A DNA stretch of 64,000 nt from positions 1,058,001 to 1,122,000 of the forward strand of contig NZ_CP126093.1 in the NCBI RefSeq assembly GCF_030123065.1, written 5' to 3'. Below, one piece after another: positions 1 to 64,000 of the stretch. Each line of letters opens with the position of its first letter. Position 1 is the stretch's first letter. The stretch is from Neobacillus sp. DY30 (GTDB lineage: Bacteria > Bacillota > Bacilli > Bacillales > Cytobacillaceae). The position numbers and the translations under genes are program-made. Below the pieces are notes generated by a model that was given only the letters and a program-made list of their open reading frames with translations, had not been told where the DNA came from and searched no databases.

Positions 1-426
1 GTAGTACCACTGTTTACTGGCGGAACGAATGCGATTGCCGCAACTATTGTAACGCTATCATTAAATTCTGCAGCATACATTGCTGAAATCTTTCGTGCAG
101 GAATACAATCTATTGATAGGGGGCAAATGGAAGCGGCCCGTTCACTCGGTATGACACATGTACAAGCTATGCGTTATGTTATTCTCCCACAAGCGTCAAA
201 ACGAATGATTCCACCTTTAGGTAATGAATTTATTGTTTTAATTAAAGAATCGTCGCTTGCTTCAATCGTTGCAGCTCCAGAGCTCATGTATTGGGGACAA
301 GCCATGCAAGGCCAATATTTCCGCGTATGGGAGCCATATATTACGGCCGCACTTATTTACCTTGTATTAACGCTTTCGCTAAGCTACTTATTAAGTCGTC
401 TTGAAAGGAAGTTGGCAACAGAATGA
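1..426 (+). CDS. Amino-acid ABC transporter permease, C-terminal part (5' end outside window)
   Basis: This is the inner-membrane permease of a polar amino-acid importer (HisM/GlnP type). The frame is open from base 1, so the gene begins upstream of the window and only the last 141 codons are seen. The cytoplasmic EAA loop that docks the ATPase is visible as EAARSLG followed by ILPQA. A hydrophobic C-terminal segment ends in a basic tail. The stop overlaps the ATG of the next gene (ATGA at 423-426), so the two are translationally coupled. The substrate-binding protein is presumably upstream. Substrate cannot be read from this fragment; glutamine, cystine or arginine types are all possible. 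Confidence 0.9.
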
Positions 427-1145
427 TTAAAGTGAAAAATTTAAAAAAATCATTTGGAATGAATGTTGTCCTAAAGGATATTAATGTAACCGTAAAGCCG
501 CAAGAGGTGGTAGTCGTAATCGGTCCATCTGGTTCAGGTAAATCTACATTCCTGCGCTGTATAAATCTTTTAGAAACCATTACGGATGGACATGTCTATA
601 TAGAAGGAACCGATATTACCGACAAAAAGACTGATATTAATAAAGTAAGGACCGAAGTGGGGATGGTTTTTCAGCAGTTTAATCTATTCCCGCATAAAAA
701 GGTCATTGAAAACATCATGCTCGCTCCTATGAAGGTTAGAAATATTTCTGCTGAGCAGGCACGAAAAAAAGGTTTAGAGCTTTTAAGAAAAGTAGGATTA
801 GAGGATAAAGCTGAGGCGTATCCTGATTCCTTGTCCGGCGGACAAAAGCAGCGTGTTGCGATTGCCAGGGCGCTTGCAATGGAGCCGAAAATCATGCTGT
901 TTGATGAACCAACCTCTGCTCTTGACCCTGAAATGGTCGGAGAGGTTTTGGAGGTTATGAAGCAGCTTGCCAAAGAGGGCATGACCATGGTTGTTGTCAC
1001 TCATGAAATGGGGTTTGCAAAAGAAGTAGGGGACCGAGTGATATTTATGGATGGCGGGCTCATTGTTGAAGAAAATACCCCAAATGAATTATTTGATTAT
1101 CCAAAGGAATCTCGAACCAAAGCCTTTTTGAGTAAGGTATTATAA
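423..1145 (+). CDS. Polar amino-acid ABC transporter ATP-binding protein (GlnQ/TcyC type)
   Basis: This cytoplasmic ATPase energises the permease encoded just upstream. All nucleotide-binding motifs are intact: Walker [10 protein letters not shown] at residues 34-42, Q-loop [10 protein letters not shown] at 82-91, signature LSGGQKQR at 137-144, Walker B IMLFDEP at 157-163 and the H-loop VVVTHE further on. At 240 residues it has the usual length for the family. It overlaps the permease stop by 4 nt and is followed by a terminator, so it is the last gene of the operon. The exact amino acid transported is not determined by the ATPase sequence. Confidence 0.95.
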
Positions 1146-1146
1146 C

Positions 1147-1177
1147 ATCGGAAGGCAGGTGCCTCCCGATTTTTTTA
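1147..1177 (+). terminator. Rho-independent terminator
   Basis: An 11-bp stem with one mismatch (ATCGGAAGGCA with TGCCTCCCGAT) is followed by a run of T. It lies immediately after the ABC transporter ATPase gene and ends that operon. Confidence 0.85.
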
Positions 1178-1351
1178 TTACCTGTATTGTAGCCAAATTG
1201 AAATATAATTGAAATCTGAATTAAAAATTCGTTTGGTAGAATCGATATAATTGGGACTAAAAATGAGTACGCAGTTCGTATTGTATAGAGGAATATTTCT
1301 GCCTCTTTTCCATATGAATGACATAGAAGTGGTGGTATAGGAGGGTAAGTC

Positions 1352-4105
1352 ATGACAGTGGAAAGTCAATTAGTAAAAAAGTCATATTATCAAATGTACA
1401 TAAATGAACATGAAGACGTGCAGCCAATCCGGGTATTAGGCGAAGCATATCAGGAAGAGCTTCAAAAAGACCTGCCTAATTTAACATCTATTCGTTTCGC
1501 ACAAGGTGAAATTTATTTTCATAATCGGGACTTTGAAGCAGCCATTTTTAAATGGGAAAACATTGCTGGTGAACTTGAATTATGGGCTAAGAAAAATATT
1601 GCGGATGCCTACTATGAATCAGGTCTTCTCTCAAACGCAGAGGATCTTTATCTTTCAATTGAAACGAATAATCTCACATTAAAGACAGAGGTTGCACTGC
1701 AGCTTTTTTCACTCTACATTGATCGGGAGAAGCGTGACGAAGCAGTTGAGATAATCAAAAAAACGATTGATTCAAACCCAGATTACCCAAATGTGACCGA
1801 TATCGCACGTTCCTATTTTGAGGATCAGCAGGATTGGGATAATGCCATTGAATTGGCAGTAAACGAAGCGAAGCGAACAGGTTCAATTGAGTGGTTTGAA
1901 ATCGTAAATTCTTATGTGAAAAAAGATCTTACGAAAAGGTTACATCCGAATTACTTCACACAAGCTATATTTGAATTGTGCAGCATAGATCAGAGAATGT
2001 TTGAAGAGCTTACATCTTCCCTATGGAAAAGTTACCGAGATGAAGAGTCATATTTCACTTGGCTCAAAGAGGTAAATCATCTGCTATTAAATCTCGAAGT
2101 TAGCCGAAACAGTAACTTTGAATCCCTTTCAGAGTTACATTATCAAACTTATTTTGGTTTAATAAATAGCGACTTTTTTATTAAAACGCTTGAAGATCTA
2201 GTACCTGACCTTTTAACAAATTGGCTGCGGTTATCTGTTCCGAAGCATACTGTCCTAGTTTCAGCGTCGGTATTGTCATGGAACGAGCTCTTCCCAGCAA
2301 GTATAAGCATGTCCATTGTTAGTGAAGCTGAAACTCTTATTAGTGAAACAGATAGTAATATTGACGAGTTAGAAGAGAGTTTAAGTCTATTTGAGGCGAT
2401 TATTAGTTGGGCAAAAGCAAATGATATGGGAGAGAATAACCACTTAAAATGGATGGTCAAACAATTAAATGATTTTGAGACCCATCACCTATTCATTACA
2501 GGCCTGAGCGGAAGTGGAAAGTCTGCTTTCGTAAATTCAGTCTTAGGTGAAGAAATCCAGGATGGCCCAACTTCTTCTCTTGTAATGTTTAAAGACTTTG
2601 ACGACTTAAATATATATGAAATAACCGATCAAGAAACAGTTGCCCTAGCGGATTTTACACATTTCCAAGAGCGGATGGATCGACGCAGGAATGCACTTGA
2701 GTCGATTATCGAATTTCAACAGCCATTTCCATTCTTGTATGAGCAAAAGTTAGCATTAATTGAAACGCCAGGATTAAAAGGCAGCCGCCAAGATCGCTAT
2801 GAAATACTCCAAAATGTTCAAATGGCGGATACATTATTATTTGTATTAGATGCAAATGCTCCGTTTACGGAGATAGAGAAAGCGGTTCTTTCAGAAATCA
2901 ATGAGCTTGCACCGGATATTCCTGTCCATTTTCTCTTAAATAAGATGGATACGATTGTTAATGAACAGGAAGCAATGAGGATTTTTGATGAAACAACGTC
3001 TAAGATTCAGTCTTTTTTTCCTGAGGCACAGGTATTCGCCTACTCCTCCCAGTACGAAAGAGGACAGCAATTAGTCGAATTAAAAGGCTTTATCAAATCA
3101 ATCAAAGATACAAGAAACATAGCAGATAAGCGCTTGGCGAAGCTTTTATTCTTCATAAGGACTACTATTTCCAGGCTGTTACAAAAGAGAATTGATGTTG
3201 AGAATCAATTAATTGAGTCGGTTCGCTGGAATGAAGAGGTAGTAATGAAGCTAAATGGGGCTCTTAATCAATTAAAGGACGCTGAGGCGCAAAAAACAAA
3301 AGTCATCACAAGGTCATATCGTTCCATAAAGGAAACCATCCAAAATGAAATTTCTATCGAAGTACCGAAAATTCTTCAGGAATGCTCAGAGTTCATTAAT
3401 GAAGACAGTAACCTAAGTACGATTCATATCGAGCTAAATGATGTGATGAATAATCGAATACAAGATTACCTAGAGCGGGACGTAATGCCGAAGTATTATA
3501 CGGCACTTCAAGAATGGATTAACAGTAGTAAAGAGGAATTTGTGCAAGGACAGGAATTTTTAGATGAGATGACGGAAGGATTAAATAGCTTATATGGCGA
3601 AGAGCGAATTAAGACAGAATGTGATTTTAAAGTACTTGATGATTGGCGTCGGGATACGGATAGAATGACGAGCCGACTCCAATTAGAAAAGGTAAATATC
3701 TTACTTCGCAACACACCATCACAATTATTATTAAAAAGTGCAGGGAAGCTTTTTGGAGCATTATCTCAAAATAAAGCAATGCTTTATAATAAATATAAAG
3801 CTTTTGTGAAAAATGATAGCTACTCTGAACCAACTGAGATTGTTATTGAACGCTTTTTCCAACAGTTTGAGCTATTTGAGAAATCACTGGAAAGAGATAT
3901 AACGTTGTTCTTTAAACAGCCATTGAAAACACTTAATGAAGCCATTGAAGAATCACTTTCTCAAATATCGACAAATCAGGATATCTTGAAAAAAATGAAT
4001 ACGAACCCGGAAATGTTCCGCGATCCGTTAACACTATTTGAAGTTAGACTGCGTCAATTTGAATGGGCAACAATAGCAGGGAAGGGTGTACACACGTTAT
4101 ATTAA
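1352..4105 (+). CDS. TPR-domain dynamin-like GTPase
   Basis: This large protein (917 aa) has no obvious signal peptide. Residues about 20-165 look like degenerate tetratricopeptide helices (alternating Ala/Tyr/Leu pattern, e.g. NIADAYYESG). A dynamin-type GTPase domain follows: G1 GLSGSGKSAF at 384-393, G3 ETPGLKGS near 471 (Glu replaces the usual Asp of DxPG) and G4 LLNKMDT near 530. The C-terminal ~300 residues are helical and charged, as in bacterial dynamins that act on membranes. It starts at an ATG behind GGAGGG. It is a single-gene unit between two terminators. It is unlike B. subtilis DynA, which has two GTPase modules. Role unknown; membrane remodelling or stress protection is inference. 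Confidence 0.8.
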   Translation: MTVESQLVKKSYYQMYINEHEDVQPIRVLGEAYQEELQKDLPNLTSIRFAQGEIYFHNRDFEAAIFKWENIAGELELWAKKNIADAYYESGLLSNAEDLYLSIETNNLTLKTEVALQLFSLYIDREKRDEAVEIIKKTIDSNPDYPNVTDIARSYFEDQQDWDNAIELAVNEAKRTGSIEWFEIVNSYVKKDLTKRLHPNYFTQAIFELCSIDQRMFEELTSSLWKSYRDEESYFTWLKEVNHLLLNLEVSRNSNFESLSELHYQTYFGLINSDFFIKTLEDLVPDLLTNWLRLSVPKHTVLVSASVLSWNELFPASISMSIVSEAETLISETDSNIDELEESLSLFEAIISWAKANDMGENNHLKWMVKQLNDFETHHLFITGLSGSGKSAFVNSVLGEEIQDGPTSSLVMFKDFDDLNIYEITDQETVALADFTHFQERMDRRRNALESIIEFQQPFPFLYEQKLALIETPGLKGSRQDRYEILQNVQMADTLLFVLDANAPFTEIEKAVLSEINELAPDIPVHFLLNKMDTIVNEQEAMRIFDETTSKIQSFFPEAQVFAYSSQYERGQQLVELKGFIKSIKDTRNIADKRLAKLLFFIRTTISRLLQKRIDVENQLIESVRWNEEVVMKLNGALNQLKDAEAQKTKVITRSYRSIKETIQNEISIEVPKILQECSEFINEDSNLSTIHIELNDVMNNRIQDYLERDVMPKYYTALQEWINSSKEEFVQGQEFLDEMTEGLNSLYGEERIKTECDFKVLDDWRRDTDRMTSRLQLEKVNILLRNTPSQLLLKSAGKLFGALSQNKAMLYNKYKAFVKNDSYSEPTEIVIERFFQQFELFEKSLERDITLFFKQPLKTLNEAIEESLSQISTNQDILKKMNTNPEMFRDPLTLFEVRLRQFEWATIAGKGVHTLY

Positions 4106-4110
4106 TTAAT

Positions 4111-4141
4111 AAAGGGTGCCTCATATGTGAGGCACCCTTTC
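4111..4141. terminator. Bidirectional terminator
   Basis: A perfect 13-bp stem (AAAGGGTGCCTCA and its complement) with a 4-nt loop, A-rich before and T-rich after. It lies between convergent genes and can stop transcription from both sides. Confidence 0.85.
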
Positions 4142-4144
4142 CTA

Positions 4145-4552
4145 TTAAACAAATGCAGCAATAATAATCCCCATAATCGTTAAAGCCACTACATGATAGC
4201 CAGCACTAATAAAGAATAAAGTATAATTCCGACTCTCAAAGAATGTTGGGGACAATTCTCGGAAGGCGGCAATTAAACCAATCAGGAATCCGAATAAAGC
4301 TCCATCCAAAATCGTTACCGTATCTAATAACTGAATAAAAAGGGAAAGAATAACGGCAGTAAAAATTCCCCCGAGTGTGGTTAAGCCGTAACCTACATAA
4401 GCCCCTTTTGGATCGATATCCTCCATTTTCTTACCTAGTGCTTTCACCCAAATATTCGAAAAAAGAATAGGAGAATACCAGAGTGCTCCAATCACCATAT
4501 TGGCTATGACGGCTAGAATGATGGCTAATATACTAATATTTATAAACTCCAA
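4145..4552 (-). CDS. DUF1761 family membrane protein
   Basis: A 135-residue integral membrane protein with about four hydrophobic segments. The N-terminal pattern ANMVIGALWYSPILF is characteristic of DUF1761, whose function is unknown. The start is a TTG at 4552 preceded by AAAGGGG. It stands alone, sharing a terminator with the dynamin-like gene that converges on it. Nothing around it indicates a partner. Confidence 0.75.
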   Translation of the reverse strand: MEFINISILAIILAVIANMVIGALWYSPILFSNIWVKALGKKMEDIDPKGAYVGYGLTTLGGIFTAVILSLFIQLLDTVTILDGALFGFLIGLIAAFRELSPTFFESRNYTLFFISAGYHVVALTIMGIIIAAFV

Positions 4553-4635
4553 AACAATTACCCCTTTATTTCCTATTTTTGGTGAATTATAACATGATAA
4601 TTCTATTAATTCAAAACTCTTTTAGGCCATCTTCT

Positions 4636-4670
4636 AAAGAAAAAGGCTGCAAGTTGAAAATGGTGCAGCC
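4636..4670 (-). terminator. Terminator after the glycerophosphodiesterase gene
   Basis: Read on the minus strand, GGCTGCA pairs with TGCAGCC and is followed by five T. It lies 8 nt beyond the stop of the minus-strand phosphodiesterase gene. Confidence 0.7.
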
Positions 4671-4677
4671 CAATCAT

Positions 4678-5616
4678 TTACAGCCCTTTTTCTTCGAGCA
4701 ATTTGAGTAATAGGTCTGGTCGATTTGTTAATATTCCGTCAGCACCTGCGTCGATAAGTGTTTCCATCGTCTTTTGGTCATCAATCGTCCAGTAATGGAT
4801 TTCCATTCCAAGACGGTGTGCCCCGTCAATTAACTTCTGATCTGTTAAATCAAAGCCGCTGTCCTCCACAGGGATTTGGAAAGCATCTACTTTTGGTACA
4901 TAAAGATTGCGTAAAAAGAATTTATGAAAGACAACAAAGCTTTTAACCTCTTGTCTTCCAGCTGTAATGGCGACACGGCCTTTTGCATACTTTTCAAATG
5001 TTTGGAGAATCTTTTGGTCGAATGAAGCAATTATAACTTTTTCTTCCATTTGGTATTTTTCAATAAGTTCCCATAATTTCGAAGCCATTTCCTCTATTCT
5101 TTCTGGAGGGTTATCATCTTTAATTTCTATTTCTATTTTCATGTCATCGAATGTTTGGAACATCTCTTCCACCGTTGGGATATAGACACCTTTATCACGG
5201 AAACTATAGTTGCCATCTAAGTCTTTGAAATGATAACCCGCATCAAGTGCTTGAAGTTCTGCTAAAGTAAGGTCTGCCACCTTACCTTTTCCATTGGTTG
5301 TACGGTTAACATTAGGGTCGTGGATGGTAACTAAATGACCGTCCTTTGTAATATGTATATCCGTTTCAAGAACATCCACTCCCATGTTAGCAGCATTCTC
5401 AAATGCCGCCATTGTATTAGAAGGTGCCAACAATTCACCGCCTTGGTGGGCAATCACTAATGGTCGATTATGATTAAAAAAACTTTTCTGTTTGATTGGT
5501 TTGACCGAAAATAAATTAATGACTAACAGGAAAATGACAATAGTTGCCGCTAGCATTTTAAAAGATAGAAGTACCCTTTTCTTTCTCTTCGTTTTCTCAA
5601 TAGTGACATGCTGCAT
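4678..5616 (-). CDS. Membrane-anchored glycerophosphodiester phosphodiesterase
   Basis: Hydrolyses glycerophosphodiesters to glycerol-3-phosphate and an alcohol, probably at the outer face of the membrane. One transmembrane anchor spans residues about 20-38 after a basic N-terminus, and the catalytic domain follows. Active-site residues are recognisable: H57 in AHQGG, E84 and D86 in ETDIH, and H99 in HDPNVNRTTNG. The Arg commonly following the first His (HRG) is Gln here. Length (312 aa) is normal for GDPD. It starts at an ATG behind GAGGAG. It is monocistronic and unrelated to glpQ/glpT neighbours. Likely role is turnover of lipid or teichoic-acid glycerophosphate; substrate is inferred. Confidence 0.85.
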   Translation of the reverse strand: MQHVTIEKTKRKKRVLLSFKMLAATIVIFLLVINLFSVKPIKQKSFFNHNRPLVIAHQGGELLAPSNTMAAFENAANMGVDVLETDIHITKDGHLVTIHDPNVNRTTNGKGKVADLTLAELQALDAGYHFKDLDGNYSFRDKGVYIPTVEEMFQTFDDMKIEIEIKDDNPPERIEEMASKLWELIEKYQMEEKVIIASFDQKILQTFEKYAKGRVAITAGRQEVKSFVVFHKFFLRNLYVPKVDAFQIPVEDSGFDLTDQKLIDGAHRLGMEIHYWTIDDQKTMETLIDAGADGILTNRPDLLLKLLEEKGL

Positions 5617-5839
5617 AATAGTGCTCCTCTGCTAATGGCCTTTAGAAAAATCCTTTTCTTCCATCTGATTTCCGTTACTATTTATGATACCTGAATTGAC
5701 TGAAAAAGGATAAGAATTGTACAAGAAACATAGAGAAAAAGAGATGTTTTTACTAGGCTTCTATGCTATTATTTAGTGATGCGAAATAAGTTAAATTTTT
5801 CCGCGATTTTTCTACAGGAAGATAGATAGGGGTGTTTCT

Positions 5840-7027
5840 TTGAAAGAACGTTTGTGGACAAAATCATTTATTATGCTGATGGTTGGAAATCTTTTTGTGT
5901 TTATGTCCTTCCAAATGCTTATTCCAACTTTACCGCCCTATATTAAATCGATAGGTGCAAGTGGACTGGAAATTGGCTTGGTTACTGCCTTGTTTTCGGT
6001 CGGTGCTGTGCTAATTAGACCGTTTATCGGGTATATGCTTGAATACAAACATAGAAAACCTCTGGTATTAATTGGAGCAGTCATTCTTTTAGTTATAACA
6101 ATTCTATATCCAATCTCTAGAATTGTCATGATTTTCCTTCTTATTCGATTTGTGCATGGCCTTGCTTGGGGTTGGTCAACAACCGTGAATGGTACAGCGG
6201 CAGTTGATGTCATTCCATTTTCTAGGCTTGGTGAAGGCATGGGCTATTTTGGGTTATCAAATACAATTGGGTATATCATTGCCCCAAGTTTAGGAATCTT
6301 CTTATATAACGTTACTTCATTTACTAATCTTATAGTTATTTCAAGTGTTTTAGGATTTATCTCGGTAGTAATGCTCACGCTTGTAAACTACCGGACACCT
6401 GAAGTGGTTGTTAATACAAAAAAGCAGGACCTTAAGTTCTCCTACCTAGGTTCTTTAGTGGAAAAATCGAGCTGGTATCCTGCTTTTATTACCTTCATTA
6501 TTTGTCTTGGTTATGGCTCAGTCTCAACTTTCATCGTCATCTTCGGGGAAGAAAGAGGAATAGACCAAATCATCTTATTCTATATTCTCAATGCAATTGT
6601 CGCGACCGCGGCAAGACCATTCGCGGGAAAGTGGTTTGATGAAAAAGGCCCGATTGCCATGGTCTATTTCTGTATTTTGGCTACCTTTATTGGGTTATGG
6701 GTCCTTTCGTTTGCCCAAACTAATTTCTTACTAGCTGTAGCTGGTGGACTGTTTGGAATTGGATTTGGCTGTGCCTTGCCTATCTTACAATCCTGGACCT
6801 TATCTATGACACCCGAAAATCGAAGAGGTGTAGCGAATGGAATGTTCTTTTCCGCGATTGATTTAGGAATTGGCTTAAGTGGGTTGATTTTCGGTGCAAT
6901 AGCTTTATTCACTGATACTGCAAATCTCTTCCGAATAAGCAGTCTATTTTTAATTATTGCTATCATATTAACTATGTTAGAAGTTAGAAAAAAAAGAGGT
7001 ACTCCAAAGGAACGAATTGTCTCATAA
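5840..7027 (+). CDS. MFS transporter
   Basis: A 395-residue protein with about 12 hydrophobic helices, typical of the major facilitator superfamily. The loop after helix 2 carries RPFIGYMLEYKHRKP, close to the MFS signature GxxxDrxGrr. A similar motif occurs at the half-repeat (ARPFAGKWFDEKG). The start is a TTG at 5840 behind AGGGG. It is monocistronic with its own terminator. Motifs resemble drug or metabolite efflux subfamilies, but substrate cannot be read from the sequence. Confidence 0.85.
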   Translation: MKERLWTKSFIMLMVGNLFVFMSFQMLIPTLPPYIKSIGASGLEIGLVTALFSVGAVLIRPFIGYMLEYKHRKPLVLIGAVILLVITILYPISRIVMIFLLIRFVHGLAWGWSTTVNGTAAVDVIPFSRLGEGMGYFGLSNTIGYIIAPSLGIFLYNVTSFTNLIVISSVLGFISVVMLTLVNYRTPEVVVNTKKQDLKFSYLGSLVEKSSWYPAFITFIICLGYGSVSTFIVIFGEERGIDQIILFYILNAIVATAARPFAGKWFDEKGPIAMVYFCILATFIGLWVLSFAQTNFLLAVAGGLFGIGFGCALPILQSWTLSMTPENRRGVANGMFFSAIDLGIGLSGLIFGAIALFTDTANLFRISSLFLIIAIILTMLEVRKKRGTPKERIVS

Positions 7028-7030
7028 ACA

Positions 7031-7072
7031 AAAGGTCAGGACCTCTAGTAAAAGAGGGGCTGACCTTTTTTA
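7031..7072 (+). terminator. Rho-independent terminator
   Basis: AAGGTCAG pairs with CTGACCTT, with an inner CCTCT/AGAGG stem, and is followed by T6. It ends the MFS gene. Confidence 0.8.
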
Positions 7073-7406
7073 ATATAAATATTTTTTATAGTAAAATATT
7101 CTAAATATTCGTTACATTTGTTACAATAGGATTGGAATATAGGTAACTATTAATATGGGATTGCGTCCACATGAGCGCAACCTTCACGCAGCACCATTCA
7201 TCTACCCATCACAGTTAATCTTTTCCTAATTTCAGTGTTGCTCTAGGGCCACACTCATCTTCCATTGTGACTTTCAACCTGTCAAAACACTTCAAACCAT
7301 TCAAGAATTTAAATTACTCACTTCTTTGGTGTTCCAGCTCAATACGATTTATCCTCCATAAGTAAAAGCTTAGGATTGGTTATAAGTAGAAAGCGAGGCA
7401 ATCACA
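7073..7406. other. 334-bp intergenic region with possible minus-strand coding remnant
   Basis: No intact gene. TTGCG...CGCAA at 7161-7180 forms a small hairpin. Read on the minus strand, a reading frame without a good start can be followed across roughly 7160-7350 (including a stretch reading FDRLKVTMEDECGPR), interrupted by a stop and a frameshift. This looks like a decayed gene fragment or a dispersed repeat rather than promoter DNA. The identity of the source is unknown. Promoter elements for the acyl-CoA dehydrogenase must lie in its distal part but none is convincing. Confidence 0.3.
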
Positions 7407-8555
7407 ATGAAACTACACCCCTATTTAACGGAAGATCATGAAATATTCCGCAAGTCATTAAGAAAGTTTTTGGAGAAAGAGGCTGTACCTCATTATGAGA
7501 AATGGGAAGAGGAGAGAATGATTCCACGTTCCTTATGGAGAAAGATGGGAGAGCAAGGTTTCCTTTGTCCAGATTTAGATGAGCAATATGGCGGCAGCGG
7601 TGTCGACTGGGGGTTCTCTGTTGTTATAAATGAAGAGTTAGAAAGAGTGGGTTCAGGTCTAGTAGGGATAGGTCTGCATAATGATATTGTTGTGCCTTAT
7701 ATCAATTCATTTGCCTCAGTGGAGCAAAAACAACGCTGGCTCCCTCGTTGTGTTACTGGAGAACTGATTACTGCTATTGCTATGACTGAACCTGGCACTG
7801 GTTCTGATCTTGCCAATATTAAAACCACTGCAAAGCTTGAGGGTGAGCACTTTATACTGAATGGACAGAAAACTTTTATTACAAATGGAATTCAATCTGA
7901 TCTAATCCTCGTGGCTTGTAAAACGGACACTAATGCAGTACCAAAGCATAAAGGGGTGAGCTTGCTCTTAGTTGAAAGGGATACACCTGGTTTTTCACGG
8001 GGCAGAAAGCTGAATAAAGTCGGACTTCATAGTCAAGATACCGCCGAGTTGATTTTTGAAGACTGCAGAGTACCCAAGCAGAATCTACTTGGAGAAGAGG
8101 GTAAAGGGTTTCTCTATATGATGGATAAACTCCAGCAGGAACGTCTTGTTGTAGCGATTGCAGCACAAACAGCTTCAGAAGTCATGCTCCAAGGAACCAT
8201 TGAATATGTAAAGAGTCGTGAAGCCTTTGGAAAGCCTGTCAGTCAATTCCAAAATACTCAGTTTAAAATTGCTGAAATGGCAACAGAGGTGGAGATGGGA
8301 AGGGCGTTCTTAGACCAGTTAATATCTGAACATATAGATGGTCAAAATGTTGTGACAAAGGTATCAATGGCGAAATGGAAGCTGACGGATACTGCTAAGA
8401 AAATTGCAGGAGAATCCCTGCAGCTTCATGGCGGCTATGGATATATGGAAGAATACGAGATTGCAAGAAGATTTCGAGATATTCAGGTTTCAAGTATCTA
8501 CGCTGGTACGAATGAAATCATGAAAACTATTATTGCAAAAAACCTAGGATTATAA
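7407..8555 (+). CDS. Acyl-CoA dehydrogenase
   Basis: FAD-dependent oxidation of an acyl-CoA thioester to the trans-2-enoyl-CoA, passing electrons to ETF. The protein has the normal length (382 aa), with the family signature AMTEPGTGSDLANI at about 130-143 and the C-terminal LHGGYGYMEEYE flavin/dimer motif. The usual catalytic Glu of the IYEGT motif is Ala here (A366 in YAGT), while E245 in QQERL sits where isovaleryl- and long-chain enzymes keep their base. Branched or long acyl-CoA is therefore more likely than short straight chain. It is followed after 14 nt by an acyl-CoA ligase with which it forms a two-gene operon. Confidence 0.9.
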   Translation: MKLHPYLTEDHEIFRKSLRKFLEKEAVPHYEKWEEERMIPRSLWRKMGEQGFLCPDLDEQYGGSGVDWGFSVVINEELERVGSGLVGIGLHNDIVVPYINSFASVEQKQRWLPRCVTGELITAIAMTEPGTGSDLANIKTTAKLEGEHFILNGQKTFITNGIQSDLILVACKTDTNAVPKHKGVSLLLVERDTPGFSRGRKLNKVGLHSQDTAELIFEDCRVPKQNLLGEEGKGFLYMMDKLQQERLVVAIAAQTASEVMLQGTIEYVKSREAFGKPVSQFQNTQFKIAEMATEVEMGRAFLDQLISEHIDGQNVVTKVSMAKWKLTDTAKKIAGESLQLHGGYGYMEEYEIARRFRDIQVSSIYAGTNEIMKTIIAKNLGL

Positions 8556-8569
8556 TTGGGGGAGATTCG

Positions 8570-10132
8570 ATGACAACTACTATTGGACAAATTTTTGACT
8601 TAACGGTAAAAAGATATCCGAATAAGGAAGCTATTTATGATGTTAGGAAAAATGTTCGCTATACGTATAAAGAATGGAGCGAGCAGGTAAACAGGCTTGC
8701 AAATGCATTGGTGAAAGAGGGTGTAAAAAAAGGCGACCGAGTTTCCACATTCATGTTTAATACGGAGGAATTAGGGACGGCTTTCTTTGCCTGTGCCAAG
8801 CTTGGGGCGATCTTTAACCCCATTAACTTTCGCTTAACGCCTGAAGAGGTCGCTTTTATTATTTCAGATGCGTCGCCTAAGGTGGTTCTTTTTGAAAAGG
8901 CATTGGAACCTGTCATTTTGGCGATTGAAAATCGTTTTAATTCAACTTCCTTTTGGTTTATAGACGAGGAAGCACCAGCCTATGCAGCAAGCTATCAGGA
9001 AAAATTAGCTGCTGCTTCAAACGAAGACATTCAAGCTGAAGTAAATGAAAATGACATCTATGCGTTTATTTATACGAGCGGGACCACCGGCAGACCAAAA
9101 GGCGTGATGCATAGTCATCGAAATATGGTGGACCAAAGTGTTCTCTGTATTGCCTCCCAAAAGCTAGAAGCAGAAGATGTAGGTCTTGTGACCGCACCAA
9201 TGTTTCATTGTGCGGAACTGCATTGCGCCTTTTTGCCGAGGATTCATGTGGGGGCCAGAAACGTCATTCTCCACCAGTTCAATCCAAAACTTATTCTTCA
9301 GTTAATAGGGCAAGAGAAGATTACGAAATTCTTTGCAGCGCCAACCATGTGGAACATGCTGCTGCAAGAAGATTTAAGTCAGTATAATACTGAAAGTCTT
9401 AAACTTGGATTGTACGGCGCCGCACCTATGGCACCTTCGCTCGTTCATGCGCTCCATGATCGTTTTGGAATTGGGTTGGTTCAAGCTTATGGAATGACCG
9501 AAATGGGACCAGCGATTACCTTCCTTTCGGAGAAAGATCAGCTAAGAAAAGCAGGATCAGCAGGGCAGGCTGCGATTAACCACGATATTCGTGTCGTTCG
9601 TACGAGAGAGGATGGCTCGTCTGATCCGGATGATATCGTTCCTGTAGGAGAAACAGGGGAAATTATTGTCAAAGGTCCTTGCATGATGATTGGTTACTTT
9701 AATCGAGAAGAAGCAACAGAAAAGTCGATGTATAAAGGCTGGTATCATTCAGGCGACATCGGTTATCTAGACGAAGAGGGCTTCCTCTATGTCAATGACC
9801 GGGTTGATGACATGATCATCAGCGGCGGGGAAAATATTTATCCACGTGAGGTAGAGGATATTTTACATGCACATGAGGGTGTATTAGATGTCGCAATTGT
9901 CGGCCAGCCGGATGACCGCTGGGGTGAAACAGTTACTGCTTTTGTAGTAAAAAAGGACCCTCAGCTAACTGAGCAGGCTCTAGAAGACTATTGTAAAAAC
10001 AGTGATAGTCTCGCGAACTACAAACGCCCGCGTAAATATGTATTTTGTGAAGCGCTGCCGCGAAACGCGAGTGGGAAGATCCAAAAATTTGTATTGCGGA
10101 AGCAGTTAGAAGAGCTGTTTACACAGGGGTGA
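8570..10132 (+). CDS. Acyl-CoA ligase (AMP-forming, FadD/AlkK-like)
   Basis: Activates a carboxylic acid to its CoA thioester through an acyl-adenylate in the cytoplasm. ANL-family motifs are all present: P-loop YTSGTTGRPKG near 170, YGMTEMGP near 306, GWYHSGDIGYLDEEGF, the hinge DRVDDMIISGGENIYP and the C-terminal catalytic lysine region GKIQK. Length (520 aa) is typical. ATG follows GGGGGAG with good spacing. It is co-transcribed with the acyl-CoA dehydrogenase, so the pair should activate and then desaturate the same acid. The chain length is not deducible; medium-chain or branched acids are plausible. Confidence 0.9.
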   Translation: MTTTIGQIFDLTVKRYPNKEAIYDVRKNVRYTYKEWSEQVNRLANALVKEGVKKGDRVSTFMFNTEELGTAFFACAKLGAIFNPINFRLTPEEVAFIISDASPKVVLFEKALEPVILAIENRFNSTSFWFIDEEAPAYAASYQEKLAAASNEDIQAEVNENDIYAFIYTSGTTGRPKGVMHSHRNMVDQSVLCIASQKLEAEDVGLVTAPMFHCAELHCAFLPRIHVGARNVILHQFNPKLILQLIGQEKITKFFAAPTMWNMLLQEDLSQYNTESLKLGLYGAAPMAPSLVHALHDRFGIGLVQAYGMTEMGPAITFLSEKDQLRKAGSAGQAAINHDIRVVRTREDGSSDPDDIVPVGETGEIIVKGPCMMIGYFNREEATEKSMYKGWYHSGDIGYLDEEGFLYVNDRVDDMIISGGENIYPREVEDILHAHEGVLDVAIVGQPDDRWGETVTAFVVKKDPQLTEQALEDYCKNSDSLANYKRPRKYVFCEALPRNASGKIQKFVLRKQLEELFTQG

Positions 10133-10180
10133 TGAAGGGAAGGTCGTTGAGCATGGCTCAGCGGCCAGTTTCTTAATGTT

Positions 10181-10242
10181 TTACTGGCGGATGGCGAAAA
10201 ACACTGGCGCATAGCAAGAAAATACTGGCGGATAGCCGAAAT
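10181..10242. repeat. Three tandem 20-21 bp repeats upstream of recQ
   Basis: Three imperfect copies of a unit with core ACTGGCGSATRGC followed by an A-rich tail begin at 10181, 10201 and 10222. The core starts are spaced 20 and 21 bp apart. They lie between the acyl-CoA ligase stop and recQ, in DNA with no gene. A similarly phased but different repeat set lies just downstream of recQ. Confidence 0.7.
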
Positions 10243-10308
10243 ACCTCTCGGACACACATAAAAAGAGGTATAATAATAGAAGACTAAATAGTAGAAGGGG
10301 GAGACGTT

Positions 10309-12438
10309 TTGTTATTTGAAAAAGCTCAACGATTATTAGAATCTCATTTTGGATATTCATCCTTTCGAAATGGGCAGGAGCGTGCGATCCAATCCGTTTT
10401 AGCCGGTGAAAATACGATTTGTGTTATGCCAACTGGCGGTGGAAAATCGATTTGTTATCAAATCCCTGCACTTGTTTTACCAGGTACCACGATTGTAATA
10501 TCCCCGTTAATCTCACTTATGAAGGATCAAGTCGATGCCCTCGTACAGGTAGGAATTCCTGCAGCTTTTATCAATAGTTCACTAAGTTACAACGAAGCAA
10601 ATGAACGAATATGGGAAGCCAAACAAGGAATGTACAAGCTCCTTTATATAGCCCCCGAGAGATTAGAATCACGTGAATTTATTGAAGATCTTAAACAAAT
10701 GGATATTCCATTGGTAGCAGTCGATGAAGCCCATTGTATCTCCCAATGGGGACATGATTTTCGCCCCAGCTACCGCCATATCCAGCAAATGGTCGATAGT
10801 CTTCCACAAAAGCCAAATGTATTGGCGCTGACTGCAACCGCAACACCAAGGGTCCGAGAAGATATCTGTGAAACACTCGATATTGATGAAGAAAATTCTA
10901 TCATTACTGGATTCGAACGAGAGAATCTTACGTTTGCTGTGATTAAAGGTCAAGACAGGCTTCGCTATATAAAAGATTACTTAAAAAAGAATGAAAAAGA
11001 AGCCGGCATCATTTATGCGGCCACCCGGAAAAACGTTGACCAGCTTTATGAAAGACTCAAAAAAGAAAATATCAATGTCGCCCGGTATCATGCAGGAATG
11101 GGGGACGCCGAGCGCATACGTGAGCAGGACAGATTTTTGAAAGATGAAGCCTCTGTTATGGTTGCAACATCAGCTTTTGGGATGGGAATTGATAAGTCCA
11201 ATATTCGCTATGTCCTCCATTTCCAACTTCCGAAAAATATGGAGAGCTACTATCAGGAAGCGGGCCGTGCGGGAAGAGATGGACTAGATAGTGAATGTAT
11301 ACTTTTATACTCCTCCCAGGATGTGCAGGTTCAGCGTTTCTTAATTGATCAATCCAGCGACCGCTCTCGCATTCATGCGGAACTAGAAAAGCTGCAGCAG
11401 ATGGTTGATTATTGTCATACAGAAAACTGTTTACAAGAGTTTATTTTAAAATATTTTGGTGAAACAGAAACAGAGTCATGCGGGCGATGCGGCAATTGCC
11501 TTGATTCCCGCTCAAGTATTGACGTAACGAAGGAAGCACAAATGGTCATGTCTTGTCTCATCCGGATGGGGCAGCGATTTGGCAAAACACTTATAGCTCA
11601 AGTATTAACCGGTTCAAAAAATAAAAAAGTTACCGAAATGGGCTTTGATAAGCTAACCACTTATGGAATCATGAAGGAAAAAAATTCGAAAGAAGTCAGT
11701 GATTTTATTGAGTTCTTAATCTCACAAGAATTAATTGCGATTGAACAAGGACAATTCCCAACCTTATATGTGTCTCCTAAAGGGAAAGAAGTCTTGCTTG
11801 GAAATGTACAAGTTCAACGTAGAGAAACAGTTAAAGTTAGAGAAATTTCAAAAGATGACCCATTATTCGAGGCGTTACGCGAGGTAAGGAGAGCAATAGC
11901 TGAAGCTGAAAATGTGCCGCCTTTTGTGATATTTTCAGATGCTGCGCTTAAAGACATGTGTGCCAAACTGCCAACAACAAACGAAGAATTTCTAACTGTA
12001 AGCGGTGTTGGGGAACACAAGTTAAAAAAATATGGACTTGATTTTATCCAAGCCATTCGCGTATTTTGCGAAGCAAACCCTGATCGAAAGCCAGAGAGAA
12101 ATGTAGCAGCTGCTCCCAAAAAGCCGTCAAAAAAGGCAGTTGGTGATTCTCACTTAGAGACGTTTCAGTTGCACCAGCAAAACTTATCCTTAGAGGAGAT
12201 TGCGGCAAAACGTGAACTCGCACTGAGCACAGTTGAAAACCATTTAATTCAGTGCGCCCAACAAGGAATGGAAGTAGATTTCAACCTGCTCATTCCCGCG
12301 AAATACATTCATCTATTAGAAAATGCGGTAGAAGAAGCAGGCAGAGATCGCTTAAAGCCAATTAAAGAACAGTTGCCGGAAGAGGTAAGTTATTTTATGA
12401 TTAAAAGCTATCTTTATTTTTTAAGTAAAAGAAAATAG
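10309..12438 (+). CDS. recQ: RecQ-family ATP-dependent DNA helicase
   Basis: A 3'-5' DNA helicase for recombinational repair and fork restart. The superfamily-2 core has Walker A PTGGGKS at 41-47, DEAH at 139-142 followed by the RecQ aromatic loop CISQWGHDFRP, and motif VI QEAGRAGRDG. A zinc-binding RQC segment shows Cys residues in YCHTENC and CGRCGNC (about 375-397). An HRDC domain spans about 517-590 (LTVSGVGEHKLKKYG). A further helix-turn-helix-like tail (LSLEEIAAKRELALSTVENH) brings the length to 709, longer than the ~590 of B. subtilis RecQ. The start is a TTG at 10309 behind GGGGGAG. Monocistronic. Confidence 0.93.
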   Translation: MLFEKAQRLLESHFGYSSFRNGQERAIQSVLAGENTICVMPTGGGKSICYQIPALVLPGTTIVISPLISLMKDQVDALVQVGIPAAFINSSLSYNEANERIWEAKQGMYKLLYIAPERLESREFIEDLKQMDIPLVAVDEAHCISQWGHDFRPSYRHIQQMVDSLPQKPNVLALTATATPRVREDICETLDIDEENSIITGFERENLTFAVIKGQDRLRYIKDYLKKNEKEAGIIYAATRKNVDQLYERLKKENINVARYHAGMGDAERIREQDRFLKDEASVMVATSAFGMGIDKSNIRYVLHFQLPKNMESYYQEAGRAGRDGLDSECILLYSSQDVQVQRFLIDQSSDRSRIHAELEKLQQMVDYCHTENCLQEFILKYFGETETESCGRCGNCLDSRSSIDVTKEAQMVMSCLIRMGQRFGKTLIAQVLTGSKNKKVTEMGFDKLTTYGIMKEKNSKEVSDFIEFLISQELIAIEQGQFPTLYVSPKGKEVLLGNVQVQRRETVKVREISKDDPLFEALREVRRAIAEAENVPPFVIFSDAALKDMCAKLPTTNEEFLTVSGVGEHKLKKYGLDFIQAIRVFCEANPDRKPERNVAAAPKKPSKKAVGDSHLETFQLHQQNLSLEEIAAKRELALSTVENHLIQCAQQGMEVDFNLLIPAKYIHLLENAVEEAGRDRLKPIKEQLPEEVSYFMIKSYLYFLSKRK

Positions 12439-12469
12439 ATAGATATATTTTTAGAATATTCACATTTTA

Positions 12470-12524
12470 TTTGTCGTCTGCCGTGTTAATTTGTTGATAT
12501 TTCCCGGGAATTTGTCGATACAGA
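12470..12524. repeat. Three tandem 20-21 bp repeats downstream of recQ
   Basis: The core TTTGTYGAT or TTTGTCGTC recurs at 12470, 12490 and 12511, spaced 20 and 21 bp. The sequence differs from the repeat upstream of recQ but the phasing is the same. Non-coding. Confidence 0.55.
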
Positions 12525-12555
12525 AACGGCCGTATGCAAAGCATACGGCTGTTAT
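12525..12555. terminator. Hairpin between recQ and the formate/nitrite channel gene, probably bidirectional
   Basis: GCCGTATGC pairs with GCATACGGC around an AAA loop. A T-rich tail follows on the plus side, and GGCCGTTT follows on the minus side. The T tracts are weak. Confidence 0.55.
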
Positions 12556-13370
12556 TATTCTTGGTAATCGTCCAAAAATGGCTTATTCACAAAATGATAC
12601 ATCCAAGCCATCAAAATACCGCCGCCAATCAGGTTGCCAATGGTTACTGGTATTAGATTATGGATAACCCCATCCCATGAGATCGTTCCAGGATGGTTGA
12701 GAACTAGAGCAATGGCAAATGTACACATATTGGCAATGCTGTGCTCATAGCCGGAAATAAAAAAGCAGAACACAAAAAGGATCATTGAAAACATTTTTGG
12801 TCCGTCGCCTTTTAGACCCATTGGTATAAAGAAGGCAAGACAAACGAGCCAGTTACAAAGAATAGCTCGAAAGAACAATTCCATCGTTGGTACGTGCATT
12901 TTCTTTTCCACAACACTCAATAAAAAGCCATTAACCGATGATTCTTCATAAAGGCCCGTTGTAAAAATTAATAGTGCGAAAACTGCAGCTCCTAAAATAT
13001 TTCCAATATAGCTGCTAACCCAGAGTTGAGTTACTTCTAACCAAGCCATTTTCTTTCTTAGTGCTGCATAGGTGTAATAAAAAGTATTACCAGTAAACAA
13101 ATCTCCTCCGCCATAGGCAATTAAAATAATCGCTGAACCGAAAGTTAGAGCGGCCATTGGGTAGGCAAAAGGGGAATGTTCTAAATAAAAGTAGTTACCA
13201 GTCTTAAAAGCAACAATTACACCAAAACCGATAAACATACTTGCAAGCATAGCTCTTAAAATATACCGTAACAGGCTTTGTCTAAAGATTTTTACCTTCT
13301 TTAAAGCCAGTTTTTCGACTTCGCTTAAGAGTGGCATTTCCATTTTGTAATCACCATCCATAGATAACAA
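12555..13370 (-). CDS. Formate/nitrite transporter (FNT) family channel
   Basis: A pentameric aquaporin-like channel for formate, nitrite or hydrosulfide. About six transmembrane helices are visible. The FNT signature regions are present as GGGDLFTGNTFYYTYA near 90 and the half-repeat GYEHSIANMC near 215. Candidate starts are TTG 13370, ATG 13361 and ATG 13343. The best Shine-Dalgarno (GGTG) precedes 13343, so the first nine residues are doubtful. Monocistronic. Given the nitrate-reductase-like operon further along, nitrite export is an attractive but unproven role; a NirC-like assignment is not decisive over FocA. Confidence 0.88.
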   Translation of the reverse strand: MLSMDGDYKMEMPLLSEVEKLALKKVKIFRQSLLRYILRAMLASMFIGFGVIVAFKTGNYFYLEHSPFAYPMAALTFGSAIILIAYGGGDLFTGNTFYYTYAALRKKMAWLEVTQLWVSSYIGNILGAAVFALLIFTTGLYEESSVNGFLLSVVEKKMHVPTMELFFRAILCNWLVCLAFFIPMGLKGDGPKMFSMILFVFCFFISGYEHSIANMCTFAIALVLNHPGTISWDGVIHNLIPVTIGNLIGGGILMAWMYHFVNKPFLDDYQE

Positions 13371-13534
13371 ATTCTATCTTTTTAGTCTCAATCATAGTAC
13401 ATTGATTTATGCATGTATAGAATAATAGAACATTTAAAAACATAAATTTTAAAAAAAGCCATAAATTAGCCATAAACACCATATATCAGCTATAATGAAG
13501 TGGTTTTTCTAATATTGATTTTAAGGAGTTTGCT

Positions 13535-14653
13535 ATGTCCTATTTGAAAAAGATAACCCCTGAATATGATCCGTGGGAAGCCTATAATGATATAAAGCGA
13601 TACGGTAAACCGCAGCTGACCAATATTGAATTCACAACGACAAACTTATGCAATATGCGCTGTGAGCATTGTGCAGTAGGGTACACCCTTCAAACAAAAG
13701 ATCCTGAAGCAATTCCACTGGAATTGCTTTTGAATAGGTTAAATGAAATTCCAACTCTTCAATCATTAAGTATTACAGGCGGCGAGCCGATGCTTTCGCT
13801 GTCTTCTATAAAAAATTACGTGGTGCCAATTTTAAAATATGCTCATGAACACGGTGTACGGACTCAGATTAATTCCAATTTAACACTCGATTTAGCGCGT
13901 TACGAATTAATTATTCCTTATTTGGATGTACTACATATCTCGCATAATTGGGGTACAGTGGATGATTTTGTTGAGGGTGGATTTGCTAGGATGGCAAACA
14001 AGCCTGATTACAAACAACGTGAAAAGTACTTTACTAGAATGATAGAAAATAGCAGGGAATTAGTGAAGGCAGGTGTAATGGTATCAGCAGAAACAATGCT
14101 AAATAAACGAACATTGCCGCATTTGGAAAAAATACATCGCCAAATAGTTGATGAAATGCTCTGCCAGCGTCATGAAGTTCACCCTATGTATCCAAGTGAT
14201 TTTGCTAGTAATCTAGAGACATTATCGCTCAATGAAATTAGGGAAGCTATTCATCATCTTTTAGATATTCGTGATGAAAACGTATGGATGCTTTTCGGGA
14301 CACTGCCTTTTTATGCTTGCAGTCATAAAAAAGAGGATTTAGAGCTTTTAACTAGACTCTATAAAAGCCGAAATGTAACGGTCAGAAATGATCCAGATGG
14401 CCGTTCCCGTCTCAATGTTAACATCTTTAATGGAGATATTATTGTTACGGATTTTGGTGATACACCTCCATTAGGGAATGTGCTAAATACCAAGCTGACC
14501 GACGCGTATGAAAACTGGCAATCCTCTGCAATTTCTAAGGAATTGAGTTGTCATTGTCCCGTTGTATCCTGTCTTGGTCCAAACATTTTAGTTAAAAATA
14601 GTTATTATCAGGATTTGGATTTTTCTAAGCTCCAAAGTAATATTAGCAAATAA
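13535..14653 (+). CDS. yfkAB: Radical SAM / CxCxxxxC motif protein YfkAB
   Basis: A radical S-adenosylmethionine enzyme of unknown substrate. The [4Fe-4S] cysteines are C39, C43 and C46 in CNMRCEHC, followed by the SAM-contact motif TGGEPM near 86. The C-terminus carries the family-defining CxCxxxxC (C339, C341, C346 in CHCPVVSC), likely a second metal or cluster site. Length (372 aa) matches the B. subtilis protein. ATG follows AAGGAG. It is monocistronic, divergent from the FNT gene. There is no precursor peptide gene next to it that I could see. Confidence 0.88.
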   Translation: MSYLKKITPEYDPWEAYNDIKRYGKPQLTNIEFTTTNLCNMRCEHCAVGYTLQTKDPEAIPLELLLNRLNEIPTLQSLSITGGEPMLSLSSIKNYVVPILKYAHEHGVRTQINSNLTLDLARYELIIPYLDVLHISHNWGTVDDFVEGGFARMANKPDYKQREKYFTRMIENSRELVKAGVMVSAETMLNKRTLPHLEKIHRQIVDEMLCQRHEVHPMYPSDFASNLETLSLNEIREAIHHLLDIRDENVWMLFGTLPFYACSHKKEDLELLTRLYKSRNVTVRNDPDGRSRLNVNIFNGDIIVTDFGDTPPLGNVLNTKLTDAYENWQSSAISKELSCHCPVVSCLGPNILVKNSYYQDLDFSKLQSNISK

Positions 14654-14759
14654 AAAGCAGGAATTCCTGATTTCTTATTTGCAGTTTTAGTATGACCTGC
14701 CGATAAATACAGCAGAAAATCTAATTTTTTACTCTATTAAAAATTTTTAGATAATACTA

Positions 14760-14788
14760 TTGACAAATTGTTAATAGAAGATTAAATT
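14760..14788 (+). promoter_or_regulatory. Sigma-A-type promoter for the SAM riboswitch transcript
   Basis: A perfect -35 TTGACA at 14760-14765, a 17-bp spacer and a -10-like TAAATT at 14783-14788. Transcription would begin near 14795, just before the riboswitch aptamer. Confidence 0.65.
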
Positions 14789-14820
14789 TAGTTTAATACT
14801 TTAATCAAGTAAATAATACG

Positions 14821-14933
14821 TTCTCTTATCAAGAGTGGCAGAGGGACTGGCCCGATGACGCCCAGCAACCGTTCCGTTCGGAATTGGTGCTAAATCCTGC
14901 AAAACAAGTAATTGTTTTGAGAGATAAGAGAGG
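14821..14933 (+). ncRNA. SAM-I (S-box) riboswitch
   Basis: The aptamer is recognised from its conserved blocks: P1 strand CTCTTATC at 14823-14830 pairing with GATAAGAG at 14923-14930, the core GAGGGACTGGCCCGATGA, then CAGCAACC and GGTGCTAAATCC. In Bacillales, S-adenosylmethionine binding stabilises P1 and lets the downstream terminator form, shutting off methionine-related genes when SAM is abundant. Here the controlled gene encodes a substrate-binding lipoprotein. Confidence 0.95.
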
Positions 14934-14953
14934 AGTAGTCCTTATTTTGTGAT

Positions 14954-14984
14954 GAAACCTCTCTTTTCTGGAGAGGTTTTTTGT
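14954..14984 (+). terminator. SAM riboswitch expression-platform terminator
   Basis: AACCTCTC pairs with GAGAGGTT followed by a T run. The upstream GAGAGGAG segment at the riboswitch P1 can alternatively pair with CCTCTC to form an antiterminator. Confidence 0.85.
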
Positions 14985-15087
14985 TTTTGTCAAGCTATAG
15001 GTAGGCGCCTTTCGCTTTTCTGACAAAACTCTCCAAGGAGCAACGTTGGTAGGAATGCACGTAAAACAAAAAAGGGGAGCTTTTATC

Positions 15088-16197
15088 ATGAAAAAATATT
15101 TTTTAAAGAGCACATTTGTATCTGCGATTGCAGCGACATTATTGCTTACGGGCTGTGCTTCTGGAGGAGAAACAAAGCAGGCGACTGGAAATACAAAAAT
15201 TGAGGGAGTTCCAGAAGTTTTCGCAAAAGGAGATCAGCCAAAAATAAAGGTAATTCGAAAAATTGGCGGTGACGACCATACTGCTCAATTCCTAGCTGGT
15301 TCCAAGCAAGAGGGTGAAGCGCTGGGATTTAAGGTAGATGTGTTTACTGCCAATGGAGATACAGCAAAATTTCATGACGCCATTAATCAAGCTTTGAATC
15401 AAGATTATGATGGATTTATAATTTCCCATGGTGACGATGACGCCACTATTAATGATGTTAAAAAAATCGTAGATGCAGGAAAAAGTGTTGTTGCATTTGA
15501 CTCGAATGCCAATCTAACAACAGTGGATGGGGTTACGCTTACATCACAGGATGATGAAGCGCTGGCGACGCTGGCACTGGACCAATTAGTAAAAGAAGCA
15601 AATGGTGAAGCGAATATAGCTTATTTATGGGTGGATGGATTCCCGCCAATGGTTCGTAGAAATAAAGTTTACCAGGATGTCTTAGAAAAGAACCCAGGAA
15701 TCAAGGAAGTGGAGCGTTTTGGTGTAGCTTCTGCCGATACAAGTGTACAAACACAGAATGCAGTTGCGGCGATGTTGAACAAATATCCAAAAGGTGAATT
15801 GGATGCGATTTTTGCAACATGGGACGCTTTTGCCATTGGTGCTGCACGTGCACTTAAGGAAGCGGGAAGAGAAGAAGTTAAGCTTTATGGAATCGATGTT
15901 TCAAATGCAGATTTACAAGAAATCCAAAGAAAAGGCAGTGCTTGGAAGTATACTGCTGCAGTGGATCCAAAACTAATTGGTGCAGTGAATATGAGACTAT
16001 TAGCGAAGAAATTAGCAGGTGAAGAAACTCCTCAAACGTTTGATCTTGAAGCGTCATTAATCTCGCAAGAAGACCTTCAAAAATCAACCGAACCGGTTAA
16101 CATGGTGAACCTTGCTGATATTATTCCTGGCTGGGGTCAATCTACTGCTTTTGAAGAAGAATGGATGAAGAAGTTAAAAGAGCATTATAAGAAATAA
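15088..16197 (+). CDS. Sugar-type ABC transporter substrate-binding lipoprotein under SAM riboswitch control
   Basis: A periplasmic-binding-protein type 1 domain of the ribose/galactose class, anchored as a lipoprotein. The signal ends in a lipobox LLTGC with C23 as the lipidated residue. The body shows the RbsB-like pattern (DGFIISHGDDD, VVAFDSN, DAIFATWDAFAIGA). ATG at 15088 is favoured over an upstream in-frame ATG because it follows AAAGGGGAG. No ATPase or permease gene adjoins it. Control by a SAM-I riboswitch suggests that the ligand is a methionine-cycle compound such as methylthioribose, which is inference. A weak hairpin follows the stop. Confidence 0.88.
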   Translation: MKKYFLKSTFVSAIAATLLLTGCASGGETKQATGNTKIEGVPEVFAKGDQPKIKVIRKIGGDDHTAQFLAGSKQEGEALGFKVDVFTANGDTAKFHDAINQALNQDYDGFIISHGDDDATINDVKKIVDAGKSVVAFDSNANLTTVDGVTLTSQDDEALATLALDQLVKEANGEANIAYLWVDGFPPMVRRNKVYQDVLEKNPGIKEVERFGVASADTSVQTQNAVAAMLNKYPKGELDAIFATWDAFAIGAARALKEAGREEVKLYGIDVSNADLQEIQRKGSAWKYTAAVDPKLIGAVNMRLLAKKLAGEETPQTFDLEASLISQEDLQKSTEPVNMVNLADIIPGWGQSTAFEEEWMKKLKEHYKK

Positions 16198-16203
16198 ATT
16201 ACT

Positions 16204-16234
16204 AGGACGCCTTCCAATGTGAAGGCGTTTATCT
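16204..16234 (+). terminator. Probable terminator
   Basis: ACGCCTTC pairs with GAAGGCGT, but only a short T tract follows. It ends the binding-lipoprotein transcript. Confidence 0.55.
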
Positions 16235-16306
16235 GTTGATAAAGAGAGTAGTTTTGATTAAACTTAGGAAATCATAGGAAGAAAGAATAGTTGTGGTGAA
16301 ATTGAG

Positions 16307-17068
16307 ATGGAAAACCAAAAATCACGGACATATGAAATAATGGAGGTCTGTCTGCTTGCGGGAAAAATCATGCTGCAAAGCGGCGGAGAAACCTATCGTG
16401 TGGAGGATACGATGATGCGGATTGCTGCAGCCTTTGGCATTAAAAATACTCATAGTTATGTAACGCCAACAGGAATCTTTTTTTCTGCAGAGGGAGAAGA
16501 ACCTTCTAAAACCAAATTAATTCGAATTATGACCCGCTCTACAGATTTGAAAAAGGTGGCTTTGGTCAATAGTATTTCGCGAAAAATAACCAGCGGTGAT
16601 GTCAGTCTTAAAGAGGCATATTCCTTATTAAAAGAGCTCGAAGAACTTAATGTAACTTTTCCATTCATGGTTCAGGTTGCAGCAGCCTCCATTGCCAGTG
16701 GTTGTTTTATGCTTATGTTTATGGGTGAATGGATAGATTTTATCCCTTCAATGATAACGGGAGGATTAGGTTATTTCGGGTTTTTATATTTTCATCGCTT
16801 TATACCTATTAAGTTTTTCTCAGAATTTTTAGCTTCATTTATTATAGGGCTGCTTTCGGTAATCTTTGTAAGTACAGGAATAGGTCAGCAATTAGATAAA
16901 ATTATCATTGGTTCGGTTATGACATTAGTTCCAGGGCTTTTACTTACAAATGCAGTAAGAGACCTAATGGCAGGGCATTTGGTGTCAGGTTTATCAAAAG
17001 GTGCTGAAGCCCTCTTAACAGCCTTTGCTATAGGATCAGGGATTGCCGTTGTTTTATCATTTTTGTAA
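16307..17068 (+). CDS. Threonine/serine exporter family protein, ThrE N-terminal half (YjjP-like)
   Basis: This is the larger half of a split ThrE-type amino-acid exporter. The cytoplasmic N-terminal domain carries the family pattern GGETYRVEDTMMRIA at about 26-40 and VTPTGIFFS, followed from about residue 115 by five hydrophobic helices. ATG begins MENQKSR after a moderate purine tract. The smaller half follows after 13 nt, so both form a two-gene operon encoding one transporter. Substrate assignment rests on the family only. Confidence 0.85.
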   Translation: MENQKSRTYEIMEVCLLAGKIMLQSGGETYRVEDTMMRIAAAFGIKNTHSYVTPTGIFFSAEGEEPSKTKLIRIMTRSTDLKKVALVNSISRKITSGDVSLKEAYSLLKELEELNVTFPFMVQVAAASIASGCFMLMFMGEWIDFIPSMITGGLGYFGFLYFHRFIPIKFFSEFLASFIIGLLSVIFVSTGIGQQLDKIIIGSVMTLVPGLLLTNAVRDLMAGHLVSGLSKGAEALLTAFAIGSGIAVVLSFL

Positions 17069-17081
17069 TTGGAGGCATAAC

Positions 17082-17534
17082 GTGGATATTATCGGGCAAT
17101 TAATTACCAGCTTCGTTGCCACTGCCGCTTTTGGGGTCATTTTTAATGCACCAAAGGAAACATTAGTTAAATGCGGACTTGTTGGGATGGGTGGATGGAT
17201 TATTTATTATCTTTCAGAAAAATATACGGATGATGCGGTTTTAGCAACACTTGGAGCTACTCTTTTTGTAGGAATCGTCAGTCAAGAGTTAGCTAAATTT
17301 TATAAAACACCGGTCATTATTTTTAGTGTTGCAGGTATCATACCATTAGTTCCTGGCGGTTTAGCATATGATACGATGAGGAATTTTGTTGAGGATGATT
17401 ACTTTGAAGCGCTGACCTTAGGTGCAAAAGTGACGATGCTATCAGGTTCTATTGCCTTCGGTCTTGTTTTTTCTGAAGTTATCAATCAAGTCGTACGGAA
17501 AATTAGAGGAAGTAAAATGTTGAAGTTCAAATAA
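17082..17534 (+). CDS. Threonine/serine exporter family protein, ThrE_2 half (YjjB-like)
   Basis: A 150-residue membrane protein with four hydrophobic helices, including FVGIVSQELAKFYKTPVIIF and IPLVPGGLAYDTM, which mark the C-terminal ThrE module. The start is a GTG at 17082 behind a perfect GGAGG; an upstream ATG overlapping the previous gene lacks such a site. It partners with the upstream YjjP-like protein. A terminator follows at once. Confidence 0.85.
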   Translation: MDIIGQLITSFVATAAFGVIFNAPKETLVKCGLVGMGGWIIYYLSEKYTDDAVLATLGATLFVGIVSQELAKFYKTPVIIFSVAGIIPLVPGGLAYDTMRNFVEDDYFEALTLGAKVTMLSGSIAFGLVFSEVINQVVRKIRGSKMLKFK

Positions 17535-17548
17535 CATTAAACTGGAAA

Positions 17549-17580
17549 AAGGCAGAGGATGGTCTCCTCTGCCTTCTTTT
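17549..17580 (+). terminator. Terminator upstream of gerX operon (copy 1 of a duplicated terminator)
   Basis: AAGGCAGAGGA pairs with TCCTCTGCCTT and is followed by CTTTTGC. Nearly the same hairpin and following ~20 nt occur again after the gerX operon at 21464. Confidence 0.85.
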
Positions 17581-17615
17581 GCTTTGAACCTAGCTGAACC
17601 TCTATGTAACTTAGT

Positions 17616-17646
17616 TGAATATCCTGCCAAGTTAAGATACAAACTA
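17616..17646 (+). promoter_or_regulatory. Sigma-G-like promoter of the gerX operon
   Basis: TGAATA at 17616-17621, an 18-bp spacer and CAAACTA at 17640-17646 match the forespore sigma-G consensus (TGAATA, CATACTA) with one difference in each-box comparison of the -10. It lies 36 bp upstream of the gerXA start, as expected for germination receptor operons expressed in the forespore. Confidence 0.55.
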
Positions 17647-17681
17647 ACCTATCATATTCCATAAATAGGTGGGATTATTCT

Positions 17682-19226
17682 ATGGTTTTTTTTCGAAAAT
17701 ATCGTAATAAAAAGGCTCAGCAAAGTTCATTCAAAATACAGCACAATAATCCCGCAAAAGAACGTATAAGTCCACTATTATTAGAGAATGTTGCAGAAAT
17801 ACAGAAGATTTTTAGCGATACTCCAGATTTGGTTGTAAAGAAAATTGTCATAAAACAAACAAAGTGCCCAGCGGTTCTTGTTTATTTAAGCGGTCTTACA
17901 GATACAAAGACCATTCATAATCATGTTTTGAGTCCGCTTATATTTGAAGCTAATCAGGAGGATCAAGACTTTGAAGTACAAGTATCACTTGGTCAGGTAA
18001 AAGAAAAAGATACTTGGCAGGATATTGAAAATGCAATTTTACAAGGAAATAGTGTTTTGTTTATTGATAAGCGGAATAAGGCATTCATCTATGATACACA
18101 GGGATGGCCACAAAGAGGAATCGAAGATACAAACATTGAGTCTTCCTTAAGAGGTGAACATGTAGGGTTCACAGAAACTGGAAGTAGCAATATTGCTATG
18201 ATCCGCCGGCATATCCAGAACCGAGAATTAAAGATGAAGGAAATGACTGTTGGGGCTAGAGGGAATTTGAAGCTTACGATTATGTATTTAGCCGATGTTG
18301 TAAATCCTGAAGTATTGAAGGAACTTTTGGACCGAATAAATAAACTTGAAGTCGAAAGTATTTTAAATGCCGCTTCTTTAGCAGAGTATATTGAGGACAA
18401 CCCCTATTCTCCGTTTCCACAATTATTTTTAACGGAACGTCCTGATTTCGCTTCTGGAGAAATTTTACAGGGGAGAATTGTAATAGTAGTAGATCGCTCT
18501 CCAAATGTCTTAATTGGACCAGCAACATTTGAAATTTTCTTCAAGAGCATGGATGATTATGGAGCAAGGTGGTTGGTTGCCTCCTTTATTAGGCTAATGA
18601 GATATTTTGGATTTTTTGTGGCAATATTTTTACCGGCAACCTATATTGCTGTTATTGCCTTTCATTTTGAGATAATCCCGTTAAAGCTGCTTTTATCCAT
18701 TGGTGCGTCTCGAGAACGGGTTCCATTTCCGCCTTTTATTGAAGCTATTGTTATGGAAATCACTTTAGAAATGTTGCGGGAAGCGGGTATACGTCTACCA
18801 GCCAAAATTGGTCAAACCGTTGGGATAGTCGGTGGTATTGTCATTGGTCAAGCCGCTGTAGAGGCAGGGATTGTAAGTAATATCATGGTAATTGTCGTAG
18901 CATTGACTGCTATCGCTTCTTTTATTATTCCGAATTATGATATGGGTGCAGCTATTCGTATGCTTCGATTTCCAATGATGGTCGCAGCATCATTATTCGG
19001 GTTTGTGGGAATCACAGTTGGATTAATGACATTAATTATTCATTTTATTTCACTCGAGTCTTTAGGTACACCATATGGCAGTCCGATAGCTCCTTTACGC
19101 TTCCCGGATTGGAAGGATTTATTTATACGTTTTCCAGCGTGGTCTATTGTAAAGCGTCCTGAAAGTACAAGAGCTATTCAATGGAAAAAAGCAAATTCAA
19201 ATCGTCCAAAGGGTGACGAACATTGA
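17682..19226 (+). CDS. Spore germination receptor A subunit (GerA family)
   Basis: The A subunit of a nutrient germinant receptor in the spore inner membrane. Residues about 30-290 form the hydrophilic GerA N-terminal domain (e.g. RGNLKLTIMYLADVVNPEVL). The membrane part contains the conserved RVPFPPFIEAIVMEITLEML and KIGQTVGIVGGIVIGQAAVE blocks. Length (514 aa) is typical. It starts the three-gene gerA-B-C operon, with the next start overlapping its stop. Germinant specificity cannot be read here. Confidence 0.95.
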   Translation: MVFFRKYRNKKAQQSSFKIQHNNPAKERISPLLLENVAEIQKIFSDTPDLVVKKIVIKQTKCPAVLVYLSGLTDTKTIHNHVLSPLIFEANQEDQDFEVQVSLGQVKEKDTWQDIENAILQGNSVLFIDKRNKAFIYDTQGWPQRGIEDTNIESSLRGEHVGFTETGSSNIAMIRRHIQNRELKMKEMTVGARGNLKLTIMYLADVVNPEVLKELLDRINKLEVESILNAASLAEYIEDNPYSPFPQLFLTERPDFASGEILQGRIVIVVDRSPNVLIGPATFEIFFKSMDDYGARWLVASFIRLMRYFGFFVAIFLPATYIAVIAFHFEIIPLKLLLSIGASRERVPFPPFIEAIVMEITLEMLREAGIRLPAKIGQTVGIVGGIVIGQAAVEAGIVSNIMVIVVALTAIASFIIPNYDMGAAIRMLRFPMMVAASLFGFVGITVGLMTLIIHFISLESLGTPYGSPIAPLRFPDWKDLFIRFPAWSIVKRPESTRAIQWKKANSNRPKGDEH

Positions 19227-20323
19227 TGAAATATACACAAAATCAAGTTACATTCATGCAATATATCTTTTTAATTCACGGTGTGCAGGTTGGAGTCGGT
19301 CTTTTAACATTGCCGCGTGAATTAGCTGAAAAAGCAGGAACAGATGGATGGATCTCCCTCATTATTGGCTGGTTATTTTCAACAATAGCGAGTTTAATCA
19401 TTATACAGGTGATGAAGCATTACCCTAATGGAACCATTATTGATCTAATAACCCATTATCTTGGAAAATGGTGCGGGAAAATCGCAGCTTTTATCTTTAT
19501 TTTGTATTTCGCTTTTATAGGCTCTATTGTTTTTGTTAGAGAAGGGTTATTTATCCAATTTTGGGTCTTATCACAAACAAATCTGCTTATCATACTATTG
19601 CTCTTATCCATTCCCAGCTACCTAATTATCCGAAATAATATAACGATATTAGGCAGGTATGCTGAATTGGTATTTTTTTTGACGATATGGGTGCTCTTCT
19701 TTTATTTAAATCCATTAAAAGAAGCTCACTGGCTGCACCTGTTTCCTATTATGAAAGAGGGATGGCTTCCGATACTAACAGCAGTAAAAACAACGATTTT
19801 CTCCTTTATGGGATTTGAGATTGCGTTCTTTCTCTATCCTTTTTTGCAGCAAAAACATAAAGCCTCTATTGGAATATTCATTGCCAATACACTTACACTG
19901 GTTGTATTTTTAGTTGTAACGATCGTTGCTTTTACATTTTATAGTCCAGATGAGATTACCCAGTATAATGAACCGACGATTAATTTGTTAAAAATAGTTG
20001 AATTCAAATTTTTGGAACGGTTGGAAATTGTCTTTTTATCTTTGTATATATTCGTAATATCTACGACAGTCCTTCCAATGTTTTTTGTGACTGTATTTTC
20101 TGCTAGTCGATTATTTGGTAAACAAGATCACAGTAAATATGTAATATGGTTATTACTTTTTAACCTTGTTTATGTTTTTTTTCTACCCCAGTCCTTTGAG
20201 AGAAACAGACAGCTTCAAAATCTAGGAGAACCCATTAGTGTATTACTAGAATATGCTTTTCCACTTTGTTTATGGGTATATCTCTTGATATATTCTCGCC
20301 TTAAAAGGAGGACGATAAAATGA
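19226..20323 (+). CDS. Spore germination receptor B subunit (GerAB/GerBB family permease-like)
   Basis: The integral membrane B subunit, with about ten hydrophobic helices and the APC-superfamily fold associated with germinant recognition. The N-terminus reads YTQNQVTFMQYIFLIHGVQV and then GVGLLTLPRELAE, typical of the family. ATG at 19226 overlaps the A-subunit stop (TGATG); an in-frame TTG one codon earlier is less likely. Length 365. The stop overlaps the start of the C subunit by 4 nt, indicating tight coupling of all three. Confidence 0.95.
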   Translation: MKYTQNQVTFMQYIFLIHGVQVGVGLLTLPRELAEKAGTDGWISLIIGWLFSTIASLIIIQVMKHYPNGTIIDLITHYLGKWCGKIAAFIFILYFAFIGSIVFVREGLFIQFWVLSQTNLLIILLLLSIPSYLIIRNNITILGRYAELVFFLTIWVLFFYLNPLKEAHWLHLFPIMKEGWLPILTAVKTTIFSFMGFEIAFFLYPFLQQKHKASIGIFIANTLTLVVFLVVTIVAFTFYSPDEITQYNEPTINLLKIVEFKFLERLEIVFLSLYIFVISTTVLPMFFVTVFSASRLFGKQDHSKYVIWLLLFNLVYVFFLPQSFERNRQLQNLGEPISVLLEYAFPLCLWVYLLIYSRLKRRTIK

Positions 20324-21438
20324 AACGGTGGTTTTATGCGACTCTTTTGATTTTCGTTATCGTTCTACTTTCTAGCTGCGGCAAGAAAGCGCCTTTAGAG
20401 GATTTGACACTTGCCCTAATTCTTGGCATTGATCTTGATGATGAAAATAACCTTGTCTTTTATGAAATAAATCCAGTTTTTAGTGAAGGAGCAAAGAAAG
20501 GAACTGAATCGTATGAAGTAAAGGCGAAAACAATACGAGAGTCAAGAAGACTTTTTGACTCTTTGACAACAGGAGAGGTAACGGCTGGGAAGATTCAAGT
20601 ATTACTAGTAGGAAAACGTGTCCTGCAGCATGGTGATTGGTTTCCAATATTAGATACCGTGTATCGAAATCCTGCATTTTCCATGAGTACAAGAGTAGTG
20701 ACGGTTGATGGTCCTGTTAAAGAAGTTGTTTTTCATAATCCAGAAGAGAAACCACAATTATCTTTACATTTAAAAGCATTGATTGATAAGAACTATGACC
20801 GAACGAGAGCGGTAAAAGGTACACTTCAAGAACTGCATAGGGAGATATACGAGAAGGGTACAACCCCTTTTATTTCGGAAGTGAAAAAAGAAAAAAATAT
20901 CGAGCTGACAGGAATATCTCTTCTTGATGATAAAGGGAAATATGCTCAATTTCTTAATGTCCCTGAATCTTCTTTATTATTGATGTTACAGAATAAAAAG
21001 AGGCATGAAATCACCTTGACAATTCCCGTTCTTCCAAATGAAAAAGAGAAAAACATCTTCCATAAAAATGTGATAAGTTTTGCGGTTAATAAAGTAAAAA
21101 CGGAGATCAAATCGGGATATAAGCAGAATAAATTTCGTTTTGATATTAAGATTAAAATGACCATTAATATTGTAGAACGTTTATTTCCAGAAGATAAGCT
21201 AAATAATGGACAGTTAACTAAGAAGATTGAAAAAGTGGTAAAAAAACAAACCGAGGACCTCATAAAAAAAATCCAAAAAAAGAATATTGACCCTATCGGA
21301 CTTGGCCTTTACGCCCGTGCGTACCAATATACCCATTATAAAAAGGTAGAAAATAATTGGGGACAAGCATTGGCTGATTCTGATGTTAATGTATCTGTAA
21401 AAATAGATATTAATACTAAAGGGGCTGTTGAACAATAA
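20320..21438 (+). CDS. Spore germination receptor C subunit (Ger(x)C family lipoprotein)
   Basis: The C subunit, a lipoprotein on the outer face of the spore inner membrane. The signal ends in LLSSC with C20 as the lipidation site. Ger(x)C features follow: LALILGIDLDDENN, then EVTAGKIQVLLVGK and the C-terminal NWGQALADSDVNVSV. Length (372 aa) is normal. ATG follows GGAGGACG inside the end of the B gene. It is the last gene of the operon before a terminator. Confidence 0.95.
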   Translation: MKRWFYATLLIFVIVLLSSCGKKAPLEDLTLALILGIDLDDENNLVFYEINPVFSEGAKKGTESYEVKAKTIRESRRLFDSLTTGEVTAGKIQVLLVGKRVLQHGDWFPILDTVYRNPAFSMSTRVVTVDGPVKEVVFHNPEEKPQLSLHLKALIDKNYDRTRAVKGTLQELHREIYEKGTTPFISEVKKEKNIELTGISLLDDKGKYAQFLNVPESSLLLMLQNKKRHEITLTIPVLPNEKEKNIFHKNVISFAVNKVKTEIKSGYKQNKFRFDIKIKMTINIVERLFPEDKLNNGQLTKKIEKVVKKQTEDLIKKIQKKNIDPIGLGLYARAYQYTHYKKVENNWGQALADSDVNVSVKIDINTKGAVEQ

Positions 21439-21463
21439 AAAAATGGGGGCTCTTGAAATTGGA

Positions 21464-21500
21464 CGAAGGCAGAGGAATATCCTCTGCCTTCTTTTGCTTA
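21464..21500 (+). terminator. Terminator downstream of gerX operon (copy 2)
   Basis: AAGGCAGAGGA pairs with TCCTCTGCCTT followed by CTTTTGCTT. It is almost identical to the hairpin preceding the operon at 17549. Confidence 0.85.
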
Positions 21501-21907
21501 GATCCATATGGGATCACTATAGTAACTTGTGAATGGTTGTTTCAATGTTCAGCCATCGCAAGGTAAAAATTTATATATAATAAATGGTATTAAAAGACCA
21601 ATTTGCCGCGGTTACTCTTCCACCTGATGGTTTTATACCTAAACGACGTAAGCCCTGCCTCTCTTACATCCTTACGGCTCCGAAGCCGATCCAGTGTGAA
21701 TAGTTTTACTTTTAAAACATAAGCAGAATGCCAGAATAAAATTCTTACATTGCGTTATCTATTACAAGTTACATAATTTATGAAGCACAATTAATAATAT
21801 TACACCATGCTGTTGAATAAGTCAATATGAAATGTAAAAAAGGAAATAAGGAATATTTAGTAGAAGTATTGAGTATAAAAAGCAAAGAGTAGAAAGGAGG
21901 GAGAAAA
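21501..21907. other. About 400-bp region upstream of the K+ channel gene, unassigned
   Basis: No open reading frame of quality on either strand. The first part resembles the DNA after the other terminator copy (GTAACTT then TGAAT). At 21600-21710 the base composition rises above its surroundings, and short inverted repeats are present (CGTAAG with CTTACG, and CGGCTCCGAAGCCG near 21678-21691). The last 150 bp are AT-rich and end in the channel gene ribosome-binding site. A structured leader RNA or a decayed mobile-element end are possibilities; neither can be shown by eye. Confidence 0.3.
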
Positions 21908-22936
21908 ATGCTTTTTTTTCGAAAACTATTTCTTACTGCCTCGAGATATCGGTATCGAACAATCATCCTAATTACCTTGCTATTTATTTTATTAAATGCA
22001 GAAATTATGAGGGTTATAGAACCGAATACGTTTGAAAACACTTTGCACGCAGTGTGGTGGATACTTACTACGATGACAACAGTAGGCTATGGAGATGTAT
22101 ATCCTGCTACAGAATTAGGAAGAACCTGGGCTATGATGGTCGTCTATACATTAGGCATCGGGCTGTTTGGTACCGTTATTGGGATTATAGTAGAAGGGGT
22201 CACACAATATAAAAAGCGGAAGGAGGAGGGGAAATTGTTTTATAAAGGTGAGAATCATTTTGTCATTATTGGCTGGACTGCCAAAAGCAAGAGTACGATT
22301 AAGGAATTATTATTAGGTGATGAAAAAACAGATATCATATTAATAGAGGAATTTGAAAAGACTCCGTTCGAGCATGAACGTTTTCACTATATTCAGGGAA
22401 GTCCGACGGATGTAGATACATTAAGAAAGGCGAGAATTGAACATTCCAAAGCTGTTTTGCTCTTTGCGGCCGAGGGTATTGCCAATCCGGACTTAGTGGA
22501 TGGAAAGACTCTTTTGGTGGCATCTTCCATTGAACGTTATGATGAAGGAACAGAAAAAAATATTTATACGATTGCAGAAATCGTAAATGAAAAGCATGTA
22601 GATAATTTTAAGCATGTTAAAATCGATGAGTTTATTTTATCAAATGGCTCTGTGTCTAACCTAATGGCGAAGTCTGCCCAAATGAAAGGAGCCAGCCATC
22701 TATTTACACAATTGCTTAGCAGACAGGATGGAGATGGGGGAAGTGATCTTTGGGAAGTCAGCCTGCGACCTGAGTGGAGAACCTATGGTGCAGCATATGA
22801 AGAACTTAAAGAAAAAGGAGCTCAGCTCATAGCAGACCGGAATGATTTGAATATACTCAACAAATGGAATGAACCTATTCCTAAAGAGGCTAGATTATTT
22901 GTCATATGTGATAAGTATACGTACCAAAGGCTATAA
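21908..22936 (+). CDS. Two-helix potassium channel with RCK domain (YugO/MthK-like)
   Basis: A K+ channel subunit in the cell membrane. Transmembrane helix 1 (about 18-32), the pore loop with the selectivity filter TVGYGD at 58-63, and helix 2 (about 72-95) are followed by a cytoplasmic RCK/TrkA-N domain beginning HFVIIGWTAKS near 117. Length 342. ATG lies behind AAGGAGGG. It is convergent with the polyamine-ligase-like cluster across a shared hairpin. B. subtilis YugO is the closest relative I know. Confidence 0.9.
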   Translation: MLFFRKLFLTASRYRYRTIILITLLFILLNAEIMRVIEPNTFENTLHAVWWILTTMTTVGYGDVYPATELGRTWAMMVVYTLGIGLFGTVIGIIVEGVTQYKKRKEEGKLFYKGENHFVIIGWTAKSKSTIKELLLGDEKTDIILIEEFEKTPFEHERFHYIQGSPTDVDTLRKARIEHSKAVLLFAAEGIANPDLVDGKTLLVASSIERYDEGTEKNIYTIAEIVNEKHVDNFKHVKIDEFILSNGSVSNLMAKSAQMKGASHLFTQLLSRQDGDGGSDLWEVSLRPEWRTYGAAYEELKEKGAQLIADRNDLNILNKWNEPIPKEARLFVICDKYTYQRL

Positions 22937-22967
22937 AAAAACGCATCTAGGGAGATGCGTTTTTTCA
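22934..22967. terminator. Bidirectional terminator
   Basis: AAAAACGCATCT pairs with AGATGCGTTTTT, with A tract before and T tract after. It serves the K+ channel gene and the converging DUF350 operon. Confidence 0.85.
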
Positions 22968-23354
22968 ATATGTCAAACAACCAGCAATAACAATCCCGAT
23001 AGATACAGATAATAGCAGGAGAAACAGACCGACTGCGGTGTTATTTTCTTCAATACTCTGTGATACATTAAAATGTCGAGGTGTGAGCCATTCGGTGAGA
23101 TAGAACACAATAATCTGTGCTGCAATTCCTACCGCTCCCCAAATCACCATATCTACTAACGAGATGGAGTTTGCAAGAGCCGAATATAAAACAATCGCCA
23201 GTCCAAGAAGTCTTCCTCCCAGTACATAGCTTGCAGCTTTATTTCCTTGCGCCATTAAAGAAAATTCTTTAACCTTTGTAGTAATTTCCATTAAAAATAA
23301 TCCAACAATTAATAATCCTAATGAAACAGCCAAATAAATTAAGAAATTTAACAA
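22965..23354 (-). CDS. DUF350 family membrane protein (YjfL-like)
   Basis: A 129-residue protein with four hydrophobic helices and the DUF350 pattern (VLGGRLLGLAIVLYSALANS; EENNTAVGLFLLL). The start is a TTG at 23354 behind GGAGGG and overlaps the end of the upstream ligase-like gene. In enterobacteria, DUF350 proteins are encoded with a glutathionylspermidine-synthase-like protein and a lipoprotein, as here. Function unknown; a membrane partner of the ligase product is inference. Confidence 0.8.
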   Translation of the reverse strand: MLNFLIYLAVSLGLLIVGLFLMEITTKVKEFSLMAQGNKAASYVLGGRLLGLAIVLYSALANSISLVDMVIWGAVGIAAQIIVFYLTEWLTPRHFNVSQSIEENNTAVGLFLLLLSVSIGIVIAGCLTY

Positions 23355-24583
23355 TTAAATCCCTCCTTTTTAATTCCTACTGGTAAGAAATAAGATTCGT
23401 TACCGGTGATTTTTCCGCCAGCACGGATTCCGATACTGCTTGGTTTCCCAGCGATAAGGAAAGAACCAAAAACCATTGATAGTTCTTCGATACCTTTTTC
23501 TGTTTCAAGTGAAACAACAGGAAGCTGTACATACGATTGATAGACAGGAAGTTCGTTACGGTAGGTTTGGAAGGAATTGTGCGCGTCTACCTCGCAATGT
23601 GCATCCCAAATGGTAATGGTATCTCCTTCCCGCCCAAATGAAGGTTTTTGAACATAAGCAGTGGTACCGGCAAATCCATCTGCTTCAAGATAAGTAGGCA
23701 GCATATAAGCTTTTATCCAATTCTGTTCTTCCTTCGTATAAAATCCATCATTTTCTGCCAAGCCCCATATCAGACATTGAATGGACTTAGGCTGCAGCAG
23801 AAACGCTGAGACAGGATTCACAATCGACAATTTTTGGTCCTTAACAAGCTGTAATAATTCAATTCCTACAAAATCCCCTGTATTAGGGTCCTGGTCCTCG
23901 AGTAAATGTTCTAGAGGGTAGGTCTGACGATATAAAACATCGATTGGTACACCGTTAGCATCTAAAAGTGCGTCCTCTGTAATCCGCAGGTCGGAAATGG
24001 GAAGGACTTGATTAGAAACTGCGCATAACTCACTTAAATACACCGTAGTATTCCAATCCTCCATATGGTCTCGATGGGCAGTGAAAACGATATTAGGGGA
24101 CTCGCATCCCTTTGCGGATTCAAGGACTGCCTTTGTGATACCGGAAGCAAGAAGTCGTTCTTGGTTTACGTTCGGATTATGAAGCCCAAATTCTGAACAA
24201 GCTCTCCCATTAATTTGGAAACATTCGACGATAAAGGTAGGAGTATCAGCATTAAACTCAAGCATTTTTACTCCGTTGCTGGTTAAAGCAAAATCAAATC
24301 GCGAGATGATGGATTCAGGAAAAAGATTTTTTAACCGAAGAAAGGGAAGACTTGCGGCTGGGAATCCAAGTTCAAGAAGCTGTTCGTCTTCAAGATTGCG
24401 CAGGAGACGTGCAGTTTTAAAAAAGACACTGCCCAATCGTTCCGTTGCTTCTTTCAAAAGGATATGTGTCTGTTCTGTGATGCTATAAACATGATAAAGA
24501 CTGTATTCACTCCCGTATAAGTCCGACCAAAAGTCAGGGAATTTGGAGTAAAACTTTTTTCGTTCCGTCGTGTACGAGGACAT
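23348..24583 (-). CDS. Glutathionylspermidine synthase-like ATP-grasp ligase (YgiC/YjfC family)
   Basis: An ATP-grasp amide ligase related to the synthetase half of E. coli Gsp. Recognisable blocks are LEFNADTPTF near 110, the Gly-rich KPSFGREGDT nucleotide loop near 320 and a conserved C-terminal SIGIRAGGKITGNES. Length (411 aa) fits the stand-alone YgiC/YjfC class, which lacks the amidase domain. Glutathione is not made by most bacilli, so the acceptor is probably another peptide or polyamine. The start ATG follows GGAGG located in the last codons of the lipoprotein gene. Operon order on the minus strand is lipoprotein, ligase, DUF350. Confidence 0.85.
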   Translation of the reverse strand: MSSYTTERKKFYSKFPDFWSDLYGSEYSLYHVYSITEQTHILLKEATERLGSVFFKTARLLRNLEDEQLLELGFPAASLPFLRLKNLFPESIISRFDFALTSNGVKMLEFNADTPTFIVECFQINGRACSEFGLHNPNVNQERLLASGITKAVLESAKGCESPNIVFTAHRDHMEDWNTTVYLSELCAVSNQVLPISDLRITEDALLDANGVPIDVLYRQTYPLEHLLEDQDPNTGDFVGIELLQLVKDQKLSIVNPVSAFLLQPKSIQCLIWGLAENDGFYTKEEQNWIKAYMLPTYLEADGFAGTTAYVQKPSFGREGDTITIWDAHCEVDAHNSFQTYRNELPVYQSYVQLPVVSLETEKGIEELSMVFGSFLIAGKPSSIGIRAGGKITGNESYFLPVGIKKEGFNC

Positions 24584-24585
24584 GA

Positions 24586-24906
24586 TTAACCTCCAAACCC
24601 ACCTTTTGAGCTGCTCCCAAATCCGCCCTTGAATGTAGAGGAAGACTTATAAGATTTGTAGGCCGAGGAATTTAATAATGCGGATCTATTATGGAAAAAC
24701 ATCCCCCCGTAAAAGAAGTGGCCATAGTGACTTGAACGAGTGTCATCGCATTGCCAAACTCCTTCATCATCATCCCATTCCCAATCAGAACAGTCTGTGT
24801 CTTCCGGTACTGGGGGTAAGTCCTGGGCCTGGGAACAACCGGCCAGGGTGGTTCCAGCCATAAGAGAAGTAAGGACGCCAGTGATTAACCATTGGGTCTT
24901 CTTCAC
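24586..24906 (-). CDS. Small lipoprotein with Gly/Ser-rich tail, first gene of the ligase operon
   Basis: A 106-residue secreted lipoprotein with lipobox LAGC (C24), an acidic region (DTDCSDWEWDDDEG) holding a second Cys pair, and a low-complexity tail of Ser, Lys, Phe and Gly. The start is a GTG at 24906 behind AGGAG. It is separated by only 2 nt from the ligase-like gene. In E. coli the corresponding position holds the lipoprotein YgiB/YjfM; the sequence similarity here is weak, so equivalence is by context. Confidence 0.75.
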   Translation of the reverse strand: MKKTQWLITGVLTSLMAGTTLAGCSQAQDLPPVPEDTDCSDWEWDDDEGVWQCDDTRSSHYGHFFYGGMFFHNRSALLNSSAYKSYKSSSTFKGGFGSSSKGGFGG

Positions 24907-25042
24907 CTTCTCACGCTCCTTTGTAAATGTTTAGCGCAAGCGGCAAAGGCGCTTGTGCTTTTCTTCGTTATAATTACATTATAAAAGTAAATTTTAGGAA
25001 AACAATGGTAAGATAAAAAGAAAAAGAAAAGAGGGATGGAAA

Positions 25043-25492
25043 ATGAGGTTAGAATATCGACTTGATGATGCGATAAAAAAATATCCCGCCTTGTGGAATT
25101 ATCAAAACATTACTCCCGTTGAAGCAGTGGCAAGAATGACTTGCGAATTTTTCGTGAAAGAAGGAGAGACATTTGCGGTAAACGCCACTGCGATGGACCC
25201 GGATGGAACGGCAGTTTTGTATGTAACAAAAGAAAGCTACACCAATGATTCCTCGGATACAATCTATTCTCACATTGGTTTTGAAGTAAGGGAATTGAAG
25301 GACGCATCATCTATACTAGTGGAAGAAAAAAATGTCTGGAACCATGAAGAGATACTGGCAACGCTTCATTCGGACTTTATCTACATTAAAAAGGAAGGTA
25401 AGTTTTTAGAGTTTGGACTCGATTCACGAGAGATAGATGAGGATCGAAGATGTTACGTTTTTTATGGCACCTTTACAGGCAAAAGTCTATAA
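25043..25492 (+). CDS. Hypothetical protein next to the ligase/DUF350 operon
   Basis: A 149-residue soluble acidic protein with no signal peptide or transmembrane segment. I do not recognise a family. ATG is preceded by AGAGGGATGG, a good ribosome-binding site, and a clear terminator follows. It is divergent from the lipoprotein-ligase-DUF350 operon across about 136 bp, so shared regulation is possible. Its alternating hydrophobic pattern (GKFLEFGLDSREIDEDRR) suggests a beta-rich fold. Confidence 0.7.
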   Translation: MRLEYRLDDAIKKYPALWNYQNITPVEAVARMTCEFFVKEGETFAVNATAMDPDGTAVLYVTKESYTNDSSDTIYSHIGFEVRELKDASSILVEEKNVWNHEEILATLHSDFIYIKKEGKFLEFGLDSREIDEDRRCYVFYGTFTGKSL

Positions 25493-25525
25493 GGTTTTAA
25501 TTGCAATATATTTTTATTGGTAAGT

Positions 25526-25562
25526 AAACTAACCTCTTTATAGGATGGTTAGTTTTTTTATT
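25526..25562 (+). terminator. Rho-independent terminator
   Basis: AACTAACC pairs with GGTTAGTT and is followed by T7. It ends the transcript of the preceding hypothetical gene. Confidence 0.8.
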
Positions 25563-25783
25563 TTTTAGAAAGGCTGGAAATTATTTTACTAATATAATTA
25601 GCATTCGATGTCGGGAATAATATATAGAAGTAAATAGCTCGCTGATAATGGTATAATTAGGAAAGTAATTTAATTTTTCAAAATATATTGCTTTATTAAT
25701 AAATTAATTATATTATACCGATATATATTTTTGAGAGAAACTTTTTCAGAAGATTTCGACTTTAGGTCGTGGAGGTAATAGAC

Positions 25784-27199
25784 ATGGATTTATTTAGGAA
25801 AAAATCAATTACTGATTTAATTAAGGAGGCTGGACAAAAAGATATAACCTTGAAGAAAGAATTAGGTGCATTCGATTTAACGATGCTGGGGATAGGTGCA
25901 ATTATTGGGACAGGAATATTTGTCCTAACAGGAGTTGCAGCAGCCGAGCATGCAGGCCCAGCACTTATTATTTCTTTCATTTTGTCAGGACTTGCGTGCG
26001 TATTTGCAGCGCTGTGCTATGCGGAATTTGCTTCAGCCGTTCCGGTATCAGGCAGTGCTTATACCTATAGTTACGCAACGTTCGGGGAATTAATTGCTTG
26101 GATATTAGGATGGGTTTTAATCCTTGAATATGGGCTGGCTTCCTCAGCAGTTGCCAGCGGCTGGTCAGGTTATTTTCAAGGGCTTCTATCAGGCTTTGGA
26201 ATACACCTTCCTAAAGCAATATCGAGTGCTTATGACCCGGCAAATGGAACTTTTGTTGACGTACCGGCCATTGCAATTATTTTCTTTATTACATTGCTTT
26301 TGACACAAGGAGTTAAAAAGTCGGCACGTCTTAACACGATCATGGTTGTAATTAAAATTGCTGTAGTGCTTCTATTTATTGCTGTTGGTGTTTGGTATGT
26401 AGAACCTGCAAATTGGACTCCGTTTATGCCGTTTGGTGTCTCAGGGGTTGTAACAGGTGCAGCAACTGTATTCTTTGCGTATATTGGCTTCGATGCCGTT
26501 GCCACAGCTGCAGAAGAAGTAAAAAACCCTCAAAAGAACATGCCAATAGGGATTATTGCGTCATTGGTTGTTTGTACAACTTTGTATATTACTGTCTCTG
26601 CTATCTTAACAGGAATTGTTCCTTATACAGAGTTAGCTGTTAAGAATCCAGTGGCATTTGCGCTGAATTATATTAATCAGGATTGGGTGGCAGGTTTTAT
26701 TTCATTGGGGGCAATCACAGGGATTACTACCGTTTTACTTGTCATGATTTATGGACAATCAAGACTGTTTTATGCGATTGCACGCGATGGTTTGCTGCCG
26801 AAGGTATTTTCAAAAGTAGACAAAAAGAAGCAAACACCCATTGTAAATTCATGGATTACCTGTGTATTAGTAGCTTTTTTTGCAGGTGTTTTGCCGTTAA
26901 GTAAACTTGCGGAACTTGTTAACATTGGAACACTATTTGCTTTCATGACAGTTTCTATTGGAATTCTATATCTTCGTAAAAATAAGCAAGCGCCGACTAC
27001 AGGCTTCAGGGTACCATTTGTTCCGTGGATTCCTATATTAGCATTCGTATTCTGTGGATATTTAGCGCTCCAGCTTCCGGCTGCTACATGGAAAAGCTTT
27101 GGTGTTTGGCTTGTGATTGGGATACTGGTGTATTTTGGATACGGACGTAAACACTCCAGGTTAAATGAAAAAGGAGAAAGAATGGATAAAGTAAGCTAA
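25784..27199 (+). CDS. APC-family amino-acid permease (YfnA-like)
   Basis: An inner-membrane amino-acid/proton symporter of the cationic amino-acid transporter group, with about 12 transmembrane helices. The N-terminus is nearly that of B. subtilis YfnA (LGAFDLTMLGIGAIIGTGIF). The GFDAVATAAEEVKNP segment is typical of the CAT subfamily. ATG at 25784 is chosen because GGAGGT lies seven bases before it; an upstream in-frame GTG overlaps that site. Length 471. Monocistronic with a terminator. Substrate not determinable. Confidence 0.9.
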   Translation: MDLFRKKSITDLIKEAGQKDITLKKELGAFDLTMLGIGAIIGTGIFVLTGVAAAEHAGPALIISFILSGLACVFAALCYAEFASAVPVSGSAYTYSYATFGELIAWILGWVLILEYGLASSAVASGWSGYFQGLLSGFGIHLPKAISSAYDPANGTFVDVPAIAIIFFITLLLTQGVKKSARLNTIMVVIKIAVVLLFIAVGVWYVEPANWTPFMPFGVSGVVTGAATVFFAYIGFDAVATAAEEVKNPQKNMPIGIIASLVVCTTLYITVSAILTGIVPYTELAVKNPVAFALNYINQDWVAGFISLGAITGITTVLLVMIYGQSRLFYAIARDGLLPKVFSKVDKKKQTPIVNSWITCVLVAFFAGVLPLSKLAELVNIGTLFAFMTVSIGILYLRKNKQAPTTGFRVPFVPWIPILAFVFCGYLALQLPAATWKSFGVWLVIGILVYFGYGRKHSRLNEKGERMDKVS

Positions 27200-27220
27200 T
27201 TCAATAGGTTTAAATGTATA

Positions 27221-27254
27221 AAAAGGACTTGGATTCATTCAAGTCCTTTTTTAT
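27221..27254 (+). terminator. Rho-independent terminator
   Basis: AAAAGGACTT pairs with AAGTCCTTTT and runs into a T tract after the amino-acid permease gene. Confidence 0.85.
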
Positions 27255-27383
27255 ATTTGAAAAGGATTTTGTCGAATAGCATCGAATTTCCAAAAAAAAC
27301 TTCAAGATTTTTTTTGGATTGATGATAGAATAGTAGGAGATAATTTGAATCGAATTTTAATGAATACCTAAGGGAGTTCCAGA

Positions 27384-28634
27384 ATGAAAGAAGGCAACCT
27401 AGTTCATAAATTACTCTACGAAGAAACTAAAGCAACTAAGCTATTTTTGTGGTTATTTTATATTTTTTTCATAGCTTTTGAATTAATTTATTATTATATT
27501 TTTCCGAATTTGTATAGAGATGGGGAGATTAGTAAACATAGAGAGGGATTGGGATTATGGTACTACTTCTTTATTTTTGTTATATTCCCCTTTGTGATTT
27601 ATTTTAAGAAAAAAGGGAATCCCTATATTATTAAGTATCTCTATTTCTGTACCTATATTGTTATTGATACCGTCCATAACTTAATTATTTATATGGCAAC
27701 GGACAAACAATTTGCCGCAGGGAGTATTGTCGAGGTAGTTTTTATTCTTTTTTCTCCTATTTTTGTAAACAAAAAATATTTTTGGACAGTTTCTATTGGA
27801 ATGGTGTTAAAATATGGTCTAATTGGAATTACTATCCATGATGTTCAGGTTGTGGCTCCTATGGTCATATATGTAATCCTTTCAGCAATTGCCTTGATTA
27901 TTTTAATTCGTTTTGAATCATATTTACATTCCTTAACGAATGCTTATGAGGAACTTCGAAGGAAAGAAAAACTCGCTGTAATAGGTCAAATGGCAGCAGC
28001 TATTGGTCATGAAATACGAAATCCGCTTTCTTCCTTAAAAGGGTTTACACAGCTGCAGCAAGAAAGGTATCCAAATACAAATGATTTCTATCCGATTATG
28101 ATACAAGAAATAGATCGGATTAATTCAATCGTGGAGGATCTTATGACACTTGGAAAACCCAAGGAAATTAAATTTTCAAAAGTTAGTATTGAAGAAATTA
28201 TTGCCTACACCCTATCAATTACACAACAACAGGCCGAAAAACATGTGGTTTCAGTTGAAACAACGATAGCTGGACCACTTCCTCCAATCGATTGTGACAG
28301 CAAACAGTTGAAACAGGTTTTTATTAATTTAATAAAAAATGCAATTGAATCTATGCCTATGGGTGGAAAAATAAAAGTAAATGTAAAGGTTTTAGATGGT
28401 ACTAAGATGGATATTTCAATTCAAGATGAAGGATGTGGTATAGATGAGGAGAGCATTCCAAATCTTGGTGAACCATTCTTTACCACTAAAACCGATGGTA
28501 CAGGTCTTGGATTAATGGTCTCAAACCAAATTGTTCAAGACCATCACGGGAATATTTCGATTAAAAGCAGTCCTGGAAAAGGTACAATGGTCAATGTGAC
28601 ACTACCAATTTCACAGATTAATAGAAAAAATTAA
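27384..28634 (+). CDS. Membrane sensor histidine kinase with orphan sporulation-kinase architecture
   Basis: A six-helix membrane sensor (about residues 15-180) is linked directly to a HisKA domain with phosphoacceptor H209 in IGHEIRNPLSSLKG, and then to an HATPase domain (NAIESMP; DEGCGID; GTGLGLMVSNQIV). There is no PAS or HAMP domain. No response regulator adjoins it, as for the Bacillus kinases that feed Spo0F. The sensor aligns along its length with that of the HD-GYP protein encoded next (e.g. IFVNKKYFWTVSIGMVLKY here versus IFLNTRYFWLVTIGFTLKY there). The shared sensor implies a common, unknown ligand. Confidence 0.88.
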   Translation: MKEGNLVHKLLYEETKATKLFLWLFYIFFIAFELIYYYIFPNLYRDGEISKHREGLGLWYYFFIFVIFPFVIYFKKKGNPYIIKYLYFCTYIVIDTVHNLIIYMATDKQFAAGSIVEVVFILFSPIFVNKKYFWTVSIGMVLKYGLIGITIHDVQVVAPMVIYVILSAIALIILIRFESYLHSLTNAYEELRRKEKLAVIGQMAAAIGHEIRNPLSSLKGFTQLQQERYPNTNDFYPIMIQEIDRINSIVEDLMTLGKPKEIKFSKVSIEEIIAYTLSITQQQAEKHVVSVETTIAGPLPPIDCDSKQLKQVFINLIKNAIESMPMGGKIKVNVKVLDGTKMDISIQDEGCGIDEESIPNLGEPFFTTKTDGTGLGLMVSNQIVQDHHGNISIKSSPGKGTMVNVTLPISQINRKN

Positions 28635-28838
28635 TTCTATAATAATTCTATAATTATACAAAAACTATCAATTTAATATAGTACAAAGGTATCACTAATG
28701 AGATATAATGTAGAGGTAAACAGAATTATATAGTTTTTTGTTAGAAAATGGAAGTAAATATAGGTATAAAAATACTTATATCTTTTCTAATCATAACGAA
28801 TCATATAATAAACATGTGTGAGAAATACGGAGGAATAT

Positions 28839-30005
28839 ATGATACCGCATGAAGAAAAACAAACCGTAAAAGGATATTTATTAATATCTTATATTTTAAT
28901 AATTGGCTGGGATGTATTTTACTACTACTTTAATCCTAAGTATGTTGGAAAAAATGAAGCCATTGGGCTTCCTAATAATATATGGTACCTTAATTATATC
29001 GTGTTATTTGTAGTACTGGCCATTGCATATTATTTAAATAAGGTAAATCTACAAAATCGCATTAAATATATATTTATTATCAGTTATTTAAGCGTATCTT
29101 TTCTTGTTGATATAGTTTCCTTTCACGGAAATAATGACGGATATACAAGTGGGAATGTGGTAGAAATATTTCTAATCCTATCATTGCCAATATTCTTAAA
29201 TACCAGATACTTTTGGTTAGTTACAATTGGATTTACCTTAAAATACATCGCAACGGGAGTTTTATTAAAAACATCCCTAGTAGTCGTACCAATAGTATTA
29301 ATTGCAATTTTATCTGGACTATCATTCTTTTTATTAGTCCGCTTTCAAGGGTATGTCCGTGCGCTTAGCAGTTCCTATGATAACCAATTGGAGGGAATTG
29401 TAAAAGGTGTAATTGCTACTCTCGAATTAAAAGACCCGTATACTAGAGGACATAGTGAGCGTGTTGCGAAATATGCGTTAATGTTTGCGAATGAAATCGG
29501 AAAGTTCTCAAAAGAAGAACAAAAATCTTTCTACTATGCTTGTTTACTCCATGATATTGGTAAAGTGAATATTCCTGATCAAATTCTAATGAAACCTGGA
29601 AAACTTACAAATGAAGAATTTGAGATCATCAAGTCTCATCCAGTAGTCGGTGCTGAAGCGGTTAAGGATGTGGAAGGAATAAAGAATAGTATTTATGTGA
29701 TCCGTTCTCATCATGAACGTTGGGATGGTAAAGGGTATCCCGATCAATTAAAGGGGGAAGAAATACCTTTACTAGCTAGAGTTTCTGCAATTGCTGATGC
29801 ATTTGATGCGATGACTTCATCTAGGTCATATCGGGATGCATTGCCATATGAAGAAGCGTATAACCGAATAATCAAAGGACAGGGTTCACAATTTGATCCT
29901 ATGCTTGTGGAAAAGTTTAAAAAGATTTTCCCAGCATGGATTAAATTTCATCAAAATTATCCTTGGTCAGAAAAATGGGAATTACATAGGGAGGTGGAGA
30001 AATGA
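28839..30005 (+). CDS. Membrane HD-GYP domain protein sharing the upstream kinase's sensor
   Basis: A six-helix membrane domain (about 10-175) homologous to that of the preceding kinase is fused to an HD-GYP hydrolase. The metal-binding HD is at 238-239 (LLHDIGKVNIPD), with HHERWDGKGYP at 291-301 and DAFDAMTSSRSYR after it. The family degrades c-di-GMP or related cyclic dinucleotides. ATG at 28839 lies five bases behind GGAGG; an upstream in-frame GTG lacks a site. The stop overlaps the start of a tiny ORF (ATGA), indicating translational coupling. Confidence 0.88.
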   Translation: MIPHEEKQTVKGYLLISYILIIGWDVFYYYFNPKYVGKNEAIGLPNNIWYLNYIVLFVVLAIAYYLNKVNLQNRIKYIFIISYLSVSFLVDIVSFHGNNDGYTSGNVVEIFLILSLPIFLNTRYFWLVTIGFTLKYIATGVLLKTSLVVVPIVLIAILSGLSFFLLVRFQGYVRALSSSYDNQLEGIVKGVIATLELKDPYTRGHSERVAKYALMFANEIGKFSKEEQKSFYYACLLHDIGKVNIPDQILMKPGKLTNEEFEIIKSHPVVGAEAVKDVEGIKNSIYVIRSHHERWDGKGYPDQLKGEEIPLLARVSAIADAFDAMTSSRSYRDALPYEEAYNRIIKGQGSQFDPMLVEKFKKIFPAWIKFHQNYPWSEKWELHREVEK

Positions 30006-30067
30006 AAATCCGGAAACTTAAAAAGGTAAAAACAACTTGCTGGTGGTGTATTTACGTAGGAAAGTAA
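30002..30067 (+). CDS. 21-residue CWWC peptide, candidate signalling or RiPP precursor
   Basis: The ATG overlaps the HD-GYP stop (ATGA) and is preceded by GGAGGTG at ideal spacing, one of the strongest ribosome-binding sites in the window. The product has a basic N-terminal half (MKIRKLKKVK) and a C-terminal half TTCWWCIYVGK with two Cys flanking two Trp. A strong terminator begins six bases after the stop, so the ORF is the deliberate last cistron of this transcript. The next gene encodes a peptide-maturation type M50 membrane protease. I infer a leader plus core peptide that is processed and exported. Chance ORF remains possible because of its small size. Confidence 0.6.
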   Translation: MKIRKLKKVKTTCWWCIYVGK

Positions 30068-30073
30068 TAAAGC

Positions 30074-30108
30074 AGGATGCAAGCGAAAGCCTTGCATCCT
30101 TTATTTTT
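30074..30108 (+). terminator. Rho-independent terminator after the tiny peptide gene
   Basis: A perfect 10-bp stem AGGATGCAAG with CTTGCATCCT and a 7-nt loop, followed by TTATTTTT. Confidence 0.9.
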
Positions 30109-30137
30109 CATAATTTAGTGGAGGAGCGGCCTTTTAG

Positions 30138-31334
30138 ATGAACATAACACTCCATTCGCGTATTTCTATTGTTCCTATTGATATTCACAAAGATAAAAAG
30201 CATTATATCGTCGAGGACAAACTTACTGGTGAGTTTTATGAAATGCCAGAAATATGTATTGAAGCAATTAATAGGATAAATCAAGGTTTTCGCCTAGGTG
30301 AAATTGAAACAACACTTATGGGGAAATTCCCAAAAGAAGAGGTAAATCTAATCGATTTTGCCAATCAGCTTTTTGAGATGGAATTGATTGATCAGATTGA
30401 TGGTGTAAGGATTGAAAAAAAACAAATTTCAAATGAGCAATCCGAGATGTTATGGGTTTCCCCTAAATTAGGTAAATTCTTTTTTAATAAGTTTACTGTT
30501 CAAATATATAGTGTAATATTCGTATTAAATATAGCAATTTTCATTGTTAATCCTTCTTTATTTCCCCGCCGTGATGATATTTTCGTTTTTGATATTATGT
30601 TCGTGAATGTAATTGTTTGGATGTCGTTCAGCTTTCTTTTTGTGTTAATTCACGAATTTGGTCATGTACTGGCTATTAGAGCACACAATCTTCCAACTAA
30701 AATGGAAATTGGCCACCGAATGTTTTTTGTAGTGTTATTAACAGATATGTCTGCAATCTGGAAATTGCCGCCTAAGGACCGAAACATTCTTTTCTTAGGA
30801 GGACTGTATTTTGATTCAGTTCTGCTTTTTATAGCACTAATTGTCCAGTTGTTTTTTTCAAATGGGCCCTTTCTTATCGTTGGCTTAATGCAACTTGCCA
30901 CTTTTGATATTGTATTGAGAATGATATTTCAATGTTGTATTTATATGAAAACAGATTTGTATTTTTTATTTGAGAACGTTTCTGGCTGTTACAACTTGAT
31001 GGAAAATGCAAAGCATGCCATTAGAAAACAGCTTTCATTCTTAAAATTAAAGCCAATGGATGAAGAGGATGAGGTTGTTTTTGCTGGTGAAAAAATGGCG
31101 GTTAATACTTATACAATTTTCTACTTTTTAGGGTTTATGGTAACGATTGTCTTATATTTTATGTATTTTATTCCACAAATGATTCAAGTAGGAATAAAGC
31201 TGCTTCCTGGATTTGTACAACCCCCTACGAGCTTGCTATTCTGGGATGCTCTTGTTTTTTCATTACAAGTGGGCATTTTTATTTCTTTTCTTCTATATTC
31301 TTGGCGAAAAAAATATCTTCTTAATAAGATGTGA
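30138..31334 (+). CDS. PqqD-like/M50 membrane metalloprotease of the peptide-maturation class (YydH-like)
   Basis: Residues about 15-95 resemble a PqqD-type peptide-recognition fold. They are followed by an integral membrane M50 protease with zinc motif HEFGH at 172-176, a candidate third ligand Asp in GGLYFDS, and the family block TDLYFLFENVSGCYNLMENA near 272-291. About six to eight hydrophobic helices are present. Such proteins (for example B. subtilis YydH) sit in gene sets for modified peptides and are thought to process or export them. ATG follows GGAGGAG with slightly long spacing. The adjacent CWWC peptide is the obvious substrate candidate. No radical SAM, cyclodehydratase or lanthionine enzyme gene is nearby. 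Confidence 0.8.
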   Translation: MNITLHSRISIVPIDIHKDKKHYIVEDKLTGEFYEMPEICIEAINRINQGFRLGEIETTLMGKFPKEEVNLIDFANQLFEMELIDQIDGVRIEKKQISNEQSEMLWVSPKLGKFFFNKFTVQIYSVIFVLNIAIFIVNPSLFPRRDDIFVFDIMFVNVIVWMSFSFLFVLIHEFGHVLAIRAHNLPTKMEIGHRMFFVVLLTDMSAIWKLPPKDRNILFLGGLYFDSVLLFIALIVQLFFSNGPFLIVGLMQLATFDIVLRMIFQCCIYMKTDLYFLFENVSGCYNLMENAKHAIRKQLSFLKLKPMDEEDEVVFAGEKMAVNTYTIFYFLGFMVTIVLYFMYFIPQMIQVGIKLLPGFVQPPTSLLFWDALVFSLQVGIFISFLLYSWRKKYLLNKM

Positions 31335-31405
31335 CAGAGATTTGTCTAAAATTGATTTAATAAGGGTTTTTTCCCCGACAGATGGGGGAGTTCCCCTATA
31401 TAGAT

Positions 31406-31461
31406 AACACTAACGAATTTCTTACAATAAGAGTAAGAAAACTCGTTAGTGTTATTTTTTT
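31406..31461 (+). terminator. Long hairpin with T tract directly before the oxidoreductase operon
   Basis: AACACTAACGA pairs with TCGTTAGTGTT, extended by TTTCTTAC with GTAAGAAA, and is followed by seven T that run straight into the AGGAGGAG ribosome-binding site of the next gene. It could simply end the protease transcript, or act as an attenuator in the leader of the operon. Confidence 0.75.
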
Positions 31462-31474
31462 AGGAGGAGCTCAA

Positions 31475-32557
31475 ATGCAGACTAATACTTCAAGCAATAA
31501 AAAAACAGGACGCTCGTTCGATAATGCGTTTGCGTCCAAATTTGCGAAATCAATGTTTTTATCGGTATCTGCTATTGTTATTCTATCTTTTATTGCGACT
31601 AGAATGTTTACACACGTTGATTTAAATCTATATGGATATATGGTGGGAACGATTGTGTTTATCGGAGGATTTTTCTACCGCTTTATCGCGTGGGGCGAAA
31701 GACCGCCAACTAAAATCTTCATCAAAAAAGGTTTAAAGCTTCTAAAAAGAAAAAGTACGCCTAAAACAGCTGTTAATCATTTAGCCATCTATGATTTTAT
31801 TAAAAATCGCGGGCTATATCGCTGGATACAGCATATTTTAATCGGCTGGGGATGTGTCCTTGCATGTTTGGTTACCTTCCCGCTCGTGTTTGGCTGGATG
31901 TATTTTACGATGGATGATAATGGCTACTACACGATCGTTTTAATGGGAATGAACTTAATAGAGGTAAAAGCGGATGGAATCATCGCTTGGTTCTCCTATA
32001 ATGCATTAAATATTGCCGCTATTATGGTAACAGCAGGTGTATGTATGGCATTACGCCGCCGCTTAAAAAACATGCAGGCAAGAGCAGAACAAAAGTTTAT
32101 CTATGATTTCCTGCCGCTTTATCTATTGTTATTTATTTCGATCACAGGTCTTTTATTAACCGTTCAAAATGTATTCTTACATGGCTGGATGCAGCCGCAA
32201 ATGTCATTGATTCACCAGTTTTCAGTTATCGTAACGCTAATCTATCTGCCATTTGGAAAGCTCGCACATATTCCATTCCGTCCAGTAAGTGTTTTTGCAA
32301 GAAATTATCGCGAACATTACGGCGAACAGGCAATGAAAGAATGTAAAGTGTGCGGCGATCATTTCGTATCAGTGGAACAATCCAATGATGTAATAAATGT
32401 ACTTGGCGTAAATGCTATGGAATTTAATATGCAGGATGGCTTTAACCTAGCTGAATTGTGCCTTCCATGCCGAAGAAAATACAGAATTTCTAGATTCTCT
32501 GGAATCGCAACGCACCAAGTGAAGGTCAAGGAGGCTAACCAGAATGCAAGAGGTTAA
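31475..32557 (+). CDS. NarI-like membrane protein with C-terminal CxxC pairs, first gene of molybdo-oxidoreductase operon
   Basis: An integral membrane protein (360 aa) with about six hydrophobic segments. HQFSVIVTLIYLPFGKLAHI near 250 resembles the haem-ligand helix of NarI, the cytochrome b subunit of nitrate reductase, suggesting quinol oxidation. The cytoplasmic tail carries CKVCGDH and CLPCRRKY, a likely zinc or iron-sulfur site not usual for NarI. ATG at 31475 follows GGAGGAG; a longer frame would run back through the upstream hairpin. It overlaps the next gene by 14 nt. Its electron-transfer role is inferred. Confidence 0.7.
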   Translation: MQTNTSSNKKTGRSFDNAFASKFAKSMFLSVSAIVILSFIATRMFTHVDLNLYGYMVGTIVFIGGFFYRFIAWGERPPTKIFIKKGLKLLKRKSTPKTAVNHLAIYDFIKNRGLYRWIQHILIGWGCVLACLVTFPLVFGWMYFTMDDNGYYTIVLMGMNLIEVKADGIIAWFSYNALNIAAIMVTAGVCMALRRRLKNMQARAEQKFIYDFLPLYLLLFISITGLLLTVQNVFLHGWMQPQMSLIHQFSVIVTLIYLPFGKLAHIPFRPVSVFARNYREHYGEQAMKECKVCGDHFVSVEQSNDVINVLGVNAMEFNMQDGFNLAELCLPCRRKYRISRFSGIATHQVKVKEANQNARG

Positions 32558-34733
32558 TTTTAAGAACGAAAGAGATAAATATTTTAAAGAAATAGATAAC
32601 TTAAACCATCCAAATGAAACTTTAGTTAAAACACACTGCAGCTATTGTGCGATGCAATGTGGAATGAACTTAAGGGTAAATACCAAAACAAACAAAATTA
32701 TCGGAGTGGAGCCGCGTTATGATTGGCCAGTTACTCTTGGTAAGATGTGTCCTAAAGGTGTTACTGCTTACCAGCAGGTTAATCATAAAGATCGTTTATT
32801 AAAACCGTTAATCCGCGATGATAAATCATTAAAGGGAACGAACAAAGGTTTTCGTGAAGCAAGCTGGGATGAGGCATATGACCTGATTGTTAAAAAGTTC
32901 AAGGAAATTCAAGCTGCATATGGAAAAGATTCACTCTCAGTATATAGCGGTGTTTCCATGACGAATGAAAAATGTTATTTAACAGGTAAATTTGCTCGTG
33001 TAGGACTGCAAACACGCTACATTGATTATAATGGACGTTTCTGTATGGCAAGTGCAGCCGGTGGATTAAATCGTTCTCTAGGTATTGATAGAGGTTCAAC
33101 AGTTCCTTGGACGGATGTACATGAGACAGATTGTATCTTTCTTGCAGGAAGCAATACCGCTGAATGTCATCCAACATCCATGTTTCGTATCTGGGCAGTT
33201 CAAGAAAGAGGCGGCTATGTAATTGTTGCTGATCCTCGGGAAACACCTATCGCTAGAAGAGCCGATCTGCATTTAGATTTAAGGCCGGGAACAGACCTTG
33301 CGTTAGCAAACGGGATTGTAAATTTACTGATACAGAATGGCCATGTTGATGAAGAATTTGTCAATAATCACACCAATGGTTTTGAAGAAACAAAGCAGCT
33401 TGTTAAAGAATTTACACCAGAATATACAAGCGAACTGACTGGTGTGGCACCAGAAAAAATTATCCGTGCAGCAGAACTTTATGGAAAAGCACCGAATGCC
33501 ATTGTTATGTTTGCAAGAGGCATTGAGCAGCAAGTTAAAGGGGTAGACAACGTTTCTGCCTATACAAATATGGCTCTAATTACAGGAAAAATTGGCCGTC
33601 CTAAATCAGGTGTTGCAACGATCACAGGACAAGGAAACGGTCAAGGCGGCCGTGAGCACGGACAAAAGGCAGATGCACTGCCTGGCTATCGAAAAATTGC
33701 TTATCCGGAACATGTGGAGTACATTTCTAAGGTTTGGGGAATTGAACCGGAAGAAATGCCAAAAGAAGGTGTTTCGGCTTATGAAATGTTTGGATTAATG
33801 GAACAAAAGACGATTCGTGCCCTTTACCTATTATGTTCCAATCCTGCCGTTTCTGCACCGAATTTAAATTATGTGCGCGAACAGATGAAAAACTTGGACT
33901 TTATGGTTTGTGTTGACTTTTACCTTTCTGAATCTGCCGAATTCGCTGACGTCGTACTTCCTACAACAACTTGGGCGGAAGATGAAGGGACCACAACGAA
34001 TGTAGAAGGCCGAATTATCAAGATTAATAGAGCACAAATGCCGCTGGGAGAAACGAAGCCAGACTGGCAGATTCAAGTAGAAATCGCAGAGCGTATGGGA
34101 CGCGGTAAATATTTTTCGCACTTGAAAACGTCAAAAGATATCTTCAATGAACTTCGTGTTGCTTCAAAAGGCGGCACAGCTGATTATTATGGAGTAACTT
34201 GGGAAAAGATTGACAAACAAGATGGCGTGTTCTGGCCATGTAAAGACGAAAGTGATCCAGGAACACCACATTTGTTCCTAGATAAAAAATTCTATCATCC
34301 AGATGGCAAAGCAAAAATCTTTGCCTTGCCTTACAGACCAGCAGCAGAAGAACCGGATCAAGAGTATCCGCTTCGGTTAACTACTGGTAGAGTAGTGTAT
34401 CACTATCTGTCAGGCAATCAAACTAGAAGAATACAATTCTTGCGTGATATGAGCCCTGAACCTTTTGTAGAAGTACATCCAGAAACAGCAGAAAAATATG
34501 GAATTAATCATGAAGAAAGAGTCCGCCTTTTTACAAGAAGGGGAGAGGCTATTTATCAGGTAAAAGTAACCGAGGCCATTCGTAAGGATACCGTGTTTGT
34601 TCCTTACCACTGGGGCCATGAAAAATCTATCAATCTTTTGACCATTGGCGCACTTGATCCTATTTCAAGAATGCCAGAATTTAAAGCTTGTGCAGCACAG
34701 ATAGAAAAACTAGAACTAAAGAAGGTGCAGTAA
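32544..34733 (+). CDS. Molybdopterin oxidoreductase, NarB/NasA/NapA-type (probable nitrate reductase)
   Basis: A cytoplasmic Mo-bis-MGD enzyme of 729 aa. An N-terminal [4Fe-4S] site is formed by C32, C35, C39 (CSYCAMQC) and C69 (KMCPKG). C167 in NGRFCMASA is the expected cysteine ligand to Mo, as in assimilatory and periplasmic nitrate reductases. GSNTAECHP and DPRETPIARRAD match the NasA/NarB group. There is no Tat signal. It lies between a NarI-like membrane subunit and a four-cluster ferredoxin, followed by Nre-type nitrate-sensing regulators. Nitrate is therefore the best substrate guess; formate or another oxyanion is not excluded. Confidence 0.85.
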   Translation: MQEVNFKNERDKYFKEIDNLNHPNETLVKTHCSYCAMQCGMNLRVNTKTNKIIGVEPRYDWPVTLGKMCPKGVTAYQQVNHKDRLLKPLIRDDKSLKGTNKGFREASWDEAYDLIVKKFKEIQAAYGKDSLSVYSGVSMTNEKCYLTGKFARVGLQTRYIDYNGRFCMASAAGGLNRSLGIDRGSTVPWTDVHETDCIFLAGSNTAECHPTSMFRIWAVQERGGYVIVADPRETPIARRADLHLDLRPGTDLALANGIVNLLIQNGHVDEEFVNNHTNGFEETKQLVKEFTPEYTSELTGVAPEKIIRAAELYGKAPNAIVMFARGIEQQVKGVDNVSAYTNMALITGKIGRPKSGVATITGQGNGQGGREHGQKADALPGYRKIAYPEHVEYISKVWGIEPEEMPKEGVSAYEMFGLMEQKTIRALYLLCSNPAVSAPNLNYVREQMKNLDFMVCVDFYLSESAEFADVVLPTTTWAEDEGTTTNVEGRIIKINRAQMPLGETKPDWQIQVEIAERMGRGKYFSHLKTSKDIFNELRVASKGGTADYYGVTWEKIDKQDGVFWPCKDESDPGTPHLFLDKKFYHPDGKAKIFALPYRPAAEEPDQEYPLRLTTGRVVYHYLSGNQTRRIQFLRDMSPEPFVEVHPETAEKYGINHEERVRLFTRRGEAIYQVKVTEAIRKDTVFVPYHWGHEKSINLLTIGALDPISRMPEFKACAAQIEKLELKKVQ

Positions 34734-35294
34734 ATGAAGAAGAGGTTATATCTTGAACTTGAAAACTGTATAGGCTGCCGCTCTTGTTTGGCTGCCTGCA
34801 CACAGTGCGGCGGGCATGAGGAGCGTAACCGTAACTATGTATACGATGTTAACCCGCTGGTTAACCGACAAACTATGCCTCTAATGTGCCTTCACTGTGT
34901 GAATCCAGCATGTGCTAGAAGCTGTCCGGCACAGGCAATCCAAATCCATGAAACAGGGGCCGTTCTTTCGGCTCTTGTTGAAAAGTGCATTGGCTGTCAA
35001 AACTGTACAATTGCCTGTCCATACGGTATTCCTAAATTTGATACAGAGCAAAATCTCATGTATAAATGTGATCTTTGTATTGACCGCACAAAGGACGGAA
35101 TCCCTCCAATGTGTGCAAGTGTATGTCCGTCAAATACCTTGCAGTGGTTAACGGATGAGGAAATTGAAGCAAAGCAAAAGCAATTTAATTTAGATAATGG
35201 TAAATGGGTAACAAGCATGCCTTATTTAGAAGGCGAAACAAATGTTAGAGTGAATCTCCCTGGTATCTTGCAGGGTGTCACAAAATTGTTTTAG
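34734..35294 (+). CDS. Four-cluster [4Fe-4S] ferredoxin electron-transfer subunit
   Basis: A DmsB/NrfC-like iron-sulfur protein of 186 aa with four cysteine groups: CIGCRSCLAAC, CVNPACARSC (preceded by CLHC), CIGCQNCTIAC and the split CDLC with CASVC. It would carry electrons between the membrane quinol-oxidising subunit and the molybdenum subunit. ATG directly follows the TAA of the upstream gene. No signal sequence, so it is cytoplasmic. Confidence 0.9.
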   Translation: MKKRLYLELENCIGCRSCLAACTQCGGHEERNRNYVYDVNPLVNRQTMPLMCLHCVNPACARSCPAQAIQIHETGAVLSALVEKCIGCQNCTIACPYGIPKFDTEQNLMYKCDLCIDRTKDGIPPMCASVCPSNTLQWLTDEEIEAKQKQFNLDNGKWVTSMPYLEGETNVRVNLPGILQGVTKLF

Positions 35295-35306
35295 GAGGGA
35301 TTAACC

Positions 35307-35831
35307 ATGACAGATAAAAATACTAAAATCCCGTTCAATGAAGATAACTATACACATAATATAAACCGCAACAATGAAAGAAAACTGGACCGCCGTGGTT
35401 TTATGAAGACCTTGGTTGGTGCTGCCGGAGTGTTCGCTGTTTCCTCCCTTCCATGGGGAGCAGTAGCCGCAAAAGAACTCATTGGTTTAGGAGATAAGAA
35501 ATATCCGAAGCAAAAGATTGCTGACGTAAGTGCGATTCCTGTCGGGGATGCCGTTGATTTTCATTTCCCTGGTGAGCATGATAGTGCGATTTTAATTAGG
35601 CTGTCCGAAAATAAATATGTGGCCTATCAAAATGCCTGTACACATCTACGCTGCCCAGTGTTTTGGCAAAAGGATGAAGGCGATTTGCTCTGCCCTTGCC
35701 ATCACGGGAAATTTGATGTTGAAACAGGAGCACCGACTGCAGGGCCGCCAAGACGCCCGCTGCCAGAGATCCATGTAAAGGTTGAGAACGGCGCTGTTTA
35801 TGCCGTGGGGGTGAAACGATATGAAGCGTAG
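35307..35831 (+). CDS. Rieske [2Fe-2S] protein with Tat-type signal anchor
   Basis: A 174-residue Rieske protein. The cluster motifs CTHLRC and CPCHHGKFD are intact. Residues about 29-55 have a twin-arginine pattern, RRGFMK followed by a hydrophobic stretch GAAGVFAVSSLPWGAVA, so it is probably exported folded and anchored on the outer membrane face like cytochrome bc1/b6f Rieske proteins. ATG follows AGGAGGG. It is in the operon with the cytoplasmic reductase, which is topologically unusual. Confidence 0.88.
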   Translation: MTDKNTKIPFNEDNYTHNINRNNERKLDRRGFMKTLVGAAGVFAVSSLPWGAVAAKELIGLGDKKYPKQKIADVSAIPVGDAVDFHFPGEHDSAILIRLSENKYVAYQNACTHLRCPVFWQKDEGDLLCPCHHGKFDVETGAPTAGPPRRPLPEIHVKVENGAVYAVGVKRYEA

Positions 35832-36012
35832 TTACCTTCCTGTTGCCCTTCTTCTTGCTGTATTAATGCTGAATATTATTGTTACACAATATATGGTTCA
35901 TCAATATTTTTATGAGAATTATGTTAATACCATTGTGGCAGGAGTCATGAATGTCGTATTATTTCCACTCGCGTTTCTCATCTATAAAAAAGGTGTGAAT
36001 GTAAATGACTAG
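35821..36012 (+). CDS. Small two-helix membrane protein of the oxidoreductase operon
   Basis: A 63-residue protein with two hydrophobic segments (about 5-22 and 37-55). It overlaps the Rieske gene stop by 11 nt and is followed by a gene that overlaps its own stop. No family recognised. Context suggests a small subunit or assembly factor of the membrane complex. Confidence 0.7.
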   Translation: MKRSYLPVALLLAVLMLNIIVTQYMVHQYFYENYVNTIVAGVMNVVLFPLAFLIYKKGVNVND

Positions 36013-36316
36013 TGAAACGTATCTTGATTTTTGTTTTGTGCGCAAACAATCAGGCAGCTTTTCTAATGAGATTGAAGAAATATTAAAAGAGACATTTGGA
36101 AAGAAACGTTTGAATTGGTTTTTAGAGGAAAAGACCATTGAGGGTGCTGAAATGGTGATTGCCGAGGTAAAAGGGATGAGTGATTGGAATTCAGAAGAAG
36201 AAACAATAAATTTCCTTGAACAAAATGCAGGCGATAAGTTTTGGGAGTATCTTCAAGGTTATAAAATGTTCATCTATCCTGTAAAGAGAGGGTGTAATAG
36301 CTGTGGAACTCATTAA
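36005..36316 (+). CDS. Hypothetical accessory protein with C-terminal CxxC
   Basis: A 103-residue acidic soluble protein ending in CNSCGTH, a possible metal site. No known family recognised. It overlaps both neighbours (8 nt upstream, 14 nt downstream), so it belongs to the oxidoreductase operon. A chaperone or cofactor-insertion role is only a guess. Confidence 0.65.
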   Translation: MTSETYLDFCFVRKQSGSFSNEIEEILKETFGKKRLNWFLEEKTIEGAEMVIAEVKGMSDWNSEEETINFLEQNAGDKFWEYLQGYKMFIYPVKRGCNSCGTH

Positions 36317-36575
36317 TTTACAGGAACTGCGGCGATTTGCCGGCGCCTCTGTTGAGATCACAGTGCATAATCAACAAGGCGGGGATCAAGCACCAGCTAT
36401 AAAAAAGAAAATAGAAAAAATAGAGTACTGTCCGGACCGTACGCATGTCCGCTTCTATTTTGATAAATTTAATTTTATAGCGGTTCCCCTTGCCAGTGAT
36501 ATCGCTCAATCCGAAACATTATTCTCCGCATCCGACGCTAATAGCGGGTTAACCTATACAGTTAGCATCATTTAG
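36303..36575 (+). CDS. Hypothetical protein of the oxidoreductase operon
   Basis: A 90-residue soluble protein beginning with GTG at 36303 behind GAGGGTG, overlapping the previous gene by 14 nt. It has a single Cys and a beta-rich look. No family recognised. It is the last gene before the regulatory set. Confidence 0.6.
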   Translation: MELINLQELRRFAGASVEITVHNQQGGDQAPAIKKKIEKIEYCPDRTHVRFYFDKFNFIAVPLASDIAQSETLFSASDANSGLTYTVSII

Positions 36576-36605
36576 TTTTAAAAAAAGGGGAAAGGAGGGA
36601 AGGTA

Positions 36606-37259
36606 ATGGAATACTCTGCACCAAAAAATCATATTAGTTCCTATATCATTCAAGCACAGGAGGAGGAAATTAAAAGAATTTCCCTAGAGCTTCATGAAGG
36701 TGTAGGACAAAATTTATTCAGTATTTTAACTGGTTTAAAATTGGTTGAATCTGGAATAAATGAGGCTTATTATAAAAATTATCTACATGAAATGACTCAG
36801 CTGATTGAGAAAACCATGCAGGAAATTCGATTACTTTCCGTCGAACTGTACCCTCCTGCTCTTACTACTCTTGGATTACTTCCGGCCATTAAGAGTTATA
36901 TTAAGGTTTACACGTCAACTTTCGGAATTTTAGTTGACGTGACCTCCACAGGAGAAGAAAAGCATATTCAAGAACAAAATAGTGTAGCGGTGTTTCGTGT
37001 TTGTCAGGAGGCTCTTGCAAACATTGCCAAATATGCTGATACATCAAATGTAAAGATGGATCTAACTTGGGGTAACAGTGAATTAATAATAACTATCTTT
37101 GATTTTGGTAAAGGCTTTCAAAAAGAGGACGTAGAAAAGAACCCTTATACACTTGGAATGGCTGCAATGAAGGAGAGAATGCTTCTGACTGGCGGACAGT
37201 GTGATATTTCCTCTAAAATAGGAGAAGGTACATCTATTGAAATATCTCTTCCTATTTAG
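36606..37259 (+). CDS. Soluble NarL-type histidine kinase without sensor domain
   Basis: A short cytoplasmic kinase (217 aa) consisting only of a HisKA_3 dimerisation helix with phosphoacceptor H30 (RISLELHEGVGQN) and an HATPase domain (CQEALANIAKYA; FDFGKGF; LGMAAMKERMLLTGG). It lacks the PAS and cysteine cluster of staphylococcal NreB. ATG follows AAGGAGGG. It is followed after 21 nt by its likely partner, the response regulator. Input may come from the GAF protein encoded two genes on. Confidence 0.85.
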   Translation: MEYSAPKNHISSYIIQAQEEEIKRISLELHEGVGQNLFSILTGLKLVESGINEAYYKNYLHEMTQLIEKTMQEIRLLSVELYPPALTTLGLLPAIKSYIKVYTSTFGILVDVTSTGEEKHIQEQNSVAVFRVCQEALANIAKYADTSNVKMDLTWGNSELIITIFDFGKGFQKEDVEKNPYTLGMAAMKERMLLTGGQCDISSKIGEGTSIEISLPI

Positions 37260-37280
37260 AGAGTAAAGGGGAGTCTCCAT

Positions 37281-37934
37281 TTGATTAAGATCTTATTAGT
37301 TGATGACCATGCAGTGGTAAGAAGCGGGTTAAAAATGCTGTTAAATACAAATCCTGAAATTGAAGTAGTCGGAGAAGCTTCTGAAGGAAATGAAGGAATT
37401 AAAAAAGCGTTAAAACTTAAACCGGATGTTGTAGTAATGGATTTAAGCATGCCGCATGGTAAAGATGGATTATCGGCGACGGGAGAATTAAAAAAACAGA
37501 TGCCTGAAGTTAATATCCTGATTTTAACAATGCATGATGATGAGGAATATTTATTCCGGGCTGTTCAGGCTGGTGCATCTGGCTGTATTTTAAAGAGTGC
37601 TCCTCATGATGAGTTAATGTCTGCAATTGAATCCGTTGCCAATGGAAACGCCTACCTCCATCCTGCTGCAACAAAGCGATTAATGGAAGAATATCTTGGA
37701 AGCCTTAAACATGGCAACAATGATACCTATAGTTTATTATCAGATCGAGAAAAAGAAGTCCTTACCCTGATTGCAAAAGGATATTCCAATAAAGAAATTG
37801 CTGAACAGTTAGTGATTAGTGTAAAAACGGTAGAAACACATAAAGGGAATCTAATGGAAAAACTTCAGATGAAAACCAGACCGGAATTGGTGGAATTCGC
37901 CGTTAAGAAGGGATTATTAGGTTATGGTATTTAA
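37281..37934 (+). CDS. NarL/FixJ-family response regulator (NreC-like)
   Basis: A receiver domain with phosphorylation site D54 (VVVMD) and acidic pocket D8/D9 is followed by a LuxR-type helix-turn-helix (SDREKEVLTLIAKGYSNKEI). Length 217. The start is TTG at 37281 behind AAGGGGAG. It is flanked by two kinases of the same subfamily and an NreA-like protein, so it is the expected nitrate/oxygen-responsive activator of the operon upstream. Confidence 0.9.
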   Translation: MIKILLVDDHAVVRSGLKMLLNTNPEIEVVGEASEGNEGIKKALKLKPDVVVMDLSMPHGKDGLSATGELKKQMPEVNILILTMHDDEEYLFRAVQAGASGCILKSAPHDELMSAIESVANGNAYLHPAATKRLMEEYLGSLKHGNNDTYSLLSDREKEVLTLIAKGYSNKEIAEQLVISVKTVETHKGNLMEKLQMKTRPELVEFAVKKGLLGYGI

Positions 37935-37949
37935 GGAGTATTTTCTAGG

Positions 37950-38402
37950 ATGACCAAGTTCAAGGGAATGTTACGAATAAACGACGTGTGTGAAGAATTA
38001 AAGAAAAGAATTAATTGTGAATTTGTTGCGTTAGCCCTGCAAAATGAGGTAGGTCCTGATGTAAGGTGGCATTACGCTTTAGGTAATTTAAATGAGAAAT
38101 ATAAAAGAATTACCGTCCGGTTTGGAAAAGGAATTGCTGGGAAAATTATTTCGAGCGGCAGTCCAATGATGGTAATTGACTTCCCAAATGATATTTATGG
38201 TAAGGTGACAGATCATCCTATTATGCTTGCTGAGAAACTAGTTTCCTGCTATGCAGTGCCTTTATTTTTTAACTCTTTACCAAAGGGTGTTCTGCTAGTT
38301 GGAAAAAGGGAAAAATACACATTCTCCGAAGACGACCAAGAAATGGTTCAGGATGCTGCCTTAGAATTAGAGCAGATATTACAAAACCAGATAATAGGCT
38401 AG
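37950..38402 (+). CDS. GAF-domain protein, NreA-like nitrate receptor
   Basis: A 150-residue protein made of a single GAF domain (VRFGKGIAGKIISSGSPMMV; SCYAVPLFFNSLPKGVLLV). In staphylococci NreA binds nitrate and inhibits the NreB kinase until nitrate is present. Size, single-domain form and position between a NarL-type regulator and kinase match. Ligand residues were not verified, so nitrate binding is inferred from context. Confidence 0.75.
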   Translation: MTKFKGMLRINDVCEELKKRINCEFVALALQNEVGPDVRWHYALGNLNEKYKRITVRFGKGIAGKIISSGSPMMVIDFPNDIYGKVTDHPIMLAEKLVSCYAVPLFFNSLPKGVLLVGKREKYTFSEDDQEMVQDAALELEQILQNQIIG

Positions 38403-38414
38403 AGGAGGATATGT

Positions 38415-39470
38415 ATGGAGAAGGACCAGCAGCAGCGTGAATTTGCAAACCTTGAATTAGAATTAAAAAAATCAGTCCAGGAATTATTAGATATAAAGTT
38501 TGCCCTTGATGAATCTTCAATTGTGGCGATAACGGATTCAAGGGGGACCATTACATATATTAATGATCAATTCAGCCAGATATCCAAATATCCAAGGGAA
38601 GAGCTTCTTGGACAGGATCATCGAATATTGAATTCTGGATACCACCCTGACAATTTTTTTAAGGAAATGTGGAGAACAATTGGCTCTGGGAAGGTTTGGA
38701 AGGGCGAAATTTGCAACAGGGCAAAAGATGGTACCTTTTACTGGGTGGATACAACCATTGTTCCGTTCATGAATGAAAAGGGAAAACCCTATCAATATTT
38801 AGCAATCCGCTATGAAATTACAGAACGGAAGCGGGTTGAGCAAGAATTACAGAAAATGATGACCACAATCATCGATGTTCAGGAAGAAGAACGAAAACGT
38901 CTATCACGTAATTTACATGACGGAATCGGGCAGAACTTATATAGCCACCTCATTACCATCAATCGTCTGCTTTCCGAAATGGACCATCCTCTGCTTTTGC
39001 AAATGCAGAAAGAAGCCACCCAGCTAATAGAGGAAATTCGAGATATTTCATGGGAATTGCGCCCCTCTGTATTAGATGATCTTGGACTAGTTCCTGCGAT
39101 ACGTTCTTTTCTATCACGTTTTTCGGAAAACTACCATATTGATGTTTTTTTTGAGTGTGTACTAAATCGCCGCTTAGACATCAGCATTGAACTAACGATA
39201 TACCGTATCATTCAAGAGGCATTAACGAATATTCGCAAGTATGCAGAAGTCTCCGAGGCAGCTGTCACCATTAGAGAAATGGATCAAATGATTAGAGTGA
39301 TGATTGAGGATAAAGGGTTAGGATTTGATGTGGATTCTCAATCCCGTGGTGTTGGTCTTTTCAGTATGGATGAAAGAGCACGAGCTGTAGGCGGGGAACT
39401 TACCATTAACTCTTCACCAGGCAAAGGAACAAGGGTCATTCTAGAAGTTCCATGTACCACGAAAATATAA
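38415..39470 (+). CDS. PAS-domain histidine kinase (NreB/DegS class)
   Basis: A cytoplasmic kinase of 351 aa. A PAS domain spans about 20-135 (TDSRGTITYINDQFSQISKY; GEICNRAKDGTFYWVDTTIV), then HisKA_3 with H168 in SRNLHDGIGQN and an HATPase domain (IQEALTNIRKYA; EDKGLGFD). The four-cysteine Fe-S motif that makes NreB oxygen-sensitive is absent from the PAS domain, so another cofactor or no cofactor is used. It is the last gene before a terminator and the second kinase of this set. Confidence 0.88.
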   Translation: MEKDQQQREFANLELELKKSVQELLDIKFALDESSIVAITDSRGTITYINDQFSQISKYPREELLGQDHRILNSGYHPDNFFKEMWRTIGSGKVWKGEICNRAKDGTFYWVDTTIVPFMNEKGKPYQYLAIRYEITERKRVEQELQKMMTTIIDVQEEERKRLSRNLHDGIGQNLYSHLITINRLLSEMDHPLLLQMQKEATQLIEEIRDISWELRPSVLDDLGLVPAIRSFLSRFSENYHIDVFFECVLNRRLDISIELTIYRIIQEALTNIRKYAEVSEAAVTIREMDQMIRVMIEDKGLGFDVDSQSRGVGLFSMDERARAVGGELTINSSPGKGTRVILEVPCTTKI

Positions 39471-39474
39471 AAAG

Positions 39475-39506
39475 AAGAACCAGGCAATTGAGCCTGGTTC
39501 TTTTTC
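39475..39506 (+). terminator. Rho-independent terminator
   Basis: AGAACCAGGC pairs with GCCTGGTTCT followed by T5. It ends the Nre-like regulatory operon. Confidence 0.85.
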
Positions 39507-39510
39507 ATTA

Positions 39511-39624
39511 TGTCTAGCTCCAGCGCCTAGGGGCTCGGGTCATAAGCCAATCCGTCAAGAAGGTAAAAAACAACCTTCTCGCCGGCTCGTCTTATGCCTG
39601 TCGCCCCTGTGCAGGCGCTTCCGC
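39511..39624. repeat. Dispersed Bacillaceae intergenic repeat with cruciform structure
   Basis: About 114 bp with nested complementary arms: AGCGCCT with AGGCGCT, AGGGGC with GCCCCT, CATAAGCC with GGCTCGTCTTATG, and an inner AGAAGGT with ACCTTCT. I recognise the start TCTAGCTCCAGCGCCTAG and the end as a sequence that recurs between genes in many Bacillus-group genomes; that is memory, not a search. It lies between convergent operons and may act as a terminator for glnS. Confidence 0.75.
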
Positions 39625-39632
39625 ATTTCATT

Positions 39633-41291
39633 CTATATTTTAAATGAACTTTTTAAGGAAACGATTCTGTTGAAGACCAGCTTATCAACGGTAGTATGCT
39701 TTGGATCAACATTGAAATATCCGTGTCTAAAGAATTGAAATTTATCGTGCGGCATACTTTCTCTCATATTAGGTTCCACAAATCCCTGTAATACCACAAG
39801 TGATTCAGGATTTACATGATCAAGAAAGGTTTTTTCTTCCTCATCACTTTCCTCTTCAGTTTTATCAAGGATCAGCGGTTCGTATAAACGAAACTCTGCT
39901 GGAACTGAGTTGGTTGCTTCCACCCAATGAATGGTGCCCTTTACCTTACGGCCGGTAAAGCCAGTGCCGCTTTTGGTTAGAGGGTCATAGGTACAGCGGA
40001 GTTCAATGACTTCACCGTTAATATCCTTGATTACTTCTTCACATTTAATGAAATAGGCATGTTTAAGGCGAACTTCATTACCAGGGAAGAGACGGAAATA
40101 TTTAGCCGGAGGATTTTCCATGAAATCGTCTTTTTCAATGTAAATCTCGCGAGAAAATGGAATTTTCCGCATACCCATTTCTGGAACCTCAGGGTTAATC
40201 TCTGCATCCAGTAACTCAATTTGACCTTCTGGGTAGTTGGTGATAACTACTTTTAAAGGATTTAGAATTCCCATAGTTCGTGGTGCCTTTAACTTTAAAT
40301 CTTCTCTAACAAAATGTTCGAGCATTTGTGAATCAACAGCTCCCGAACCTTTCGATACACCTGTTTCGCGGACAAAATTACGGATGGATTCAGGGGTAAA
40401 CCCTTTGCGTCTCATTCCAGAAATAGTCGGCATCCGCGGGTCATCCCAGCCATCAACAAACCCTTCATCAACAAGCTGCTTAAGTTTCCTCTTGCTCATT
40501 ACCGTGTTGGTTACGTTTAAGCGGCCAAATTCAATTTGCTGCGGCGTACTATCCATTTCGCATTGTTCTACTACCCAGTTATAAAGTGGCCGTTGATCTT
40601 CAAATTCCACAGTACAAATGGAATGGGTTACGTCTTCAATTGCATCCTCTAAAGGATGAGCGAAAGCGTACATCGGATAAATACACCACTTATCACCAGT
40701 GTTATGGTGTGTAGCGTGAGAAATTCGATAAATGACAGGATCACGTAAATTGATATTAGGAGATTTCATATCAATTTTTGCACGAAGAACCTTTTGTCCA
40801 TTTTCAAATTCTCCGTTGCGCATACGTTCAAATAAATCTAGATTTTCCTCCACCGAACGGTCACGATATGGGCTCTCTTTACCTGGAGATGTTAATGTGC
40901 CGCGGTATTCACGGATTTCATCAGCGGACAGGTCATCTACGTATGCCAGTCCTTTTTTAATTAATAGCACAGCACGTTTGTACATTTCTTCAAAATAATC
41001 AGAAGCAAAGAATAAGTTATCCCACTCGAATCCAAGCCATTTCACATCTTCTTTAATCGAGTTTACATATTCGACATCTTCCTTTAACGGATTGGTGTCA
41101 TCAAATCGTAAATTGGTTTTTCCGTTAAATTCATCTGCTAATCCAAAGTTAATAATAATGGATTTAGCATGGCCGATATGTAAATATCCGTTTGGCTCTG
41201 GAGGGAAACGAGTGATAATTTTATCGTGCTTACCGGATTCCAAATCCTTAATCATAACATCTTTTATAAAATTAGAACTTAGATTTTCCAC
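39633..41291 (-). CDS. glnS: Glutaminyl-tRNA synthetase
   Basis: A class I synthetase that charges tRNA-Gln with glutamine. HIGH motif at 38-41 in [20 protein letters not shown]-equivalent VMSKRK near 260, and a C-terminal anticodon-binding beta-barrel region ([20 protein letters not shown]). Length (552 aa) matches E. coli GlnRS. Most bacilli instead make Gln-tRNA through GluRS and GatCAB, so this gene is noteworthy here. It is monocistronic on the minus strand. Confidence 0.93.
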
Positions 41292-41452
41292 TCTATTCGA
41301 CCTCTTTTCTCAACTATACTACTTATAAATAACATAAATATTGATATTTTTCCATTGTACCCAACAATTCGAAAGAAAAATAGTGAAATTGGTAAAAAGT
41401 AAGGAAAAAGGCTACAATAGATGCTTGTAGAAGGAAAGAAAGGGGATTTTAT

Positions 41453-42439
41453 ATGATTAAGTTAGGTACAGTAGGAACAGGGTGGATTACAGAAGCCTTT
41501 ATAGAGGCAGCAAAACTGAGTGGAAAACTAAACTTAACGGCTGTCTATTCCCGGACAGATGAAAAAGCCAAAGAACTTGCCCATAAATATCATGCAGCAC
41601 ACTATTTTTCAAATCTAGAGGAAATGGCAAAAAGCACTGAGATTGAGGCTGTTTATATTGCTTCCCCCAATTCAGTTCATTTCGAACAGACAATTACTTT
41701 TCTAAAACATAAAAAGCATGTTATTTGTGAAAAACCAATCTTTTCAAATCCAGCTGAATTGGAAATAGCATATCGAACAGCCGAGGAAAATGGGGTTTAT
41801 TTATTTGAGGCTATTCGCAATATCCATACCCCTAATTTTCATATCCTAAAGGAAAAAATCGGTCTGGCTGGAAATTTAAGAAGTGCCATGCTCCCATATA
41901 TTCAATATTCTTCTAGATATGACGCGTTTTTAAGAGGAGAAAACCCAAATATCTTCACTAGTACTTTTTCTGGCGGTGCACTAGTGGATTTAGGTGTATA
42001 TCCGCTGTATTTAGCCATTGGGCTTTTTGGGGAGCCAAAAAGTATCGCCTACACACCTGTAATCCTATCAAGTGGAGTAGATGGCAGCGGTACACTTCTG
42101 TTAGAGTATCAAGACTTTGTCTGTACGATTCTTTGCTCTAAAATATCACATTCAGTTATGCCATGTGAAATCCATGGTGAAAAGGGAACCTTCGTCCTTG
42201 AGGATGCCGCGCCGATATCCGAAATAAAATTCATCGACAGCCATACGAAAGAGAGCGAAATTTTAAGCGTTCCCCAAGAGGAACAAAACATGGTCTATGA
42301 ATGCATAAATATCGCCGAAATCATTGAAACAAGAGACGATAGCCAATATGAAAAGTTAAAGGAAATGAGTAAGATTGTGCTAAGAGTGACCGAAGAAGCG
42401 AGGAAACAAAACAACATTGTCTTTGGGGTAGAACGGTAG
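41453..42439 (+). CDS. Gfo/Idh/MocA-family NAD(P)-dependent oxidoreductase
   Basis: An N-terminal Rossmann fold (GTVGTGWITEAF) carries the family lysine motif CEKPIFSNPAE near 97-107, followed by the GFO_IDH_MocA C-terminal domain with GGALVDLGVYPLY. Length 328. These enzymes oxidise or reduce sugars, inositols or related polyols; the substrate is unknown. ATG follows AAAGGGGA. It stands alone. Confidence 0.88.
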   Translation: MIKLGTVGTGWITEAFIEAAKLSGKLNLTAVYSRTDEKAKELAHKYHAAHYFSNLEEMAKSTEIEAVYIASPNSVHFEQTITFLKHKKHVICEKPIFSNPAELEIAYRTAEENGVYLFEAIRNIHTPNFHILKEKIGLAGNLRSAMLPYIQYSSRYDAFLRGENPNIFTSTFSGGALVDLGVYPLYLAIGLFGEPKSIAYTPVILSSGVDGSGTLLLEYQDFVCTILCSKISHSVMPCEIHGEKGTFVLEDAAPISEIKFIDSHTKESEILSVPQEEQNMVYECINIAEIIETRDDSQYEKLKEMSKIVLRVTEEARKQNNIVFGVER

Positions 42440-42486
42440 ACTAATTTGTAGCGCAATCTATTGAAAATTACTTGAATGGAGCTTGT

Positions 42487-42528
42487 ATTCCGACAGAATA
42501 GAGCAAATTCACTTCGAACTGTCAGAAT
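42487..42528. repeat. Inverted repeat in intergenic region
   Basis: ATTCCGACAG at 42487 can pair with CTGTCAGAAT ending at 42528, with one G-U pair and a 22-nt loop. No T tract follows. It resembles small dispersed repeats of bacilli but could be chance. Confidence 0.4.
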
Positions 42529-42693
42529 GAAGTCGCCCCGCGATTTAAGAGGTTTAAAATCCTCCCAAGTTTGTCCATTTTAAGTATACGCTTGTGAATT
42601 CTTTATGAAAACGGCATACTAGATGACTTTTATCACATCCCCGCTTTTACTTCCTTCCTTATAGTAAGGGTGTAGAAGAATGGAGGAATCATA

Positions 42694-43707
42694 ATGAAGT
42701 CAATGAACTGGTACAAGAAACAGTTGAAAAGAAAGCCGGTTCAAATAACAAGGTACGTCGTTCAAGCAATTTTCCTGTTATTTTTACTATATGTCGGAGT
42801 CCGTTTTTATCAATTTTATATGCATTTTGAAACTCTTGGGGAAACACCTTTAGTTGAGCGACCGGCTGCGGTTGAAGGGTTCCTGCCGATTAGTGCCCTA
42901 ATGGCATTAAAGGTTTGGCTCGCCACTGGAGACTTTGATCTTATACATCCCGCAGGACTAGTATTGTTAAGTTTTTTTGTTGGTGGTGCGATACTTTTCC
43001 GGAGATCCTTTTGCAGCTGGATCTGTCCGGTTGGAACAGTGAGTGAATGGATTGCACGATTTGGTAAATTGCTTTTTAAAAGGAATTTTGAAGTGCCAAC
43101 ATGGCTTGTGTGGCTCTTAACCCCCATTAAATACTTATTATTGCTGTTCTTCTTGGGGATGGTTATTGTCATGCCTACTTATGGTGCAATTGCGTTTTTA
43201 AATGAACCATATAACAAAATCTCCGATGTTAAAATGCTGACATTTTTCCTAGATATCAGCGGGTTTGGTTTAGGTTTTCTAATAGTAATGTGTATCCTTT
43301 CTTTATTCTATAGAAACTTCTGGTGCCGATTCCTTTGTCCATATGGGGCATTCATCGGGCTTGGTTCGATTTTTAGAATTTCAAAGGTTAGTAGAAATGA
43401 AGAGACATGTACAAACTGTGAAATGTGTACCATGGTGTGCCCTTCGAGAGTAAATGTGCATAAAGTAGAAAAAGTAAATAACTTGAATTGTACCGCTTGT
43501 ATGGCCTGTGTAGAAGCTTGCCCAATAAAGGACACACTGAATATGACAGTTGCAAATAAAAAGGTAAGCAAGTGGTTTATTCCGGTATCCTTTTTTGTTG
43601 CCTTCTTTCTAATTATCGGGTTCGCGAAACTAACAGGGCACTGGGAAACCATTATTAGTTATGAAGAATGGAAGATTCTCATCCCAGAAGCAAAATATAT
43701 AGATTAG
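42694..43707 (+). CDS. Membrane polyferredoxin (NapH/YccM/NosR-tail type)
   Basis: A membrane protein of 337 aa with about five hydrophobic helices. It has the paired CxxxCP motifs typical of the family, FCSWICPVG and FWCRFLCPYG, and two ferredoxin-type [4Fe-4S] sites, CTNCEMCTMVCP and CTACMACVEACP. Such proteins move electrons from quinol across or along the membrane to reductases. ATG follows GGAGG. It is monocistronic, 3.2 kb from the nitrate-type operon, so a functional link is speculative. Confidence 0.85.
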   Translation: MKSMNWYKKQLKRKPVQITRYVVQAIFLLFLLYVGVRFYQFYMHFETLGETPLVERPAAVEGFLPISALMALKVWLATGDFDLIHPAGLVLLSFFVGGAILFRRSFCSWICPVGTVSEWIARFGKLLFKRNFEVPTWLVWLLTPIKYLLLLFFLGMVIVMPTYGAIAFLNEPYNKISDVKMLTFFLDISGFGLGFLIVMCILSLFYRNFWCRFLCPYGAFIGLGSIFRISKVSRNEETCTNCEMCTMVCPSRVNVHKVEKVNNLNCTACMACVEACPIKDTLNMTVANKKVSKWFIPVSFFVAFFLIIGFAKLTGHWETIISYEEWKILIPEAKYID

Positions 43708-43715
43708 TAGACAAG

Positions 43716-43748
43716 AATAACCTGTTCAAACGGACAGGTTATTTTTTT
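43716..43748 (+). terminator. Rho-independent terminator
   Basis: AATAACCTGT pairs with ACAGGTTATT followed by a T run, ending the polyferredoxin transcript. Confidence 0.85.
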
Positions 43749-43820
43749 ACTCATTTTTCTGATTATTTTAGGAAATGTGGTTGAAAAACCCAAAAATGTC
43801 CAATATAATAGGAATATAGA

Positions 43821-43856
43821 TTTCCAAATAAACAATAACATTTCCTATTTGGAAAT
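43821..43856 (+). promoter_or_regulatory. Probable operator of the uronate operon (IclR-type)
   Basis: TTTCCAAATA at 43821-43830 is mirrored by TATTTGGAAA at 43846-43855, and a nested palindrome TTTCC-N5-GGAAA occupies 43841-43855. It lies just before the kdgA ribosome-binding site. IclR-family regulators bind short palindromes of this kind, and such a regulator is encoded at the end of the operon. Confidence 0.55.
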
Positions 43857-43872
43857 AAAGGAGGTAAACATC

Positions 43873-44526
43873 ATGAAAAAGGCTAATATTCTCTTAAAAC
43901 TTGAAAACAGCGGTGTAATTGCAGTACTAAGATCAGACACAAAAGAAGAATCATTAAAAACGATTGATGCACTAGTAAATGGCGGGATTACCGGCTTAGA
44001 GGTAACCTTCACTACGCCGCAAGCAGATGAGGTTATTCGTGAAACAGCAGCAATATATAAAGATAACGCTGCTATCGTCGTTGGTGCAGGAACTGTTCTA
44101 GATGCAATGACAGCTAGAATTGCAATTATGGCGGGGGCTGAATTTGTTGTAAGCCCTATGTTTGATTCAGAAATCGCCGAGATTTGCAACCTTTACCATG
44201 TACCATATCTGCCTGGATGTATGACCATAACTGAAATGAAAACAGCACTTCGTGCAGGTGTAGATATTGTGAAACTTTTCCCTGCGAGTACATATGAACC
44301 AAGTTTTGTGGATGCTGTAAAAGCACCGCTTCCACAAGTTAATATCATGCCAACAGGCGGTGTGAGTTTAGAAAATATGGACCAATGGCTTAACAAAGGC
44401 TGTGTAGCGGTTGGTGTTGGCGGGAATTTATTAGCCCCTGCTAAAACGGGAAATTACGATCAAATTACGAAGCTGGCGAAACAATATATTGATAGGTACC
44501 ATGAAATTAAGATGGTGAGCGTATGA
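43873..44526 (+). CDS. kdgA: 2-dehydro-3-deoxyphosphogluconate (KDPG) aldolase
   Basis: Cleaves KDPG to pyruvate and glyceraldehyde-3-phosphate in uronate breakdown. The class I aldolase motifs are present: GITGLEVTFTTP with the catalytic Glu, VGAGTVLD, and the Schiff-base Lys in VKLFPAS. Length 217. ATG at 43873 is chosen because AAGGAGG precedes it; a longer frame would begin inside the operator. First gene of the kdgA-kdgK-kduI-kduD-kdgR operon. The stop overlaps the next start. Confidence 0.92.
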   Translation: MKKANILLKLENSGVIAVLRSDTKEESLKTIDALVNGGITGLEVTFTTPQADEVIRETAAIYKDNAAIVVGAGTVLDAMTARIAIMAGAEFVVSPMFDSEIAEICNLYHVPYLPGCMTITEMKTALRAGVDIVKLFPASTYEPSFVDAVKAPLPQVNIMPTGGVSLENMDQWLNKGCVAVGVGGNLLAPAKTGNYDQITKLAKQYIDRYHEIKMVSV

Positions 44527-45527
44527 GCAGCATTTTAACTTTTGGAGAAATTATGTTAAGGCTTTCAACATCAACTGGTACCCATTTCAGCAATGCTGGA
44601 AGCTTTCAGGCTCATTATGGAGGTGCAGAAGCAAATGTTGCTGTGAATCTGGCTAATTTTGATCATGACGTTGCTTTTGCAAGTAAGGTACCGGACAATG
44701 CGCTAGGTCTTGCCGCGAAAAGACATCTTCAAAAATATGGGGTTAAGACGAGAGAATTGCTGTTTGGAGGAAATCGTCTAGGAACCTATTATCTTGATAG
44801 TGGTGTAGGCGAGCGGCCGTCAGCAGTTATTTATGACAGAGCTAATTCCAGCTTTGCATCGGTGCAGGAAATGGAATGGAATTTTGACCAGCTTTTTGAA
44901 AACGTCACCATTCTTCATGTTTCAGGAATTACACCAGCGCTTTCAGAAAAATTAGCAGAAATTACGTTGGCCATGATAAAAGAAGCCAAAAAGCGGGATA
45001 TAAAAGTAAGCTTCGATATTAATTTCCGTTCAAAGCTATGGAATCATGACCAAGCCTCAAAGGTCATCTCAAAAATCCTGCCATATGTGGATTATTGTTC
45101 CGCAGGAAAAATGGATGGTATTTACTTGTTAGGTATTCCAGAAAATCAGTCAGTTCAAGATGAAGCTGACTATTATTATAAAAAAATGCATGAGAAGTAT
45201 AGTAATATTGAAGTTTTCTATTCTACCAAGCGTGTGGTGCATTCCGCTACATCTAATTCCTTACAAGGTACACTTTGGAAAGATGGAAAAACTTATGTAT
45301 CAAAAGTGCATAAGCTAGAACCAATCGTCGATCGGGTTGGCGGTGGAGATGCATTTTCAGCTGGTATTCTCCATGGCTTACTAACCGGTGCAGATTTAAA
45401 CTATACGGTATCGTTTGCAACCGCATACTCAAGCTTAAAACATACCATTTATGGTGATTGTAATCCATTTACAATAAAAGAAGTAGAAAATCAAATGGAA
45501 AACGGCAGCGCAAAAATAAATCGATAA
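44523..45527 (+). CDS. kdgK: 2-dehydro-3-deoxygluconate kinase (PfkB family)
   Basis: Phosphorylates KDG to KDPG, the substrate of the aldolase upstream. PfkB-family features are the N-terminal FGEIMLRLS with GGAEANVAVNLANF and the C-terminal RVGGGDAFSAGILHG, which holds the catalytic Asp and anion hole. Length 334. It overlaps kdgA by 4 nt (ATGA). Identity follows from family and operon context. Confidence 0.9.
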   Translation: MSSILTFGEIMLRLSTSTGTHFSNAGSFQAHYGGAEANVAVNLANFDHDVAFASKVPDNALGLAAKRHLQKYGVKTRELLFGGNRLGTYYLDSGVGERPSAVIYDRANSSFASVQEMEWNFDQLFENVTILHVSGITPALSEKLAEITLAMIKEAKKRDIKVSFDINFRSKLWNHDQASKVISKILPYVDYCSAGKMDGIYLLGIPENQSVQDEADYYYKKMHEKYSNIEVFYSTKRVVHSATSNSLQGTLWKDGKTYVSKVHKLEPIVDRVGGGDAFSAGILHGLLTGADLNYTVSFATAYSSLKHTIYGDCNPFTIKEVENQMENGSAKINR

Positions 45528-45541
45528 CAGGAGTGAATAAA

Positions 45542-46372
45542 ATGGAAACTCGTTATACACATAGCCCAGAAGATATTCGTAACTACTCAACAGAACAATT
45601 GCGCAAAGAATTTTTAGTAGAAAGTATTTTTGTACCTGGGGAAGTTAGATTAACTTATACACATAATGATCGAATGATCTTTGGCGGTGTTACACCAACG
45701 GATCAACCATTAACCATTGAGCTATCTACAGAATTAGGGGTTTCCTATTTCTTAGAGCGCCGTGAACTAGGTGTTATTAATATTGGCGGACCAGGATCAA
45801 TCGTTATTGAAGGTTCAGAAGAACCAATGAAAAAGCAAGATGGCTATTACATTGGAAAAGAAACAAAAGATATCCAGTTCAAATCAGAAGATCCGTCTAA
45901 TCCAGCTAAATTCTATACCGTTTCTGTACCTGCACATCATAAATATCCAAATGTAAAAATCAGCATTGATAAAATCGAACCAATGGTGACAGGTGATTCA
46001 GCCACTTTAAATCACCGTTCTATCTATCAATATATTCATCCAAACGTATGTGAAAGCTGTCAGCTTCAATTAGGATATACAATCCTAACTCCTGGAAGTG
46101 CTTGGAACACAATGCCATGTCATACACACGAACGCCGAATGGAAACATATCTTTATTTCGATATGAAAGAAGATACTCGTGTATTCCATTTCATGGGTAA
46201 ACCGGATGAAACAAAACACTTAGTGATTGCGAATGAACAAGCTGCCATTTCTCCAAGCTGGTCAATCCATACTGGAGTGGGAACGAGTGACTACACGTTC
46301 ATTTGGGCAATGTGTGGCGAAAACATCACATATAACGATATGGACATGGTCCCAATGAAGGACTTAAAATAA
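45542..46372 (+). CDS. kduI: 5-dehydro-4-deoxy-D-glucuronate isomerase
   Basis: Isomerises the unsaturated-uronate product 5-keto-4-deoxyuronate to 2,5-diketo-3-deoxygluconate. The KduI cupin is recognised from the N-terminal METRYTHSPEDIRNYSTEQL and the metal site region PCHTHERRMETYLYF. Length 276, standard. ATG at 45542 lies eight bases after AGGAG; an in-frame GTG overlaps that site. Placed between the KDG kinase and reductase genes, as expected for pectin-product catabolism. Confidence 0.94.
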   Translation: METRYTHSPEDIRNYSTEQLRKEFLVESIFVPGEVRLTYTHNDRMIFGGVTPTDQPLTIELSTELGVSYFLERRELGVINIGGPGSIVIEGSEEPMKKQDGYYIGKETKDIQFKSEDPSNPAKFYTVSVPAHHKYPNVKISIDKIEPMVTGDSATLNHRSIYQYIHPNVCESCQLQLGYTILTPGSAWNTMPCHTHERRMETYLYFDMKEDTRVFHFMGKPDETKHLVIANEQAAISPSWSIHTGVGTSDYTFIWAMCGENITYNDMDMVPMKDLK

Positions 46373-46397
46373 ACCAACTGAGACGGAGGTGTTAAAA

Positions 46398-47180
46398 ATG
46401 ACGAATGATTTACAGCAATTTTCACTAGATTATTTTAAGTTAGATGGTAAAGTAGCGATTGTGACAGGCGGCAACACGGGTCTTGGACAAGGGTTTGCGG
46501 TGGCTTTAGCAAAAGCAGGTGCCGATCTATTTGTTGTCACGCACGGGAATAACTGGGGAGAAACAAAAGAACTTATTGAAAAAGAAGGTCGCCGCGCAGA
46601 ATTTTTTCAAGGCGATTTAACAAATAAACAAGTAACGAAAGATATTGTTTCTAAATGTTTAGAGACATATGGAAGAGTCGATATCCTAGTAAATAATGCA
46701 GGTACCATTCGCCGCTCGCCTTTACTTGAGTATAAGGAAGAAGATTGGGACGCTGTCATGGATATTAATTTAAATGCGGTTTACTCCTTGAGCCAGGAAG
46801 CTGCAAAAGTAATGGTCGAACAAGGCAGTGGAAAAATCATCAATGTGGCCTCCATGCTTTCTTTCCAAGGTGGTAAATTTGTACCTTCCTATACAGCCAG
46901 CAAACATGGTGTAGCCGGGTTAACAAAGGCTTTTGCTAATGAATTAGCGATTAATAACGTACAAATCAATGCGATTGCCCCTGGCTATGTTGAAACTAAA
47001 AATACAGCACCAATTCGTGAGGATGAGGTGCGTCACGCAGAAATCACCTCACGCATTCCGGCCGGACGCTGGGCAACTCCAGCTGACCTGCAAAGTGTTG
47101 TTGTCTTCCTTGCCAGCAAGGCCTCTGATTATATGAATGGAGCCATCATTCCAGTAGATGGCGGCTGGCTCGTTCGCTAG
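46398..47180 (+). CDS. kduD: 2-dehydro-3-deoxy-D-gluconate 5-dehydrogenase (short-chain dehydrogenase)
   Basis: Reduces 2,5-diketo-3-deoxygluconate to KDG with NAD(P)H. The SDR signatures are TGGNTGLGQG near 22-31, NNAGTIRRSP, and the catalytic YTASK with upstream Ser. C-terminal PVDGGWLVR is typical of KduD. Length 260. ATG at 46398 follows GGAGG; a GTG three codons earlier overlaps the site. The operon supplies all steps from unsaturated uronate to KDPG cleavage. Confidence 0.92.
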   Translation: MTNDLQQFSLDYFKLDGKVAIVTGGNTGLGQGFAVALAKAGADLFVVTHGNNWGETKELIEKEGRRAEFFQGDLTNKQVTKDIVSKCLETYGRVDILVNNAGTIRRSPLLEYKEEDWDAVMDINLNAVYSLSQEAAKVMVEQGSGKIINVASMLSFQGGKFVPSYTASKHGVAGLTKAFANELAINNVQINAIAPGYVETKNTAPIREDEVRHAEITSRIPAGRWATPADLQSVVVFLASKASDYMNGAIIPVDGGWLVR

Positions 47181-47224
47181 TTCTTATATTATAATAAGTT
47201 AAAAAGATGAAGGGAGGTAACATA

Positions 47225-48007
47225 ATGGAGAACGGAAAGCAGCCATATGGTACTGTTCTAATAAAGGCTTCTAGTATCCTTGATTTTCTGTCAGCAAAGA
47301 AAGAACCACAAGCATTAAATGTAATTGCGCAAGAAACTGGATTAACTAGTTCAACGGCCTTAAAGATATTGGATACCCTTCTTCTGATTGGTTATGTTAA
47401 AAAACATCCAGAGACCAAAAAATTTGGGCTTGGGAGTGCATTAATTAAATATGCTAATAAGTATCTTGCGGATCTAGACATTTCTAAAATTTCGTATCCT
47501 TATTTAAAAGAGCTGCAAAATAGTTTAGATGAAACGATACACCTAGGTATTTTAGAAGGCGATGAGATTTTAACTGTAAACAAGTTGGAAACGAAAAAAC
47601 CGATTGTATGTTTAAATTCAAGAATTGGTTTATCCAAGCCTCTTTATTGTTCTGCTATGGGTAAAGCCGTACTTGCTGAAATGCCGGATAGTGAAAAACT
47701 AGCATACTTGAGCCGAGTTGAATTAAAAACGATAACCGAAACGACCATTACAGATCCGGAGAAGTTATTAAAACAGTTAGAAGATGTAAAGAGAAATGGT
47801 TATGCAATAGACGATAGTGAAGGTGAAAACGACGTCTATTGTCTAGGTGTATCACTAGTAATGAATAACCAAACCTACGGTGCATTCAGTGTCAGTGTAC
47901 CAGCCTATCGAATTTCACCTGAAGTAAAAGACCAAATCGTTCAAGCTATATTGAAGACAAAAGAAAATATCCTTAGAGAGCTACAGCAAAATTATGTCTT
48001 TATATAA
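47225..48007 (+). CDS. kdgR: IclR-family transcriptional regulator of the uronate operon
   Basis: An N-terminal winged helix-turn-helix (SSTALKILDTLLLIGYVKK) is followed by the IclR effector domain (PLYCSAMGKAVLAEMP; YAIDDSEGENDVYCLG). Length 260. ATG at 47225 follows GGGAGG. It ends the kdg/kdu operon and probably binds the TTTCC-N5-GGAAA palindrome upstream of kdgA, with KDG or a related intermediate as inducer. The gene symbol rests on context. Confidence 0.85.
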   Translation: MENGKQPYGTVLIKASSILDFLSAKKEPQALNVIAQETGLTSSTALKILDTLLLIGYVKKHPETKKFGLGSALIKYANKYLADLDISKISYPYLKELQNSLDETIHLGILEGDEILTVNKLETKKPIVCLNSRIGLSKPLYCSAMGKAVLAEMPDSEKLAYLSRVELKTITETTITDPEKLLKQLEDVKRNGYAIDDSEGENDVYCLGVSLVMNNQTYGAFSVSVPAYRISPEVKDQIVQAILKTKENILRELQQNYVFI

Positions 48008-48136
48008 ATAATCAAGGAAGAATCTATTTTAAAGCCTTAGTGCCAAAATAGATTCTTTTTTGTTTGTGATTGAAGATAAGCTGCATTCCGCCCAAATTTT
48101 CATATATATAATAAAAAATAAAATGGGGTAGTACGG

Positions 48137-49885
48137 ATGTCTAGAAGAAATGCCGAACAGGAAAACTGGATTACCTACCTGCTTTCCTTATCCAGAATGG
48201 TTTATCTCTATCCGGCAGGAGTGAAAGGTATTGGCGGAAGAAAGTGGGGGTACATCAATGATAAGGGGAAATTTGTTCTTCCACCCAAATATGAAATGGC
48301 ACATGATTTTCAGGAAAATGGTTTAGCTATCATTCAATTAAATAATCTTACAGGTATTATCAACAACGAAGGATATTTAATTGTAAAACCAAAATATGAA
48401 ACAATCAGCCCTTTTTCAGAAGGTCGTGCCACTGCTATCGATGACAAAGGTTTTAAAGTATTAGATGAAAGTGGGAAGGAAATTACCTCAAAGGCATATT
48501 CCTTTATCGGAGATTATAAGGAAGGCAGAGCGGTAGTTGCAAGCACGAACGAAAATGGTGAGTATTTATATGGATATTTAAATAAAAGAGGCAATGAAGT
48601 CATTCCGCTGTCTTTTGAGTCGGCTAGTGACTTTCAGGACGGAAAAGCCCTTGTTAAAATGAAAGAGGGCAGCTATGCACTTATTGACCTAACAGGAAAA
48701 GTATTGAGTTCATACTCACATCCATTTGTTGACGATTATGGAGAGGGCTTGCTGGCATTTCGTAAAAATAATCATGGAAAATGGGGGTACATGGACGAGA
48801 CAGGTAAAGTACTGATTGAACCGCAGTTTACGGGAACTCAGCCATTTGTCGAAGAGAAGGCAATTGTTGAAGTAGAACATAATCATTATGGCCTGATCGA
48901 TAGGCAGGGGAAATTTATCATAAAACCAAACTATAATCGTTTATTAAACCTAGAAGAAAATCGATATGCACTGGGGAAAGCACAAGATCCTGGAAGGCCT
49001 TATATTTTTCAAAAATATGCTATAGCCGATTCTAACGGTCACACTTATACTGGATTTATCTACAATGGTGTGTCTAATTTCAAGGATGGAATAGCTTCTG
49101 CCTATAATGATGAAAGGACTTTCTTTATTGATAAACGTGGTCAGAGATTGGATCACCTTCCAAAGGTGCAAGGAAGCGGTTCATTAGCATTTGATAAATC
49201 TCTAATAAAAGGAGATATCGATCTCCGTATTCTTTATTTTGATAGAAAAGGGAAGTTGATTTGGAAACAAAATACAATCATTCCTTTAAACAATGATTAT
49301 TCTGTTAGTGAAAACAAATTCAAGCCCAATAAGGATTATTTAGTCTACTATCCACAGGTAAAGGGTATTGAAAATCAGGAGAACGTTAATCAGACATTGA
49401 AGGACCTCTCTGGAGTTAAGCCAATCCCTCAACATACACAATTGGAATCAAGCTATGCAGGTGATTTTGATGTAAGCTTTTATAAGAATAACCTAGTTGT
49501 CATTGAAATAAATGGATATGATTATCCTTTTGGTGCGGCTCATGGGATGCCTGTAAAAAAATATGCCCATATTAAACTAAATTCGGGAAGGTTTTTTCAA
49601 CTAAAAGATTTGTTTAAGCTGGAAGTAGATTATGTAAAAGAAATCAGTGAAATCATTAGAGAGCAAATCAAAAATGATGAACAATATTCCTATGTTTTCC
49701 CAGAAAATTATAAAGGAATAAAAGCAGACCAGCCTTACTTTATTAGCGAAGGGGCGTTGAATGTTTATTTTGAACCATACGAAATTGCCCCGTATGCTGC
49801 CGGTTTTCCAACCTTTACGATTCCGTTTCATGATATAAGACGCATCATCAATTACGATGGAGACTTCTGGCGTTCCTTTCATTAA
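48137..49885 (+). CDS. WG-repeat protein with C-terminal DUF3298/RsiV-like domain
   Basis: A 582-residue protein. Residues about 30-340 contain repeated WG-type beta units (GGRKWGYINDKGKFVLPP; TGIINNEGYLIVKPKYE; GKWGYMDETGKVLIEPQF; GLIDRQGKFIIKPNYN). The C-terminal ~170 residues match DUF3298 (YVKEISEIIREQIKND; EGALNVYFEPYEIAPYAAG), a fold found in secreted lysozyme- or peptidoglycan-related sensor proteins. No clear signal peptide at the chosen start. Function unknown. Monocistronic. Confidence 0.78.
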   Translation: MSRRNAEQENWITYLLSLSRMVYLYPAGVKGIGGRKWGYINDKGKFVLPPKYEMAHDFQENGLAIIQLNNLTGIINNEGYLIVKPKYETISPFSEGRATAIDDKGFKVLDESGKEITSKAYSFIGDYKEGRAVVASTNENGEYLYGYLNKRGNEVIPLSFESASDFQDGKALVKMKEGSYALIDLTGKVLSSYSHPFVDDYGEGLLAFRKNNHGKWGYMDETGKVLIEPQFTGTQPFVEEKAIVEVEHNHYGLIDRQGKFIIKPNYNRLLNLEENRYALGKAQDPGRPYIFQKYAIADSNGHTYTGFIYNGVSNFKDGIASAYNDERTFFIDKRGQRLDHLPKVQGSGSLAFDKSLIKGDIDLRILYFDRKGKLIWKQNTIIPLNNDYSVSENKFKPNKDYLVYYPQVKGIENQENVNQTLKDLSGVKPIPQHTQLESSYAGDFDVSFYKNNLVVIEINGYDYPFGAAHGMPVKKYAHIKLNSGRFFQLKDLFKLEVDYVKEISEIIREQIKNDEQYSYVFPENYKGIKADQPYFISEGALNVYFEPYEIAPYAAGFPTFTIPFHDIRRIINYDGDFWRSFH

Positions 49886-49954
49886 TTGACAACTTTAGGG
49901 CAGCGATATATTTTTAACATAGACTAATAAAATGCTGTCAGGGGAGTGAGATGA

Positions 49955-50575
49955 ATGAAAATAATTGATATTTCCAGAAAGCTTGAAAATGGAATGCCAA
50001 TTTGGCCTGGAGATACACCCTTTCAATATGAGGTGTCATGGTCCAAAGCTGATAGCGGATCAGTAAACGTAGGTAGCCTTTCAATGAGCACTCATACAGG
50101 GACACATGTGGATGCACCTTTTCATTTTGATGATGATGGGAAAAGAATAATTGAGTTGGATCTCGAGTTATACATTGGACCTGCAAGGGTTGTCGACATG
50201 ACTGGTAAGGATAGCATAGGAGCTAAAGATTTAGCACATGTAGATTTAGAAGGTGTGAAAAGAGTATTGTTTCGAACTCGATCATGGAAAAACGCTTCTG
50301 AATTTCCAGAAAAAATACCCCATTTGGAAGCTGACCTTGGTCCATGTCTGGCGGAGAGGGGAATACGACTGATTGGGGTTGATGTACCATCTGTTGATCC
50401 TATTGACAGCAAAGACCTACATGCCCACCATAGTTTAAATCAAAACGGAATCCATATCCTTGAATCCATTCTGTTAGATGAAGTTGAGCCAGGTGATTAT
50501 GAATTAATTGCCTTGCCGTTGCCATTAGTTGAAGGGGATGGAAGTCCGGTAAGAGCAGTATTAAGAACACGCTAA
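49955..50575 (+). CDS. Cyclase-family metal hydrolase (KynB/arylformamidase-like)
   Basis: A 206-residue enzyme of the family that includes N-formylkynurenine formamidase. The metal motif HTGTHVDAPFHF gives H47, H51 and D53, and GVDVPSVDP and HHSLNQNGIHILE follow. ATG behind GGGGAG. No kynurenine pathway genes adjoin it, so the substrate is not certain: kynurenine formamidase or another cyclic amide/ester hydrolase. Confidence 0.82.
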   Translation: MKIIDISRKLENGMPIWPGDTPFQYEVSWSKADSGSVNVGSLSMSTHTGTHVDAPFHFDDDGKRIIELDLELYIGPARVVDMTGKDSIGAKDLAHVDLEGVKRVLFRTRSWKNASEFPEKIPHLEADLGPCLAERGIRLIGVDVPSVDPIDSKDLHAHHSLNQNGIHILESILLDEVEPGDYELIALPLPLVEGDGSPVRAVLRTR

Positions 50576-50576
50576 A

Positions 50577-50610
50577 AAGCAGCGGAAATCAATTTCCGCT
50601 GCTTCTTTTA
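50577..50610. terminator. Bidirectional terminator
   Basis: AAGCAGCGGAAA pairs with TTTCCGCTGCTT around a 4-nt loop and is followed by CTTTT. Shared by the convergent cyclase and copD genes. Confidence 0.8.
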
Positions 50611-51699
50611 TGAGATACTTAACATAAAACTTATATAACCCGTAAAGATAAATAATAAACTCATTACTAATGCCAAGACCTTTGGTGCCTTTTTTATAAA
50701 AGTTACGATGACTAATGCTAGAAAAATGATAGCAGATAGCAAAAAAATCATTGATCCAATCCCAGGTGAAAGATGAATAGGGAAATTTATTTGACCTGGG
50801 TGAAAAAAGGAAAACAGCTTGGAAGCACCTTCTCCTCTAATCATCGCATTAAGTTCATGAGGCGGTGAAACTTGTCCTAGTGCACCAGTAATAGAAAAAA
50901 CGAGCAAAACAATAATACTTTCCATCTTCGCCCATGGAAGTGGATTATAAGAAGGATCATTTTTGAGTCTCTTCCGGATTAAAAAGCTATTGATAAAGGC
51001 GAAAGCTAGTAACGGTAAAATGGCGATATGTTTGATTAACAATGTCTGACCATAGGAAATAGCCGTTACACTAACATAATTGGACAATTCCATATGAAAA
51101 GTCATTAATGAAATCCCCGTTAGGGTGGTAGTAATAAAACATAAAATTGCTACAGGTGAAAACCATTTTAAGAATTTCAGCCAATGATCATGGTTTTGTG
51201 AAAACCAGCTCACTATCAATAGAATTCCAACCCAAGTTGTTATCGCCAAAAAGTGCGTGGTATGTGTAAGGAACCCCGCCAATTTGGATAATGAAGCTGC
51301 ATGACTGGACCAGCCAAGGGAGGCAATTAAGATCAGCGTAAATGCTAGGCCTGTCAACGAGAATAATGGTTTTTTTTCAAGTTTAATGGGAAGTAGATAA
51401 ACGAATAAAATCAACGAAATAATCCCCGTAGTAATCCATGTCTTACCGACTTCAAAATTCGTTAAAACTGACTTAACAGTATAGCCTAAGCCTAGGTCTT
51501 CGTATAAATAAAGTACAATTTTTAATACCGGTAAAAATGAGAATATCGCAATTCCTAATGCTGCACCTAATAGGACTATTTTTGGGATTTTAATTTCCGG
51601 CCGTAACGAGCTGGGTATTAGATAAAGAATAAAGCTTCCTAGCAACAACGAAAAACAACTATAAAGTAACGCCTCACTTACAATACCTGCTATAAACAT
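50608..51699 (-). CDS. CopD-family copper transport membrane protein
   Basis: A polytopic membrane protein (363 aa, about eight helices) of the CopD/YcnJ C-terminal family, which moves copper across the membrane. THTTHFLAITTWVGILLIVSW is the characteristic histidine-bearing block (positions about 145-165). The start ATG lies behind AGGAGG located at the end of the CopC gene. In B. subtilis CopC and CopD are fused in YcnJ; here they are separate adjacent genes. Confidence 0.83.
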   Translation of the reverse strand: MFIAGIVSEALLYSCFSLLLGSFILYLIPSSLRPEIKIPKIVLLGAALGIAIFSFLPVLKIVLYLYEDLGLGYTVKSVLTNFEVGKTWITTGIISLILFVYLLPIKLEKKPLFSLTGLAFTLILIASLGWSSHAASLSKLAGFLTHTTHFLAITTWVGILLIVSWFSQNHDHWLKFLKWFSPVAILCFITTTLTGISLMTFHMELSNYVSVTAISYGQTLLIKHIAILPLLAFAFINSFLIRKRLKNDPSYNPLPWAKMESIIVLLVFSITGALGQVSPPHELNAMIRGEGASKLFSFFHPGQINFPIHLSPGIGSMIFLLSAIIFLALVIVTFIKKAPKVLALVMSLLFIFTGYISFMLSIS

Positions 51700-52290
51700 T
51701 TAGACTTGTTTCCTCCTAAAAATTAACCAATAGCTTCCGAAGCCAAAAACGATGATTAAACCAATAATAGCTGGGAGTACATAATTCATAACTTTTGGTT
51801 CATCTAAAGCAGCCTCTTTTACATCTGTTGCTTGGTCTTTTAGTACTGTAGTGTCGACAACAGGGGTATTTTCAGCAGTCGTCACCTCAGCTGCCGATGG
51901 TTGTGTTTCGTTTGGTATTGGAGAGGCAGCATTCTCAGGCATTTGGATCGTAAAAGGGATATCGCCTTCAAGAGGATGACCATCTTCTCCAATTATTTTC
52001 CAATGAATGGTATAGGATCCATTCATCAAGTTGGCTTCTACATTGGCAATTAATTGATTACCATTAATGGAAATCGTAGAAAGTGGTATAGAATCATTTT
52101 TTTCATTTAGTAAAACAAAAGAGCTAGTAGGTTCTATTTTTGTTTCAAATGTTAGTGTGATCGCTTTAAGTGTTTCCGTTACGATCTCTCCATTTTTGGG
52201 AGTAGAATATTCCAAATGGGAGTGTGCAAATACATTTGCTCCAAAAATTAAGAAAAACAATGTGGACAATAGAGCAATTTTATTTAACAT
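51700..52290 (-). CDS. CopC-domain copper-binding protein
   Basis: A secreted, membrane-tethered Cu(II)-binding protein (196 aa). The signal peptide is predicted to be cleaved after A22, leaving H23 at the mature N-terminus (HSHLEYSTP), where CopC proteins bind Cu(II). DGHPLEGDIPF is the C-terminal CopC motif. A Pro/Thr-rich linker and a final transmembrane helix followed by basic residues anchor it. ATG at 52290 follows GGAG. Operon with copD. Confidence 0.87.
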   Translation of the reverse strand: MLNKIALLSTLFFLIFGANVFAHSHLEYSTPKNGEIVTETLKAITLTFETKIEPTSSFVLLNEKNDSIPLSTISINGNQLIANVEANLMNGSYTIHWKIIGEDGHPLEGDIPFTIQMPENAASPIPNETQPSAAEVTTAENTPVVDTTVLKDQATDVKEAALDEPKVMNYVLPAIIGLIIVFGFGSYWLIFRRKQV

Positions 52291-52453
52291 TATTTTCAAC
52301 TCCGATATATTGTTATCTTGCTTTTTTTCATTCTACCACTAATTCAATGGGGGTATATCAAATTCAAGATAATGTTCACAATACGTTCAAAAATGGCATA
52401 TTCCTACGGTTAGTGTATTTATTAATCTAACCACATTAAAAACATAGTTGTGC

Positions 52454-52467
52454 GTGATTTAAATCAA
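52454..52467 (+). promoter_or_regulatory. FNR/CRP-like palindrome upstream of the DUF2249 gene
   Basis: GTGATTTAAATCAA is close to the FNR consensus TTGAT-N4-ATCAA. It lies 59 bp before the DUF2249 gene start. DUF2249 genes are often under oxygen or NO control in other bacteria, which fits, but the site is unproven. Confidence 0.4.
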
Positions 52468-52525
52468 TTCTTAATGGTGAGAAGGATGTTACACTTGTTA
52501 AAACCGTATCATGAGGAGTGAAATG

Positions 52526-52783
52526 ATGAGTAGTATTCAAATAGAAGGACAAAGAGCCGTAATAGATATTCGTGAGAGAGTTTTAAAGGGAGAACATCCA
52601 CGGAGGGAAATCTTAAATTTTGTAAAAACTGCACCGATTGGGACGATATTTGAAATTCATTTACCACACCCCGGAGAGCCATTAGTAGCTACTTTTCAAT
52701 CTTTCGGCATGAATGCAATCGTCAATGAAATTGAACCTTCGCACTTCAGATTGATGGCGATAAAAATGAATGAAATTCAATAA
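52526..52783 (+). CDS. DUF2249 domain protein
   Basis: An 85-residue TusA-like fold protein. The family pattern is visible in VIDIRERVLKGEHPRREIL and PIGTIFEIHLPHPGEPLVA. ATG at 52526 is seven bases after AGGAG; an ATG one codon earlier is nearly as good. DUF2249 proteins often occur with nitric-oxide or denitrification genes. Followed closely by a small heavy-metal-domain-like gene. Function unknown. Confidence 0.72.
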   Translation: MSSIQIEGQRAVIDIRERVLKGEHPRREILNFVKTAPIGTIFEIHLPHPGEPLVATFQSFGMNAIVNEIEPSHFRLMAIKMNEIQ

Positions 52784-52825
52784 ATATACTGTTAGAATTA
52801 CCATGATTGAAAGGGGATATTCAAC

Positions 52826-53035
52826 GTGAGCATGATTCAGTTATCTCTAAATGATGTTGCCTGTTCAGGATGTATTGGAAAAATTAAAAGAAAAATAAAA
52901 AGATATAATGGGATAGAAAAGGTAAAAATCTTAGCTGGCAGTGGAAAAATCGAAATTAATTATAATGAAGCCATTATAGAATCTGAAGAAATAAATAACA
53001 CCATTCATAAATTGGCCATTCGAACATTCGATTAA
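52826..53035 (+). CDS. Small heavy-metal-associated (HMA) domain protein
   Basis: A 69-residue ferredoxin-like metal-binding domain with the CxxC site ACSGC (C13, C16), as in copper chaperones CopZ. The Met usually preceding the motif (GMxCxxC) is replaced by VA. The start is GTG at 52826 behind AAGGGG (ATG 52832 possible). Near copC/copD but transcribed away from them. Copper or other soft metal binding is inferred. Confidence 0.72.
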   Translation: MSMIQLSLNDVACSGCIGKIKRKIKRYNGIEKVKILAGSGKIEINYNEAIIESEEINNTIHKLAIRTFD

Positions 53036-53165
53036 TATACGAATTGTGAAAACCCATTCTGTGCTAAGGAATGGGTTTTTTATGGACACAATTTAGTAAA
53101 TAGGATAGTATCAAATTCATGTGTGGATATAATATGAAGAAATGAGATAAAAAAAGGAGTCAAAT

Positions 53166-54302
53166 ATGTTAAATACCTTAAGCCCTTTTTTACAGGCAAA
53201 CTGGGAAAAGTCGGGATTTCAAAAACCTACTTCCATTCAGGATACAGCCATTCCTTTAATTCTTGAAGGAAAAGATGTAATTGCAGAATCTCCAACTGGT
53301 ACAGGCAAAACACTTGCTTATTTATTACCATTATTAAATAAAGTTGAACCTAATTCACAATCATTACAAGCTATAGTCTTAGCATCATCTCAGGAATTGG
53401 TTATGCAGGTTTATTCAGAATTTCAAAAGTGGTCAGAAGGCAGCGGCATAAGAGGTACTTCTATCATTGGCGGTGCCAACGTAAAACGTCAGCTTGAGAA
53501 ATTGAAAAAGCGCCCTCATGTCATTTTTGCTACACCAGGCCGGTTATTTGAGCTGATTAAACAGAAAAAAGTAAAAATGCACGAGGTTAAGCTGATTGTT
53601 TTAGATGAAGGAGACCAGCTGCTTATTCCAGAGCATCTCAACACAGTCCAAAATATTGTTAAATCGACGATGGCTGACCGCCAAGTAGTTTTATTCTCGG
53701 CGACGATGAAAGCCGGCACAGAAAAATTGGCCAAGGAGATAACGAAGGAGCCAGAAATACTACGAATTGAAAAGGATGAGCTCGCTTCCTCTGGAGAGGT
53801 TGAGCATCTATATTTTATTGCCGAACCTAGAGATAAGTTTAAGCTTCTGGAGAAAATTGCTCGTATAGAAAACATTAAAGCCTTGGCATTTATTAATGAC
53901 ATTGGGGAAATTCAAGTTTTTAAAGAAAAGTTCAATTTCAAAGAGCTATCAACAGGCATTCTACATAGTGATATGAAAAAATTAGAACGGCAGGCAGAGC
54001 TTAAGGCTTTTCGTGATGGAAAAACAAAAATGCTGATTGCTACTGACGTGGCAGCAAGAGGATTGGATATACAAGGAGTCACTCATGTTGTCCATGTCGA
54101 TTTCCCTAGGGATATTGCCCAATATGTTCACAGAGCTGGCAGAACAGGCAGAATGGGAGCAAATGGCATCGTTATTTCCTTGGTAACGGAACGAGAAGAG
54201 AGAGAATTGAAAAGATATTGCCAAGAACTAAATGTCACACCTAATAAAAGAATCTTCTATAAAGGACTAATTGCTGAGCCTGAACAAAAGGTACGGCGTT
54301 AA
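53166..54302 (+). CDS. yfmL: DEAD-box RNA helicase YfmL
   Basis: A minimal RNA helicase of 378 aa, linked in B. subtilis to ribosome assembly. The Q-motif GFQKPTSIQ, Walker A SPTGTGKT near 40-47, motif Ib TPGR, motif III SAT and motif VI HRAGRTGR are intact. Motif II reads DEGD (147-150) rather than DEAD. No C-terminal extension. Residues around ASSQELVMQVYSEFQKW and GGANVKRQLEKLKKRPH closely match B. subtilis YfmL. Monocistronic. Confidence 0.88.
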   Translation: MLNTLSPFLQANWEKSGFQKPTSIQDTAIPLILEGKDVIAESPTGTGKTLAYLLPLLNKVEPNSQSLQAIVLASSQELVMQVYSEFQKWSEGSGIRGTSIIGGANVKRQLEKLKKRPHVIFATPGRLFELIKQKKVKMHEVKLIVLDEGDQLLIPEHLNTVQNIVKSTMADRQVVLFSATMKAGTEKLAKEITKEPEILRIEKDELASSGEVEHLYFIAEPRDKFKLLEKIARIENIKALAFINDIGEIQVFKEKFNFKELSTGILHSDMKKLERQAELKAFRDGKTKMLIATDVAARGLDIQGVTHVVHVDFPRDIAQYVHRAGRTGRMGANGIVISLVTEREERELKRYCQELNVTPNKRIFYKGLIAEPEQKVRR

Positions 54303-54304
54303 AT

Positions 54305-54337
54305 AAAGACAGTGGGACTTTCCTACTGTCTTTAATA
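54305..54337 (+). terminator. Rho-independent terminator
   Basis: AAAGACAGT pairs with ACTGTCTTT after the helicase gene. The T tract is short. Confidence 0.65.
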
Positions 54338-54387
54338 TTGCAGGAATACCCTTTTTCGTTATAAAATTTATCAAGGGAGGGGAAAAT

Positions 54388-55857
54388 GTGGAAAATCCAA
54401 AATTAACTAAATACCTTGATCATTGGATTGAGGAAGCGACCATAACTCAAATGCAGGAAAAAATGTCAAGCGGAGAGCTAACATCAAAAGAACTTGTATT
54501 GATGTACCTACATAGAATTTCTGTTTATGATAAAAGTATCCACTCCATTCTTGAGATCAACCCAGATGCACTTCATATCGCATCGGCGCTTGACGCTGAA
54601 CGGAAGGAATCGGGGCCACGCAGTGCTTTGCACGGCATTCCTATTTTAATAAAAGACAACATTGACACCGCTGATAAAATGCATACTAGTGCTGGTTCTC
54701 TAGCTTTAAAGAATTCCGTTGCGTTAAGGGATTCTTATGTGGCAGAACAGCTTCGTGCAGCAGGAGCGGTCATTTTGGGTAAGACGAATATGACGGAATG
54801 GGCAAACTTCATGGCTTATGGGATGAAAAGCGGGTATAGCTCACGCGGTGGTCAGGTATTAAATCCTTATGGTCCCGGACAATTTAATGTAGGCGGTTCC
54901 AGTTCAGGTTCTGGTGCAGCTATTGCTGCAAATTTAGCAGCTGCGGCGATTGGAACGGAAACGTCTGGATCCATTTTGAATCCATCCTGCCAAAACTCAC
55001 TAGTCGGAATAAAACCGACAGTGGGGCTAATCAGCAGAAGAGGTATTATACCGATTGCACACACTCAGGATACAGCCGGACCAATGGCTAGGACTGTCAG
55101 AGACGCAGCTATTCTTTTGAATGCATTAACAGGAAGAGATGAAGAAGATCCAATAACAAAAACCAATCCATTAGCTGAGAAGGATTTTACTGAACATCTG
55201 CTTAGAGATGGACTTAAGGGCAAACGAATTGGCATTGCTTTAGATGGATTCACTGAACAGTTAAGTGAAGATATGCTGAAGATTTTTCACGATGCAGTTG
55301 CTGTGTTAGAGGCGGCGGGTGCTGAAATTATTGAACATATAGAGATCCCCTCTGCAAATGCAAAATGGTGCTATGACGTTTTAACGTACGAGTTTAAACC
55401 TAACTTAAATGCTTATTTGAACAATCTTCATCCATCTATACCAATTAGAACCTTGACTGATTTAATCCAATTTAATAAGGACAATGAAGATACAATGCTT
55501 AAGTATGGACAGGAAGTCCTGATTCAATCCGAAGCAACTAGTGGTTCTTTAACAGAATCGAATTATGTAAATACATTGGAATTTGATTATTATCATTCCA
55601 CCGAACAGGGAATTGATTATGCAATTGAGCAGTATCAATTGGATGTTATTCTATTCCCGAGTGAAGCGGCCTCGCATATTAGTGCGAAAGCCGGCTATCC
55701 AACCATTGCAGTACCTGCTGGGTATACTTCCGTTGGAGAGCCAGTTGGAATTACTTTTGCCGGAACGGCTTATAGTGAACCAACGTTAATTGAAGCAGCC
55801 TTTGCGTTTGAACAACTAACAAAGTTCCGTAAAGCACCAGTTCTTGGGGGAGAATAA
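54388..55857 (+). CDS. Amidase signature family protein
   Basis: A Ser-cisSer-Lys amide hydrolase of 489 aa. The catalytic Lys is K89 in ILIKDNIDTA. The Gly/Ser-rich signature GGSSSGSGAAIAANLAAAAI begins near 168, and the nucleophile Ser is S195 in TETSGSI. The start is a GTG at 54388 behind GGGAGGGG. It resembles GatA in the core but lacks GatB/GatC neighbours and is a stand-alone amidase. Substrate unknown. The stop overlaps a sigma-G-like promoter for the next small gene. Confidence 0.87.
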   Translation: MENPKLTKYLDHWIEEATITQMQEKMSSGELTSKELVLMYLHRISVYDKSIHSILEINPDALHIASALDAERKESGPRSALHGIPILIKDNIDTADKMHTSAGSLALKNSVALRDSYVAEQLRAAGAVILGKTNMTEWANFMAYGMKSGYSSRGGQVLNPYGPGQFNVGGSSSGSGAAIAANLAAAAIGTETSGSILNPSCQNSLVGIKPTVGLISRRGIIPIAHTQDTAGPMARTVRDAAILLNALTGRDEEDPITKTNPLAEKDFTEHLLRDGLKGKRIGIALDGFTEQLSEDMLKIFHDAVAVLEAAGAEIIEHIEIPSANAKWCYDVLTYEFKPNLNAYLNNLHPSIPIRTLTDLIQFNKDNEDTMLKYGQEVLIQSEATSGSLTESNYVNTLEFDYYHSTEQGIDYAIEQYQLDVILFPSEAASHISAKAGYPTIAVPAGYTSVGEPVGITFAGTAYSEPTLIEAAFAFEQLTKFRKAPVLGGE

Positions 55858-55881
55858 CTTCATTTATTTTCACTCATACTA
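55851..55881 (+). promoter_or_regulatory. Sigma-G-like promoter
   Basis: AGAATA at 55851-55856, an 18-bp spacer and a perfect CATACTA at 55875-55881. It lies 31 bp before a 44-codon gene, suggesting forespore expression. Confidence 0.55.
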
Positions 55882-55912
55882 TGTATGTATTCTCTAAAAA
55901 GGAGATGATAGT

Positions 55913-56047
55913 ATGGGTAGACAGAAACTCGGAAATGCCAATGCCCAGCGAAATAACAATCGTAAAGAGGCAATGAGAACGCCTGAAGAACTCGTTGAAT
56001 TCGAAACGGGAGAAAAATTAAAACGTAACCGCCCGCATGGGAAATAA
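55913..56047 (+). CDS. Small basic protein, probable forespore (SASP-like) product
   Basis: A 44-residue hydrophilic protein rich in Asn, Arg, Lys and Glu (MGRQKLGNANAQRNNNRKEA at the N-terminus, ending RPHGK). It has no hydrophobic segment. GGAG lies eight bases before the ATG, a sigma-G-like promoter precedes it and a terminator follows at once. Composition resembles minor small acid-soluble spore proteins, but I cannot assign it to a named family. Confidence 0.7.
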   Translation: MGRQKLGNANAQRNNNRKEAMRTPEELVEFETGEKLKRNRPHGK

Positions 56048-56052
56048 AGAAA

Positions 56053-56084
56053 ACGCCTCCAACTCTGGAGGCGTGTCATTTTTG
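56053..56084. terminator. Terminator between the small spore-type gene and the converging Rieske gene
   Basis: ACGCCTCCA pairs with TGGAGGCGT, followed by GTCATTTTT on the plus strand. Confidence 0.75.
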
Positions 56085-56105
56085 GTATTGTGAAATATCT
56101 GGTTA

Positions 56106-57641
56106 CTATTGTAAATCTCCAACATTTTTTAGTGCCTTTTTTGCAGGCCCCTCGATTACGGAACCATCATAAGCGAATCGTGAACCATGACATGGGCAAT
56201 CCCACGATTTTTCTGCATGGTTCCATTCACATTCACAGCCTAAATGAGTACAAGTAGTATCTACAATATAGAGCTTTCCGTTTTCATCTTTATAGGCTCC
56301 TGCACGTTGTCCTTTGTGCATGACAACAGAACCTTCTCCATTCACTAAATCCCCAGGATCCTTTGGTACAAATTCAAGTTTTCCTTTAATTAAATGCTTT
56401 GCCACGTCAGCATTGGTTGAAATAAAGGACTTAATATCTGGGTCAGCGTCAAAACGTGATGGAGTATATAATTCCTTATACGGATTGTCTCGGTTTAATA
56501 CATAATCAGTTAGGAGATGAGCAGCCAGAATACCTGAGGTCATTCCCCATTTTTTATAGCCGGTTGCCACTAAAATATGTTCTTTATCACTTGTTAGTGG
56601 ACCAATGTAAGGAACCTTGTCCAACGTTACTAAATCTTGTGCGGACCAACGGTAATGATAGTCAGAAAGGTCAAATACATCTTTTGCAAATGACTCAAGT
56701 GCAACATAGTGGCTTAGCGTATCGATGCCCTGACCTGTCTTATGATTTTCACCGCCAAGAATCAGGAGATTACCCCCTTCAATTGGTGTAAAGCGGATGG
56801 AGCGAGATGGACTGTCAGCGCTGATATACATTCCGCCGGGATATTCCTTATTGGTTTTTATCCCAATGGCGTAAGATCTTTCCGCATACATCCTGGCAAA
56901 ATAGAGGCCGGGTTTATCATAAAAAGGGAAATGGGAGGCAATAATCACCTGTTTACATGCAACTTTATGTCCACCCTTGATCTTAACCTTTGGCTGAGAT
57001 GATTCGACATCCTCAATTCCTGCTGCAACTGAATTTTCATAAACCTTACACCCAGCTTTGACTGCCTCTTCTAAAAGCCCTCTTAAAAATTTCAGGGGAT
57101 GGTATTGTGCCTGTTTACGCATTAATAGTGCAGATTTTATTTGAATATCAAACGGAATGTTTCCTACTAAGTCACCATTAATCCCCAGCTTTTGATATGC
57201 GGACATTTCCGTTTCAAGTTTCCTATCATACTGGTCGGTTGTTGCATAAACAAAAGCATCCTGGTTGCTAAAATCACAATCTATTCCTTTTTCATTGGAT
57301 GTTTTCTCAACGAATTGAATCGCATTTGAAGCGGATTCGTAATATAACCTGGCCTTTTCCTCGCCAAAATGGCTGATTAACTCATCGTATATCAATCCAT
57401 GCTGCGCAGTCAGCTTTGCGGTTGTATGTCCCGTTGTGCCGTTTAACACTCCGCCTGCTTCAATAATCGCGACTTTTACACCCTCTTTTGTAAGCAAATA
57501 AGCTGCAGTAATACCTGTTATACCTGCCCCTACAATGGCTACGTCAACTGTAGTATCCTCATTTAATGTTTCAAAGGTTGGCAGCTCTATTTCACGCCAA
57601 TAGGTTCTAGGAAATTGATGCGTGCTATCAGATGTACTCAT
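56106..57641 (-). CDS. yhfW: FAD-dependent oxidoreductase fused to a Rieske domain (YhfW-like)
   Basis: A 511-residue fusion. The N-terminal DAO-type FAD domain has the nucleotide motif VDVAIVGAGITGITAAYLL near 28-46. The C-terminal ~80 residues are a Rieske domain with CTHLGC and CPCHGSRF. B. subtilis YhfW has the same architecture and size. The substrate is not known; amine or amino-acid oxidation linked to a [2Fe-2S] centre is plausible. ATG follows GGAGGAG. Divergent from the PLP enzyme gene. Confidence 0.87.
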   Translation of the reverse strand: MSTSDSTHQFPRTYWREIELPTFETLNEDTTVDVAIVGAGITGITAAYLLTKEGVKVAIIEAGGVLNGTTGHTTAKLTAQHGLIYDELISHFGEEKARLYYESASNAIQFVEKTSNEKGIDCDFSNQDAFVYATTDQYDRKLETEMSAYQKLGINGDLVGNIPFDIQIKSALLMRKQAQYHPLKFLRGLLEEAVKAGCKVYENSVAAGIEDVESSQPKVKIKGGHKVACKQVIIASHFPFYDKPGLYFARMYAERSYAIGIKTNKEYPGGMYISADSPSRSIRFTPIEGGNLLILGGENHKTGQGIDTLSHYVALESFAKDVFDLSDYHYRWSAQDLVTLDKVPYIGPLTSDKEHILVATGYKKWGMTSGILAAHLLTDYVLNRDNPYKELYTPSRFDADPDIKSFISTNADVAKHLIKGKLEFVPKDPGDLVNGEGSVVMHKGQRAGAYKDENGKLYIVDTTCTHLGCECEWNHAEKSWDCPCHGSRFAYDGSVIEGPAKKALKNVGDLQ

Positions 57642-57815
57642 ATGTGCTCCTCCAGTACTATTATCATATGATTAATTTTTCCAAATTTGTCGATATCATG
57701 TAATCGAAATTCAGAAAAATATTATTTGAAAATAGATTTCAATTGACGAGAGAACCTGCTATTGTTATTTTTTATAATATAGAAACTATTTTGTTAATTA
57801 AAAAGAGGTGCTGAT

Positions 57816-58955
57816 ATGGGGAATAGATTTGAGACAGAAATTTTACATAGCGGGAAGAAAAATAATAGTAAAATTGTAAGTAAGGTTACACCAATTTATC
57901 AGACCTCTGCATTTGCCTTTAAAGATCTTGAAGAGCTTGAAGGCTATTATCATGGGAATGGTCAGTATCTATATTCTCGTGTAGGAAACCCCAATACAGA
58001 TGAGCTTGCTGAAGCCGTTGCCAGACTTGAGGGTGCTCCGGCAGGTGTTGCTTCTTCTTCGGGATTGTCTGCGATATTGGCCGGTGTTTTAGCTGTTGTA
58101 AAAAACGGAGACCATATTATAGCAGCCGATGATTTATATGGGGGCAGCTACCATATGTTGAAAGAAGAATTAAATCAATTTGGGATTGAAACGACTTTCG
58201 TCTCCTTTAAAAATTTAAGGGGAGTAGAAGAAGAGATTAAAGATAATACAAAACTTCTTTATACAGAATCAATCACCAATCCATTATTACGGGTAGAGGA
58301 TATAACAGGGGTTGTTGAACTCGCTCGTAAGCACCAGCTTAATACATTGGTTGATAATACATTTGCCACTCCATACCATTGTCAGCCATATCCAATGGGC
58401 ATTGATTTAGTGGTTCATAGTGGAACCAAATACATTGGAGGACATAGTGATGTAACCATAGGTGTACTTACAGGCAGAGAGGATTTAGTCGCTAGTGCAC
58501 GCGCTAAGATTATTAACTTGGGGACGAATGTCAGCCCATTTGAAGCCTGGCTGACATGCCGCGGTTTAAAAACATTAGCACTGAGAATGCGAGCACAATC
58601 CGGTAACGCAAAGAAGTTAGCTGAAGCATTATCACAAAACCCTTTTGTTGAAAAGGTATATTACCCATTTGAACAAGAAGAAGAAGGGTTTGGCGCGATG
58701 GTAACGATTCAGCTTTCGAAGACGGTCGATACCAATCACTTTCTTAGCTCGTTAGAATGGATCAAGATTGCTCCAACACTTGCCGGAGTTGAAACCACTG
58801 TTTCCCATCCATTAACAACTTCTCATCGTTCTCTCCCGCAGGAAGCGTGTGAAGCTTTAGGTATTACCAAAGAGGTTGTCCGCATTTCAGTGGGAATTGA
58901 ACATGTCGAGGATATTATTGCACAATTTGAAAAAGCAATTGAAAAATCAATCTAA
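57816..58955 (+). CDS. Trans-sulfuration PLP enzyme (cystathionine gamma-synthase/lyase family)
   Basis: A Cys/Met-metabolism PLP enzyme of 379 aa. K205 in SGTKYIGGH is the Schiff-base lysine; YSRVGNPNTDELAEAVA and DNTFATPYHCQP are family blocks. After VEKVYYP the usual segment with HPxHxxAxxQ is missing, so the chain goes directly to EQEEEGFGAMVTIQL. That deletion removes a substrate-loop region and makes the exact reaction uncertain: gamma-synthase, gamma-lyase or a related methionine-biosynthesis protein. Monocistronic with a terminator and no riboswitch. Confidence 0.82.
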   Translation: MGNRFETEILHSGKKNNSKIVSKVTPIYQTSAFAFKDLEELEGYYHGNGQYLYSRVGNPNTDELAEAVARLEGAPAGVASSSGLSAILAGVLAVVKNGDHIIAADDLYGGSYHMLKEELNQFGIETTFVSFKNLRGVEEEIKDNTKLLYTESITNPLLRVEDITGVVELARKHQLNTLVDNTFATPYHCQPYPMGIDLVVHSGTKYIGGHSDVTIGVLTGREDLVASARAKIINLGTNVSPFEAWLTCRGLKTLALRMRAQSGNAKKLAEALSQNPFVEKVYYPFEQEEEGFGAMVTIQLSKTVDTNHFLSSLEWIKIAPTLAGVETTVSHPLTTSHRSLPQEACEALGITKEVVRISVGIEHVEDIIAQFEKAIEKSI

Positions 58956-58957
58956 AT

Positions 58958-58992
58958 AAGAACCCTGGAGTCCAGGGTTCTTCGCTTTATTG
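58958..58992 (+). terminator. Probable terminator
   Basis: AAGAACCCTGG pairs with CCAGGGTTCTT around AGT. The T tract is poor. Confidence 0.65.
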
Positions 58993-59000
58993 TTATAAGC

Positions 59001-59141
59001 TTAGTCACTTTCTTTTTTAACCGGGTCAATACGGGTGGAGTCTTCAGAGTTAAGTGTTTCTCTTAAAAAATAAACCATCGTACCCCCTACAAAACCAAGA
59101 CAAATGATAAACCCAATGGCAGTGACCCACCATCCAGCCAT
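59001..59141 (-). CDS. Small single-span membrane protein
   Basis: A 46-residue protein on the minus strand. It has one transmembrane helix (ITAIGFII-type stretch, residues about 6-26: WVTAIGFIICLGFVGG) and a charged C-terminal tail ending DPVKKESD. The ATG at 59141 is preceded by AAAGGGGGG on the minus strand, a good ribosome-binding site. Too short for usual ORF cut-offs. Family not recognised; similar one-span proteins occur near sporulation genes in bacilli. Confidence 0.68.
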   Translation of the reverse strand: MAGWWVTAIGFIICLGFVGGTMVYFLRETLNSEDSTRIDPVKKESD

Positions 59142-59192
59142 TCAAATCCCCCCTTTGCTAATGTTTATGCGAAAGGGGGAGCTTTCTATTAT

Positions 59193-59567
59193 TTATTTTT
59201 TCTTTTCTAATTCTGCATAATAATCTACTTTTTTAATATTTACTCCTACAAACGTTTCAATAATGGATTGACCGCCTGCAATGGAAAAAATCAAAATGAT
59301 CACAAACGTTACCCGGGGAAAAAGTAAATATCCGCCTCCAAGAAATATCGCACTCCAGACACCAGCACACCAATAACATTTAAGTAAATACCCAAACATG
59401 CCTTTCGGTACTTCCTTTGTTTCGATTCCATGATTCGTTTCTACTTTAACTTTCTTCATAAATGGCTTACGGATAAATTCAGTAATTTTATCAAAAACAA
59501 TTAAATGGGTTAAGCGGTAGCTAGCTAAAATTAGCATCACATAGGTTATCCATGAAATATCTCTCAC
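59193..59567 (-). CDS. DUF1360 membrane protein (YjcA-like, sporulation-associated)
   Basis: A 124-residue membrane protein of DUF1360 with ASYRLTHLIVFDKITEFIRKPF and the conserved CYWCAGVW motif, and about three hydrophobic helices. The start is a GTG at 59567, because GGAGGAG lies just before it; a longer TTG-initiated frame would read through that site. B. subtilis YjcA is a sporulation protein of this family. It is divergent from the LysM-CAP gene. Confidence 0.8.
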   Translation of the reverse strand: MRDISWITYVMLILASYRLTHLIVFDKITEFIRKPFMKKVKVETNHGIETKEVPKGMFGYLLKCYWCAGVWSAIFLGGGYLLFPRVTFVIILIFSIAGGQSIIETFVGVNIKKVDYYAELEKKK

Positions 59568-59664
59568 TATTTCTCCTCCGAACAAATTCAGTTAATAAAT
59601 TTAGTATTACCATCTGTATATTTTGAGCCTTAAAACAAAAATATATATCGGAGGAGGCGTAAAA

Positions 59665-60279
59665 ATGAAAAAATCATTTTGGTTAAGTTTACTGTTTTTA
59701 CTACCACTTTTAAGTATTCCAAATGTGTCGTTTGCCCAGCAAATCCACACCGTTCAACCAGGGGACACTCTTTGGAAAATCGCCGTTCGTTACCAAGTTG
59801 GGATAACTGAAATCATCTCAGCCAACCCCCAATTTAGGAACCCAAACCTGATTTACCCAGGAGATAAAGTTACAATTCCTAGTTTTGATGCAACGAAAAG
59901 CATTGAGAGCCAAGTCGTTCAATTAACAAATCAAGAACGGGCAAAAAATGGATTAAAACCTCTAATTCAAGATTGGGAACTTTCAAGGGTTGCGCGTTAT
60001 AAGTCCCTGGACATGAGGGATAAAAACTATTTCAGTCACACTAGTCCGACATACGGCAGTCCATTTACCATGATGAAGAATTTTGGTATCTCCTATCGCG
60101 CCGCAGCCGAAAATATTGCAGCAGGGCAAACAACGGCACAGGGAGTTGTCAACGCATGGATGAACAGTTCGGGGCACCGTGCCAATATATTAAGCACAAG
60201 ATATACACATATTGGCGTTGGCTACGCACAAGGCGGATCGCAAAGACATTATTGGACACAGATGTTCATCGCTAAATAA
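59665..60279 (+). CDS. LysM-CAP domain secreted protein (YkwD/SafA-like)
   Basis: A 204-residue secreted protein. The signal peptide ends near AQQ (residue 23). A LysM domain at about 25-70 (HTVQPGDTLWKIAVRYQVG; LIYPGDKVTIP) binds peptidoglycan. A CAP/SCP domain at about 78-204 carries LTNQERAKNGLKPL, YFSHTSPTYG and SSGHRANIL. ATG at 59665 is seven bases after GGAGGAGG; an earlier in-frame ATG is not supported. Such proteins often occur in the spore cortex or coat. Function of CAP domains in bacteria is unsettled. Confidence 0.9.
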   Translation: MKKSFWLSLLFLLPLLSIPNVSFAQQIHTVQPGDTLWKIAVRYQVGITEIISANPQFRNPNLIYPGDKVTIPSFDATKSIESQVVQLTNQERAKNGLKPLIQDWELSRVARYKSLDMRDKNYFSHTSPTYGSPFTMMKNFGISYRAAAENIAAGQTTAQGVVNAWMNSSGHRANILSTRYTHIGVGYAQGGSQRHYWTQMFIAK

Positions 60280-60284
60280 CCACC

Positions 60285-60322
60285 AAAAGGGTCAGTACCT
60301 CACAAGGGACTGACCTTTTCTA
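60285..60322 (+). terminator. Rho-independent terminator
   Basis: AAAAGGGTCAG pairs with CTGACCTTTT with one bulged G. It separates the LysM-CAP gene from the lia operon. Confidence 0.75.
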
Positions 60323-60418
60323 CGTCTCAAGACCGATATGAAAATAAAGCGCTGGTTCGTTATGAGAAAATTGGAATAGAGGTAAGATGAAATCAAGATA
60401 AAGAAAGGAGGAAATAAA

Positions 60419-60766
60419 ATGAAAAAGTTCGGATTAATACTTGCCGGTGGAATTGCAGCGATCATTTTACTTTCATCAATAGGTCCGATGATAGGACTAT
60501 TAGTTGGTCTTGCAATTTTGTACTTCATTTTCAAACAGTTCTTAAAGGCTGAATCGACCGGAGGAAAGATTGCTCTAGGGATTCTTGGTTTCTTTGTCCT
60601 AATGGCCTCTATTCATAACGCACCTGCTATCATTGGGGGTGTTGCTGCATATGTACTTTATCTTGTATATAAAAACTGGAATAGGGGCAAAAGGACGGTT
60701 GTAAAAGAGGATAATGACCCATTTACAAATTTTGAAAAGCAATGGAATGAAATAAACAAATTCTAA
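60419..60766 (+). CDS. liaI: LiaI-like membrane protein (lmo0954 family)
   Basis: A 115-residue membrane protein with three to four helices, including a glycine-rich start LILAGGIAAIILLSSIGP, and a charged C-terminal tail. In B. subtilis LiaI anchors the PspA-like LiaH at the membrane during cell-envelope stress. ATG follows GGAGG. First gene of liaI-liaH-liaF-liaS-liaR. The ~95 bp upstream should carry the LiaR-controlled promoter, which I could not locate with certainty. Confidence 0.8.
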   Translation: MKKFGLILAGGIAAIILLSSIGPMIGLLVGLAILYFIFKQFLKAESTGGKIALGILGFFVLMASIHNAPAIIGGVAAYVLYLVYKNWNRGKRTVVKEDNDPFTNFEKQWNEINKF

Positions 60767-60784
60767 ATTTAAGGAGAGATAGTG

Positions 60785-61429
60785 ATGACTAATTTATTTA
60801 CACGTATCAAAGATACCATTATGGCTGATTTACATGCTGCGGTTGATCAGAAAGAAAAGCAAAATCCAATAGCGCTTCTTAATCAATATCTTCGTCAATG
60901 TGAGCAAGAAACTGAAAAAGTAAGAAAACTTGTGGAACGTCAATATGCACTGAAAGATGAACTTACGAGAGAATATTCGCAAGCAGCGGAATTAGCAGAA
61001 AAGAGGAAGTATCAGGCAGAAGTTGCCTCTAAAGCAGGTGAAACTGAGCTGTATGAATTTGCAGCGGCAGAACATCAGCAATATTCAAACCGTGTTGAAC
61101 GTCTTGGGACTACACTAGAGCAAATGAAAGGTCAGCTCGGGGAACTAGAGAGAAAATATGAGGACATGAAACATAAGTTAAAAGATATGCAAATCCGCCG
61201 TCTGGAATTAATGGGCCGTGAAAATGTTACCCGTGCCAATCATCGAATGAATCAAGTATTGAATTCAAATCTTACATCTAACAATGCAAACGCACGTTTT
61301 CAAGAAATTGATTCTTACTTAGATCGTTTAGATTATCAAGTAAAAAGTGCATATTACCGTGATACCATTGATGCAAGGATTGCACAATTGGAAAAAGAAA
61401 TGGAATTAGAAGAAAGCAAGTCCATTTAA
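60785..61429 (+). CDS. liaH: LiaH, PspA/IM30 family protein
   Basis: A 214-residue coiled-coil protein of the phage-shock/IM30 family (LNQYLRQCEQETEKVRKLV; RKYEDMKHKLKDMQIRRLEL), forming large rings at the membrane under antibiotic stress. ATG at 60785 is eight bases after AGGAG; a GTG one codon earlier is less likely. A terminator hairpin after it would make liaIH the abundant transcript, as in B. subtilis. Confidence 0.9.
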   Translation: MTNLFTRIKDTIMADLHAAVDQKEKQNPIALLNQYLRQCEQETEKVRKLVERQYALKDELTREYSQAAELAEKRKYQAEVASKAGETELYEFAAAEHQQYSNRVERLGTTLEQMKGQLGELERKYEDMKHKLKDMQIRRLELMGRENVTRANHRMNQVLNSNLTSNNANARFQEIDSYLDRLDYQVKSAYYRDTIDARIAQLEKEMELEESKSI

Positions 61430-61450
61430 TAACCAAAAATATGGTATTCT

Positions 61451-61480
61451 AAAAAGGTGCAGTCTTATGCACCTTTTTGG
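61451..61480 (+). terminator. Intra-operon terminator between liaH and liaF
   Basis: AAAAAGGTGCA pairs perfectly with TGCACCTTTTT around a 6-nt loop. Partial read-through would give high liaIH and low liaFSR expression. Confidence 0.8.
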
Positions 61481-61523
61481 CCTAACGATCAAACAGGATT
61501 AAAGTGAAGGGGAGGGTGGCCAG

Positions 61524-62258
61524 ATGTTTAAAAATACAAAGAATAATTATACAGAATGGCTTGTTATCATTGGAGTTGTCGTTCTATTGCTAGAGGTTTT
61601 ATTTTTTAACAGCGGTCTTGTTTTCTCCCTTTTATTTTCTTGTGGAATGATCTATTTAGGTCGAAAAAGAACAGGAAAAAAATTTGGTAAGTTTCTTTTC
61701 TTCGCAGGTATAATTTCATTAATCATCCATGTGTTTAGCATGATGACCTTTAGATTTTTGCTGCTTGCTATACTCATACATTTTATCATTCAATATACTA
61801 ACTCCAAAAAGAATCCAAATAAGATTGCACTTGATATCAAAGAATCAGAGCAGGCTCAGCAAGAAGAGACACTGATTAAGACGAAGCCGCTCTTTGAAAA
61901 TATTTTTTTCGGACAACAAAAAACACCAAGCAGTGTTTATGAATGGAATGACATTAACATCCAATCCGGAATTGGAGATACAATCATCGATTTAAGTTAT
62001 ACTGTATTGCCAAAGGGTGAAACCATTATCTTTATCCGAAATATCATTGGTAATATACAAATTCAAATACCTTATGAAATAGAAGTAAGTGTTCATCATT
62101 CGTCTGTTATTGGTGACACAACCGTTTTTGAAAATCACCAGCCCCAGGTTTTTAACCAAGCCTTCCACCTAAAGACAGCAGGCTATGATCAGGCAGAGCA
62201 AAAGGTGAAAATCTTTACCTCCTTATTGGTGGGCAATCTCGAGGTGGGCCGGATATGA
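61524..62258 (+). CDS. liaF: LiaF, inhibitor of the LiaRS system
   Basis: A 244-residue membrane protein with about four N-terminal helices (residues 10-95) and a C-terminal beta-rich extracytoplasmic-type domain (GIGDTIIDLSYTVLPKGE; GNIQIQIPYEIEVSVHHS). LiaF keeps the kinase LiaS inactive without envelope stress. ATG follows GGGGAGGG. The stop overlaps liaS by 4 nt. No liaG gene lies between liaH and liaF. Confidence 0.88.
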   Translation: MFKNTKNNYTEWLVIIGVVVLLLEVLFFNSGLVFSLLFSCGMIYLGRKRTGKKFGKFLFFAGIISLIIHVFSMMTFRFLLLAILIHFIIQYTNSKKNPNKIALDIKESEQAQQEETLIKTKPLFENIFFGQQKTPSSVYEWNDINIQSGIGDTIIDLSYTVLPKGETIIFIRNIIGNIQIQIPYEIEVSVHHSSVIGDTTVFENHQPQVFNQAFHLKTAGYDQAEQKVKIFTSLLVGNLEVGRI

Positions 62259-63307
62259 GTACGATAAAAAGGCAGGTTGTTTGGAATATCACTTCTTCTG
62301 TCATAATTGCTCTCGTTGTTGCGGCAACCTTTATCATTGTTTTTCCGATTTCAGATTGGTCTGAACTATGGAATCGATATTTTATGGATATCCCATTTGT
62401 AATATTTATTCCAGCGTTCAGTATTGCCCTAGGTATCCTTTTGGGCATAATTTCCGGTATGTTCTGGAGAAGACAGTTTCAGGCTGTTGAGCATTCATTG
62501 CACTATTTAGAGCAGGGGAAACCATTAGGTACTGAGGAGAAGCAAACTATTTCAGAAATGCAAAGTATATTGGAACAAATTGATAGGATTGGCAGGCAAA
62601 TGTCGGAACAAGCCAAGCTTTCACAACGATTGGCTACAGAAAAGGTTGAAGATCAGGAAGCAAGGATTCAAGAAATAATTGAACAAGAACGAAATCGTCT
62701 CGCCCGTGAATTACATGATTCTGTCAGTCAGCAATTATTTGCTGCTTCAATGATGATGTCGGCCATTAATACAACCAGACAAGATGCCAACGAAGAGGAT
62801 AGGGAAGCAAAGCAGTTGAAAATGGTGGAGGAAATGATTCATCAGTCTCAACTTGAAATGCGTGCCCTGCTTCTTCATTTGCGTCCAGTTGCGTTAAAAA
62901 ATAAGACACTACAAGAAGGAATTGAAGAGTTATTAATCGAATTATCACAGAAAGTAACAATGGAAATTAAGTGGAAGGTGGAAGCCTTTCCACTTGATAA
63001 AGGAATTGAAGATCATCTTTTCCGTATTCTCCAAGAGTCTGTCTCGAACACGCTTCGGCATTCAAAGGCGAACAAACTAGAAGTTTTATTGATTAAAAGG
63101 GATGACCTAGTCATTTTAAGAATTGTCGATGACGGGATTGGTTTTGAAGTCGAAAACATGAAAGCTGGATCATATGGGATGCAGAATATGCATGAGAGGG
63201 CACTTGAAGTTGGAGGTACGTTAAAGGTAATCAGCGTGAAGAGTAAAGGTACAAGGCTGGAAGTGAAGGTACCGGTTATATCAAATGGAGATGATATAAA
63301 TGATTAG
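62255..63307 (+). CDS. liaS: LiaS sensor histidine kinase
   Basis: Two N-terminal transmembrane helices with a short extracytoplasmic loop (an intramembrane-sensing layout), a linker, then HisKA_3 with H154 in [12 protein letters not shown] and an HATPase domain ([23 protein letters not shown]). Length 350. It detects cell-wall antibiotic stress with LiaF. It overlaps both neighbours (4 nt and 8 nt). Confidence 0.92.
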
Positions 63308-63932
63308 AGTTGTATTTGTTGATGATCATGAGATGGTGAGAATTGGAGTTTCTGCTTATTTATCGGCACAGCCAGACATTGAAGTCGTAGGTGAAGCAGC
63401 TGACGGTAAAAGGGGCGTGGAACTGGCACTAGACCTGAAACCTGATATTATATTAATGGATTTGGTCATGAAGGAAATGGACGGAATTGAAGCGACCAGA
63501 CAAATTATTGAAAAATGGCCCGAGGCAAAAGTTATCATTGTCACTAGCTTTTTGGACGATGAAAAGGTGTATCCCGCACTAGAAGCTGGTGCTACAAGTT
63601 ATATGTTAAAAACGTCAAAAGCAGATGAAATTGCCAATGCCGTTCGAGCTACATACCATGGACAGTCCGTTCTTGAGCCAGAAGTAACTGGAAAAATGAT
63701 GGTTAAAATGCGCCAAAAACAGCGACAACTCCCACACGAAGAACTCACCAGCCGCGAAATGGAAATATTAATGTTAATGGCAGAAGGGAAAACCAACCAG
63801 GACATAGCTGATGAATTATATATAGCACTAAAAACAGTAAAAACCCACGTCAGTAACATCCTAAGCAAACTAAATGTCCAAGACCGAACACAAGCCGTCA
63901 TCTACGCATTCAAACACGCATTAATTAAATAA
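63300..63932 (+). CDS. liaR: LiaR response regulator
   Basis: A NarL-family regulator of 210 aa with receiver D54 (IILMD) and a C-terminal LuxR-type helix-turn-helix ([20 protein letters not shown]). It is phosphorylated by LiaS and activates the liaI promoter. Its start overlaps liaS by 8 nt. A terminator follows immediately, closing the operon. Confidence 0.93.
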
Positions 63933-63938
63933 CGTTAT

Positions 63939-63967
63939 AAAAAGGACCGAAAGAAGGTCCTTTTTCT
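63939..63967 (+). terminator. Terminator of the lia operon
   Basis: AAAAAGGACC pairs with GGTCCTTTTT around GAAAGAA, followed by CTATT. Confidence 0.85.
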
Positions 63968-64000
63968 ATTGCAATGGCTGTGTTAAGGGAAATTTTGATT

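Follow-up and report, generated by a model that had tools for sequence, protein, structure and literature searches.

A CWWC peptide gene linked to MASE12-HD-GYP phosphodiesterase and RRE-site-2 protease genes as a candidate precursor-peptide system of Bacillus-like bacteria

Results

Organization of the locus

The window, which is the whole 64,000-nt stretch of Neobacillus sp. DY30 DNA analyzed here, carries a 21-codon gene between a MASE12-HD-GYP gene and a gene for an M50 membrane protein, with a MASE12 histidine kinase gene upstream (Table 1). The start codon of the peptide gene and the stop codon of the HD-GYP gene share the sequence ATGA, and one copy of the peptide gene was found in the genome. 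The ORF had been predicted from this overlap, the spacing of GGAGGTG and a hairpin 6 bases past the stop, and all three were recovered when 30002-30067 was re-read. No model for the 21-residue peptide was found in Pfam or NCBIfam, for which a query that short is weak. A mobile or phage gene was also considered, and was rejected when tblastn against plasmids and phages (E up to 10) gave no match, a 21-aa query being near the limit of that search.

Table 1. Features of the CWWC locus (window positions)
Feature	Position	Strand	Remarks
MASE12 sensor histidine kinase	27384..28634	+	Pfam MASE12 3.5e-30, HisKA, HATPase_c
MASE12-HD-GYP c-di-GMP phosphodiesterase	28839..30005	+	Pfam MASE12 2.9e-41, HD_5 5e-37
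Ribosome-binding site GGAGGTG	29990..29996	+	5 bases upstream of peptide ATG
CWWC precursor peptide gene (candidate)	30002..30067	+	21 codons, product MKIRKLKKVKTTCWWCIYVGK
Basic leader MKIRKLKKVKTT	30002..30037	+	codons 1-12, pN/pS 0.17
Core CWWC plus variable tail IYVGK	30038..30064	+	tail pN/pS 0.78
Terminator-like hairpin AGGATGCAAG/CTTGCATCCT plus T-tract	30074..30109	+	fold z -4.1
RRE-site-2 protease fusion (M50, predicted)	30138..31334	+	398 aa, invariant H172/E173/H176/D273, model pLDDT 93

The hairpin, of 10-11 pairs (30074-30100), folded at -15.9 kcal/mol, a stability reached in 0 of 200 shuffles. The motif GGATGY...RCATCC stood at the hairpin position in 94 of 130 distinct M50-bearing loci, a tally that omits 14 of the 144 M50-bearing ORFs because too little sequence was available; across the 6.1-Mb genome the motif occurred at 28 sites, against 4 for the reversed control. 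The likely effect of the hairpin is that more peptide than protease is produced. No Rfam family was found at the peptide or the hairpin, and a miR-430 match at 31401-31459 (28.2 bits, gathering threshold 47.3) was sub-threshold and was taken as chance.

Conservation of the peptide gene

In the slot after the MASE12-HD-GYP gene, the consensus was MKIRKLKK[VI]K-x-T-x(0-3)-C-W-[WIVL]-C followed by a variable tail of 2-10 residues. All HD-GYP-bearing genomes examined contained the peptide, 60 of 60 in the genus and 32/32 in an order-level sample, and it accompanied the close M50 gene in 73 of 73 sampled genomes of the family, including one (G106) in which it is known only from a leader-pattern match in the slot. 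Conversely, an HD-GYP gene was present at all 62 exact leader-plus-CWWC matches in named genomes whose stretch reached upstream.

A scripted look in the slot beside HD-GYP or M50 found a short ORF with CW[WIVLF]C at 260 of 261 loci. The search demanded C-W-x-C, and the sole locus lacking an ORF (L151) was one whose stretch ends inside it, with KIRKLKKIKTTCWWCYF still visible. Since many of the 261 loci are duplicates from one and the same genome, distinct ORFs were used as the count: 150 ORFs (143 distinct peptides), made up of 144 with M50 in the stretch, 3 in which the stretch or contig ended first and 3 without M50. For two loci (L086 and L128) the script had set the start too early, giving 27 residues, and these were scored from the MKIR start. 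The ribosome-binding site matched GGAGGTG at 6-7 of 7 bases in 138/150 distinct ORFs, compared with 51/2969 random ATGs; when an ORF offered more than one start, the start with the best-matching site was taken, which biases the former figure upward. The original prediction had staked itself on conservation of the ORF and its ribosome-binding site among M50-bearing relatives, and the ORF passed.

An earlier pattern search had matched 48 of 151 genomes, with 5 matches for the reversed control. Matches of two further pattern searches (57/397 and 25/299 genomes) were counted only if read, since many were by eye out of frame or unrelated. When 11 new match regions were read, 10 held HD-GYP, peptide and M50; the other, in G095, did not, its CWWC match being part of a longer unrelated ORF. 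A match in G179 (L038) was likewise judged not to be the peptide.

Selection on leader and core

The 144 M50-bearing ORFs yielded 140 distinct leaders, and selection values were calculated from 80 random sequences for leader and tail each. For the leaders pS was 0.72 and pN 0.12, so that pN/pS was 0.17, as against 0.78 for the tails. The alternative frames of the 140 leaders were interrupted by a stop in 140/140 cases (frame +1) and 120/140 cases (frame +2). At least 6 of 9 leader consensus residues were kept in 143 of the 144 ORFs; the exception (L082) had 4, yet kept 5 basic residues. A spacer of 0-3 residues precedes the CWWC motif, whose third residue was W in 136/144 ORFs and I, V or L in 8; WW motifs occur in ComS. 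The tails, of 2-10 residues, were of 127 distinct kinds in the 144 ORFs.

Conservation, codon-level selection and the ribosome-binding site rule out a chance ORF. Judged by this comparison of sequences, the ORF at 30002-30067 is a real gene, with a leader/core division and a fixed linkage to HD-GYP. At 15-26 residues, the peptide is probably overlooked in genome annotation.

In a distance test on 111 loci, core-plus-tail divergence followed that of HD-GYP (rank r 0.28-0.29) more than that of M50 (0.16-0.19), and the link to M50 faded once HD-GYP was controlled. The MASE12 and HD halves correlated equally with the tail, so that a contact domain was not singled out, and common inheritance with the HD-GYP gene could account for the correlation.

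Predicted structure of the M50 protein

The M50 protein is predicted, with high confidence, to combine an RRE (PqqD-like) domain of the leader-binding type with a site-2 protease in a single fusion. Its HEFGH motif lies at 30651-30665, and H172, E173, H176 and D273 were invariant in 84 M50 sequences; the Pfam M50 score of the window protein was 16.3, under the cut-off of 27.2. In the predicted structure the C-terminal part matched RseP (Z 9.6) and SpoIVFB (Z 9.0); by motif (HExxH plus a distal Asp) and by its predicted membrane S2P fold, the protein has the features of a site-2 protease.

By predicted fold, the N-terminal part (~30156-30407) resembled leader-bound lasso B1 (Z 9.9, rmsd 2.5, 80 residues). 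This agrees with the PqqD-like domain proposed from the sequence, the best matches being leader-bound RRE proteins, while non-RiPP enzymes also matched the region highly (8hkr, Z 8.9; PKMT2, Z 7.9). Foldseek on the M50 model gave a best E-value of 0.06, none reaching 0.001. In the window protein no family model for a PqqD-like domain exceeded its cut-off, and Pfam PqqD scores just below the cut-off were seen in distant M50 homologues only. The RRE of the peptide-linked subfamily is acidic, with a mean net charge of -10; that of the distant M50 proteins is -11.5, and charge by itself is thus not specific. Two glutamates, both in predicted strands, were conserved in the subfamily (E26 in 71/72 and E35 in 70/72 members), whereas the distant homologues had G in 12/12 at the first site and R in 7/12 at the second.

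Loci that lost the M50 gene

Three independent losses of M50 kept HD-GYP and CWWC and lost the basic leader (MNILKLKKLITACWWC..., MKLIRFLMLIVSCWWC... and MKALIAIACWWC...), and for each of the three genomes a relative of the same genus carries M50. The M50-less peptides are short and more hydrophobic, with 3, 2 and 1 K/R in positions 2-10 as compared with 4-6 in 144/144 M50-bearing ORFs. As the leader was lost with M50 while HD-GYP and CWWC stayed, the leader would be the handle of M50 and the core would belong with HD-GYP. This evidence of leader decay comes from three loci, with M50 absence defined by E limits of 1e-30 and 0.001; one of them (G391) is a 500-contig assembly of 94% completeness that has other genes after its peptide. 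Together with purifying selection, the loss of the leader alone in these genomes supports the earlier suggestion of a basic, leader-like half.

The M50-less leaders look lipobox-like by eye (ITA/C, IVS/C, AIA/C), the lipobox motif being taken from general knowledge. A lipoprotein reading is not claimed, the leaders being very short and containing basic residues.

The HD-GYP protein and other neighbours

The HD, HHE and GYP motifs of an HD-GYP phosphodiesterase were all present, and H238-D239, HHE 291-293 and DG-x-GYP 296-301 were invariant in 74 HD-GYP sequences. The model had a pLDDT of 92, and its HD part matched the HD-GYP protein PA4781 (E 1.5e-11). The MASE12-HD-GYP protein is the constant partner of the peptide and its probable target.

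Two membrane receptors encoded upstream had been proposed to sense the peptide. Both carry MASE12 here, but only HD-GYP is tied to it. The kinase gene was absent from the stretch beside several cassettes (e.g., L121-L123, L131 and L136), lay downstream of M50 in L064, L065 and L119, and occurred as a lone MASE12 kinase without HD-GYP in L220, L222 and L223; from its gene positions, the upstream kinase is an optional partner.

Among 28 named loci (chosen from 63), no gene besides HD-GYP, kinase and M50 recurred in more than 5. Their neighbours included no conserved exporter or separate receptor, and no modifying enzyme was conserved in their stretches of up to 8 kb, whose flanks are unevenly covered; such an enzyme may lie elsewhere in the genome. 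Since no modifying enzyme or exporter is conserved nearby, the label 'RiPP' is unproven.

Comparison with known peptide systems

Site-2 proteases mature pheromones (excerpt of PMC10202637), and such maturation is proposed likewise for the CWWC peptide. Like it, the streptococcal SHP and ComS peptides of the Eep/RseP type are encoded by very short genes beside their probable target (same excerpt). The CWWC locus differs in having a dedicated RRE-protease gene, not the housekeeping Eep, and in its presumed target, a membrane HD-GYP sensor rather than a cytoplasmic Rgg-type regulator.

In the Bacillus epipeptide locus (epeXEPAB/yydFGHIJ, EpeX-EpeP), a short precursor likewise goes with a membrane protease of the M50 family, whose presumed role is to cleave the precursor and export it (excerpt of PMC10885120). 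In contrast, neither a radical SAM epimerase nor ABC genes were conserved at the 28 named CWWC loci, and the constant partner there is a c-di-GMP phosphodiesterase, the epipeptide side being known here by description only.

With RRE-dependent RiPP pathways (lasso B1, PqqD, sactipeptide and LAP enzymes) the locus has in common the RRE-type fold and a short precursor with a conserved leader and a distinct core; it differs in that the leader is ~12 residues and very basic and that no modifying enzyme is adjacent (28 named loci). The distant M50/PqqD homologues encoded next to ThiF-type genes (L091-L105) have the same domain order at 23-31% identity, and neither MASE12-HD-GYP nor the CWWC peptide was found in their stretches. 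Twelve of these 15 directly follow a gene of ~370-425 codons, in which a ThiF domain was found in both cases tested.

Discussion

We give about an even chance to a reading in which the RRE-M50 protease cuts the precursor and the CWWC peptide acts on the c-di-GMP phosphodiesterase at its MASE12 sensor. The acidic RRE would bind the near-invariant basic leader MKIRKLKK[VI]KxT, and the site-2 protease domain would then cut in the membrane at or near the leader/core border. The core, C-W-[W]-C with a short, hydrophobic, species-variable tail, would be released or delivered to the membrane and would act on MASE12-HD-GYP, either as a self-signal that is secreted or as a membrane ligand supplied locally, tuning c-di-GMP breakdown. 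Cleavage, delivery, MASE12 binding and the effect on c-di-GMP are what we infer. The original precursor-peptide reading thus keeps its leader/core division and PqqD-like domain, and loses the upstream kinase as a constant partner.

Several observations sit less well with a precursor signal. CWWC is far more constant than expected of a pheromone core and would also suit a fixed structural or redox role, two tandem HD-GYP genes use a single peptide in L245, and the neighbours of the 28 named loci include no conserved exporter. In a less probable but serious rival, the peptide carries no message between cells and is instead a small membrane subunit of MASE12-HD-GYP that M50 processes or destroys by a kind of regulated intramembrane proteolysis, thereby setting enzyme activity; CWWC may then be a redox sensor via a disulfide, metal or heme. 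The near-fixed CWWC beside a variable tail, the one-to-one linkage with HD-GYP, the short hydrophobic forms that arise without M50 and the lack of a conserved exporter or separate receptor at the 28 loci are consistent with such a subunit. A nearly unconstrained, species-variable tail (127 kinds in 144 ORFs) speaks against it, and an RRE-leader handle is generally typical of a precursor that is matured, not of a substrate that is destroyed. It is improbable that the peptide is a RiPP, possibly an epipeptide-like antimicrobial, whose core would be modified by an enzyme from another locus, with M50 removing the leader and exporting the product and HD-GYP serving as a regulator or being a bystander. 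The RRE-type domain, the leader/core architecture, the M50 protease as in epipeptide loci (excerpt of PMC10885120), a core rich in Cys and Trp and the distant M50 homologues mostly behind ThiF-type genes would fit; however, no modification or immunity/export gene was conserved near the 28 named loci, the peptide survives M50 loss, none was found apart from HD-GYP, and a gene that has one copy in this genome and a core that hardly changes between genera does not resemble a diversifying bacteriocin.

The adjacent WW codons, the terminator 6 bases past the stop, the conserved stem sequence and M50 behind with scant promoter room also recall an attenuator, in which stalling at Trp/Cys codons controls the terminator and hence M50, the peptide itself being inert. 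We regard this as very improbable: the peptide and CWWC remain where M50 is lost, the N-terminal part is constrained at the amino-acid level while synonymous sites change freely, the spacer and tail both vary in length, and the whole leader in the window sequence showed no sign of a special RNA fold (z -1.5). Neither dependence on the controlled gene nor a free peptide sequence, which would mark an attenuator, was found.

In the open-licence literature searched, no report of the CWWC peptide, the RRE-M50/HD-GYP pair or MASE12 was found. Returning to the precursor-signal reading, we propose only tentatively that a CWWC autoinducer of ~6-14 residues, matured by an RRE-site-2 protease without modification, directly binds a membrane c-di-GMP phosphodiesterase, and, just as tentatively, that it represents a new class of minimal peptide signalling in Bacillus-like bacteria. 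Many genera carry the peptide in a fixed place without a Pfam or NCBIfam model. The MASE12 input domain, for which the full-text literature searched held no relevant paper, gains a candidate ligand, and RRE-M50 proteases gain a candidate natural substrate with built-in evolutionary controls. The pairing of leader with protease and of core with phosphodiesterase predicts that c-di-GMP is under peptide control in Gram-positive bacteria and, if true, would provide them with a route from a peptide signal direct to c-di-GMP.

The CWWC peptide gene and its locus

The 21-codon CWWC ORF, put forward as a candidate in the original prediction, is a real gene, of which no prior description was found in a search of open-licence papers. 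A strong hairpin with a T-tract, identified from sequence and folding, begins six bases 3' of the peptide stop, and the gap between the peptide ORF and the M50 gene leaves scant space for a promoter. The hairpin stem letters (GGATGY/RCATCC) were conserved across genera, in 94 of 130 distinct M50-bearing loci, and this conservation exceeds the needs of a plain terminator. The hairpin was retained in the M50-less locus L217 and replaced in L218 and L244. The respiratory oxidoreductase cluster downstream of the cassette (molybdopterin-type subunit, ferredoxin-like and Rieske-like genes, recognized by eye) was also found 3' of the cassette in L217, from the same genus, and in L218, from a different one, and it was absent from the genes common to at least four of 28 named loci.

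Features of the CWWC peptide locus (window positions)
Feature	Position	Strand	Remarks
MASE12-HD-GYP gene	28839-30005	+	stop codon overlapped by peptide ORF
RBS GGAGGTG	five bases 5' of peptide ATG	+	from sequence
CWWC peptide ORF	30002-30067	+	21 codons, product MKIRKLKKVKTTCWWCIYVGK
Hairpin	30074-30100
M50 gene	30138-31334	+	398-residue product
Oxidoreductase cluster	31460-35831

Conservation and co-occurrence

When a sample of 60 was searched with the M50 protein, it was present in 35 of the 36 genomes from the same genus, counting the source genome itself. In all 30 loci fetched (L001-L030, read directly), the slot upstream of M50 held the peptide, mostly as MKIRKLKK[VI]KTTCWWC and in a few as LKIRKLKK..T.xCW[IV]C. 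The leader pattern matched 48 of 151 family genomes, one of which (G179) was not the peptide; a reversed control gave 5 hits. Variants were present in all nine order and family loci read that the first pattern had missed. A scan across named genomes found 63 exact matches (in Neobacillus, Mesobacillus, Cytobacillus, Oceanobacillus, Virgibacillus, Lentibacillus, Sporosarcina and Caldibacillus, among others), with HD-GYP upstream in 62/62 whose stretch extends that far. In 28 of these 63 loci, picked for diversity (ORFs of at least 90 codons; stretches of at most 8 kb, unevenly placed), the trio travelled as a unit through differing surroundings; no gene besides HD-GYP, the MASE12 kinase and M50 occurred in more than five, and a conserved exporter or modifying enzyme was not found around the trio.

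Within the genus, HD-GYP was present in 60/61 genomes, the peptide in all 60 of these, and an M50 match in 58/61; G006 was without both HD-GYP and M50, G155 was without M50, and the G471 contig stops just within the M50 gene. MASE12 was found in 101 of the 151 family genomes, with one match in 26 and at least two in 75, the latter being the 73 genomes with a close M50 (74 listed, G090 being excluded as a distant 30% homologue) together with G155 and G093. The three single-MASE12 loci read (L220, L222, L223) contained the kinase without HD-GYP. In L222, an M50 C-terminal scrap (3645-3797) adjoins a MASE12 kinase truncated at its C-terminus, likely the scar of a joint deletion of HD-GYP, peptide and M50. 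In the order sample, HD-GYP was present in 32/299 genomes, all 32 with the peptide and all except G391 with a close M50; a further order genome, G232, has the peptide and M50, its HD-GYP gene being cut by the contig end and split in frame. Outside the order, the same trio was found in three genomes of one family (G825, G727, G801). One peptide and M50 are preceded by two tandem MASE12-HD-GYP genes in L245, and a ∼2 kb insertion, which by eye carries a gene for a group II intron-like reverse transcriptase, separates the peptide from a full-length M50 gene in L225 (also L144).

Leader, core and tail

Among 144 distinct M50-bearing ORFs, synonymous change in the leader was free and protein change little (pS 0.72 vs pN 0.12), and CWWC was almost fixed. 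The first three tail codons were near neutral (pN/pS 0.78); the 127 distinct tail sequences were G- and P-rich, frequently ended in K or R, and were aromatic at position 2 in 116/144 ORFs.

Three genomes of three genera kept HD-GYP and the CWWC peptide with no close M50 found: G155 (MNILKLKKLITACWWCAWLGV), G093 (MKLIRFLMLIVSCWWCLWWQP) and G391 (MKALIAIACWWCFFF). Same-genus relatives (58 genomes for G155, G070 for G093, G232 for G391) have the basic leader and M50; the comparison therefore indicates that the leader serves M50 and the core something else. The basic leader is still present in G176 and G099, where M50 is interrupted, which would fit recent damage or a sequencing error. G155 also has an additional copy of the MASE12 kinase (L217, 2236-3437), and this copy looks disrupted.

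The M50 protein

The predicted M50 model (AlphaFold2, 84 sequences) had a pLDDT of 93. Foldseek ranked lasso B1-leader complexes first, but its E-values were weak, the lowest being 0.06 and none reaching 0.001. By VIA-align, residues 7-86 of the model matched leader-bound lasso B1 (Z 9.9), the N-terminal region matched PqqD (Z 8.8) but also non-RiPP enzymes (8hkr, Z 8.9; PKMT2, 7.9), and the remainder matched RseP (Z 9.6) and SpoIVFB (Z 9.0). Since a Z under ∼13 may reflect an arrangement common among helical proteins, the site-2 protease call rests also on the invariant HExxH and Asp. Positions 26 and 35 are Glu in the peptide-linked subfamily, and respectively Gly (12/12) and mostly Arg (7/12) in distant homologues; overall RRE acidity was not particular to this subfamily. 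Support for the leader-RRE-protease half of the model is good for a computational study, and we consider this half probable.

Beside the distant PqqD-M50 proteins (L091-L105, 23-31% identity), a gene of ∼370-425 codons lay directly 5' in 12/15 loci, ThiF-like in both tested; the distant gene was upstream of an MFS transporter-like gene (by eye) in L095 and L100, and its upstream neighbour was divergent in L104.

HD-GYP as the candidate target of the core

The only constant neighbour found for the core was HD-GYP, whose catalytic motifs are canonical and whose fold matches that of solved HD-GYP domains. Across 111 loci, core and tail distance correlated with HD-GYP distance at 0.28 (MASE12) and 0.29 (HD), and more weakly with M50 distance (0.16-0.19). 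Partial correlations with the HD-GYP parts, given any other part, were 0.16-0.25 (matched by 0/200 permutations); those with the M50 parts, given an HD-GYP part, were 0.02-0.07 (matched by 14 to 75 of 200). These sequence distances would modestly favour a tie between the core and HD-GYP, the sensor and catalytic halves not being told apart.

The peptide would work similarly to an M50-matured pheromone or to a minimal RiPP precursor, these two known kinds being candidate likenesses. The best explanation for the core is that it may act as a ligand of MASE12-HD-GYP, a reading to which we give about an even chance.
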